Shown: in pieces, positions 1 through 46,938 of the stretch
Layout: the number at the start of each line of letters is the position of its first letter
Position numbering within the stretch: the first letter of the stretch is position 1
Position numbers and translations under genes: made by a program
The notes under the pieces: generated by a model
Database searches by the model: none
What the model saw: the letters and a program-made list of their open reading frames with translations, nothing else
Told to the model about the DNA's origin: nothing
DNA from: Mikrocytos mackini
Lineage: Eukaryota > Endomyxa > Ascetosporea > Mikrocytida > Mikrocytiidae
DNA length: 46,938 nucleotides
NCBI GenBank assembly: GCA_030180075.1
Contig: JASNJN010000009.1
Location: 1 to 46,938, forward strand
Direction of reading: 5' to 3'

Positions 1-431
1 CAGGAAATTAATGCATATTATTGTGTAAAATCAACTTCCCAGCNTTCATAACCTAATATATTTGTAATAATTTTCAAAAATTATCTTGAAAATTTAATAT
101 AATTTGTTCCCACGTGCCATATTTAGTGATAAAAATCAACTTAAAAGTCATTGTAATGTGAGTACGTAGTCGGTTATTCAACCATGTAAATATGCTTATA
201 TTTATTCATTAAACAGATAATCTGCAATAATTGGCCAATATTCAGAGTATTTTGTTGTTCGTAAGGCTCGGAAAAAACCCAAAAAACCATTTTTAAATTT
301 TGAAAAAACCTATACTAGAGTACTCACCGAAAATGTTAAATATGCACAATATGGGGCTAATGTGAGTATATAGCCGTTAGATGGCATTATTTTCCGTATT
401 TCTGGTAAAAATCATGATAAAATTGGTCTGG
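1..431. other. AT-rich DNA without a recognisable gene
   Basis: I see no convincing coding sequence on either strand. One ambiguous base is at position 44. The stretch should contain, or lie beside, the missing left end of the iteron element whose right end is at 549, but I could not find a mirror-image iteron cluster here. Confidence 0.6.
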
Positions 432-549
432 GTGTGGGAATTGGAAGATAGTGTGGGAAATGGAAGAAAGTGTGGGAAATGGAAGAAAGTGTGGGAAATG
501 GAAGAAAGTGTGGGAAATGGAAGAAAATGTGGGGTGACGATTTATAGCC
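432..549. mobile_element. Right terminus of an iteron-array element (19-bp tandem repeat)
   Basis: GTGTGGGAAATGGAAGAAA recurs with an exact 19-bp period at 432, 451, 470, 489 and 508, with a degenerate sixth copy at 527. Alone this would be a minisatellite. However, the last TGTGGG (528-533) is followed by sequence that ends a 22-nt block at 549. On the minus strand that block starts GGCTATAAATC and ends CCCACA, the same layout as the ends of the elements at 1006-1636, 1933-2330 and 14701-15202. I therefore read it as the right end of a fourth element. Its left end and target duplication were not found, so it may be truncated or start outside the window. Short open frames here (381-606) are products of the repeat. 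Confidence 0.6.
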
Positions 550-654
550 CCAGTTCTCAACGAGAAGGTGGTAGAACTTTGTGACAACTATTTGGGCTTT
601 ACGCATTGATCAAAACAAAGTCTCCGATTTATTTTACAATTGGTGAATAAACGG

Positions 655-925
655 AGTGGTATCACTAGATACCACAGCGACCTGGTAATACCCCAGTAAC
701 CTGGCCATTCATTACACGCTGAAAACCCCAAAGGAGAAGAATAGGCGAAAGTAAGTGAGTGCGACAGACTGATCTAGAAACCCTTTCAGGGTTATCACAG
801 AGCCTTAAACGGCTCTGGAGAACCAGGATGAGGCTTGGGATAAACAAAGTGAACCACCAAGTTGGAACGGAATCCATTGGTTTCACAAGGAAGGGCTGAA
901 GTGACCAGGCGACTAAACCTAAGTT
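655..925. other. GC-richer block with hairpins, ending near a TAA-rich tract
   Basis: Base composition is clearly richer in G+C than the flanks. Small stem-loops are visible: AACCCTTTCAGGGTT at about 779-793 and AGAGCCTTAAACGGCTCT at about 800-817. The block ends just before TTAATAATAATTAATTA. Possible readings are a structured RNA or the 3' tail of a non-LTR retrotransposon, some of which end in TAA repeats. I see no rRNA, tRNA or RNase P signature. A 73-codon minus-strand open frame (665-886) shows no family resemblance. Confidence 0.25.
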
Positions 926-1005
926 AATAATAATTAATTATAGGTTTAAAATTGTCGTCATTAAAGATATTTTATTAATATTTATTCCATTGCATCAAAA
1001 TGAAT

Positions 1006-1636
1006 GGCTACAATTGAATTTGCCTCAAAAAGTGTGTAATTGCCTCAAAAGTGTGTAAATTGCCTCAAAAATGTGTATATACCTCAAAATCTTGTGTGTG
1101 CCTCATACGAGTTAAAAATACCCCCAACATCTCTAAAATTTTATTTCTTTTATATATTATCTATATCTATCCTACAACTAGCCATAAACATTTTCAAAGT
1201 AATCTAAAATAAATTTATGTGTTGTGTAATGAACATTTTCTGATATTCATTTTTTAAATGTAACATAGAATAAATATCAAAATCGGAGTTTTCATAGACA
1301 AGTTTCTCAAACAAATATCACTCAAATTGCAAAATACAACGTTTAAAACAAATTAGAAGTCTTGTTTCACCATTTTGAAAAAATCGGTTCTTTGCCCAAA
1401 AATAATAAGGTTTTATAGATTAACCAGACATATAGAACAAGTTAACATTTAAAAACATACCGATTTAAACCCTACTGCATTCCAACAAGTATTATTTTCA
1501 TAATTTTAATCCTTGTAATCCATTAAAAATTTTTTTTTTTTGAGGCCACAGCACAAATGAGGCACACACAAAATTTTGAGGCAGAACTTGTAAAATGAGG
1601 CAAATACAAGATTTTGAGGCAACTACATTTGTAACC
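1006..1636. mobile_element. Iteron-array non-autonomous element A (631 bp)
   Basis: The two 22-nt ends are imperfect inverted repeats: GGCTACAATTG at the left, GGTTACAAATG reading in from the right, both closing with TGCCTCA. GCCTCA recurs inward at 1022, 1042, 1062, 1081 (as ACCTCA) and 1100. The mirror TGAGGC stands at 1615, 1596, 1577, 1558 and 1541, so there are five motifs per side spaced 17-20 bp. The element is flanked by AAATGAAT at 998-1005 and 1637-1644, a perfect 8-bp duplication. The interior is AT-rich and noncoding. GG termini with 8-9 bp duplications suit Merlin or Mutator-like superfamilies; the superfamily is an inference. Confidence 0.8.
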
Positions 1637-1859
1637 AAATGAATTAGCCTATATTGTGTTCTATCATATATGTTAAGTTTTACACGAGGTGAAATTTATT
1701 GAAAAGTTGAAATTTTAATTTTTAATTTTGTAAATTAACAAAAAATTTGTTTACGAAGAAAGGAACATTTTTCTATATTACATATGTCATTCTAAATTGA
1801 CTGTTTAAATGGAGCGGAATATTTTTATGAAATTTTATTGTCTAGAAAGTGCTCGCACT

Positions 1860-2655
1860 CAAAGTGTTAAGGATTTCCCTTTGTCTGTCTGCTTTGTGTT
1901 TTGGAAAAACTTGCATTTACCTTCCATGAACCGGCACGAGTGCCCACAGCCACAAAAAATGCCCACAGCCACAAAAATGTTTCACAATCAAAAATTTTAA
2001 ATTTTTATTTATTTTCGAAAAAAAATAAAAGTTCCTAGAAAGTTAATTTTAGTATTTAGAATAAATTATTTTTTACAAAGATATTGTTATTATCGTTCCA
2101 TCGATCAACATTAACATTATTTTGGAATTTCAATAAATTTGTGTTTTATCATAAACTATCCTGTCTATAATACATTTTTTCTATATATAATATCTCTCGC
2201 GTATTTATTTATAATTTAAAAATAATTTTGTGGTGATTAATATGATTTTTGCGATTTTGAAAAAAAAAATTGTGGCTGCGGGCATTTTTTGTGGCTGTGA
2301 GCACTTTTTGTGGCTGTGAAGAATGGTGCCCCATGAACCCCTTATTTAATTACTGCGAACAACTAATATTCGCACCAAGATATCATAAACACGGTGTATT
2401 ATGGTTTAAATAATGTTTGGATATATGATTAATTTTATATTTTATTGTATTTTGCATATACTTTTAAAAAATTATCTAGTTCAGATATCTCATGTGTGAG
2501 GACTTTGAAACATATTATATAGAAACGCTAGTCTTCAGCATATTTGATTTTTGAGCATTTTCGCAACAATTTTAATTTTTTTGATTTTTACTACTCATGA
2601 ATTTTTGAAAAATATGAAAAAAATTATTAGTTCCCCAAAAGGATACCACTTTTTA
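1860..2655. repeat. Diverged copy of the hAT-element sequence found at 32460-33190
   Basis: Excluding the insertion at 1933-2330, this stretch aligns in order with about 32460-33190. Shared blocks include GCTTTGTGTTTTGG, CTTCCATGAA followed by CCTTATTTAAT, CTAGTTCAGATATCTC, GAGGACTT and GCTACTCATGAA-like sequence. The second copy sits inside a hAT element with clear inverted ends (32274-33298). I cannot find those ends here, so this looks like an older copy that lost or mutated its termini. It is useful because it records the state before the nested insertion in the other copy. Confidence 0.65.
1933..2330. mobile_element. Iteron-array non-autonomous element B (398 bp)
   Basis: Flanked by a perfect 9-bp duplication CCATGAACC (1924-1932 and 2331-2339). 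The 22-nt ends start GGCACGAG (left) and GGCACCAT (right, minus strand), and both close with CAGCCACA. The hexamer GCCACA repeats at 1949 and 1968 on the left. TGTGGC stands at 2309, 2290 and 2271 on the right. All steps are 19 bp. The interior is AT-rich and noncoding. A paralogous site near 32552-32572 lacks this insertion and has a single CCATGAA, supporting exact boundaries. Confidence 0.85.
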
Positions 2656-2890
2656 GAGTTTCCAATTTTCCTGGAATTCTAAAACGTGATTATCGAGAAT
2701 TCAAATTTTCCATTCGGGAAACGAGAAATCTCAATTAATTTGATATTATGGCGTTTCTCGGTAAACGGAAATGGTGATTCCAGGAATGTGAAAGATTTAT
2801 GCTATGTAATTTTTAGACATAGGTGCAAATTTGATTATATATTACACCGAACAGTGCAGATTTCTGGGAAATGGTTTCTTCCATAGCGAC
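2655..2890. repeat. Fragment related to the TAGAGTTCCC hAT-type MITE
   Basis: TAGAGTTTCCAATTTTCC at about 2655 resembles the left end of the miniature element at 8478-8657 (TAGAGTTCCCAATTCCCGGG). The following AACGAGAAATCTC and TTTCTCGGTAAACGG also echo its interior. I could not find a matching right end or duplication, so this is probably a degraded member. A 66-codon open frame at 2686-2886 lies wholly inside and is not convincing. Confidence 0.4.
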
Positions 2891-3244
2891 ACGCAAATTA
2901 TTTATTTTAAGTGGTGTTATTTTGACACTCTATTTTCATTTACAGAGTTAAGGTGAAACGTAATTAATTTATTAATTCCTTGTTTGCAATTTGCTATTCT
3001 TTATATTAATTTTGAACATAGTTTGTAAATAAACCGAGTATTATTGATTTAAATACACGTAATGTCAGATAATATTCGTATTCAGATCAAAATATAGTTT
3101 AATTCATAAAATTGTAACGCAGACTGAGTGAACACATATATTTTTATACTAGAAACTACTTAAGAAACCATATTTCCTTGGTTTGAGTTGAAACGGAGAG
3201 TTTCAAACCTTCGAACAACTTGATTATAGTAATTTAATTATAAC
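2891..3244. other. AT-rich intergenic DNA
   Basis: No gene, repeat boundary or RNA recognised. Confidence 0.6.
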
Positions 3245-3420
3245 TAGGGGTCGGAAAATATATGACAAAAAATTGGCAAATATATGATTATATATGATTT
3301 TGCCAAAATCTAATTATAATTTTGAATTTTCAATAAAATAAAATATATGAATTCCTTCAAATCGGAGTAAATAAGGCAAAAAATCAAAATGAAGATTATT
3401 TTTTAAATGTTTTAAAAGTC
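3245..3420. mobile_element. Single-ended hAT-type MITE (TAGGGG...ATATATGAC family)
   Basis: TAGGGGTCGGAAAATATATG begins at 3245 directly after ATTATAAC (3237-3244). It matches the left end and interior of the element at 6136-6338 for about 110 bases, including GACAAAAA, GCAAATATATGA and ATATATGATTTTG. No matching right end with a repeated TTATAAC was found, so the 3' limit is approximate and the copy looks truncated or decayed. Confidence 0.5.
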
Positions 3421-3831
3421 GATGGAAGGTCAGCATTAAGAACAGCTAAAAATCAACATAAGTCATTTTGAGCTGATTTAGACCCTTTCACTTGCAGAAG
3501 CGATTTCCTCTAATTCAACTATATAGCAGCTTCATATTTTGATGTATTATCCAATTATTAAGTTATTAAAACAATTATATATATATTGTTTTCCAACTCT
3601 TCGAATAGGTTTGTTGCATGTTCAGGATGTTATGTCGCGATTCACTATCATACATCGTGTGAAATCGAAGTTCTCTACGAAACAGTGGTGTCTAAATTAA
3701 ATTGAGATGATTGTCTTAAACAGTTGTTGAAATGTTATTTGTAAAAGTCTGTCTCTTTTCTTTCTTGTTTGGAGTTATTAGCGGCACTTCAAACTCACAG
3801 TTGAACCTTAGCACGAAGTACTTAAATCTCT
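3421..3831. other. AT-rich intergenic DNA
   Basis: No gene, RNA or repeat boundary recognised. Confidence 0.5.
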
Positions 3832-4170
3832 TTAATAGGTTAAACGCTGATTTCTTTGAAGACTAACCTTAACAGCTTGTTCGATGGTTAAACAGGATTT
3901 TATAACGTTTATATCGCCTGTATATGCGATGAATCGACCCAACTCCCCGTAGTTCTTCCCAATTGTTGGATCTTTCCCCTGTGTAGAATGAGAAGTCATC
4001 AGTCTTAGGCTGTTGGTTGTCTGTGTTGAGATGTTTCTTTGGCGGATCTTCTTCATTTTCCTGTTGTATGGACGGGTTTGTTATGATGTTGTTTTGAATT
4101 GGGTAGTTGGAAATCATCGGAAATTCCCTGGTATCGCTGAGAGTGTCTATGCCAGCGTGCACTAACTTTT
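3832..4170 (-). pseudogene. Possible decayed coding fragment, identity unknown
   Basis: Two overlapping minus-strand open frames (3869-4162 and 3832-4056) have polar, protein-like composition rich in E, D, N, Q and R, unlike the Phe/Lys/Ile bias of chance frames in AT-rich DNA. A frame change in the overlap near 3900-4000 would join them. Neither frame begins with a convincing ATG at its 5' end. I recognise no family; a retroelement relic is possible. This is weak evidence and the call is tentative. Confidence 0.22.
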
Positions 4171-4595
4171 TTAAAAAATTATTTTATAAAACAAAGATTC
4201 TAGATGGAAAAGGATGTAACACGATCTCGTTTGGGATTATAAGCGCATGTGTTCAGTTACCACCGACTTTTCAGATCTCTTGTAATTTCAAACTTTTAAA
4301 AATTAAAAACCAAAAAATTACATACAAACAACCCCTATGCAAGCAATAATACAAGAAGTTGACCGAGAAGTTGCTCAAAACAACATAATACACAATATAC
4401 CGAAGCTACGGTGCCTGGCATACACGTATAAAATTTGGGTTGTGTATATATTAATTTAATCTATATTGCTACATAGTAATTTTTTAATTTCGTCATATTT
4501 GCCGTGATCTTCTAAGAAGCATGGTCTCCCTTTAGCTTTTAGATTATTTTCTTTTATTTCTATTTAACATTGTGTCGCTTCATATCTTATTTTTT
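4171..4595. other. AT-rich intergenic DNA
   Basis: No gene, RNA or repeat boundary recognised. Confidence 0.5.
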
Positions 4596-5280
4596 AAGTT
4601 GAATTGAAAAATGCCACAAATTTCCAGTTTTGATTTTCCCGTAAAATAGCTATGCTCAAAAAATTTTTTACCCAAAACATGTTTTTATCGCTTTTTAAAC
4701 ATTTTTGTTCTAATAATTTTCTTGAATTTTTAAGGGGGTGGTGCATCGGAAAATTTCAAAAAAGTTTAAGTTCAAAAACACAAATATTTTTGAGAATTTT
4801 TTTGGAAGTTTTTTAGCGCATGTATTTTCAAGAAATCTACAAAAAGAAACTTTTAAAAAATTGAAAATATTATGATCAATTTAATATTTAAAATTAAATA
4901 ATGGTGTATTAAACACCTATTCTTGAGGTATCAATACAGCGATTTTTTTGGAATTTTTTTCAAAAATGCATTTTCATTGAGATCATGCTCTTACCATGTC
5001 TAAAAGATTTTTGTAACCATTTTTGGCCTCATTTAGTAACATTTTAGAGGTGACTTTTTGACCAAAAATATATATTTTTAAAAAAATTCAAAAGTATAAA
5101 ATTATAAAAACGTGTTTTTGGGCAATAAAAATGTTTTTTGGCTAAAAATTTTAGGTAATATTTTTCCAAAATTTATTGTCTGATAAATAATTCGCTGTTT
5201 TCAAAAAAAATTTTTTCTGAGCATGGTTACTTTCTGGGACAATCGAAACGCCAAATTTGCGACATTTTTCAATTGAGCCC
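4596..5280. mobile_element. 685-bp foldback-type element with ~75-bp inverted ends
   Basis: The left arm (about 4600-4675) and right arm (about 5205-5278) are imperfect reverse complements. Landmarks on the left are ATTGAAAAATG, CACAAATTT, ATGCTCA and AAAAAATTTTTT; their complements occur in reverse order on the right. Candidate 8-bp duplications are TATTTTTT (4588-4595) and TATTTTTG (5281-5288), 7 of 8 matching but of low complexity. The interior is very A/T-rich, with runs of A and T and no coding potential. The arms could pair as a long hairpin. Confidence 0.6.
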
Positions 5281-5288
5281 TATTTTTG

Positions 5289-6127
5289 TTGCGGGTTATT
5301 CAAAAGAATGGAATTTATTATAGTTTGAATCAAGCCCTAATAAACCGGGAAATGTCCAATTTAAGTTTGTCAACTTAAAAGTGCTGTCCGAAACAGCGAC
5401 CTGGTCGTATTTCTTATAGTTTTTTCATTGTGTTTGTTTGGTATATTACACTCATCGAATGATATTCGTTATTTTGATTGTTCCAACAAACCCCATAGTA
5501 TTTAGTGTTTTTAAGTAATCATCAATAGATACTGTCTTCGGTTGTCAGAGAAATATGTTGTTTATACCTTTTACACTATAATATTTATTTGCAATTCTTA
5601 TTGGAAATTTAGAGAAACTACGAGTAAGGGTATCGTTATTTCGAAAAAATTCTATATTTTATAGGCGGATTGTAGTTTGTATTTGTTATATTTCCCTTAG
5701 AAATTCCCGGACTTGTTGTTGGGATTTTATAAATTTCAAGTTCGTTTTTAATTATTTATACGCTGAAGTAAGCCTAATAGTTGCTTTTCTGGGTTGTTGT
5801 GTTTTTGTTGTAGATTCTGATTTCTTTAACCAAAGGTGTTAGTTTTTTCTCGATTTGTGGACACTTTCCCGATCCAATCGGATCGAAACCAGCCGGAAGG
5901 ACATTATAAAATCTTATTTTCTAATCCAACGGGATGTGTCTTCTTTATTTAAACATAATATAAGTTTTGATATAATATTGTGTTATTAAACCCGCCATTT
6001 TACATAAATCCCAAACCAATCATTTAAGGTTAATTATAAGGTTTATATATTTAATTAAATATGACGTAAATATACTGTCAACTCCGTTAATAACAAAAAA
6101 CTTCGTTATATCCGATCAACAAATTCA
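5289..6127. other. AT-rich intergenic DNA
   Basis: I see no coding sequence, RNA gene or repeat boundary. Only short chance frames are present. Confidence 0.5.
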
Positions 6128-6135
6128 GTTACGAC

Positions 6136-6338
6136 TAGGGGCGGAAAATATATGACAAAAATCGCAAAATATATGACGATATATGATTTTGGTTAAAATC
6201 TCATAATAATTTTGAAATTCCAAAAATTTCAATAGGATAAAATATACGAATTTCATAAAATCGGGATAATTATGGGTAAAAATTTCCTTAAATTTGGTAA
6301 AAATCAGAGTTGTACCAAATCACATATTTGCTGCCCTA
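6136..6338. mobile_element. hAT-type MITE, TAGGGG family, complete copy (203 bp)
   Basis: The left end is TAGGGGCGGAAAATATATGA. The right end read on the minus strand is TAGGGCAGCAAATATGTGA. Flanks are GTTACGAC (6128-6135) and GTTATAAC (6339-6346), 6 of 8 matching, as expected of an aged hAT duplication. The partner copy at 42030-42226 has nearly the same length and the same target motif. No coding capacity. Confidence 0.65.
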
Positions 6339-6346
6339 GTTATAAC

Positions 6347-7248
6347 AAATTAAGGGTTTGCTAGGAAAAGTATTGATACCAACCAATAATATATACGTTT
6401 AGTATATATTTCCATCATTTTGATATTTTGGGAATACCTCAGAGGTCGTAAAATTCAACTACCCCGTTATAAGCGATGATTTGCTATATTCGAACAAAAT
6501 TATAGAGGAAACCAGCCCATTTTTGACGATTTCGTTATATCCGGAGTTGACTGTATGTATGTTTAATGGTAAATACATCTTTTGTGGTACTTATCTGATC
6601 AAATAAAGCATAGATGCTTGTAATTTATAGTTGGCCTTAAAAACGTTTTAAATGGGTTGAATTCGTTTGAAGTAATCCAGTATGATTTGTAGTGTCATGT
6701 ACATTGCCATGCATTAGGTATTAAAACAAAGCCATAGCCGTGTTTTTGTGGGTGGAAATTATCTATAGTGTTGTATTACATGGTGTAAAATTATTACGAC
6801 AAAAGGATAAGCAAACTGTGCAATTAAATTTTTTATTTAAATGAACGATCGCAAAGGAGAATCCTTCCGGAAGATCCGATATTATTTCATGTTTTATAGG
6901 AAATAAAGTTTTACAGGAAATGTTTGGATTGGTCAAAAATGACTTACATTGATTTCCAGTTGCTTTTAATGCTAACGATTCGTCAATTTTTTAAAATTTC
7001 CAAAAATAATCAGAAATTAACGTTTTCAATCTGCCTCCATATCTGAAGGCTTTATGTTTCGGAAATTTTGAGCATCAGGACCAAAATAAATCAGTAACCG
7101 AAACAAAAACGAATTTAGATCAAAATATTTTTGGCACACTAAATTTGTGTTGGGAAAGTCAATACCAAATCCATAATTCTAACATTTTGGTCAAATTTTT
7201 TGCGGACCACCAGTCCACTCTTTCTGAGCTATCTGTTTCTTTTTTTTT
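6347..7248. other. AT-rich intergenic DNA
   Basis: No gene or defined repeat recognised. The segment ends at a T-run (about 7230-7242) just beyond the gag-like relic. Confidence 0.5.
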
Positions 7249-8165
7249 TTAGGTTGGAGATTTTTTAATCCGCTTCATCTCTGTCAGTTTATCTTCCTTA
7301 CACATCTTCTCGTACCTTTGTACCTCTTTCAAAATTAACGCGATACCTTTCGGTGGATCGTCCAACAGACTGCGTCTTATCTCCCTCGCTGGTAATCCTT
7401 CGATGAATACAATTCTCAGTATACTCTCGTCTTCCAATCCAAGTGCATATTTGTGCAATTTCTCCCGCAGTATTGCGGCAAATTTGCGTTTGTTTTCGTC
7501 AATTCCTTGTCTTCTATTCGGGAACTTATTTCTTAGAACAGTTCAGTTCTTGACGGGGTAGAAATGGTTCTCAATTAGCACACTCTAATCTCCAATAAAC
7601 CCTTTTGGTCCATGTGGCGTCTTTAGTAGCTTCTTTTTTGCCAAGCCTAGGAACATTAGGAAAATCGTTTGTTTTGTCTATTATCCTTAACCACAGTTCC
7701 CGTCACTACTAGGTATGTTTAAACTCGTCCAACCAACCACTCAAGAAAATCATGTGAGGCCGCTCCTACAGTCGTCCACAACGGTGCAGGAGCGGGGATC
7801 GCGAGCATATCCCTTGTATCGGCTTGTGAAGCCACAGGTTCGCCGTAAAACGGCTCTTCCTGATACTCCGTTATTTCCAAGCTATGTTGTTGGGGATCCT
7901 CTTGTTCCTCTTCCGTTTTACGGTCTTTAATTCTCGACCACCTGTGCTAGTTTCGTATATTTCACTCGCACTAGTTTCCATATCAGTGTAGCTTTCTTAT
8001 CCACCACACTATGTTTCATCTTTCTTCTGCAGTAGTTCATTTAATACGCATACTTCTTTTCCTGGTTTGCACGTACTGCCTCCTCTAATAGTTAGTCTAT
8101 TTTATATCATGTGGTTTTCCTTCTCGGACACATTCGTCCCCCACTTGTCAAAACTACTAGTACTA
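7249..8165 (-). pseudogene. Decayed Ty3/gypsy-like gag relic
   Basis: The minus-strand frame ending at 7249 reads through about 7540. It contains a pattern typical of gag proteins of LTR retrotransposons: a helical stretch around KFAAILREKLHKYALG, then FIEGLPAREIRRSLLDDPP, then an Arg/Tyr/Glu helix (VQRYEKM). Further 5' on the same strand, to about 8165, coding-like but frame-broken sequence continues, with better G+C than the flanks. Several frameshifts and stops separate the pieces, and no protease, reverse transcriptase or LTR was seen. Identification rests on recalled gag features and is moderate for the 3' part, weak for the rest. Confidence 0.45.
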
Positions 8166-8469
8166 GCTGCAGTGATCTTTTGCCATTTGCACCACTGCTT
8201 CTAGGTATTCCGATTAAATTTGTTGTATTATTGTCATGTTGCAAATACAGTCGTTTTATGATATTTTAATTATCTTAACCTATCACGAAATACTAAACTA
8301 AAACCCTATTCCAACAAAAAGAAGCACCTCGAATACTGCCAACACAATTATATATATAAGATATCACGACAAAACAAGGATTAAAATATAAATAAACCCG
8401 GAGAAATGAACTTTCTTTTGATAAGTATAATAAAAGTTATGAATCATTATTAAAAAATCGCCCAGAAAA
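8166..8469. other. AT-rich intergenic DNA
   Basis: No gene or repeat boundary recognised. Confidence 0.5.
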
Positions 8470-8477
8470 TGTTTAAA

Positions 8478-8657
8478 TAGAGTTCCCAATTCCCGGGATT
8501 CGAGAAATCGATTCCCGGGAACTGGACTTTTTACGTCTAAAATTCTCGAAAATTTTCAAGAATTTCGAGAATTTTTTCTCATTTCCCGAGAAATATGGCC
8601 ATAAATCCGTTTCTCGATTCTCGATAAATTTTAGGTTCGAGAATTTTGGGAACTCTA
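8478..8657. mobile_element. hAT-type MITE, TAGAGTTCCC family (180 bp)
   Basis: The ends are TAGAGTTCCCAATTCCCGGG (left) and TAGAGTTCCCAAAATTCTCG (right, minus strand). They are bounded by a perfect 8-bp duplication TGTTTAAA (8470-8477 and 8658-8665). The interior is a dense set of short inverted motifs of the TTCTCGA/TCGAGAA type. A deletion derivative of the same family is at 14412-14498 and a degraded fragment near 2655. Noncoding. Confidence 0.8.
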
Positions 8658-8834
8658 TGTTTAAAATATCAGATTTTCAGAAATTTTATATCAAAACGGA
8701 GTCAGAGTGTTCAGATTACAAAGCACTTTTATGAACAGAATCTGAACTATAATTTCCATTTTTAATATCCAGAACCAGATTTTATACCACATTTCTTAGA
8801 GAATGAGAAAATGTTCTCTAAACTTCCATTTCCC

Positions 8835-9262
8835 AGGAATGGAAATGGGAATGGAAACTAGACTTTCAAAGTCTTGATCTTGATCGAGATGCTTACCGAA
8901 AAGATTCGAGATTTTTCGATATTTAATAAAGTAGGAAATTATGGTGAAATAGTCCTTTAAATAAAGGATATGTTACTTTGTGAAAGTCAAATCCTTTCAA
9001 ACAACATCCATTATATATTCAGAAATAAGTTTCGAATTCATTATCTATAATTTGACAAATTTATAGGGATTTGGTAGTATCTTGGAATTTTTATGAATCT
9101 GGAAATTACGTAATTCTAACAAAATTCCAACGAAATGTGCTGAAAACAACACAGAAATCATGGAAAATATTTGAAAATCGATATATCATATCGATTATAC
9201 ATTTCGAGATATCGATTCATTCCATTTTCGATAATATTTTGAATGTCTAATGGAAACTCGAA
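8835..9262 (+). repeat. Left arm of a ~420-bp inverted repeat around the piggyBac gene
   Basis: This arm is the imperfect reverse complement of about 13918-14345. Landmark blocks are CAAAGTCTTGAT, GATCGAGATGCTTA, TTTGACAAATTTATA, GAAATGTGCTGAAAACAACA and CGATTATACATTTCGAGATA. Small indels and substitutions separate the two. The arm contains its own local dyad (TCGATATATCATATCGA, about 9178-9194). Whether the arms are terminal repeats of a ~5.5-kb transposon or two independent copies of one repeat in opposite orientation is unresolved. Confidence 0.7.
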
Positions 9263-11842
9263 TTTAGACTAAGTAAATCTTATCTTTGAGATTTTGCTAT
9301 GTTCGAGTTTAACATACCCAGTATAGTTTGTAAATAAAGTATTGAGCGGAAAATAAAAATGTTTAGGTTGCTAAGTAAAGGAAAATTTATTTGTCTACTT
9401 TTATTTGTAATTATTTAACACTTTCAGGACTATAAAAATCAAGAAGTTATTAGAATGTATTAACAAGTCTGGACACTTATATATAGAATATATATACTAT
9501 ATTGATTATTTGGAATTTTCATATTAGTCAACCTGTGAAATTTTTTTATGTTTGAGTTAAAAAATGTCACCTATAAAAATATTTATTTTGAGAACATATT
9601 CGATAATAGATTATATGAAAATAAAATCATAACAAGATTAGGTATATAATTACAAGACGAATAGCTCTATCTATTCCTATAAATCTTTTATGTACACTTT
9701 AAAACCAATGTTCTAGATCAGCTCTAAGCAGGTTTGAGCAGGCCATATTATGAACAGGATAGCTGACATACACTTGTATTTCGTTGGGATAAATATAATT
9801 GCAAATTATTAGATTTTTTAATTTTCAGACTTTTAGAATTTCTCCGACCACATGGCATTGACAGCCCAGGAAAACTATGGTATAGCGATAAGAGACTAAG
9901 ATGCATATATATCAACTTAATTATATCGTTAACTTGCCTGATTGAATAGTGAGAAGTTTGTAATACAGGTACTTTTGTTCTGGACCAAAGAAAGACATCC
10001 TTTCTATAGAATGACTGAAATACAAGCTGGTATAATGAAGTGTCTCTTTTCAACGTCTTTAACACATCTGTGACATAGTATATGTATCCATATCTTCAAA
10101 CAAAGAAAGACAAGAACTATAGATAACATGTTTAAGTCTTTCCAATTTAAGATGCTAGATTTAATATACAGAATAAACCAGGTTTGGTAATAAACGATAT
10201 AGAAGACATTTAAAGCTTTAACAGAGAGCTTGTTTCTATAAGTGAATTAACAAAGATATATTCATTGGTGATGAACATAAAACAAGACAAAGAAGATATG
10301 TTTTAATGAATCCATAAGACTTTGAAGTGTAACCTAATATTTAGGCAACGGATAACAGGATAAAACCTTACATGAATGATGTCTCAATTGTAGTTATATA
10401 TTTAATCATAAAAATATTCTGTAATAAATTACTATTGTATTGGGGTTATTTTCTTGTTTGTTACCCCATTTCTAAATTTTTGAATATAAAAATAATAACC
10501 AACGAGTACGTTTAAATTTGGATTATTGCAGTTTATCTAAAACATTATTCAACATTAATAATTTTAATTATTTATATCGTTTGAATTTACCTTTATTAGC
10601 AGCTTTCTCGACTAAGTTATTATATGATTGCTCGTTCATAGATTTATATATATTAAAGCTGTTCATTGTTTCTTCAGGTAACGTGTTCTACAATTTAATC
10701 TAGAAACAATGCTGTAAAGTCTTTTTCGTGCATTTTCAAGCTATGTTTCATTGTTTGATTACTACATAAGCATTATATGGACTATCTTAAGTGATATTGT
10801 AATTGTTGCTTGTTAGTTAGTTCTTTGTGCAGTACATCAAACGAAGTATTGATATAACAAGATTATATTCTATATATAACCAGTCGTCCATAATAAGGAC
10901 GTGAAAGATTAGAATTCATTAATATTGGCCCTGTTGGAAGATCTAGTAGCGCCTCAAGTTCTTTTCAATTTATAAACTTTAAAATTTACTTTTAGAAATA
11001 AAAAAGCAATTATATGACTAGCCACGAACTGACAGAACTGACAGAATTAATAGGGAGGTATATATTATTTCTAGGACGAATTACAATTTCTTTACATGAT
11101 TCCAAGAATTTAGATAACATTTCGACAGACCAACATTTAGTCGACTGGTGTTGAACGTTCAACTAAGAAGAAGAAGTAGAGTCTATTTCTGGGTTTAAAA
11201 TTTGTCGTCGTATTCGGAAAATTTGAAATGATAAAACGCAAGATCATGCGAGAGAAAGAATTAAATGGTTACTTATACAAGATGAAATCATTTAACAGGG
11301 ACAATAACAACAACGTCTTACATCTTTGTTTAAAATAGAACCCTACTATATTTTATGATAAAAATAGCTGACAATAGAATGAATAGTAAATCAAACTAGA
11401 ACCGAAAATTATATGGAATAAATGAAGCGATAATGAGTGATATTTAGGATTTGGAATATGATTATGAAAATCTTGAGGTGAATTTATAGAGTTTGTCAAA
11501 GGTTATGTGATAAGATATGTCATTGGAAAAGCTATCTGGTGGTTTGAATCTGTTATAATTATGAAGATATAATACGAGATAATTTAGATAGGATTTATAA
11601 CATGGAATTAATAAAATAATTCGATCTCAAAATAACAAATGCTAGCATAATCAATTAATTAATATTCTAAATATGTTTGTACATTCATCTTTTTCTATTT
11701 GATACTTGAATCATACATAAAAAAAACATTTGGGAAATTATAGTACAAATGTTCCGAAACGATCTATGATAACTAGTTATTAAGTAAAAGTTGTCTCTAA
11801 ACTTCTTTTCACTTCATATATTACTAAATTTTATAATACAAG
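9263..11842. other. 2.6 kb without a recognised gene, upstream of piggyBac
   Basis: Open frames at 9748-10065 (minus, non-ATG start) and 10518-10703 (plus) show no family resemblance. A perfect 14-bp palindrome GTTGAACGTTCAAC lies at about 11151-11164. I looked for TTAA-flanked piggyBac termini here and downstream of 13561 but could not pair any. Confidence 0.5.
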
Positions 11843-13561
11843 ATGAATCCCAACTCAATAACTCCATTGTCTGAATCCCATATATCAAGCGATCCTGATT
11901 ACATACCTGGTTCCTCTCCATCAGAAAGTTCATCTAACGAGATGGATAGCATAACTATGATGAACAATGGCTTATTGATCGACGACGATTCTAATGAGTT
12001 AAGCAACGCACACTTTATCCGTGATGATAACCTAGATGTAGGGAATGTGTTTGAATTCTCTCCACTTATTCCGGACACTTCTTTAGATGCTTCTTTAAAT
12101 TCGCTTAGTGTTTACAAGCATTTTGTGACTGACGAATTGATTGAAGCAGCCGTAGTTTCCACTAATGCATATGCAGAAAGACATTTACTTAGCTCCCCTT
12201 CAGGTGACTTAGATGAAGTTGTATCTCAATGGCAGCCAATTACAACGAAGGATATTTGGCTATTCCTTGGTGTGAAGCTTTATATGGGCATAGTTAAGCT
12301 GCCTTCGATTAAGGACTACTGGAGCAGAAATCCCCTGTACGAGAATTCTCTTGTGCAGAAAATAATGGCCAGAAATAAATTTGAGAATATTTGGCGTAAT
12401 TTGCACTTTAATGATTCTGATCATTTAGTGTCTAATTATAAGTTAAAAAATCTTGAATATTTGGTCAAAATATTGAATAATGGGTTTAAAAATACATGGG
12501 AAGCTCGAAAAACGCTGGCAATTGATGAAAGTCTAGTTGCATGGAAAGGAAGACTTGCTTTCAGACAATACATCCCCGGAAAAGCCAGTAAATATGGCGT
12601 TAAGATATTCAAACTAACAGATACTTCGGGGTTTGTCTTTTCGATGAAGATATACACAGGGAAAGAGCCTGCCAGAACAGATATATCTACAACTCCCTTC
12701 TCTATAGTAAAATCTTTAATGACTGACTACTTTGGGCGTGGACATATGTTGGTGACCGACAATTTCTACACAAGTCTGGAACTTGCTAATTATTGCATAG
12801 AACGCCAAACCAATCTTCTTGGGACAGTACGGTCTAATAAGAAGTTCTTACCAGACGAGTTTAAGAACAAAAAGCTACGACGTGGGCAAGTAATAAGTCT
12901 AATACGTTCTGATTTCGTTAGAATAATGAAATGGAAAGACAAAAGGGACGTTGTCATGCTTAGTACATGTTTTGACTCAAGTATGGTACAGTTAGAGCCA
13001 CGTTTTGTGGGAGAAGAAACACGCCATAAACCAAGAATGGTAGTTGAGTACAATAACACAAAGTTCGGTGTCGATGTTTCTGACCAGCTTGCATCGTATT
13101 ATGATGCTACGAGGAAGGGGAATAAGTGGGATAGGAAGGTTGCGATTAACATATTGTTAAACACGGTCGTAGCGAATGCATTTCTAATAAAGCGAGGAAA
13201 CAGAAGTAGATACACTTTGCGTTGTTTCACAGAGTCGCTTGTCAAAGATATCTTTGAGGAGTATGGAAGTGATAGTTCTTTGGCAAAGATTAATGAACAT
13301 AAACTTTTAAAGAATAGCGAGAACAGAAAAAGATGCAAGTTTTGTTATAACAAATATGTGTTCAGTGGATATAACGAATCACTTAAAAGAAAAGCTAATA
13401 ATAAGATTACGACATATTGTCCTGCTTGTAACATGGATGAATTTCAATGTTTATCCTGTTTTGTAGAGAGACATAAAAGTTTTAAAAAGAATAGTGCGGC
13501 GGGGAAAATGGATGAAAGCGATGAATATAACGAAGGGTACTGGCAATGGGAAAATAATTAA
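11843..13561 (+). CDS. piggyBac-family transposase, apparently intact
   Basis: A 572-residue DDD transposase that cuts and pastes piggyBac-type DNA at TTAA. It begins at an ATG and runs without interruption. An acidic, Ser-rich N-terminus (about 1-60) precedes the catalytic core. The family signatures are visible: IDESLVAWKGRLAFRQYIP with Asp228, VTDNFYTS with Asp306, and FGVDVSDQLASYY with Asp411 and Asp414. The 78-residue spacing between the first two aspartates equals that recalled for the Trichoplusia ni enzyme. A Cys-rich C-terminal domain (CKFC at about 498-501, then CPAC and CLSC) provides the end-binding zinc module. Two ~420-bp inverted repeats lie outside it (8835-9262 and 13918-14345). 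No TTAA-flanked termini were identified, so element borders are unknown. The full catalytic set suggests recent activity or a retained copy. Confidence 0.95.
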   Translation: MNPNSITPLSESHISSDPDYIPGSSPSESSSNEMDSITMMNNGLLIDDDSNELSNAHFIRDDNLDVGNVFEFSPLIPDTSLDASLNSLSVYKHFVTDELIEAAVVSTNAYAERHLLSSPSGDLDEVVSQWQPITTKDIWLFLGVKLYMGIVKLPSIKDYWSRNPLYENSLVQKIMARNKFENIWRNLHFNDSDHLVSNYKLKNLEYLVKILNNGFKNTWEARKTLAIDESLVAWKGRLAFRQYIPGKASKYGVKIFKLTDTSGFVFSMKIYTGKEPARTDISTTPFSIVKSLMTDYFGRGHMLVTDNFYTSLELANYCIERQTNLLGTVRSNKKFLPDEFKNKKLRRGQVISLIRSDFVRIMKWKDKRDVVMLSTCFDSSMVQLEPRFVGEETRHKPRMVVEYNNTKFGVDVSDQLASYYDATRKGNKWDRKVAINILLNTVVANAFLIKRGNRSRYTLRCFTESLVKDIFEEYGSDSSLAKINEHKLLKNSENRKRCKFCYNKYVFSGYNESLKRKANNKITTYCPACNMDEFQCLSCFVERHKSFKKNSAAGKMDESDEYNEGYWQWENN

Positions 13562-13917
13562 TTAATGGAATGTTATTTTCATATATAAAATTCCATTTGA
13601 TTATTATCTAAGTATTTTTATGTTGTATATTATAAATATGATATAAAAATATCATGATTAGCTTTAATATTAATGAAAGAACATATATCAATATACATCT
13701 TAAAATAAAATAAAAGTATATTATTAGAGTTTGCAAAAGAATTTTAGTTACAATATTTCCGTTATATACGCCATGTTGCGACATTATAATTTAATTAGAA
13801 TTAGTTTTCACTTTTTATATTCCACATTTTTTAAATATTTTAGGAAGGTTTTGTGCTTAAAATGGTGAACTTAACATACAAAATACATTCGAAATACTAT
13901 TTTATAAAATTTTTATT
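13562..13917. other. AT-rich 3' flank of piggyBac
   Basis: No gene recognised. Any right terminus of the piggyBac element would be expected here, but no TTAA-bordered end matching an upstream partner was found. Confidence 0.5.
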
Positions 13918-14345
13918 TTAATTCAAAATATAGTTTCCAATAGACATTCAAAATTTTATCGAAAATAGAATGAATCGATATCTCGAAATGTATAATCGAT
14001 ATGATATATCGATTTTCAAATATTTTCCGTGATTTCTGTGTTGTTTTCAGCACATTTCGTTGGAATTTCGTAATTTCCAGATTCACAAACATTTTCAAAA
14101 ATACTACCAAATTTCTATAAATTTGTCAAATTATAGACAATGAATGTGAAAGCTTGTTTCCGAATGTATAGTAGATGTTGTTTGAACGTTTTACTATTCC
14201 ACCAAATGGAATATGTTTTATTTAAAGGACTATTTCAACATAAGTCCCCGTTATATTAAATATCGAAAATTACCTCGTTTCGATAAGCATCTCGATCAAA
14301 ATCAAGACTTTGAATGTCTAATTTTAGGGAATTGGAAATTTTTTT
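13918..14345 (-). repeat. Right arm of the ~420-bp inverted repeat around the piggyBac gene
   Basis: Reverse-complement partner of 8835-9262. A 65-codon open frame (13913-14110) lies within it and is a repeat by-product. The stretch just distal to it holds the 87-bp MITE at 14412-14498, while just distal to the left arm is the 180-bp MITE of the same family at 8478-8657. The whole arrangement is therefore roughly mirror-symmetric. Confidence 0.7.
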
Positions 14346-14411
14346 AATATTAATTATAATGGTATTAAATATCAAGTAGCACATCTGTGAGTTTAATAAT
14401 TATTTTATGAG

Positions 14412-14498
14412 CAGAGTTCCCAATTCCCGGGAATTAAGGCCTAAAATCCGTTTCTTGATTCTCGAGAAATTTGTGGTACGAAAAAATTGCTAACTCTA
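14412..14498. mobile_element. Short hAT-type MITE, TAGAGTTCCC family (87 bp)
   Basis: The left end CAGAGTTCCCAATTCCCGGG and the right end (minus strand) TAGAGTTAGCAATTTTTTCG are flanked by TTTATGAG (14404-14411) and TTTATGTG (14499-14506), 7 of 8 matching. The interior shares TAAAATCCGTTTCTTGATTC with the 180-bp copy at 8478-8657, so it is an internally deleted relative. Confidence 0.7.
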
Positions 14499-14668
14499 TT
14501 TATGTGTATTGTATGTAAAATTGGAAATTTTAAATTCTGTATTGTAAAACAGGCTTGTGTATAGATGAATTTCGGTTTAAATAAAAGGCTTTAGATTTTG
14601 GCGATTTAGTTAAGGCTTTTATGATAAGTTTCCTATTAGTTTCTACATCGAATTTAATAAATGTAAAG

Positions 14669-15550
14669 CAGAGTTTAGAATTTTACTCAAATCTAGAACC
14701 AGTTTAATTCGAACTGGCCACATTTCTACCAACTGGCCACGATTCTTCCAAATAGCCACAAAAATTCGAACTGGCCACATTTCTTCCAAATAGCCACATT
14801 TATGGGCACTCAATTTCTAAAAACTCGAGCATACGCCAATAATATAATTTCTAATACTGAAAAAACGATTGAAATTATCAAATTAAAATAAGAGGTGCGA
14901 TTTTCACCGCTATTTAAGAGTATATCTTGTTGCGACAAAAACGTGGCCAGTTCGAATTTTTGTGGCTATTTGGAAGATTTGTGGCCAGTTGGAAGAAAAA
15001 ATGCCGAACATATTTGAACTAATTTTTAAAAAATTTTAAATGGTTTAGAACATTCTTTATTGTATAAAACTAACTAAGCGTTAATAAAAAGTACTAATAT
15101 TACCGATTTACCATAATAGCCACCAAACAACGAAATCCAAATGTGGCCAGTTCGAATTTTCGTGGCTGTTTTGGTAAAAATGTGGCCAGTTATAAGTCAG
15201 CCTCTAGAACCCGGTCCGAACCACCCCGCCTTCGGGTCGAGCGGGAAATCTGTAAGCATTTTTCTACTAAAAAATTAATTTCAACAATTTAAAAATTTAA
15301 TGATATCCAATAATAACGAATCAAAGCTTGAAATGTTTTGTTTTAATTTGTTTTCATCTAAGCATCTAATATTAGAGCAAATTAACTATTTAATAAATCA
15401 AATTATTAATATCTAGTGTAAATTAGTGAAATGGTGCATATTTTTAAAAGTGCATCCATGTGAGAGTTTTTAACGTTTTGGCCTTCTTCCGCCCGAACCC
15501 GACTCGTATGGGTCAGGTTCGGACGGTCGGGTCAGAAATTCTCAACTCTG
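14669..15550. mobile_element. hAT-type non-autonomous element interrupted by element C
   Basis: The left end CAGAGTTTAGAATTTTACTC pairs with the right end (minus strand) CAGAGTTGAGAATTTCTGAC. Flanks ATGTAAAG (14661-14668) and ATTTAAAT (15551-15558) match at 6 of 8. Subterminal G+C-rich dyads (GAACCCGGTCCG on the left; CCGCCCGAACCCGAC and GGTTCGGACGGTCGGG on the right) stand out from the AT-rich background and recur in the smaller element at 32706-33009. The iteron element 14701-15202 is inserted 32 bp from its left end with a clean 9-bp duplication, so this hAT element is the older insertion. Confidence 0.65.
14701..15202. mobile_element. Iteron-array non-autonomous element C (502 bp)
   Basis: Flanked by a perfect 9-bp duplication TCTAGAACC (14692-14700 and 15203-15211). 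The 22-nt ends start AGTTTAATTC (left) and GGCTGACTTA (right, minus strand) and both close with AACTGGCCACA. GCCACA-type hexamers stand at 14717, 14736, 14755, 14774 and 14793, exactly 19 bp apart. Inverted copies stand at 15181, 15161 and 15142 near the right end, and at 14942, 14961 and 14980 internally. The internal inverted cluster suggests a deletion or duplication history, or a shorter nested derivative. Noncoding. Confidence 0.85.
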
Positions 15551-15558
15551 ATTTAAAT

Positions 15559-16122
15559 TATTTTCCGTTCCTAGTATGTACATATAAAGTTATTTATAGA
15601 AACAAAATCATGCGAAACGTGTAATAAATGCTACATTCAAAGGTTTTAAAATATTCCATATATAAATTGATAAACTATGTTTGAAAGTTTGTAATGATTA
15701 ACTCTTTGACTTCGGCGAGATACCTATATGGTATTTTAACAATTTATATACCATTTTAATATTTAGGGTTTCCACAGTTTTTAAAAACTTAAACACATTT
15801 AATTATTTACGTACTTTTATAACAATATTATACACAACAGGTATTCGAAGGTTTGAAAAATTTGACCCCCTCTGCGGGCTTTAACATTGATTATACATAT
15901 GATATCTTATCATACGACTTTAATACATAATTATTTAATTTAATAAATGTAAAAGACGTTTTCTATTATATATTAAATATAACTTCACTGTTTTGAATAA
16001 ATTAAAAGTTTACAAAAAACAAAAATGAAAAACAAGCAACGGCACTCAAATACTTATTTCTAAGGTGTCTATAAATGCTTCTTTTAAATTAGTAAATATT
16101 TACCACATATATTAATAAATAA
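15559..16122. other. AT-rich intergenic DNA
   Basis: No gene, RNA or repeat boundary recognised. Confidence 0.5.
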
Positions 16123-16482
16123 ATGCACGGCCATTTTGTTCCAAATACTCCATTTTGCTCCCAATTTTATGAAGGTGTCAAAAATTCCTCACACCATCAC
16201 AAGAAAAGTTTTATTTGTTTTTATGATATTCTTCGAAGGAAATACAGTAAATTGATCACAAAGACGGTGTTTTTAACATATATCACCTCGATGATACATA
16301 TTTTTTGTAAAATGGTAAGGTTCGCAATACAAATAATTAAATTATGGCTTGTGAATTATAAAGAGTTATTTAACGATATTCTACTGTTTTACAGGAAAAT
16401 CACATGTTCTATAATTAAACCACCCAAGCTGTTGTATTATTGGCCAATAAGACATTGCGGGAAACTGAAAAATATGAGGTAA
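16123..16482 (+). CDS. Hypothetical 119-residue ORF, doubtful
   Basis: An ATG-started open frame rich in Lys, Ile, Phe and Tyr, with a His cluster near residues 24-26. It begins MHGHFVPNTPF and ends near a WPIRHCGK segment. I recognise no domain. Its amino-acid bias is what random AT-rich DNA gives, but 119 codons is long for chance at this composition. It could be a relic of a transposase or nothing. No AAATTT motif precedes it. Confidence 0.2.
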   Translation: MHGHFVPNTPFCSQFYEGVKNSSHHHKKSFICFYDILRRKYSKLITKTVFLTYITSMIHIFCKMVRFAIQIIKLWLVNYKELFNDILLFYRKITCSIIKPPKLLYYWPIRHCGKLKNMR

Positions 16483-16772
16483 AGCGTAATCCGGGCATTA
16501 ATATATAAAAATATTTTATACGCCCATACAGTGAAAGTATTTAGTATTAGTAAGTATATGGATTTCAATGTTGATATGATTTAGCAGATAAACTTAGAAT
16601 TTAACAAACGACAACGTATATATTTGATGATCATGATTATCATAGACAAATAATCATAGCAAGCGCGAACATTATTTAACATGTTTGCGCCTAATACGAA
16701 CAGTATTTATTGAATAGTATCATTAACTTGATATAATAATATTTTATGTACGAATTAATATGAGTAAATTAT

Positions 16773-17015
16773 ATGGGTCATTATGACGCATGTGGTCTTT
16801 CTGAGGAAAACATTATGGGTCAATATGACACATATGGTAATTTAAAGGAAATGCATATGAGTCATCATGACCCATGGGGTAGGTTTATGGAGGTCTTTCA
16901 TGTGTCATAATGACCCATTTCGTCCGTAAATACTCGAAAATACGTGTCTTATTGGCCCAAGTGGTATGTTTCTGGAAAACGTTATGGGTCATATTGACCC
17001 TTGTGGTAGGTAAAG
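16773..17015. repeat. 42-bp-period array of 19-bp palindromes (six units)
   Basis: Units of the form ATGGGTCATNATGACCCAT begin at 16773, 16815, 16857, 16900, 16942 (degenerate) and 16984, steps of 42, 42, 43, 42 and 42 bp. Each palindrome is followed by a less conserved linker that often starts GTGGT. The dyad is better preserved than the linker. The array ends about 90 bp beyond the stop codon of the uS17 gene, on its 3' side. This could be a tandem minisatellite, or a cluster of binding sites for a dimeric protein at four helical turns spacing; the function is inference. Confidence 0.8.
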
Positions 17016-17107
17016 TGTTAAAAACCTTATCTTTAAAATAGTTACCATATTTTGGTTTTGCTCATATCGCCCATACTCTTAATAATTAGCTTATTGTGTT
17101 TAGTTAC

Positions 17108-17575
17108 TTATATAGCCTTGTTTGTGAACACGCCGTTTCCCTTTCTTGATATATTAATCACGTTAAATTTAACCGTTTTGCTCAAAGGTCTGCATTCTCC
17201 TATCTCAACCACATCTCCTTCCTTTACGTGGAAAGCAGGGGAACAATGTGCGCTGATATTCTTGTGTCTCTTCTCATACCTTTTGTATTTCTTTATGTAT
17301 TGCAGGTAGTTCATTCGAACAACGATTGTCCTCTCCATCTTCGCTGTCTTGACTTCTCCTCTCAGTATCTTCCCTCTAATTGAAACGTTTCCGGTAAATG
17401 GGCATTTCTTGTCTATGAAGTTTGCTCCAACTATCCCCTCCTTAGGAATCTCATATCCCATCCCGATGCCCTTGAATTTCCTTGCGTTTTTGCGGAACGT
17501 CTTCTTGTTTTCGTCGCCGATCTTATGGCTGCCCAGACTTGGTCTTTGGAATGTCCTTTGCTTCTGTTCGAACAT
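17108..17575 (-). CDS. RPS11: 40S ribosomal protein S11 (uS17)
   Basis: A 155-residue small-subunit ribosomal protein of the uS17 family, which binds 18S rRNA in the 40S body. The eukaryotic N-terminal extension is seen ([14 protein letters not shown]), then the core with [30 protein letters not shown] and [14 protein letters not shown]. The OB-fold tail follows ([21 protein letters not shown]). Its length matches eukaryotic S11. The frame is open to an ATG at 17626, but the start at 17575 is chosen because the family begins there and because AAATTTAAATTTTAAA lies just upstream. No intron. It is followed on its 3' side by the palindrome array at 16773-17015. Confidence 0.96.
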
Positions 17576-17589
17576 AGATAGTTTGTAAC

Positions 17590-17606
17590 AAAATTTAAAT
17601 TTTAAA
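17590..17606 (-). promoter_or_regulatory. AAATTT-rich start-proximal motif of uS17
   Basis: AAATTTAAATTTTAAA lies about 15 bp upstream of the uS17 ATG (gene on the minus strand). Related palindromic A/T motifs precede the sugar transporter (about 19547-19559), the MULE gene (about 22972-22990), the hAT gene (27645-27665) and the divergent pair at 39821-39860. Such start-proximal AAATTT motifs are known from microsporidian genes; a core-promoter role here is inferred. Confidence 0.5.
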
Positions 17607-17777
17607 AATCTGCAGTAAGTTTTCACAAAGCTAATCCAACCAAATGTAACTTATGTTATTTTATCCAGCTTACCATGGTTTATAACGTGTTTTATTTAAA
17701 AATTTTATTTCAAACTGATCAAAAACCATCGAACTGAAGTTTGTCGACATAATGTACACTGTTAACATTTATATTAC

Positions 17778-19109
17778 TTAGTCTTTACAACAATATTTTC
17801 CAGCAACAGTCCGAGCAACGTCCCAAGCATTTGACCAATTGGGCAGGCAAGACTGATATACGAGAGTCCTATTCTTCTCTTTTTTTTCATCGTAGTGAGT
17901 TCTAATAGAGAGGTTTGTAAACCCATTCGCACCTCCATGGGAAAGCCCGAGCAAGAAGCCTAGAAACAGTATCAGAAACTTCGTGAAGCCCGGGGCAGAG
18001 TTGCTATTCGCTATTTCTTTCCCATTAACATCCATAGTCCTAAGCAGAGAAGAGCTGTTCACCACCACCCCCAATGTTGCCGCTAGAACAGTTACGTTTC
18101 CAACCGCGAAGAGCGCTACATGGTTGAACTCGACGATGGCAGGAAGCGTCCTGGATATCATCACACCAACTTTACACAGGAAGGAGAAGGCCCTGTTTGT
18201 GCTCTTGTGTTTGTTTGATAACGAATTGATCGCTCCTGAAACTATCGTTGAATAGGATACATAAACCACAAACAGGGAGATGAAATAGTATCCCATTTCT
18301 ATAATGACGATTCTTAGTTTTCTTAAATAACTGAATTCTTCGTTGTTTTCTTTACTTTCCTCATTCGTCTTTGACTTAGACAGTCGCTGTTGTCTCTTGG
18401 CTTTTCTCTTCATTCTTTTCCCTGCCCCCTTATAACTCACAACAAAGAATATGAAGTTGAGGATGGGCACGAAAATGAACACGAGTATAAAGGTCCTGAT
18501 ACCTAATTCAAAGAAGGAGATTCCCAAACTTATCAAAGTTGTAAACAGTCCGGATACTCCCGACCCCATGCTCCAGTAGTTGATGCAGGTCTTCGGACAG
18601 TCGGCGGACCAGCCCATAATGGTCGTCTCATTCAACACCAAGGAGAGGGCCGAAAGAGTCATAGCAAGTGAAATGGCGAAGAACTTGAAGCCTTGTTCTT
18701 CTTTACCCACCATGTCGAAAGAGAAGTAAACAATTAGGACAGTCGAAACGGTGAATAGGGTTGCTATTGTCATCTTCGTGGTAGCTTTAATCTTGTGCAG
18801 AAATGAAGGGCCGATGAACTTCAACAAGATCTGAGGAGATGTTAGGAAGAACATCACCAGGCTTATGTTCTTGTTTACCAGATCACTGGCCGCGGCGATG
18901 AAGAAATTCTGGCAGAAATAAGTTGAGAATGAGAAATAAAAGAAATAGAAGTGCAATGGAACACTGTTGATTCGTTTTGATACTAACCTGGTAAATCTTT
19001 GTAAGGCTCCTCTTTTGTCCTCTTCTGGTTTCTCATTTTCTAATGTATATGTCATCGAAGGCGAGTCCATCTTCTTTTGGTAATCGGAGTTCTCACTGGT
19101 GTCACTCAT
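17778..19109 (-). CDS. CLN3/battenin-family membrane protein
   Basis: A 443-residue polytopic membrane protein, close to the 438 residues of human CLN3. CLN3/Btn1 proteins sit in lysosome or vacuole membranes and are linked to vacuolar pH, basic amino acids and lysosomal glycerophosphodiester handling. Family landmarks are in order: NFFIAAASDLV (about 68-78), PQILLKFIGPSFLH (92-105), ETTIMGWSADCP (161-172), the diagnostic YWSMGSGVSGL (178-188), GVMISRT (315-321) and GLSHGGANGFTN (388-399). A Lys/Arg-rich cytosolic loop spans about 230-255. Unlike human CLN3 there is no C-terminal CaaX box. The gene is divergent from the sugar transporter, with 480 bp between them. An equilibrative nucleoside transporter was considered, but the GSGVSGL motif favours CLN3. 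Confidence 0.82.
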   Translation of the reverse strand: MSDTSENSDYQKKMDSPSMTYTLENEKPEEDKRGALQRFTRLVSKRINSVPLHFYFFYFSFSTYFCQNFFIAAASDLVNKNISLVMFFLTSPQILLKFIGPSFLHKIKATTKMTIATLFTVSTVLIVYFSFDMVGKEEQGFKFFAISLAMTLSALSLVLNETTIMGWSADCPKTCINYWSMGSGVSGLFTTLISLGISFFELGIRTFILVFIFVPILNFIFFVVSYKGAGKRMKRKAKRQQRLSKSKTNEESKENNEEFSYLRKLRIVIIEMGYYFISLFVVYVSYSTIVSGAINSLSNKHKSTNRAFSFLCKVGVMISRTLPAIVEFNHVALFAVGNVTVLAATLGVVVNSSSLLRTMDVNGKEIANSNSAPGFTKFLILFLGFLLGLSHGGANGFTNLSIRTHYDEKKEKNRTLVYQSCLPNWSNAWDVARTVAGKYCCKD

Positions 19110-19589
19110 TGTTTGTTTAGTTATAAAAGTAAAATTACTAAGTTCAGAGTGATTCTAAAACTTAAATAGTCAAGGAGCTCCCAAGTCTTCGAAGTACGTC
19201 GTTGAAAGATTTTAATGCTGAACTACGATAAACATATGTCTCTCTGTCGAGAAATCCGGAAATCCACTTTTAAAATTCGGATTCAAAAAAATAAATTTTG
19301 ATTAAAAATATATTTACTTCTGTTTACTTATCAACAATGTAGCTACAAACCACACAATTTGTTTAGTCAATTTTTCGGCTCCGAATACCCATTGAGTCGT
19401 GTTTAAAATCAAAATGATCCTAATCATTGATCCGGATGAGTTTCTAGCTTGCATGAGTTAATATATAGATCATTGGGTTAATTGGACACCTTATGTTGTT
19501 TCATTTATTCCTGATATACAAACAGCGGCCTTCTGTTCTAAAATAAAATTTAAATTTTCCGTTTGACATAAAAATAATTTGCAACTGAA
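19110..19589. promoter_or_regulatory. Shared 480-bp upstream region of CLN3-like and sugar transporter genes
   Basis: Noncoding region between divergent genes. On the transporter side it holds AAATAAAATTTAAATTTT about 30 bp before the ATG. On the CLN3 side it holds only weaker A/T tracts. It is roughly ten times longer than the two short divergent spacers in island 2. Confidence 0.5.
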
Positions 19590-21050
19590 ATGGCAACTGA
19601 CACTGAATTAAATACAAACTTAAAATCAGACGAAGCAAAGAATGATAACATGGCTAGGTTTTGGTTTATTTTCAGTTCCCTGTTACTGGGTCCTTTTATG
19701 TTTGGCTTTAGCCTTTCAGGAATAAATGCAGTAAAGGATAACATATACAGCGACCTCGACATCGACAGCAATTACATGAAGAACTTGGTAATCTCCATTT
19801 TCCACGTGGGAGGAATAGTGGATTCCCTAACGATTGGTTTCTTCACGAACTACTTGCCAAGGACAGTGATCATTTCCATAGCATCCGCATTGCTGACACT
19901 CGGATTCATTCTTCAAGCAGCTGCGGTAAACGCATTCATGATGTTGTCAGGACGGTTCTTGGCAGGGATGGCGAGTGCGGGGTACCTTATGATTGTCCCT
20001 GTGTATATCAACGAGACGGCGCCCAAGGCCAGGAAAGGTCTTTGTGGTGCCTTTTTACAAGTGAGTATAACCGTCGGAATCCTGTTCGGTATACTTTTGA
20101 ATGGAGGGCCCCTTGTTCAGTACTGGCGTTGGATGGCGATAATCCCCATAGTTACAGGGCTGTATCTTTTCTTACTCGTTCTGTTTAACGTGGTTAAAAA
20201 GAGCCCTGTGTTTTTGCTGGAAAAGGGCCAAGAAATCGAGGCGATTGAGAATCTTAGGTACTTACGGGGGCCTCAACTTTCAGAAGAGGAGATACAATTG
20301 TTTCTGTCCGAGAGCTCCAAGGACAAGGTTGTGGCTGGCATGAAAGATGACCAGGCCAATTCTTCGATGTTCAAAAGTAGAGTCAGTCTGCTATGTATAT
20401 TCATCACCATCGTACTACAGATAACACAGCAGTTCAGCGGAATAAATTTGATTCTGCAGTTCTCCACGGACATTTTCAAGAAGATCGGGTTCAACAACGA
20501 CTATCTCCTCAACATCATGATTGGTAGTATCAACATATTCGGAGCATTAGTGGCAATGTTTGTGGTCGACAAGGTAGGAAGGAAGGTGCTATTATTAATA
20601 TCCACATGCGGGGTCTTGGTGTGCTACTGTATAATAACATTGAGCGAATCGTTAGGACTAGGGTTGTTGTCACAGACAGTTTACTTCATTGTACAAGCAA
20701 TGGGAATAGTGCTCGTAGTGTTCCTGTTCAATATGGGCCTGGGACCGATCCCGTGGATGATCGTTTCGGAATTATTCCCGACAAAAGACAGAGGACTGGC
20801 AAACAGTATCAACACGTTCGCAAATCTTTTGTTCACACTCGTGGTCACCGTACTGTCTTCGGTGCTTTTGGAAGGAAACGACTACAGCTTTGTGTTTGTG
20901 CCCTTTATGGTTTGGTTGGCATTCTCAATTCCATACTTCATGTTTGGAATCCCGGAAACCAAAGGAAAGAATGCAGAAGAAATTAGAGAGAATATGAAGA
21001 AGATGTACAAGTTGAAGAAAGATGACAAAAGGTATGAAAAACTTCTATAA
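19590..21050 (+). CDS. MFS sugar-porter family transporter (hexose transporter-like)
   Basis: A 486-residue, 12-helix major facilitator of the sugar-porter family, expected to import hexoses across the plasma membrane, plausibly from the host cell cytoplasm. Visible signatures: GRFLAG (121-126), PVYINETAPKARKG (137-150), QQFSGIN (280-286), DKVGRK (327-332), GPIPWM (385-390) with SELFP (393-397), and PETKGK (455-460). The loop 2-3 copy of the DxxGR motif is altered to NYLPRT. A long cytosolic loop spans about 203-262. The ATG is preceded by an AAATTTAAATTTT-type motif. G+C is higher than in the neighbouring noncoding DNA. The exact substrate cannot be read from the sequence. Confidence 0.93.
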   Translation: MATDTELNTNLKSDEAKNDNMARFWFIFSSLLLGPFMFGFSLSGINAVKDNIYSDLDIDSNYMKNLVISIFHVGGIVDSLTIGFFTNYLPRTVIISIASALLTLGFILQAAAVNAFMMLSGRFLAGMASAGYLMIVPVYINETAPKARKGLCGAFLQVSITVGILFGILLNGGPLVQYWRWMAIIPIVTGLYLFLLVLFNVVKKSPVFLLEKGQEIEAIENLRYLRGPQLSEEEIQLFLSESSKDKVVAGMKDDQANSSMFKSRVSLLCIFITIVLQITQQFSGINLILQFSTDIFKKIGFNNDYLLNIMIGSINIFGALVAMFVVDKVGRKVLLLISTCGVLVCYCIITLSESLGLGLLSQTVYFIVQAMGIVLVVFLFNMGLGPIPWMIVSELFPTKDRGLANSINTFANLLFTLVVTVLSSVLLEGNDYSFVFVPFMVWLAFSIPYFMFGIPETKGKNAEEIRENMKKMYKLKKDDKRYEKLL

Positions 21051-21248
21051 ATAAGTCAATATTGTCAATAAACTAAATAAGGAGGTTTTTGGAGTTTATT
21101 CTATCATTGAGTTGCATAATATGCCTATTATTAGATTTTAAAGAGTGTTGTTAGAGACCATTCTGCCGAATATTTCTTATGTAAGTGAAGAGACTAGTAA
21201 GTGTGTTTTTTCAAATTAAGATTTTATTTTTTATAACAAACAAAATAA

Positions 21249-21923
21249 ATGGGTAATAGGCAACAGGGAAGGACATCTCATTCTGCCAGGCACACCATGG
21301 GCAAACAGTCACATTTCTCTTCATACACCACTCCAATCGAAACAAAGAAACTCAAAATGGATTCAATAGGTAAAATACACATCTATTTGCCAAAGAATTT
21401 CGAATACAAGGAATTATACGAGCAACTTATGTTTTATTTATTCAACAAACACCAGAGAAAGATCAAGACGGTGAAGAATAGCAACGTAGCTTTGATTGTC
21501 AAAAGAGAGAAGGACTTCGAAACACAAGACAGGCTTATTTCTTTCTATAAAAAAAACAATCACTTAAATATGGCCTGCTTGTGGAAAGGTAAGAGCTATT
21601 TGAACTTCACCGTTAAAAGTATCTACAAAGGAGACATAGAGTCACTTTTGGATAAGAATATCATCCTCAGCTATAGCGGATTTAAAGACCTGAAAAAAGA
21701 TACCGGAGATATGTATGTGGACTTTTTCAAGCACTTTTTCCAAAGCGCACATAAGCTACGGGATATAGATAATTTTGGAATTGTAAAGTATGAGGACAAA
21801 CTGAACGTTTTAAAATTTAGGGTGTATAGAAATATAATCGAGCCTGAGTGCGTAAATGATTCCATGGACCAGATCAAGTTTAAAGACTTTCTGTTATTTG
21901 GAATAGACCTGGAAATAATCTAA
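21249..21923 (+). CDS. Conserved-looking protein of unknown function
   Basis: I do not recognise this 224-residue protein. The first 36 residues are polar and low in structure, and a second in-frame ATG at 21357 would give a 188-residue protein starting MDSIGKIHIYLPKNF. From there it looks like a compact soluble domain with alternating hydrophobic segments (VALIVKREKDF, YLNFTVKSIYKG, LNVLKFRVYRNI). There is no signal peptide or membrane helix. It follows the sugar transporter by about 200 bp on the same strand and has island-like codon composition, which argues that it is real. Confidence 0.7.
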   Translation: MGNRQQGRTSHSARHTMGKQSHFSSYTTPIETKKLKMDSIGKIHIYLPKNFEYKELYEQLMFYLFNKHQRKIKTVKNSNVALIVKREKDFETQDRLISFYKKNNHLNMACLWKGKSYLNFTVKSIYKGDIESLLDKNIILSYSGFKDLKKDTGDMYVDFFKHFFQSAHKLRDIDNFGIVKYEDKLNVLKFRVYRNIIEPECVNDSMDQIKFKDFLLFGIDLEII

Positions 21924-22417
21924 TTTATTAATTTTGTTAGGAAAATATATTATTTCCATTTAAAACTTTTATATAGCCTTATTTGCGCCTGGAAACAGAA
22001 AACTCATAGTTTATAAATGATATTGTTCATTATTATTATAAAAAATATGTAAAAATTAAACATAAAACTAATTTGATTTATGGCATCCCTCCGCTTCTCT
22101 TTTATTAATTTATAAACCGGGATGGGCATAAAGTCCCTATATTTCTTTGTTTTAATGTCTTCGGTTGATTTTTGTTCTCAGACCGTTGTTATTGTAAGCT
22201 ATTTAGTTCATAAACTTCTAGGTTTTGTGGACCTCATATGCCCTGTTTAATGGTCATTTCTTCCCATTATTCAGTGTTGCCGACACTTTCCCTATATAAT
22301 TAATCCTCATTGGCCAATATACCTTACCATCTATTCTATATATCTTAACTAATAGTTCTATGCGGAATTTTTTTTCTTTTACGACATTCCTACGATCAGG
22401 CCATGGCTATTTGCACC
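21924..22417. other. Intergenic DNA between the unknown gene and the MULE element
   Basis: No gene recognised. Outward from the MULE inverted repeat the two flanks stop matching, and no 8-11 bp target duplication could be identified. Confidence 0.5.
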
Positions 22418-22971
22418 AAATTTTATTTCTTGTATAAGTAAATAAAGTCTTTTTAAATAGGTTTACAGGCTTTTTTGAGTTAATATTGACAGGAATTTTT
22501 ATTGATTTAGTCCTCATGCTCTCTGGTAGTCGTGTTTGTGTTTCGAAACCTATTTTTGAAAATTTGAAAATTTTAAAATTTCAAATCCTTATATCACCTG
22601 CAACGATCTCCAGAAAGAACTATATGACTTGATAACAGGTTAGAACAACGGAGTGTTTGCAATGAATACGGCATATCCTGGTTTACTAAATTAGACAAAA
22701 GATGAAGGTAATAATTTTGCTATGTTTTATAAAAGTTTTTAAGGTTTAAATTCAACATCTATGTGTTATGTTGTCTGTGAACATATATCGTATGTCTATA
22801 TAGAAGAGTGATTGTAGTTATATACAAATACGACTCCAATAATCTAGTTTATTCTAAATTTTACTGTTTCAGTAATACTCCACCAACACAGATATGCTGT
22901 ACCCTCTATAAAAAGAACATCGGTGATCCTAAGGTGATATTGTGCGCTGTTTGTAGTTAAAAGTTCAAGTT

Positions 22972-22990
22972 AATTTTAAATTTTAATTTT
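22972..22990 (+). promoter_or_regulatory. AAATTT-type motif upstream of the MULE gene
   Basis: AATTTTAAATTTTAATTTT lies about 30 bp before the first ATG (23017) of the transposase and resembles the motif before host genes such as uS17. Confidence 0.4.
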
Positions 22991-23016
22991 TTGTGAATAG
23001 TGAAAGAACCTCCCAA

Positions 23017-25160
23017 ATGAACGATCTAAGTGAGTTTACAAGTAAGAAAGAGTGGGATTCATTCTCCGAGCTAGAAAATAGCATCGATGAATACAATAAA
23101 AGAACAGGACTTTGTATATCGATTGGAAATTCCACAACGATACCTACTGGTTATAAACGCCCAAAAAACGCTCCCAAATCAAATAAAATCGCAGGCCTTC
23201 TACAATATACTTCGCTTAGATATGTGTGTGAGTTTGGAAAACGAAGAAGTGATACAGAAATTAATGACAGAGAGAAGACTAAATCGATAAAAACAAAAAA
23301 AATTGGGTGTGCATTTGAATTAATATTTAAATGCAATAAATCCTCTCTCTTTCTAAAATCACACAAAGTACATTTAGATCATGCCGCAGTCACATTAAAA
23401 CAAGCAAAGATAGTCAATGATATAAAAGATAAGCTTGAATTCAGATCGGAATTAAATGTATCATCTCGTAAAATTGGCATCCTAATCGACGAAAAGCATG
23501 ACGTTTTTTTGCCCCGAAAAAAATAAACAACGAAATGGCAAAGTATAAAAATTCCAAAGAATACGATAAGAAGATAATACAGAAATTGAAAGACGATAAT
23601 CTTTTGACAGAATTTAAAGATGAAAAAGAAATAAGTACAGCTTTTGTTTATATAGATCCACAAATGATTAAAATATGGAATTATTTTGGCGATGTATTAC
23701 TGATTGAAAGTACGCATTGTGCTATAGATAAAAACGGAGTCTTTTTGTGATCATAGCCATTGATGCCGATGGAGAATCTAATCCGGTTACGTGGTTTATT
23801 ACAAAAGATGAAACTCTTCAAATTTTACACTGCATATTCAAGTTTTTGCAATGTAGAGTCAGATTTAGTGACACACAAATGTTCTTCAGTGATAAAGATT
23901 TTACTGAAAGAGCTATTTTGCGTCATTATTTTAAAAATTCTGGTTTAGGAATATGTCTTTTTCACGTTAAAAAGATTTTTCAAAGAGAATTAACTTACAA
24001 AAAACGTGGTTTATCAGAAGAAGAAAAAGCAGCTACGTTTCAAATTATCAGGGAAATTTTCAAATGTTCTAATTTGGAAGAATTTAATGAAACAAAGAAA
24101 AAATTCAACACTAAAGTTAAGAAGTATTTTGAAGACAATTGGGGGAAAATACCTGATGAGTTTATTCCCAATATGATGCCCCCTAAAATGAATTTGGGCA
24201 TACGGACGACCAATAGAGTTGAAAGCTATTGGTCGCATCTAAAATCATATATTAAAAGAAAAGACAACATAGACAGCTTTATTGTACATATGAACAAGTA
24301 CATAACCAGGGACAAGAAATCAGACATTGCTAGAAGAAATGCATTGTATAATAGAGTTCCGGTTCAGAAGAGAGATAAAAAATGGCTGTGTTCGAAAAAT
24401 TGGTTACACCTTATGCATTTGAATTCCTTATGGCTATATATCAGAACTCTCAGACAATTATTGGATATTATGTGGACGAATTCTATAGTTGCAAGGTGTG
24501 TATATGGAATAAACAGATTGGTTTGCCATGCATTCACCAATTTTGTTCTTTGGATAATTACGAACATCTTTTAAATTTCGTTGCTTCTAGGTGGCTAAGG
24601 AAAACGATGTATGATTGTTATGGATTTCATTCAAACGCACTAGAATTATACTTAAATTCTACTAGTGTTGAAGTAAATTTAGCCCCTAATAATAAAAGAG
24701 AAAATTTTCCAGAGTATTGCGATATTAGTGCGAATAGCTCCTCGACTAAGGAGCAATATATGATTACAGAATATTCGTGTGATTCTCAATAAATACGAAA
24801 AAGTCCTCAACATATAATAATGATTATATACAGGAATTTGATGAAGAAAATATGCTTAGACAGGAAGGTCTTTATTTTCGAGCCGAAGATAAATCGACAA
24901 CATTGAACAGTAAGTATGATTCTTGTATAATTGAAGATAACAACAATACTGAGTTGTTTATACAAAAATCTAATACAAAAATTAGGAAAGTTGAATATAG
25001 TACTCTTTATGAACTTTCTAAAAAATTAGCATCAGTTTTATTTGACATTCCTGAAGACAAAAAAGAGATGTCAGAAGAAATGCTGAGGACGTTGGTAGAT
25101 TATTTAGATGTTAAGAACGTTGCTACTAAAATTAAGGAATTGAATAATTATTTAAAATAA
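23017..25160 (+). pseudogene. MULE transposase, broken by four frameshifts
   Basis: Five consecutive plus-strand frames make up one transposase. The first (ATG at 23017, stop at 23526) has a FLYWCH/WRKY-GCM1-like zinc region with Cys and a late HKVHLDH. The second (to 23750) ends in the first catalytic strand, but with Glu in LLIESTHC where MULEs carry Asp. The third (to 24574) has FFSDKDFTERAI with the second Asp, CLFHVKK, and TNRVESYW with the catalytic Glu. The fourth (24382-24792) has a SWIM zinc finger (SCKVC then GLPCIH). The fifth (to 25160) is a C-terminal tail. Frame changes fall near T7/A7 (23504-23523), T5 (23742-23746), A6 (24377-24382) and about 24790. Homopolymer sequencing error is an alternative to true decay. 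Confidence 0.88.
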
Positions 25161-26185
25161 TTATATATTTATTAATTTATATTGCATAATCAATATTCGG
25201 ACAAATTATTTTTATTAAAAGCTTATTCTAAAATTATAATTTTCAAACCAAAACACATGGTTTTCCGATTATTGTTGAAAATCTGTTTATATTCCGTTGG
25301 GTGAATTAATGGATGCTAAACCCCAATTGTCTTTAATATTGGTTGAACCCTTTAAATGCAAACATATTACGTATGCTTAAATAAATTTAAATCAAGCTTT
25401 ACTATTCCGATATATGCTGCACTATGTATTGTGTGTTTCCCAATTATACTCTTCCATAAACTTACTATTGCTTATTTCCTCGCGATTATAGTAGATCCTG
25501 ATCATTGCATGAATATCTATTGACAATGGACGATTTTCTTTAGTTTATTTTCATAATGGTTATTCCATTGTAGTCGACCTTTATAACTGAATGAATACCT
25601 ATAAATTGTGAACTATGGAGTACGTCCATTGCCTTAGTTATATGTTGTTATTTCATTATGAAGATCCTGATTATTGAATTAATACTTATGAATTTTGGAA
25701 TGTGTACGGCTTTCTTTAACCTATTTCTATGTTGGTTAGTTACGATATATCAGAGTTTTGTGGCAGGATTGTATGAGTCTATATGTCGTACATAGCTGAT
25801 CAATGTTTATATAGCTGGTCTATGTAAAATCTCAAAAATATTGCCTTCAACTTTTGTCTAATTTAGTAAACAAGTATATGCCGTATTCATTGCAAACACT
25901 CCGTTGTTCTAACCTGTTATCAAGTCATATAGTTCTTTCTGGAGATCGTTGCAGGTGATATAAGGATTTGAAATTTTAAAATTTTCAAAAATAGGTTTCG
26001 AAACACAAACACGACTACCAGAGAGCATGAGGATTAAATCAATAAAAAATCCTGTCAAAATTAACTCAAAAAAGCCTGTAAACCTATTCAAAAAGACTTT
26101 ATTTACTTATACAAGAAATAAAATTCGTGAATATAGAACAACTCTTTTTTATTATCATTCTTGCTAATGGAAAATTTTTTAATCT

Positions 26186-27490
26186 TCAAATTTCATTGCT
26201 CTTAATTTTAAAAGTATCACCATTCATATATACCCCATATACGTTGCCTCTTTTAACAAACACCACCCTAGTTTTATGTTGCAGCATAATCTCGTCCAAC
26301 AATTCTCTTCGGCTCCCATATACACACATTCTATTGTCCGACTCTTCATTATCTTCATCTCCAACAAAATAACTTCCTCTCAGGTTTCCTTCTTCTTGAG
26401 TAACCACCATAAACACCATATCGTTCAACACACATGCAGTAGAGAAGAATGCTTCATGCCAGATTTCCTTTTCTTCCACCATCCGATTATTGTTTATATG
26501 ATAAAACACAGTCTCTTCCCATTGATCGGGGCACGCCATAAAGCGCAGGCCAACATTGAACAACTTTTTATAATCCCTTTCATCGATTTGATGTTTTTGC
26601 TTTACCAGCTTAGGACCATTCATTTTAAAGAGTTGTAAACCTATGCCCACGATACAAACTAAGGTATCCTCATTTGCAAAAACAGCATCGCGTGGGTTAT
26701 CTGGTAGTTTGTTGATCTGTGTTTCAGTCACTTGTTGGTTTCCATCGAAGTATCTAAACAAGGCTACCAAAACACCTGCGCTGAGCTTTTTCGTTTCGTT
26801 GCGGTTGTATCCCATATAATTAGATGAAGTCCCTCTTTTCGTTCTCTCAACAAACCCCAGGACAACAATGTGTATATTTTCATATTCGCCGCATTTAATA
26901 AATGTTACCTCGAAGTCCTCTTTAAACTTACTATCGTTGTTAAATTTATCTTGCTTGTAAGTGTATCCTTCTATAGCATTATCCATAAATGTCTTTAATC
27001 TCAATGCTCCATTATAATAAAAAATTGACTTTAAATGTGGGCAATAATTGAACTTAAAGTCACATTTTGTATCATTGTTATTTGTAGTACAGGTGCCTTC
27101 TTTTATTTTATTCATGGTTGTGAACTCGTTATCTAAACCAATAATTTCTTTTAGTTTTAATTTAAATTTACCATTTTGATTTGCCATTTCCAAACAATAA
27201 TCCGCTTTCGAAAAGGATATATGTATTATATCATCCCCAAGGTTGACTACGTTGCATATATCTTGATTTTCAATAATTGGATCGTTAAGTAAGAACGCTT
27301 CCTGTAAGACAACAGATTCGTTTTTAATCAGCTTTGTATGTATTAATGTTTTTGTGACCAACACACTGACCAACAATCCTTTGTTTAGTTCTATTATTTC
27401 TAAAGTTATCAACCCAATAAAAGTTCTTGTATCGACTAGACTGTTTTTTAGTTTAATAAAGTTTATTTCTTCACTTTCTTTGGCTATAAC
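26186..27490 (-). pseudogene. Unrecognised protein gene, apparently truncated at its 5' end
   Basis: An open frame of about 434 codons with protein-like composition, including many Cys, Asn and acidic residues. I recognise no family. It may be a lineage-specific globular protein, rich in short hydrophobic strands such as IHIVVLGFVE and TLVCIVGIGLQLF. No ATG occurs until the MANQNGK segment about 105 codons in. The frame stays open upstream to 27490, exactly where a hAT-type end (TAGGGCAAC) begins, and its first stop lies inside that end. I infer that a hAT insertion removed the true start. Alternatives are a non-ATG start or use of the internal ATG. Its stop lies 60 bp from the right end of the MULE element. 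Confidence 0.6.
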
Positions 27491-27644
27491 TAGGGCAACT
27501 TAAATGCATATATTTTTTATTTAATATTTTAAAATACTAATATAAATTGAACATTAATAATATTGTTTGGAACTCTATAGATTTCTGCAAGTAAAGTTAC
27601 AAATAACATGTTATTCGTTAATGCATATTTTGTACTAAATTTCG
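27491..27644. mobile_element. Candidate left terminus of the hAT element carrying the transposase
   Basis: TAGGGCAACTTAAATGC at 27491 follows GCTATAAC (27483-27490). It resembles the right-hand end of the MITE at 6136-6338 (TAGGGCAGCAAATATGTG, minus strand) and sits at the same (T)ATAAC target. The intact hAT gene starts 178 bp inward. I could not find the matching right end after 29045, so this is a hypothesis. Confidence 0.4.
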
Positions 27645-27665
27645 ATTTTAAAATTTTAAATTTTA
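27645..27665 (+). promoter_or_regulatory. AAATTT-type motif abutting the hAT start codon
   Basis: ATTTTAAAATTTTAAATTTT ends 3 bp before the ATG at 27669. It is the strongest example of the palindromic A/T motif also seen before uS17 and the SET gene. Confidence 0.45.
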
Positions 27666-27668
27666 GAT

Positions 27669-29045
27669 ATGCCAAGGACTAGACAGAATGACGCCGAACT
27701 ACGAAAGAAATACGCCCACAAGCACGACAAAGAGTTTTATGAGACCAAATCTGGTCTACTCTGGTGCAGGGTGTGCGACAAATCGATAAACTACAATAAA
27801 AAATCTGTGGTTCAACAGCACAGACTGACAAAAACACATTTAAAAAACTTATTCGGTATAACAAATACAGAAAATCCTATTAAAGCATGTTCTATGTACA
27901 CTTTTAAAAAAGACTTAGCCACGGTTTTTCTCAACTGCGGCATTCCCTTAAAAAAATTACGTTATAAAAATCTTCAAGAATTTATCAAACAATATGATTT
28001 ACCATTAGTATCTCAATCCAATGCCTCTAACCAAGTTAAAGAATTGGGCGAAGAGAATAGAAAGAAGATAACTGCCACAATAAAAGACAAATTCATTTTT
28101 ATAATTATTGATGAATCTTTTATTAAGGATAAATACTGCGTGAATATTCTTATTGGAGATATACAAAATCCAAATCAAAGCTACTTATTGGATTGTATGA
28201 TTTCAGAAGAGCCTGTTAATTCCGATTTTGTCGTAAGAGCAATTGATAACTTACTTGTCAAGGAAGGTGTCCAAAGAAGTAATTTCTGCTTGTTGTTAAG
28301 CGACGCAGCCAAGTACATGACAAAGGCGGCTGGGTTCTTACATGTTCTTTTTCCAAACCTCTTTCATATGACCTGTCTAAGTCATTTAATGCACAATTGT
28401 GCTTTAAAAATAAAAAGTTATTTTACATCTACTAATAACTTGATCTCGGCTATGAAGAATCTAGTCGTAAAGAATAAAAGAAGAAGAAAACTATTTCAAC
28501 GAATTGGATGTCCACCTACTCCTATAATAACTCGATGGCAAAGCTGGCTTAATGCTGCCAAATACTATTACACAAATCTTACAGAAGTGAAAAGAATAGT
28601 AGAAAAGATTGATACACCGGGAAAGATAGTAAACAATGCTATTTCAGCACTGAACCAAGCTGAACTTGTAGAAGAACTTAGAGCAATCAACAGTTATCAT
28701 GAGGTTCTTAATCCTATCTCTACTTTGCTCGAAGAGAAGCGCTTGAATATACAAGAAGGGTTTGAAGCTATTGACAATATAGAATTTAGAACTGACGTAG
28801 TAGGATTAAAGGGATATATAACAAAGAGATTAACGAACAATGAGATATATAAGATCATTCATTGGCGAGTTTACACTCCTAATATTGATTTAAGAATCAT
28901 TGACGGGTTAATGAGCTGCCAATGCACATCAGTCGATGTTGAAAGAAGTTTCAGCATGTTGAATAAACTTATGGCTGATAACAGGGATTTCAAAGACGAT
29001 AATATTAAATATTACATTATGTCTTATTATAATAAAGATATTTAA
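27669..29045 (+). CDS. hAT-superfamily transposase, intact (CGGBP1-like type)
   Basis: A 458-residue hAT transposase, short but complete in layout. An N-terminal BED-like zinc finger has Cys33, Cys36, His51 and His57. The RNase-H fold has FIIIDES (Asp148) and LLLSDAAKYM (Asp212), followed by CLSHLMHNC (Cys236, His239) and the conserved RW at 289-290. The C-terminal dimerisation region has TSVDVERSFSML with the catalytic Glu425. The SDAAKYM and zinc-finger style resemble the CGGBP1-like hAT group of animals. There is no internal stop or frameshift. It could mobilise some of the many small hAT-type elements in this window; that link is inference and needs end matching. Confidence 0.9.
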   Translation: MPRTRQNDAELRKKYAHKHDKEFYETKSGLLWCRVCDKSINYNKKSVVQQHRLTKTHLKNLFGITNTENPIKACSMYTFKKDLATVFLNCGIPLKKLRYKNLQEFIKQYDLPLVSQSNASNQVKELGEENRKKITATIKDKFIFIIIDESFIKDKYCVNILIGDIQNPNQSYLLDCMISEEPVNSDFVVRAIDNLLVKEGVQRSNFCLLLSDAAKYMTKAAGFLHVLFPNLFHMTCLSHLMHNCALKIKSYFTSTNNLISAMKNLVVKNKRRRKLFQRIGCPPTPIITRWQSWLNAAKYYYTNLTEVKRIVEKIDTPGKIVNNAISALNQAELVEELRAINSYHEVLNPISTLLEEKRLNIQEGFEAIDNIEFRTDVVGLKGYITKRLTNNEIYKIIHWRVYTPNIDLRIIDGLMSCQCTSVDVERSFSMLNKLMADNRDFKDDNIKYYIMSYYNKDI

Positions 29046-32000
29046 TTAAATAAATGTGTTAATTAATTCTACATTATTAATCCTAAATTCATTTAAATAT
29101 AATTAAATTTCAAAATCTTAATCCACAATTCGTTTGATTTATTTGTAAACATGCATTCACAATCATTTTATTAATCAGATTTCTTTGTTATCCTTGTTCT
29201 ACTATATAACCATTTAAAAGTATCAATTTTCTTTACATTATACATTTTGCTATTCACGGCCTGTAAACGAGTATCTGTATTAATAGTTCCAATCTTGGTG
29301 GAACCTGTGTTAATTTCTCCATACTAAATCTAACTTCACATTATCACTCTAGATGGAAACTCAACATATGTCTGTTGAGCATAGTAAATACATTGTGCCT
29401 AAAAGTCATTATAAGTCTCAAGAACCACAGTATAATTCGCTTCTGTTGGTTTGTTTAAAGCTTTGGTTTGCTTGTTTCTGCCAGTCAATTCCCATGTAAA
29501 GTTTTTTATGTGAAAAGCTTTTCATTTGTAATTGGATTTGACTCTAGGTTGGTGGTATTCGAAGTAAGATTGATCCCGTCTTTTCTGATTCCGAAAGGGC
29601 TTTTGGGGCATTCTACGGCACTGCCCAAAGTTCTAAACTTTAGCCAATATTCCTGATACAAAAGTTGTATCCCTTCAAGCACGAATTCTTTTTACTTTGT
29701 AACAGCTATACTTCTACATCCCAAGGGCCAGAGTCTAGCTATATGCTTTTTTTTGTATTTGTAGTAAATACTCGCCTATACAAACGGAAGATGAGTGGTA
29801 TATAGTTTTCTGTTGAATTTCGGTGTTAATATCGTTAGTGCATGATGAAGTCGCTATATAAGGTCTTGTGGTTCTTTTGTTGTTTTGCTGGAATTAAATA
29901 ATAGTGCTCCGTAGTCAGTATCTCCGTTCATACATTTTTATTTGGAAAATTTTATTTTTACAAAGTTTTACGAAAAAATAGCTCAGCTGCGTGTATATGA
30001 GGTTCAAACTGTTTGAATCAGGGTTGTCCGGGCGGTTTTGGCGGCTGAAGATCAATATTTTGTTCAAAAACTTAAATTATATACTAAGCTCTTATTTTCG
30101 TTCTAAAAACGATATAAATAGATATATTGAAACAGTAGATATCAATACTCTGTGATTAAGGATGCTTAGAGCACTTTTATTTTGAAATTTGTCGTAATAA
30201 CATTATTTCAATCAAGGTATATATTTATTGTAAAGCAACTTTGATCTTGTTTGTTTATAATAATCATTAAATCACGCCAGGTGTTTGAAAATATAATTTA
30301 AAACTAAAATTTAAAATTTTGTAACATAACATTCTACTGTAGGACTCAACGAGCTCACAATCCCGATTCAAGAAGTAATCCAATTGTCTTAAAAGCACAC
30401 ACTACTCAAACAATTTGCATCTAGCTTCCTAGATTCCTCAAAGTTATAGGAAGTTTATATCGTGGTCTGTTGCCAATTCCACTCCCAGTGACTACATACT
30501 AGAAATATGTTCATATACCTTGAAGTCTCAATCTTTACGCCTTTTGAATGATATTCAGACAATTAAACTGTCTTGTTCAATCAACAAAACGAACTACAGT
30601 TTATTCATAAGCTCATTTGGTGAATTAAGATTTACTGTATAGCAAACAACAACGGGAGTCCATATATACATCTCTTTATGTTACACGGGTCTTTTGATAG
30701 CATTGCTTAGGAGTTATTTGTTCGATAGCCTGTATTTCTTCACTGTTCATATTAATGCGGACGTGCATTACCAATTCGCGAAAAATACAATAAAGAAACA
30801 TCGAAGTAATGGGCTACAAGTCGCAGTATAAATGGATTGGGAAAAGGGTAACACACATTTCATTTAAATGAGACGCTTCTATGGGGTTTAAAGATTTATT
30901 GTGAATATGTGCGAATTTGTAGAAAGAAGGAAAGCAATCACACTAACACAAATTTGGAGAGACTTGACAAAATCAGGGGGCGAATGTTATCTACAAGTTG
31001 TGTATTCTGGCATGTTATATGGCTAATAGTTCGAAGAGCATTGCTTGGTTAACACATCGAACTTTTATCTCCGTTGCCAACTAGATAAAGTCATTTATTG
31101 GGGTTGTACAGCAACCAGTTATAAATAAAGGAATCAGATGAGATCAAAGAGAGGAAAATATAAATAGGGGTAAAAATGAAAGTGAATTCGTAAAATATAT
31201 ATAAATTAGATGGTAAATAAATATCATAATATGAGAAAGATACTATAAATAATTGTTTGAAGGTTGTTTAATAATTTGTAGTTATTTTCAATTTATTTTA
31301 TAATTTATATACTAAAATCGCCAACAGAATTTAATGACTATGATATTTTTCTTATCGGTGAAAAGGTAATTGTACTCGGTATTATAATACAATAAGTGAT
31401 GTATTGGTTGGCTGTAATACACTTGTTTATCTAAATGTTATTTAAATGCTGTAAATATGGGTATATTATAATAATTTCTTAACCATTTGATGTGTAATTT
31501 TATTTAAAAAGGAGAAATCGTTAATCCATTTAACCAAGTTTTTTGCATCTATGCATCATAATTTAAATATTTAATGTTAATAATATTCTATGACAAATTT
31601 ACAATACTTACACTTAGACAATATAACTAGGAAATAAAACAAGACAGTTTTTATAGTTTTTCTTGGTGTGACAACTAAATCCACGATCTGTAATTATATT
31701 AAAGATGAAGTTAATATTCATTTATTAAGATAAATTAAATAACGTGCACGAATCACGTATATGGTTAATATTTCTATTTCAATACAACGTGTTCTAGAGT
31801 TTTCAATACCGAGGGTTTGAGTTTTCAATAATTAATACCCTCAATATTTTCGAGAATTGTAAACACTTTTCTAATTTCACATGAATTAGGGCACAACATT
31901 AGTTTCTTAATTCTTGGTAAATTATAAATTAGAGAAATATAACACCTAATATTTAGTATTACAAGTAATTTGAGTTTTATAATAATTCTTTCAATAGAAA

Positions 32001-32265
32001 ATTGTTTAGACCCGGGTTTCTAATTATCAGAAATTTGAAGCAAAAAACTTATCTAAAATTCCTAGAATGCCGCATTAATGTGTTTCTTGCTTTGGAAACT
32101 TCAGTTTAGACCAAATTATTTGAAGATAGGTTTATACAATGTATTCATTTATGTTGTTTCAAATTGGAGTGGTTTAATATATAATCCTATGTAAGATGTT
32201 TTAAATATGAAATACCTCAATCTGATGAGAATTGTAGATTCGATTAAGTTTTTGATACTTTATGT
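29046..32265. other. 3.2 kb without a recognised gene
   Basis: I found no convincing coding sequence. The plus-strand frame 29468-29656 is too short and unlike any family. A lone hAT-type end is at 30019. The expected right end of the 27491 hAT element was not recognised in the first kilobase. A/T content rises towards 31200-31700. Confidence 0.5.
30019..30047. repeat. Solitary hAT-type terminus
   Basis: CAGGGTTGTCCGGGCGG at 30019 is a G+C-rich block starting with the CAGGGTT end shared by the elements at 32274 and 42450. The 8 bases before it, GTTTGAAT, are the reverse complement of the target duplication ATTCAAAC around 32274-33298. No right partner was found. Confidence 0.4.
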
Positions 32266-32273
32266 ATTCAAAC

Positions 32274-33298
32274 CAGGGTTCGGCAAATTCGGGATGTCGT
32301 AAAACATAGAATAATCCACGGGATCAGAGGAAAATTTTTGGATTCTGTCTTTTTTGTATTTTCGATAATATTCAAATATTTTCAACGTTGATCGATGCGA
32401 AGTTGTTTCCTAATCATTATATGATCTTAAACACATGTAGAAGGAATTATTTGACGAACAGTAAATAAACAAGGAATATTTTATTTTTTGATACTTAAGG
32501 ATTTTTATTTGGCAGCTTTGTGTTTTTTGGAAAAGTTTGTTTATCTTCCATGAAACCTTATTTAATACCTCGAAACGCACCATATTCGTACAAGTAGATC
32601 ATAATTTAGATTCATTTCGTTTTTATTGAGTTTTGAACACATGGTTACTAACTTTTAATTTTAGTAATTTTTAATCATACTTTTTAAAAATTATGTAGTT
32701 CAGATCAGACATGAGAATTTCGGGTAGAAAATATAAATATTTGGTAGTAATTTATCATGTAATTTCAAAAATTTTGTTTAAATTTACACCAAAATATGAG
32801 TGGATGTTCAAATTTTTTTAGACTTAAAGCCACGCATATTCCGCTGGGAATCTTCCTCACGTTTGCTTAATTTCCAGAATGTATATATGAAGTTTGTATT
32901 ATTATATTTTCATTATTTTCATGCTTCACAATTTGTTGAGAATTTTTAGCTATTTGGGCCCATCTTCCGCCCGAACCCGACCCGATCGGGACGGTTATTC
33001 TCATGTCTAGTTCAGATATCTCTTATACGAGGACTTCGAAACTTATTTTATAGAAAACTAAGATCATCAACATATGTCATTTTTTAATATTTTGTGTATC
33101 AATTTTAAATTTGTTGTGTTTTTGCTACTCATGAAATTTTTTGGAAAATATTTTGAAAATATTCTTTTGTTCCCAAAACAATGCCTACTTCTCCATTTGG
33201 TTTAGAAATTTTTTTTTCAATAATTTAACCATAAAAAATAAAAGACGGAACAAACCACGGAATCGACCCACAAAAAACACGGAATTTGCCGAGCCCTG
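32274..33298. mobile_element. hAT-type non-autonomous element (1,025 bp) with a perfect 8-bp TSD
   Basis: The left end CAGGGTTCGGCAAATTC pairs with the right end (minus strand) CAGGGCTCGGCAAATTC. Flanks are identical ATTCAAAC (32266-32273 and 33299-33306). The interior is AT-rich, noncoding and related to 1860-2655, except that a 304-bp element is nested at 32706-33009. The CAGGG start and 8-bp duplication are diagnostic of hAT elements. Confidence 0.85.
32706..33009. mobile_element. hAT-type MITE (304 bp) nested in 32274-33298
   Basis: The left end CAGACATGAGAATTTCGGG and right end (minus strand) TAGACATGAGAATAACCG are flanked by identical GTTCAGAT (32698-32705 and 33010-33017). The related locus at about 2480-2487 has a single GTTCAGAT without the insertion, an empty site. 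The right subterminal block CCGCCCGAACCCGAC also occurs in the element at 14669-15550. Confidence 0.85.
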
Positions 33299-33306
33299 AT
33301 TCAAAC

Positions 33307-33756
33307 TCGTATTTTCAGGAATCCATTCCAAGTTCGAGATTTTGTAAAAATATATAGCATCTTAAATTTCAGTTATATTTTGTATTTTACTAATTTCAAT
33401 ATAATTAAATAAATATCTTGGAAAACGTTTGGTCTAAATATAGATTAAGGGCAAAATAATTTATTTAACTTATCTATGTTGTCTAATTCCTGACAATTTG
33501 TGACGAAATACAGAATAGCTTTTTTATACTTTTTTTATTTTGTTAATAAAATATCATTATAGATGTAAAAGAAACATGTTGTAACTTTATGGATTCATTT
33601 CTTCTAGTTAAATTGCTCGTCTACTATATTTAGAGCTTTAGTTAGGATTTTATTAAATTTAAAAAATGATTTACTCAAAGTTTTTTGATATGAAATTGCT
33701 AATAATAGGCTTGTTTTTTAAAAATGGTGTAAACAAACATACCATAATTTAAATGC
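33307..33756. other. AT-rich 3' flank of the 608-residue gene
   Basis: No gene or repeat boundary recognised. Confidence 0.5.
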
Positions 33757-35583
33757 CTATTTTGTCATAATTTTTAATATTTTAAAGGCATATTTGTCGT
33801 TTTTGTAGGTACCTAAACCGGTTACCCTAGCTATAACTCCTTTATAAACTATATTGTCGGAATCCAACATGTATATCACAATTTGGCCATCTATCTTTGA
33901 AGCTGTAACATGCATACTAACTTGATCAAAAAGCGACTTTGTATTCGAACTTCCATCAATTTTAATTGTTCTTTCTTTAGGTAACAAATCGATTTGATTG
34001 TTTGTTGTTGTAAGTTTGAGTTTGTAATCTTTTGTTGTTGTAATATTAAAATCCCCTATATTTGTCTTTTCTGTTTTGTGAGTATTGCCATTGTTTAAGT
34101 TTGTTAGGTTTCTGCTTTTATGTGTCGTCTTATTAAAATTTGAATATGTTTTATATAATTTGCTGGTTTTACTAACAGGCTTCGAGTTGATCACCCCATT
34201 AAAAAGTGCTCTTCCCATATTGTTATTGCTACAAACTAACTTTTCGTCGATTTGATATAAATTTCCCTGTTTTGACAGAACAGTTTTGTTTATATCATTA
34301 ATGAACTCCATTTGTTTCACCATATTCAACGAAAACAACTTATTCTTCTCTGATTCATTTTTACTGCTAAAATCTTTATTGAGATTATGCCCACTTGGAT
34401 CTAGTACGTGATTTCTGTTAACTTTAATAAATAGCCCTCCGTCATATTGAAGGACAACCCAAATTATGACTAGGTTTTCGTCTCTATAAACTTCTCTAAC
34501 ATCCTCTACTATTTTGTTTTTAAATGTGTCGTTTTCCAGGCACATAGTCGCGTTAGTTATATAGTTGAAATAACAAACCTTGCCTACATAATCTATTATT
34601 AAGTGTTCGTTTTTATTGATTTGGATAGTCCTGACAACAAACTCTGTTATCGTCGTTTTAGACTCTGCTATTTCGAGGTGGTTTATGTTAGCCATTTTAG
34701 GATTTTCTTTAAAGTCATAGGGATCCTTCGACGCATTGGACACACTTTCTTCTATTGGTTTTCTTAAAATTTCTTCAGCAATTTCTACATTCCTTGCAAA
34801 AAGCTCTTCCAAAGTAACTTCATAAATCTTTTTATTACCGACAAGCTTAAATTTATGCCTGTCATCTGGGCCCTGGGCTGCTGTTAGGATAGAGTCTTCG
34901 TAGACATGGAAGGAGATTATGTTTGTTTTATTGTCGCCTTCACCCATGTAAGAGCATTCTTTTTTTTGTTCCGTGTCAACAAAGTAGAAAGAATGAGGTG
35001 TATCGTATCTTCTATTCGGCCCTCTTACTGTATAACTACTTAAACAACCGAAAGCGAGAAAACAGACCACGTTCTCGTTTTTTGTTTTGAACATACACAT
35101 AGGGTCTCTGAAACAAACTGGAATCTTTGTCACAGTGAATTCTAAGGGATTCGTTGAGTATTCGCAGCAAAGGAAGGAGTATCTAAAGTGAGAGATAAGC
35201 ATGCGTGTTGGGCTAACAGCAAACCCGGTGCTGTGGGATATGTTGTTTTTAAAGTCGATGGGGTCCACTTCGCGCTTAATCATTTCACAAGTTGCACTGT
35301 TCTTTCCAACCTTACACACTAAAAATTGTGTTGAGTAATCCGGGTATTCCTCCACTATTATGTAGGGTAGAATCTTTTCTACAGGGCTGTAATCGAAGAA
35401 AAATGTCTGCCAACCTGTTGGAATGGGTTTAGTCTTGAAAAGTAGCATGGGTTCAGGTTCGTTGCTATAAACATCCAATGAGCTGCTACTAGATGCGAAT
35501 ATATATGAATCTTTACCCTGATTTCCCACAGAGCGTGTTATGAAGTTATACTTCGTGTTATTCGTTGTATTGGATATTTTCAT
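33757..35583 (-). CDS. Unrecognised 608-residue protein
   Basis: An intact ATG-started gene with no family I can name. The N-terminal half (1-250) has many short hydrophobic strands separated by polar turns and scattered Cys (for example FLCCEY and VVCFLAFGCLSSY), compatible with a beta-rich or propeller-like fold. The part around residues 440-540 is Asn/Thr/Lys-rich and probably disordered. There is no clear signal peptide or membrane helix from the chosen start. The same frame continues upstream of a single TGA located four codons before this ATG (see 35593-35874). It resembles the truncated gene at 26186-27490 in general composition, but I could not establish homology. Confidence 0.75.
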   Translation of the reverse strand: MKISNTTNNTKYNFITRSVGNQGKDSYIFASSSSSLDVYSNEPEPMLLFKTKPIPTGWQTFFFDYSPVEKILPYIIVEEYPDYSTQFLVCKVGKNSATCEMIKREVDPIDFKNNISHSTGFAVSPTRMLISHFRYSFLCCEYSTNPLEFTVTKIPVCFRDPMCMFKTKNENVVCFLAFGCLSSYTVRGPNRRYDTPHSFYFVDTEQKKECSYMGEGDNKTNIISFHVYEDSILTAAQGPDDRHKFKLVGNKKIYEVTLEELFARNVEIAEEILRKPIEESVSNASKDPYDFKENPKMANINHLEIAESKTTITEFVVRTIQINKNEHLIIDYVGKVCYFNYITNATMCLENDTFKNKIVEDVREVYRDENLVIIWVVLQYDGGLFIKVNRNHVLDPSGHNLNKDFSSKNESEKNKLFSLNMVKQMEFINDINKTVLSKQGNLYQIDEKLVCSNNNMGRALFNGVINSKPVSKTSKLYKTYSNFNKTTHKSRNLTNLNNGNTHKTEKTNIGDFNITTTKDYKLKLTTTNNQIDLLPKERTIKIDGSSNTKSLFDQVSMHVTASKIDGQIVIYMLDSDNIVYKGVIARVTGLGTYKNDKYAFKILKIMTK

Positions 35584-35592
35584 TTCTTTGCT

Positions 35593-35874
35593 TCAAAAAT
35601 GCACTTTTTTAGAAAATTGTGGGTATTTTAAAAACCAAATTAAAGTTATAAAACGTTTGGTTCGATGTTTTATGTGCCAAAAAGTGTGTTTCGGGTCTTT
35701 TGGGAGGTTGATTTTCGAAAATGGGTAAAAATCAAAAAAATCATTTACTAAAATACAATTAGTCGCCTTGACCGCACAAAGCATGTAAAAACATTTTAAT
35801 CGTATTTTAGCGTAAGAAAATAAATTTATCATTGTAAAAACGTTGGTTGGAAGCCAAATCAATTTATATTCCAT
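35593..35874 (-). other. In-frame upstream ORF (93 codons) before the 608-residue gene
   Basis: An ATG-started frame (MEYKLIWLPTNVF...) lies in the same frame as the 608-residue protein and is separated from it by one TGA plus three codons. It contains a moderately hydrophobic stretch near its middle. It could be a lost N-terminal extension with a nonsense mutation, or a chance frame. It is Lys/Phe/Ile-rich, as chance frames are here, so I lean to chance. Confidence 0.2.
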
Positions 35875-35903
35875 TTCATTTGTTTCTATGTTTACCTATC
35901 TAT

Positions 35904-37400
35904 TTATTTATTCGTGATTCCACTTTTTATTCCTACTCTTGATCCATTTGCATCCCACAATAAATCTAATTTCTTCCATGCGGGATAACCCAATATTTGA
36001 ACACCTCTTCCCCATGTAACAAGAGCATATGTGCAGTTGTAATTTCCGCCTTCAATTTCCAAATCAAACAATGACATTCCTTCCAAAGAAATGGTCACTT
36101 TAATGTTTTCTAACAAGATATTCAAGTATACGTCGGTAGGAGGTGTGAGTTTATATCTGTATGCGGTGTTCTTGTCTGGCCAGCACACGTAAACGGTACC
36201 ATTACTGTTTTGAGAAAGTAAGTGGGCCCCGTATATTTTCTGTAAACCTAAAAGAACTCTATTTGCATTTCTGTTGTCCAAAATAAACCCGTTTGTTCCT
36301 GAATCGAACATAAAGTTGTTATAACCAAATTTTGGCAATCTATCCCTCTTCATTTCAGCGGAAATAAAACTGAACTCGTAGTCAGGCATGTCATAAACAC
36401 CTGGTTTTCCTGTTGTAGTAATGTATATTCCGTACATCACTGTAAGACTGTAATTAAGCCCTCTCTTATCAAAGTATGTCCATTTGTAGTCTTCTTCATT
36501 AAACTCTGTGTTTATTTTGATTAACCCAGCCACTGTCTGATCGTCATGCGTTTTGCTAGTTGGAGTGTCGTTCACTGTTTGTGTGAACTGTATGTTCTGG
36601 GGCCCAGCGGTGCTGTAGTAAGGTGTGAGAAAAGGGGCTGTTTTGAAGCCTCTCAACCCGAACCCAATTCCGAATATTCCGACTAACTCTGCATTGCCAC
36701 CTCTCAAAAGGTTAAGCTTGTACTCTGTTACAACTTCCATGAACTTAGAGTTCCCGGAGCCAGTTGAAAGAAGCTCGGTTCCTACTACAGAGTTTGAGGC
36801 ATCGCTTACGTATGAAGCGGATGTGCACATGTAACCATCTTTGAACAGATCGGGGCATACGACCAATTGTCCGTAATAGATGGACTCTATGAAAAGAAGT
36901 AAGTTGTCAACGTGTATTCCTTTGTATGTGTCTCTAAAGTCCGTGACTTGATAGCTAAGTGGCAAAACAGCGTGGCTGCTACCTGTGTCAAGAACAACAA
37001 GGTAACCTTCTGGATTGCTCTTTGTGTAAATTATTCCGAAGCTGACCTGTATGAAGTTGTAGACAGGCAGTGATGTCTGAGAAGCAGGCGCAGCGTCACT
37101 TGAACCGATCAAGTCGTCAATCCAGGATTTGTGTATGGATTCAGCTTTGTTCCTGTTGTATTTCATGTGTTCGTGTAGATCAAGTGAATTGGGCTCTTCG
37201 GTTAAATGAGTAAGTTCAGATACTTTAAGACCATCTACGAGCTTTGTCTTTAACTTAAAAACTGGAACGGTTTTATTTCCCAAAATCTGGATAATGGCAG
37301 TATCGTGGCCACTAGTAGGGGTTTGTAGTATTGCTGCACTTGCGAGTGTAACAGAAAGTGCCATAAGACACAACTGAAGCGAGTAATTGTTTTTTGTCAT
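35904..37400 (-). CDS. Secreted pepsin-like aspartyl protease
   Basis: A 498-residue family A1 endopeptidase, expected to act in the secretory path or outside the cell. An N-terminal signal peptide is evident (hydrophobic LQLCLMALSVTLASAA, about residues 8-23), then a pro-like region to about 110. The first catalytic motif is VVLDTGSSHAVLP with Asp138. GIFGIGFG (241-248) matches the usual GILGLGF. The second catalytic motif is MFDSGTNGFIL with Asp366. Both active Asp-(Thr/Ser)-Gly triads are present, so it should be active. Several N-x-S/T sites occur. It is 310 bp from the cyclophilin gene and runs in the same direction. Microsporidia carry expanded aspartyl protease sets, which fits. Confidence 0.93.
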   Translation of the reverse strand: MTKNNYSLQLCLMALSVTLASAAILQTPTSGHDTAIIQILGNKTVPVFKLKTKLVDGLKVSELTHLTEEPNSLDLHEHMKYNRNKAESIHKSWIDDLIGSSDAAPASQTSLPVYNFIQVSFGIIYTKSNPEGYLVVLDTGSSHAVLPLSYQVTDFRDTYKGIHVDNLLLFIESIYYGQLVVCPDLFKDGYMCTSASYVSDASNSVVGTELLSTGSGNSKFMEVVTEYKLNLLRGGNAELVGIFGIGFGLRGFKTAPFLTPYYSTAGPQNIQFTQTVNDTPTSKTHDDQTVAGLIKINTEFNEEDYKWTYFDKRGLNYSLTVMYGIYITTTGKPGVYDMPDYEFSFISAEMKRDRLPKFGYNNFMFDSGTNGFILDNRNANRVLLGLQKIYGAHLLSQNSNGTVYVCWPDKNTAYRYKLTPPTDVYLNILLENIKVTISLEGMSLFDLEIEGGNYNCTYALVTWGRGVQILGYPAWKKLDLLWDANGSRVGIKSGITNK

Positions 37401-37711
37401 TTCAAAAAATTAAGTCCGATTGAAAATAGATCTATAAAAACATAAACGAAGCGATTATTTTGTACAGTTATATTTGAAACGATTCAACATCCGAGTTTAC
37501 AATATCATAAGGGTTTTGGCACAAATAAACATTTTGTACGAGTTTTCATTTTTTATTGAACATAAAAGTTAAAATTTCCAAATATTGTATTTTATTTCCA
37601 TACTCTCATTAACTCAGTACATTACTCAACAGATACAAAATAAAAGCCAATGAAAGAAGTTGTTTGGTGTATGATAAAGATAACACTTCAAAATTTAGTG
37701 TGTTTAATTAT
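37401..37711. other. Intergenic spacer between protease and cyclophilin genes
   Basis: AT-rich, 311 bp, no gene seen. It contains the upstream region of the protease and the 3' end of the cyclophilin gene. Confidence 0.5.
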
Positions 37712-38218
37712 TTATAATTTTTTCATTTCTATTATTCTAATGTCTTCAATAGGTTCGTACAATTTTGTTGTTTCAACTAAACTTAATCTTTCTAACACTT
37801 CTTCTCCTGAAACAACTTTTCCTAGCACTATGTAATCATTCTCAAAGTTATTTAGAGGCGAAATTAACACTGTAAATTGCCAGTCTTTTGTGTAGTTATT
37901 TGTTTTTACAATTAATCCCTTTTCATAAAGTAATTCTTTACTTGTGGAATGCTTTATATCGTTATCTATTCGTACCGTTTGTTTAGTTTTGGATGGTTCC
38001 ATTATACCTGTGTTCTTTACATGTCCAGTTTGAAGATAGTTCAAGGGAGATACTCTGAAGAACAGTAAATTGTTGTAATATGAAGAAATGCACTTTTTTG
38101 AGAAAGTGTCTAGAATTCTTTTGTAATCGAAAGAGGGTGTATTGTATAGCTTAAACTCAAACTTTCCCAATGTAGTGGTCACTAGAAAATGTTGACCTGT
38201 AAAGTTGTTGTCTTTCAT
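37712..38218 (-). CDS. Divergent cyclophilin-type peptidyl-prolyl isomerase
   Basis: A 168-residue cyclophilin-like domain and nothing else, the size of a minimal cyclophilin. The fold landmarks are present: an N-terminal strand LVTTTLGKFEFKLYNTP, YYNNLLFFRVSPLNYLQTG (about 47-65, in place of YDGTxFHRVIPxFMxQGG), DWQFTVLISPLNNF (112-125, in place of NGSQFFIT), and YIVLGKVVSGEEVLERL (129-145). The catalytic Arg of FHR is kept (Arg55) but the His is Phe, and the FMxQGGD and WLDGKHVVFG motifs are eroded. Isomerase activity is therefore uncertain, and it may serve as a binding or spliceosome-type cyclophilin. It faces the proteasome gene across 45 bp. Confidence 0.8.
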   Translation of the reverse strand: MKDNNFTGQHFLVTTTLGKFEFKLYNTPSFDYKRILDTFSKKCISSYYNNLLFFRVSPLNYLQTGHVKNTGIMEPSKTKQTVRIDNDIKHSTSKELLYEKGLIVKTNNYTKDWQFTVLISPLNNFENDYIVLGKVVSGEEVLERLSLVETTKLYEPIEDIRIIEMKKL

Positions 38219-38263
38219 ATTTTAAGTTTTACATTTTGAAAAAAAATAATATTGAGTTTAAGA
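38219..38263. promoter_or_regulatory. 45-bp bidirectional promoter region (cyclophilin / proteasome)
   Basis: Only 45 bp separate the divergent ATGs, and the spacer is almost pure A/T with TTTTAAGTTTTACATTTT and an A8 run. Two start sites must be packed here, or the transcripts must overlap. Confidence 0.6.
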
Positions 38264-38944
38264 ATGAAGGACCCAATAATCAACCCAATAGTAACAACCA
38301 ACACCATATTAGCATCTAAATTCGACGGGGGTGCCGTTGTTTTACTTGACAAACTTGCATGTATTGGTAGGTTCAAAAGATTTCAAAACATCTCTCGTTT
38401 TTTCAAATTCAACGACAACATTCTAATTGCATATTCCGGCGAAGTGGGTGACTTCCAATTCATTAAGCAAGAGCTCCTTCTTGAAGTACGCGGTTTCAGT
38501 TCAACTTCAGAAAGTCAGTACAAAACTTCCCCTCGGCAAGTATACAACTTTCTAATAGAAAAGACCCACATATTAAGAAGAGAAAGAAAGCCTCTATACA
38601 ACGAGTACTTAGTTGTTGGTTTCGAAGACTGTAACAGCACAGACGTGTTCATGGGGTTGGTGGATCACCTAGGAAACGCCTTTGAGGAAAGCCTTATTTG
38701 CACTGGAATGTCTAGACAACTCGCTAGTCCTATAATAGAGCGGACTGGCTCTGCTAAAGACGAAGTTGTGAAGGAAGTAAAGGAAGCCTTTAAAACTTGT
38801 TTTTTGAGGAAAACAAACACAATAGACAATCTTGAAATGGCGGTGTTAGAAAGAGTGGGCGGAGAAATTAAAATAGAAGTGAGTAAGGTTGAAATGACAG
38901 AGATGGAGTATTTTAAAGAGGATATCAAAGGAGAAGTTAATTAA
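38264..38944 (+). CDS. PRE4: 20S proteasome subunit beta-7 (PSMB4/Pre4 type)
   Basis: A 226-residue subunit of the 20S proteasome beta ring, where beta-7 is a non-catalytic structural member. The N-terminal core NPIVTTNTILASKFDGGAVV closely follows the PSMB4 pattern around its processed N-terminus. RFKRFQNISRFFKFNDNILIAYSGEVGDFQFIKQ matches the PSMB4 run RFxNISRxxxxN...GASGDYADFQYLKQ. The translation starts at the ATG at 38264, almost directly at the mature end, so any propeptide is very short. A frame extension to 38252 has no ATG. It shares a 45-bp divergent spacer with the cyclophilin gene. Confidence 0.9.
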   Translation: MKDPIINPIVTTNTILASKFDGGAVVLLDKLACIGRFKRFQNISRFFKFNDNILIAYSGEVGDFQFIKQELLLEVRGFSSTSESQYKTSPRQVYNFLIEKTHILRRERKPLYNEYLVVGFEDCNSTDVFMGLVDHLGNAFEESLICTGMSRQLASPIIERTGSAKDEVVKEVKEAFKTCFLRKTNTIDNLEMAVLERVGGEIKIEVSKVEMTEMEYFKEDIKGEVN

Positions 38945-39184
38945 AATGTAAGCAATGTTTGGTATTACGTATAAATATAAAAAGGATCAAATAACGTAGT
39001 GCTTTTATTCAATTTTAGGATTGATTTTGATAATAATAATCGTTGATAACTTTTCGACATTGAATTATTCGGTTTAGTAATGGGTTCACATGTTTCAAGA
39101 ATTTTAATTTTCTAAACAGAATGCAATAACTTCTCTAATAGAAAGATCTCAAAATTTACGTACTTATGTCTTACAAATATAATT

Positions 39185-39820
39185 CTAATGTTTAGTAAAG
39201 AAATTTAGATTCTTCCTGATAGTCAATCGTTCGTCTTGTTCTTCGTCAATATCTACTCCCACGATTCTTTTGTTCTTCTTATCGAATACAAACATTTTTA
39301 ACTTTCCACCCACGTGAGTTATTTTTGATTTTAAAATCTTTCGGTACAGAAATAGCCTGTCATAGTCCTCGAGATAGTTTTCTTCTTTGGTTTTGGTTAA
39401 TATTTTTTCGAGATGCTCGACATTCTTGTTCTTTTGCTCGAGCTCACCCTGACAATTTTTCAACTTTATTTTCAAACTAGTGATTTTTGTCTCAATTTTA
39501 TCCTTATCTGATTTTAACTGATTTAGTTTTTCACTTTTTTCGTGGAAATTTGAACCACGAATGATCTCTTCTAGTTCTTCAATTTTCTTGGATATTGATG
39601 CTTTAAAAGAGTTCATTTTTTCGAATCTCTTTTTAATTTGGATTTCGATTTTTTCAAGAGTATCAAAGCATTCTTTAGTGGACTTTTTATCTGAAATTTC
39701 GTGATCTCTGAAGGACTGTATCAATTCGTTAGACATACCAATTATGTTATCTGGCATTTTGTATCTGTTCTGCTTTGAGTCGGGGGAATCCAGAAAGAGG
39801 TCTGTTGACTCTGAGTCCAT
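39185..39820 (-). CDS. Coiled-coil protein, possible kinetochore Spc24 homologue
   Basis: A 211-residue protein with a long coiled coil (about 50-150; heptad-rich KKIEELEEII, KLNQLKSDKDKIETKITSLKIKLKN) followed by a small globular end (about 150-211). In that end LFLYRKILKSKITHV, then KLKMFVFDKKNKRIVGVDID, resembles the Spc24 arrangement of coiled coil, a KLYRSLGI-like helix and a short strand pair ending in a VxIDP-like segment. Spc24 pairs with Spc25 in the Ndc80 complex at kinetochores. The assignment is inference from layout and motif flavour; another coiled-coil family is possible. It is divergent from the SET gene with a 40-bp spacer. Confidence 0.7.
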   Translation of the reverse strand: MDSESTDLFLDSPDSKQNRYKMPDNIIGMSNELIQSFRDHEISDKKSTKECFDTLEKIEIQIKKRFEKMNSFKASISKKIEELEEIIRGSNFHEKSEKLNQLKSDKDKIETKITSLKIKLKNCQGELEQKNKNVEHLEKILTKTKEENYLEDYDRLFLYRKILKSKITHVGGKLKMFVFDKKNKRIVGVDIDEEQDERLTIRKNLNFFTKH

Positions 39821-39860
39821 TTTGTATTTTCAAAATTTAAAATTTTAACTTTGAAATTTT
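39821..39860. promoter_or_regulatory. 40-bp bidirectional promoter region (coiled-coil / SET genes)
   Basis: The entire region between two divergent ATGs is 40 bp and consists of near-palindromic CAAAATTTAAAATTTTAA plus GAAATTTT touching the SET-gene ATG. Its symmetry suits a motif read in both directions. Confidence 0.65.
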
Positions 39861-41222
39861 ATGGGATCTAAAACTCTCCCAGAACAGCGACTGATTACAG
39901 TAGTACCTAGAGAAGTAACTAAACAGGACCTGGTACACATCTACAAACCAGATTATACTGATCTAGAAAAACATCTAAACTCAAAGTGTTTTCTTTGCCA
40001 AACAACAGTTTCCACTATTTACAATTTAATCCATTGTGAAGAGCACCACTTATCTTTCCACAACCACTGCGTATCTAAAGTAACAAATTTCTACTCAAAC
40101 AAATGTCTACTTTGTTTTATCACAACAAAGCCTTCTCCGATACACATTTCCTACAACACAAAAATCCAGCCAAAATTTTCCGTTTCTTTGGCTTTTAAAA
40201 GTTTAGTTTCCAAATTCAACGAACTTACAACGACCAAATCTTTCAAAGACGTAAAACACATTAAAGAAAGTTCTTTAGAGTGCTTAGTACTGAATTGCAA
40301 AGAACAACCTTTCTCTTTATTTCCACAAAACAACAGACAACAAATTATGTTCTTTTGTGAAACACATTTCAAAGAAAACAAGGAACTCTTCAAAAAATTA
40401 AACTGTATTCAAACTATAAAAGAAATTACAGAAGATACTAAACACGGAAATATTTTGTTGCAGCCATTCAAATTCAGTCCCTTTGCGCTTAAAAAATTTA
40501 TTCCTATTTACAACGTTAGTAATTTCCCAGCGCCTTATTTAACATACCAAATAAGAAATCAAAAACAGAACCGAATATTATCGTTTGAGAAGTCGGGACT
40601 ATCAACAATGATTGAAAAGAAGCCAAGTACAAACTACGAGGTTACATTGATTGGAGCAGCAGGAAAGTTTATTAGTTTAAAAAACAAAAAGGTTAAAGCA
40701 GATTTAATAAAGGCTGTCACCGAAGACTATGTGCACCCAGGCGTTGTGGTTGGCTTGATTACAAACAAAGCAAATCCGTCCTACGGTATAGAAGGACTAA
40801 ACTGCGGGACTTTTGCAGGGTGTAATTTTGACAGTAAAATTTATGTATTGGGTGAATACAAAGGAATTGTACAGACCAAAAAGGAACACTTAAAAGAAAA
40901 TGGAGCAGAAGATGGCTACTTTTTTGGTATAAAGGAAAATCCCGGTGCTTTTGGAGCCAGTGTAAAAGATGACTTTGTGGGCGTTAATGCACTGAGAGCA
41001 CGAAGTACGGCAGTGTATGCGAATGATTGGAGGAACTTTAAGTCAAAAAGAAAAAGAAATCAGAATACACTTTGTGTTGAAGTTAAAGTGAATGATACAC
41101 ATCATATAGTATGGATTACAGCAGGAAGGAAAATAGCAAAGTATAGTGAGTTGTTAACAGATTATGGAGAGGAATATTGGAGTGTGCATGAAGAATATTT
41201 ACAAAATTCGAAAACAAAATGA
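39861..41222 (+). CDS. Zinc-finger and SET-domain protein (putative histone lysine methyltransferase)
   Basis: A 453-residue protein. A PHD/RING-like zinc module is visible at 43-85 (Cys43, Cys46, Cys59, His67, Cys70, Cys82, Cys85). A second Cys/His pair cluster lies at 141-169. The C-terminal SET domain spans about 305-440. Its first strand is KIYVLGEYKGIV (326-337), matching the usual IxEYxGxV. Its last motif is GRKIAKYSELLTDYGEEYW (422-440), matching GEELTxDYG. In between, VYANDWRN (385-392) stands where catalytic SET domains have an RFxNHSCxPN-type segment. The His-Ser-Cys core is absent, so cofactor binding or activity may be altered. A nuclear chromatin role is the family expectation. 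Its stop overlaps the ATG of a 67-codon frame. Confidence 0.8.
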   Translation: MGSKTLPEQRLITVVPREVTKQDLVHIYKPDYTDLEKHLNSKCFLCQTTVSTIYNLIHCEEHHLSFHNHCVSKVTNFYSNKCLLCFITTKPSPIHISYNTKIQPKFSVSLAFKSLVSKFNELTTTKSFKDVKHIKESSLECLVLNCKEQPFSLFPQNNRQQIMFFCETHFKENKELFKKLNCIQTIKEITEDTKHGNILLQPFKFSPFALKKFIPIYNVSNFPAPYLTYQIRNQKQNRILSFEKSGLSTMIEKKPSTNYEVTLIGAAGKFISLKNKKVKADLIKAVTEDYVHPGVVVGLITNKANPSYGIEGLNCGTFAGCNFDSKIYVLGEYKGIVQTKKEHLKENGAEDGYFFGIKENPGAFGASVKDDFVGVNALRARSTAVYANDWRNFKSKRKRNQNTLCVEVKVNDTHHIVWITAGRKIAKYSELLTDYGEEYWSVHEEYLQNSKTK

Positions 41223-41422
41223 ATAATTTACGTTTATATGGTTGTTTGATTATCCTGCTTCTTTCAAAGTTGTTATGGAAGTTGGTAAAGCTACAATTAA
41301 TGCAATTTTGTTTTATAAATAAATCTATACATGTTTGTATCGATCCGACTTCGCACATTTTTGGTTTAAATTTTGGAAATAATCTAGAATGGATTTTTGG
41401 CATGTTTATATATTCACGCTAA
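41219..41422 (+). CDS. Small ORF overlapping the SET gene stop (ATGA)
   Basis: A 67-residue ATG-started frame whose first codon overlaps the SET-gene TGA. The N-terminus (YGCLIILLLSKLLWKLV) could be a signal or membrane anchor, and the rest has four Cys/His-containing short segments. No family recognised. It may be chance, since hydrophobic frames are common in A/T-rich DNA. Confidence 0.2.
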   Translation: MNNLRLYGCLIILLLSKLLWKLVKLQLMQFCFINKSIHVCIDPTSHIFGLNFGNNLEWIFGMFIYSR

Positions 41423-42021
41423 ATTAAAAATCGTATTTTATTGGTAATTTTACAAATAAAATTTTTAGGTAAACCATTTTTGTTGAATTTGTATTTAATT
41501 ATCAAAACAAAAACTTTAAATAATCCCACTCAGCTGATTTCAACTGAAATCAACATAATAATTATGATTTCATTCTATATACAGAATTAAAATTAACGTT
41601 GGTCGATGTTACCTAATTAGTTTATTATGTGCGTTTTTACAAAATTTGTAGAAACATGAAATGAGTTCCTAAATAGTAATAGATCAACCAGAGGTTGTTC
41701 TTTGAACCTCCAATCTTACCATGATCAAAACAAAGAAAGGTACGTTGGCCAAAAGAAACGACAATTTCCCGAAATACATGCTAGCTAGTTCATCACAAAA
41801 ATTCTCAGTATCACCATCAAAGTTCCATTTGATACCTATAGATAATTTATGTTTAACGTTCCCCTTCCGAAAGTTGAGGCAATAAACAATTTCCAATGAT
41901 ATACACCAGTGGCTTGATGGAATGCATAATCATGTTTTGGGATGATTAAGTAGCAAGGAGGTGTGAATCCAAAAACTTGAAGCATGAGAAAAGCCCAGGA
42001 TTAAAGCCTTACAAGTTATAA
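41423..42021. other. Intergenic DNA with a possible small coding relic
   Basis: Mostly noncoding. A 70-codon minus-strand frame at 41684-41896 without an ATG has balanced amino-acid use (for example SIGIKWNFDGDTENFCDELASMYFGK) and higher G+C than the flanks, so it may be a decayed gene fragment. I cannot name it. Confidence 0.25.
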
Positions 42022-42029
42022 ATAATAAC

Positions 42030-42226
42030 TAGGTTCAGTAAATATATGACAAAATGATCAAATATGTGAACAACATGTGATTTTAGAGATTATAAAAGAA
42101 AGTCTAAAATTTGAGAATACTTATATATGAGATACCTAAAAAATTTCCCGAGTTTATAAAAGATTTTATGTTGAATTTCACCCCAAATATGTGACCACGA
42201 GTTTGTCACGTATATTCCGAACCATA
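42030..42226. mobile_element. hAT-type MITE, TAGGGG family relative (197 bp)
   Basis: The left end TAGGTTCAGTAAATATATGA and right end (minus strand) TATGGTTCGGAATATACGTG are flanked by ATAATAAC (42022-42029) and ATCATAAC (42227-42234), 7 of 8 matching. Length, ends and target resemble the 203-bp copy at 6136-6338. Noncoding. Confidence 0.65.
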
Positions 42227-42449
42227 ATCATAACTATAGACAGAATAAGAGAATAAAGAGATAATCGATTGATATTTAAAAATCAAGTCGGACAATAAAT
42301 AGAATAAATAGGGCTGCCTTTGGGTAGTAAAACTTGAAAAGATGACCGTGGATGGTATTTGTGGGGATATTAGATAGTGCAGTGGTACCTCTATAAAGGA
42401 ATTTTTACAAGAACATACCTCTTTAATGTCATTAAAAACGGGGGTCAAC

Positions 42450-43356
42450 CAGGGTTGGTCAGATTCAACCGCCCGGTTTAATCCGAATGGTTAAAACCGG
42501 TAAAATCCGTCCCGGCCAAAACGTTTAGGACGTTTGTCCGGATAAAACCCCTTATTTGGTAGGGAAAATTTTCAAAAAATTTTTGGCTCGAGTTTATCGG
42601 GGTTTTGTTAAATTTTGATTTTACATTTTATGGTTCAGATTTAGATGATTTTTTATGATTCAATAAACATTTTGTTTCTTATTTCCTGACATAACGCTTT
42701 ATTGTTTGATTGAATATGAAAATTGGAAAATGTCGAATATTTTTCAAAATCAAGTTTTGTGATTTTTCAGACGGTTTAAACCATAGATGGGCATTTTTTG
42801 GACAAAAAATCTAAATAAAAAGTAAGGTCAAAAAGTTTTTTTGCAAATCAAACTAAAGTTAGACGACGCAAAAAAACTTGAAATGCGAAAAACATTTTTT
42901 CGCATTGGAGCTGAATTACGATTTTGACCCATGTGTTTTTTCTCGGATGTGTAAATTGCCACCTAGACCAATTTTCCTATTTTTACAAGAAAACACGGAA
43001 TCTGGGGACGGTACCTAAAAATAAAAACACGGTATTTAAGCATATATTTTGTTTTTTGCATCTGAATTTTTGCCGTTGTTTTTGGTGTGAATATGTTTTT
43101 TTGCATTTTTGTTTGCATAAATTTTGCTAAAAAAATTATATCTTTTGATTTTCGCAAAAAAAATTAGCAAATTTAAAAAATTGCGAATTTTTTTTTATTT
43201 TTCGCAAATGCAAAAAAACTGATTTCATTTGCAAAAAAAGTCGTTTGCTTTTGCTAATTGGTGCCATTCGCTAGCAAAATGCCCATCTATGGTTTTAACC
43301 AGGTTAAAACCGTGTCCCGGACAAAATGTTTTATCCGCGGACTAAAACCAACCCTG
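42450..43356. mobile_element. hAT-type non-autonomous element with a nested element (907 bp)
   Basis: Both ends read CAGGGTTGGT inward and are flanked by GGGTCAAC (42442-42449) and GGTTCAAC (43357-43364), 7 of 8. Subterminal G+C-rich blocks of AAAACCG/CCCGG type at each end (GCCCGGTTTAATCCG, CGTCCCGGCC; CCGTGTCCCGGAC) contrast with the surroundings. A second element occupies 42782-43291. Removing it leaves about 390 bp of host element. Noncoding. Confidence 0.8.
42782..43291. mobile_element. hAT-type MITE (510 bp) nested in 42450-43356
   Basis: The left end CATAGATGGGCATTTTTTGG and right end (minus strand) CATAGATGGGCATTTTGCTA are flanked by GTTTAAAC (42774-42781) and GTTTTAAC (43292-43299), 7 of 8. 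The interior has repeated inverted TTTTTTGC/GCAAAAAA and CGCAAA motifs. The ATGGGCA end type is common among hAT elements. Short open frames at 42924-43157 are by-products. Confidence 0.75.
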
Positions 43357-43364
43357 GGTTCAAC

Positions 43365-45547
43365 CAATTTATTTTTCGGAAATACGACATTAAAGTTTGT
43401 TAAAAGCATAAAACTGAAAATTTACTAATTGCCAATATACAGGTTATCTATTTTCAAAACATTATGATATAAAATAAAAATATAAAAACATTGTTTTCTT
43501 GGAGCCTTATATAATGAATATATTAACGAATTTATAACGATGATCAAATTTTACCTAATAAAATAATCTACAACCATTGATATAACAAAAATTTAATTTA
43601 ACAAGGGATGACATTATATAAAGAGTAAAGAACCAATATGATTTTCCATCGGTATTTTATTATACGAATTAACAAATTAAATAAACCGCATATTGTATAA
43701 AATACATCAAACAGATACAATGGGTTTTTGTTTACTATAAACACACTAAAGAGGTCCTAAAATAAAAGCATGTAAAGTAATAAATTAACAAAACATATAA
43801 CTTGTTAAAGGAAAGTGATAATAAACAGCAACGATTTTATTATATTAGTTATATTATGGTTAGGGACTACAGAAATAGGCCTTATTTTAGGTGAAAACCT
43901 AGGCAATAAGCAGAGAAATATGTTCAAATAAGCTTTAAAAGTCGTTATAAAGTTTATATAAAATTATTATAAACCAAAGTTTTGATTTTGAGTAATAAAT
44001 TTGACCACATTCGAAAGCCGGAACTTTTAATAAACATCACACTTGACAAACAATTCAATGGTTTTCCTAAACATCTATATTTTACTCTTTTCTAGGATTC
44101 TCTCCTTTAATTTGATCTTCATTAGGAACCGCCTTAACAGCAGTTAATCACTATTAAACTCAGAATATAGAATGGGTCGACTTTTTATCACCCTCCATCC
44201 AAACCTTATGGTATCAAATTAACAGAAAATGTTCATAACATTTTACAAATTCGTCCATTTGGATGTACTTAATCCAGTGATTCAATATTTTCTATTTATG
44301 ACTTTATTGATGGTATGTATCGTATATGGTTATGCTTGCTTTATAACAGTTAAAATGACATATTGGATATGGATTATAAAATCTTCTATTATTTTAATTT
44401 ATATTTGTTTTGTATCTCACTTAAACTACTTTTAAGTTATTGTAAGTTTGCATGTGTACGGGAAGAACTTTTTCACATATGGATACGGGTTATGGATAGA
44501 AGTTCATAAGTAAAATACTTGTTGAAAATTTTGACAAAGCCTGGATATTTTCTATGAACGTTGGTTTTTATGATTAACCGTACCTGTTATTAAATTTATA
44601 ATTTCCAAAACAAATTCTTTTATATTAGAAGTTGAAGCACATTCATAAAAATAAACAACAGTAGATGGGTTTCTTTGTTTAAAGGATTATAAGTTTAAAA
44701 ACATTTCTGGAGATGATTAATAAAGCGAATGTTTGCTTATACAAAACCCATTGGAATCCAATATCGTCCTCAGAATCAAAGCAACATTAGATATTTACTT
44801 TTTTTTATTCATGATAACATTCTAATTATTTAATATAACCAATGTGACCATTTCTCGCCGTTATCTCTGCTCGTACAATAAAAATTTAAATAACCCTTTT
44901 GTTATTACATCGTTTTAATAATCCTTTTATAAGGATTCTATACGAGACTTTGTCATTTAAACGGGATTAGTCTTTTAACTTCATGTCTTAAATACTTCCC
45001 GAGTCTATAAAATTGGTTTTCGTTAACCATTTATTATAAAGTTCTTATAGAACATTACCCGATTTAATCAGGTTAGTGTTTTATTTTTGAAACTCTACTT
45101 GAACCCCTCCTTGTTTCAATAATAAGGGTGTCTTTACTGGTTTTTTGAACCATGGCCTTTTAAGGTTAAGTCAAGAAATGGAATATCCCATTGTACCTTT
45201 TGCAACTTTATGCCCTTTTGTAGGTTGTGGGGCTTTGTTGCTACTCGTGTACGGAACATACCATTTTTGGAAAGTTAACTTTCCAATTCCAGGGATTTCC
45301 TAGAAAACGCTTAATGCTGTTCTATTAATTAGAACTTCGTGTGAATACGTTTAACTATTATTTTAAGGCATGTTTTGCCATTTTCAAAGCATCGGCTACT
45401 TNNNGTAGCNTTGTAGCTTTTTAAAGACTGAATCCTTGTTTAAAAAATAAACAGTGTTTGAGAAATAGACTCACTTATAATGAGGATTACCTATTCAAAG
45501 TTTTGATAACATTATAGGATTTTTTAAAATTTAATCACTGACAGTGA
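43365..45547. other. 2.2 kb AT-rich DNA, no supported gene; assembly Ns
   Basis: A 68-codon ATG frame at 44229-44435 encodes a very hydrophobic two-helix peptide (LFMTLLMVCIVYGYACFI...). It is probably chance at this composition but is recorded. Ambiguous bases at 45402-45404 and 45410 sit in a short GTAGC repeat context, a hint of an assembly join. Nothing else recognised. Confidence 0.45.
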
Positions 45548-45812
45548 ATTATGGCTGGAGGCATTTGGATACATTCCACTCTGCCCTGTCGTATTAAGGT
45601 CATAGACCTTCGCGTTTTAGCGTTTACGGGCAGGTAGTTGTTATGCCCCCTGGATTCGTGGAGCCGTTGGGCCCCTGTTTTCCAGGCTACTACGGTTCGA
45701 CCGAGTTCGAACCTGCTTCAGCCGGTTTAGGCCTTTCGCCCAGCATTGACCCTAGCCCCTTTACGGTGGGGCTGTCCGGTGTGCTGGTATTCGTACCTCT
45801 CGGTTTGTTTTG
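45548..45812. other. GC-rich island of unknown origin
   Basis: About 265 bp with strikingly high G+C, in a region otherwise dominated by A/T. Several frames are partly open on both strands, so it may be coding-derived. It carries dyads such as GGTTCGACCGAGTTCGAACC and CCCCTTTACGGTGGGG. I see no tRNA cloverleaf and no rRNA signature. A retroelement fragment or transferred DNA is possible. Confidence 0.35.
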
Positions 45813-46938
45813 AAATTTTTGAAAAATATCCATTCCACAATTATAATACATATAACGGTATAAATTTTCCCTATGACCTTAATATAACAAATAAAACGCA
45901 GACCCCAGACACGTAATAAAAATAAAGCCAATTTTTCGTTTTTAAGGTCAATTTTCAAACGCCCTGCTTATTAGTCTTCCAATCAGTATTTAACCCAATC
46001 CATGCTTGTTATGTTAACATATAGACAACAAAACAGGATGAATGTTCACATCAATTCGACCGATCATTGTCTTTCTACCTCATAAATGAGAAATACAAAT
46101 TAAAAGACGGATTCTAAAGAAATCCTTGGTTCCATGCAAACTTAATCATTTAACAACCTTAGCGAAGGTGAATCATACACACTGGCTCTGACTGCAAAAA
46201 AATTATTTTATTGTGACCATCCAAATAGCTTATCGCATAACCTAATAAATTCTCCATTTACCGTACCATTTGGTAAAACATAGCATAGTCTATTTTATAC
46301 AACAACTATCAGGCGGAATCCATGATCATATAATTAATACAATATACACCCAAACGTCAACAGAAGTAAAGTAAGAAACAACCCGATGAGTAATTTCATC
46401 ATCATCCGAAAATATGAAAAGCCACAAATATGCCTGGAGAGGTTAATCAGGGCGTCCGACATCTTTAGGATATACTCAAATAAGTAAATCAATAACCTAA
46501 TGTCGAGCTCCAGAGGGGGACTAAAGGAATTTTCATGGTAAAATCAGGAAAATCACGAGTTGGAAAAGATGGATAAATTTTCCAGCGATAATATAGTTTT
46601 AACTAAAAGTAAAAACAAATTTAACATAAATAGTATTGAAATTAGTTTATGATCATATTTAGTAATCATTTATAAGATGTTTCTTCTGAATAAAAACTCG
46701 ATATATCTCCGAATTTAGATATTTTGCTTCTCCGGCATTTGTTGGTATGAATTCCAGCAATAGTGAAATGACAAAAAAGTTGGTAAGAACAAATATATAG
46801 AAATATAATCCGAAGATTCTAGGCCGATTTTTTATTTTCAACTACTTTTGAAATGGAATAAATTTTTGGGGGGTTGAAAAAATAAAACAACAATTCTTAA
46901 CCAAAATAATTTTCAAACAAAAATTATCGATTTCCATG
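45813..46938. other. AT-rich DNA to the window end
   Basis: No convincing gene. Minus-strand frames at 45761-45958 and 46659-46841 are short and of chance-like composition. Nothing else recognised. Confidence 0.5.

Follow-up and report, generated by a model that had tools for sequence, protein, structure and literature searches.

The window analysed here, 46,938 nucleotides of contig JASNJN010000009.1 of Mikrocytos mackini, holds a set of short elements whose ends are built alike from regularly repeated hexamers. This raises the question of which enzyme moves these elements, and whether that enzyme reads the hexamers.

Element ends in the window

Four families with a common end plan are found in the window: A at 14701-15202, B at 1-549, C at 1006-1636 and D at 1933-2330. 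Their tips are 22 nt long and read GG-N14-hexamer, and NCCNCA hexamers then recur inward at steps of 19-20 bp. The seven ends reported in a first-pass annotation of this DNA all lie where it had placed them, six of them starting with GG and the left end of family A with AG, and the arrays at opposite ends of the small elements are in mirror orientation, as it had described. Its range of two to five hexamers per end does not hold for 432-549, which has six. This supposed lone end is a real one, but forms the right end of a B copy that the edge of the contig truncates: window positions 1-533 correspond to positions 270-802 of the L053 element at 95%, and 528-549 to its positions 816-837 at 100%. 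The stretch 432-549 has at least 40 matches in the genome. The features are as follows.

1..549, minus strand: family B copy of about 0.8 kb, represented by its right part, the left part lying beyond the contig start
432..549, minus strand: family B right end, tip 528-549 (GG N14 CCCACA, minus strand) and six CCCACA at 19-bp steps
998..1005, plus strand: AAATGAAT, the 8-bp duplication around the family C element, left copy
1006..1636, plus strand: family C element of 631 bp in which no ORF reaches 100 aa; its tips are 1006-1027 and 1615-1636
1022..1106, plus strand: left array of family C with four GCCTCA and one ACCTCA, five hexamers in all, at 19-20 bp steps
1541..1620, minus strand: family C right array in opposite orientation, four GCCTCA at 19-bp steps (1558-1620), then one more after a 17-bp step (1541)
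1637..1644, plus strand: right copy of AAATGAAT, family C element
1924..1932, plus strand: CCATGAACC, the 9-bp duplication around the family D element, left copy
1933..2330, plus strand: family D element of 398 bp in which no ORF reaches 100 aa; GCCACA at 19-bp steps, two left and three right
2331..2339, plus strand: right copy of CCATGAACC, family D element
14692..14700, plus strand: TCTAGAACC, the 9-bp duplication around the family A element, left copy
14701..15202, plus strand: family A element of 502 bp in which no ORF reaches 100 aa, a non-autonomous relative of the long element L031:310-4975
14701..14801, plus strand: left end of family A, comprising the tip and an array of five hexamers (four GCCACA, one GCCACG) at 19-bp steps
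14943..14998, minus strand: family A internal inverted array, absent from the first-pass annotation
15139..15202, minus strand: right end of family A, with an array of two GCCACA and one GCCACG and the 22-nt tip, which reads GGCTGACTTATAACTGGCCACA on the minus strand
15203..15211, plus strand: right copy of TCTAGAACC, family A element

The window has neither an Rfam match at gathering scores nor a tRNA.

Geometry and periodicity of the arrays

The 19-bp period is far commoner in the window than in shuffled sequence, the comparison by which it had been proposed to judge it. Five runs of at least three NCCNCA at 18-20 bp steps occur, against a mean of 0.005 and a maximum of 1 in 200 dinucleotide shuffles of the window, and 19 NCCNCA pairs have a spacing of exactly 19 bp, where the shuffles give a mean of 0.36 and a maximum of 3; at each other lag from 7 to 37 there are at most two pairs. 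Matches to the plan are also abundant genome-wide, as a further check of the earlier proposal called for: CCNCA pairs at lag 19 number 1892, compared with 146 for the reversed pattern, while at lag 23 the figures are 151 and 101.

Of 149 array starts from the window and the fetched loci, 123 have GG at offset 22 and 34 at offset 23, the second most frequent, in a set that was de-duplicated by sequence yet consists in good part of copies of the same few families and may count a start at two offsets. The steps in this set are of 19 bp (n = 431), 20 bp (n = 82) and 18 bp (n = 9), the search having allowed only 18-20 bp. Core variants are GCCACA, CCCACA, GCCTCA, GCCCCA and TCCCCA; the pattern fixes four of the six letters, so that the invariance of the hexamer is partly built in. 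The term “fixed phase”, which had been applied to the arrays, is apt for the spacing but not for the helical facing. DNA has 10.5 bp per turn, and because 19 bp make about 1.8 turns, neighbouring hexamers face different ways.

Target-site duplications

Duplications are enriched at the predicted borders, an outcome that the first-pass annotation had made a condition of its proposal. For families A-D, 36 of the 84 distinct flank pairs contain an exact 9-bp duplication (A 8/17, B 6/24, C 7/21, D 15/22), 8 bp are duplicated in one pair and 7, 10 or 11 bp in none, a distribution that matches the 8-11 bp, usually 9, of Mutator/MULE elements. A, B and C each have one more 9-bp duplication with a single mismatch. 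With the left border moved outward by 1-5 bp no exact 9-bp duplications remain, and in a cross-locus control 12 of 1706 ordered pairs match, nine of the 12 in A. The tip templates of this test start with GG and tolerate three mismatches, which makes GG counts there partly built in, and the window A copy and L013, with identical 12-nt flanks on both sides, are possibly one insertion counted twice. In the window itself the duplications had been read correctly, being exact over 9 bp for D and A and over 8 bp for C. Families A-D are mobile, and the data bear out the description of a group of mobile elements that keep strictly to one terminal plan and occur in many copies in the genome.

The other 48 flank pairs are without an exact 9-bp duplication; flank exchange between copies is seen in some, and most are unexplained. 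Some mis-joining or recombination at repeats may have occurred, as suggested by swapped A flanks, by the junctions C8/C706 and by the flanks of C451 and C633, which are inverted. These irregularities are also what could be put forward for the view that the arrays are products of chance or of assembly. Given the shuffle, reversed-pattern and period controls, and exact duplications that appear at the predicted border and at none of the shifted left borders tried, we regard the likelihood of that view as negligible.

Transposase-coding relatives

The search for a transposase gene in a longer copy with matching ends, which had been suggested for this DNA, was successful for family A. The element L031:310-4975, 4.67 kb long, is bounded on both sides by family A ends, each with six hexamers. 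Its inverted arms of 373-374 nt are 99.5% identical over 374 aligned positions, providing the inverted repeats at both ends that are typical of Mutator/MULE elements; in the small copies, mirrored arrays are seen. Between the ends lies a gene for a MULE DDE transposase: a 601-aa ORF that matches PF10551 (MULE) with an E-value of 8.6e-16 and 58.6 bits (cut-off 27.6), the only other Pfam match being to a weak ZSWIM RNase-H model. D238, D304 and E415, which we take to be the catalytic residues, are invariant in alignment A1. A C-terminal CxC...CxH in the ORF looks SWIM-like by eye.

Because this element with family A ends encodes a MULE transposase, family A belongs to the Mutator superfamily. 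Of the two enzyme types that had been proposed, Merlin-like and Mutator-like, the first is rejected for family A, as the 601-aa transposase has no IS1016/Merlin-type Pfam match. The hAT superfamily was set aside for family A in view of 9 bp in 36 flank pairs versus 8 bp in one, and of the MULE transposase of family A. Within the MULEs, the Phantom group was rejected, the 601-aa C451 protein having no N-terminal FLYWCH match at E-values up to 0.1. Nor was FLYWCH found at E-values up to 1 in seven other MULE proteins of the genome, of which C76, C643 and C395 are missing most of their N-terminal part; in all eight proteins a divergent finger could have escaped the search. Rehavkus was likewise rejected, with no PHD match in the MULE proteins tested. 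The plan does agree with that of type 2 Foldback MULEs such as Muta1, with a terminal motif and subterminal tandem repeats inside the TIR.

The genome contains at least 150 MULE domains. Six of the 15 MULE loci examined have an NCCNCA array upstream of the gene (C451, C276, C573, C7, C407 and C57); the other nine have no upstream NCCNCA array belonging to the locus, and C19, beyond the six, has one by coordinates only. At C276, the same family A tip and an array accompany the first 364 transposase residues at 99%. The C451 element is without a duplication, and its flanks form an inverted repeat. At C573, C7 and C407 an array was found at the upstream end only, and a search for right-hand ends by duplication and tip match found none: an AT-rich 9-mer recurs downstream of C7 with no tip before it, C407 has a downstream duplication copy with one mismatch and no tip, and C573 has no copy. 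Outside this genome, a single distant protein was found (29% identity, 47% of the query) among 7994 candidates scored from 5.8 billion, no relative was found among 132 pattern matches in viral contigs, and no solved structure was found by sequence.

Families B, C and D could instead come from a different superfamily that also has GG ends and duplicates 8-9 bp, namely Merlin, hAT or a P-like one, their end plan being convergent with that of A. No transposase-coding copy with B, C or D ends was found among the matches listed, no B or C array adjoins a MULE gene by coordinates among the first 100 of 781 (B) and 455 (C) pattern places, and the C copy in the window has its 8-bp duplication. However, 28 of the 67 B, C and D flank pairs have exact 9-bp duplications and one has an exact 8-bp one, and the 22-nt tips and NCCNCA cores of all four families recur in elements with MULE genes, in a genome rich in MULE domains. 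We therefore consider a separate origin quite improbable, and B, C and D would also be moved by MULEs.

A model for end recognition

Together, our data make it likely that families A-D are non-autonomous, MITE-like transposons of the Mutator/MULE type whose hexamers are read by a MULE transposase and which insert through a 9-bp staggered cut. In this model, the end consists of the 22-nt GG tip followed by two to six NCCNCA hexamers at 19-20 bp steps, mirrored at both ends. The transposase, supplied by longer elements, would recognise the hexamers itself, most likely as several protomers bound side by side, and binding would probably be cooperative. The bound transposase would be set at a fixed distance from the element end and would cut there, the staggered cut then giving the 9-bp duplication.

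A rival reading accepts MULE MITEs but takes the arrays for slippage minisatellites, or for sites of a host or element-coded regulator (promoter, anti-silencing) rather than of the transposase. In its favour, element lengths differ by steps of about 19 bp, and slippage alone could build the family B array, because its spacers are 90-91% identical. Against it, in families A and C and at C573 and C407 the spacers diverge far more than the hexamers, although the pattern itself fixes four letters, and at C451 all six iterons of one end have G and A at the two pattern-free positions while the spacers are 55% identical. A regulator would have a parallel in VANC, which binds short tandem motifs in VANDAL elements (PMC5735166), and would suit the arrays found only on the upstream, promoter side in C573, C7 and C407. 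On the other hand, the fixed 22-nt offset to the element end, and mirrored arrays at both ends of small elements without 100-aa ORFs, better fit end recognition. We judge this reading unlikely, and prefer recognition by the transposase.

A broader idea, tentative and in our estimation somewhat more apt to fail than to hold, is that MULE lineages have radiated within one genome under a common end plan, the two free core letters changing with the transposase. Such an iteron code would keep each transposase on its own elements, and the row of protomers would measure the distance to the cut.

Comparison with known systems

No description of the plan in microsporidia had been known to the first-pass annotation, and for microsporidia none was found in the open-licence literature. 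In general, subterminal tandem repeats are published for the MULEs Muta1 of Aedes and Tm1 of nematodes (PMC5225508, PMC3169594), and the plan is not new in kind. For the 22/19 geometry with one core common to several families, no description was found in the open-licence literature.

Muta1 and related Aedes aegypti MULEs resemble our elements in their MULE transposase, 8-9 bp duplications, TIRs composed of a terminal motif and short subterminal tandem repeats, and non-autonomous copies, of which there are more than 300 putative ones, mostly with the TIR in common and a variable repeat number (PMC5225508). Muta1 has a 10-bp palindromic tip and nine 12-bp repeats with 3-4 bp spacers, where the present elements have a 22-nt GG tip and hexamers in 19-20 bp steps; its 504-aa protein is encoded by two exons, compared with the single 601-aa ORF here, and an N-terminal FLYWCH finger is predicted in 13 of 14 Aedes families, in contrast to the absence of a Pfam match here (PMC5225508). 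Tm1 of root-knot nematodes, a Mutator/Foldback element, also has a MULE transposase, mostly 9-bp duplications, MITE-like copies and TIRs in which a ~14-bp repeat varies in copy number; it differs in the length and sequence of the repeat unit, in its 7-bp asymmetric end motifs and in its Phantom-type transposase (PMC3169594).

Three other systems are more distant. In Galileo, of the P superfamily, the THAP domain of the transposase binds several sites in tandem repeats of long TIRs, a functional precedent, although the transposase is P-type and the TIRs are far longer (PMC3688188). VANDAL elements are MULEs whose family-specific tandem motifs co-vary with an element-coded DNA-binding protein, but this binder counteracts silencing, and the motifs are found in introns and in non-coding DNA upstream (PMC5735166). 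Rehavkus is MULE-related, with a 9-bp duplication and a minisatellite near one end, but has a PHD finger, and its minisatellite precedes the 3' TIR (PMC6446971).

That tandem repeats in Foldback and Phantom ends serve as transposase sites was described as untested in 2013 (PMC3688188). Because the plan recurs here in several families whose motifs are short, clean and different from one another, and because a MULE gene is enclosed by matching ends in one case, the question is open to hexamer swaps. GG N14 NCCNCA, followed by 19-20 bp steps, also offers a simple annotation signature for gene-sparse genomes.

Array-ended elements in the window and the assembly

Direct reading of the window sequence, contig C8, identified four small elements, the arrays of which were recovered also by Tandem Repeats Finder and by a repeat search.

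1-549, family B element
1006-1636, family C element
1933-2330, family D element
14701-15202, family A element

All follow the same plan, in which a 22-nt tip (GG, 14 nucleotides and a hexamer) is followed inward by further NCCNCA hexamers (iterons) at steps of 19-20 bp, mirrored at both ends. None of the four contains an ATG-started ORF of at least 100 aa. The stretch at 432-549 had been taken for a lone end in the first-pass annotation. Window positions 1-533 match positions 270-802 of a family B element at another locus (L053) at 95%, and 528-549 match its right tip at 100%, so that the element starts beyond the contig edge and the presumed solo end is part of a family B element running off the contig.

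In the window, five runs of at least three NCCNCA hexamers occur at 18-20 bp steps, and 19 hexamer pairs are exactly 19 bp apart; over 200 dinucleotide shuffles, the corresponding means are 0.005 and 0.36. The remaining lags from 7 to 37 hold at most two pairs each, and this spectrum, which carries no step restriction, peaks at 19. Across 149 array starts, with only 18-20 bp admitted, steps of 19 (431) outnumber those of 20 (82) and 18 (9).

The contig is one of 733 in an assembly of 13.6 Mb. The three checks proposed earlier, on genome-wide matches, on the enrichment of duplications and on the period, all gave a positive result. In the whole assembly, CCNCA pairs at 19 bp number 946 + 946, against 70 + 76 for the backward-read pattern; at 23 bp, the counts are 82 + 69 and 49 + 52. 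Over lags 9-29, the counts are 455 vs 5 for GCCTCA pairs and 781 vs 80 for CCCACA pairs, and the family A iteron pair, with up to two mismatches, gives 126 + 125 vs 27 + 49. Family copy numbers are lower bounds, with at least 40 scored matches each for families B, C and D.

Hexamers are GCCACA in families A and D, CCCACA in B and GCCTCA in C, an invariance that is partly built in, since the NCCNCA pattern fixes four of six letters. At one end of the long family A element on contig C451, the two free letters are constant over six iterons, while the spacers are 55% identical; spacer identity is 63% in the C573 element and 90-91% in family B. In BLAST comparisons of one element per family (E <=0.01), interiors have nothing in common beyond the iterons, with two exceptions: A and B match over 25 nt (E 0.009), and the C451 element matches the C573 element over 20 nt.

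The window also carries a separate element at 8855-14324 with long inverted arms (e.g. 9119-9272 and 13918-14071, 93%), enclosing a 572-aa ORF (11843-13561) that matches PF13843 (DDE_Tnp_1_7, piggyBac-type; E 6.4e-78). At 27669-29045, a 458-aa ORF matches DUF659 weakly (E 3.9e-05, short of the Pfam cut-off).

Borders and target-site duplications

Flanks were compared for the family A loci, 30 of the 40 listed family B matches, 20 of the 40 scored places each for families C (contig C706 among them) and D, and the window. Ends were found with eight 22-nt templates starting with GG (up to three mismatches), and repeated 20-nt flank pairs were dropped. Exact 9-bp duplications flank 36 of 84 pairs (A 8/17, B 6/24, C 7/21, D 15/22). 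The places for families C and D had been picked because both ends were covered, a choice biased towards intact copies. One further pair in each of A, B and C has a 9-bp duplication with one mismatch. Matches of 10 or 11 bp were absent from the flank pairs tested, and displacing the left border alone outward by 1-5 bp gave zero matches in all families. Tips begin with GG at 159 of 168 ends, a proportion partly built in by the templates; in a template-free count over 149 array starts, 123 have the first G of a GG at a distance of 22 nt from where the first hexamer ends.

Comparison of left flanks with right flanks from different copies gave matches in 12 of 1706 ordered pairs, 9 of them in family A. 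These matches reveal swapped flanks, with loci L012 and L049 each holding half of the other's duplication. Exchange between copies, real or assembler-made, thus explains in part the 48 flank pairs without exact duplication, most of which it does not account for. Flanks of 9 bp are likewise exchanged among the family A copies at L005, L023 and L017. The window copy of family A shares its 12-nt flanks, left and right, with L013, and the two may represent a single insertion in a duplicated stretch.

Window 1000-2330 is common to C706 (L081:67-1398) at 98.8%. Both limits of this segment fall almost exactly at the outer tips of the family C and D elements, and the outside flanks differ, a pattern that points to recombination in the elements or to assembly switching.

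A family A element with a transposase gene

Contig C451 carries a long element with the ends of family A.

L031:310-4975, element bounded by family A tips, each end having six hexamers; arms 99.5% identical over 374 aligned positions
L031:4600-2795, minus strand, 601-aa frame, the sole ORF of at least 80 aa in this locus
L031:143-309 and 4976-5142, inverted repeat of about 167 bp on each side of the element

The 601-aa protein matches PF10551, the transposase domain of Mutator-like elements (MULEs), at E 8.6e-16. When it is aligned with six further MULE proteins from this genome, of which three lack most of the N-terminal part, 39 columns are invariant, including D238, D304, E415, C545, C547, C556 and H558; judged by eye, the C-terminal CSC...CDH looks like a SWIM-like finger. 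A second locus, on C276, where the flank is different, has the same tip, an array and the first 364 residues (99% identity). The family A copy in the window resembles the C451 element in tips and arrays and in little else.

No duplication surrounds the C451 element; its flanks form the inverted repeat listed above, so its current location is not that of a simple insertion. Two array-bearing elements, this one at L031 and one at L123:1050-1812, have inverted duplications of about 125-167 bp immediately next to them.

Other MULE genes

MULE domains number at least 150 in this genome, a count from the 150 candidates scored among 419, and the C451 protein has 77 matches there. Arrays were surveyed at 15 MULE loci (C451, C276, C573, C7, C633, C407, C76, C643, C421, C395, C57, C48, C52, C511 and C85), a non-random set in which most loci came from the top-ranking matches to the C451 protein, with the MULE pieces on C32, C151 and C417 left out. 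Six of the 15 have an NCCNCA array upstream of the gene.

Arrays upstream of MULE genes
C451, C276: GCCACA
C573: GCCACA, tip of 22 nt
C7: mostly GCCCCA, tip of 21 nt
C407: mostly TCCCCA, tip of 22 nt
C57: mostly TCCCCA (by eye), tip of 23 nt

A right end was sought in C573, C7 and C407 and not found. On C19, by coordinates only, an array at 10288-10368 precedes a MULE match from 11142. Nine of the 15 loci do not show the upstream array, so the plan is found in some MULEs of this genome and not in others. The MULE gene on C421 (L127), a 591-aa frame, is from another lineage; it lies between plain inverted repeats of 188 nt, 97% complementary, and has no NCCNCA arrays. In C643 and C395, the 19-20 bp arrays are built of other words. 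Beside the C633 frame lies an insertion that bears an array, and a second array lies downstream, facing away. C76, C48, C511 and C85 have no NCCNCA array, and the C52 stretch is coding-like throughout.

Arrays with 19-20 bp steps and different words (TTTCCC, TTTCCTGA) lie near other MULE genes at L126:700-790, L128:1260-1311 and L133, possibly a diverged version of the plan (L133 by eye, and weak). Pairs of mirrored arrays that differ in core letters or spacers, at C9:6325-7050, C9:22997-23936, C10:9338-10187 and C14:23344-24257, are probably further families of the same plan. Two pieces of a MULE-like coding sequence on C417 (11209-11517 and 12034-12297), which match the C451 protein, enclose a family D copy (L110:537-914) whose 9-bp duplication is perfect.

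Model and comparison with known systems

These data are best read with a model in which a MULE transposase would bind the hexamers as several protomers side by side, and the row would bring the catalytic domain to the tip, at a distance of 22 bp from where the first site ends. Strand transfer then leaves the 9-bp duplications that are observed. At about 10.5 bp per helical turn, a step of 19 bp makes about 1.8 turns, and successive sites therefore wind around the DNA; protomers could form a row along the groove, and a face-on row is not implied. A single NCCNCA is frequent by chance, and a fixed row would supply the specificity that one motif cannot. A similar argument has been made for Galileo (PMC3688188).

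For microsporidia, neither MULE nor Mutator appears as a word in the main text of PMC4202319 or PMC7313128, and PMC10759460 names the MULE domain once, in a legend. Nosema bombycis has one Mutator-like MITE family, with 10-bp duplications and a 5-bp TIR (PMC4405373). Among open-licence PMC papers, where absence is weak evidence, we found no description of this geometry, of the common core or of such a number of families in one genome. The kind of element is already known, as two precedents show. In Muta1 of Aedes aegypti, the TIR is 145 bp long and consists of a tip of 10 bp followed by nine repeats of 12 bp; the element has duplications of 8-9 bp and more than 300 putative non-autonomous copies, and short subterminal tandem repeats occur in 10 of 12 long-TIR families of that species (PMC5225508). 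Tm1 of root-knot nematodes is similar to Muta1 (PMC3169594).
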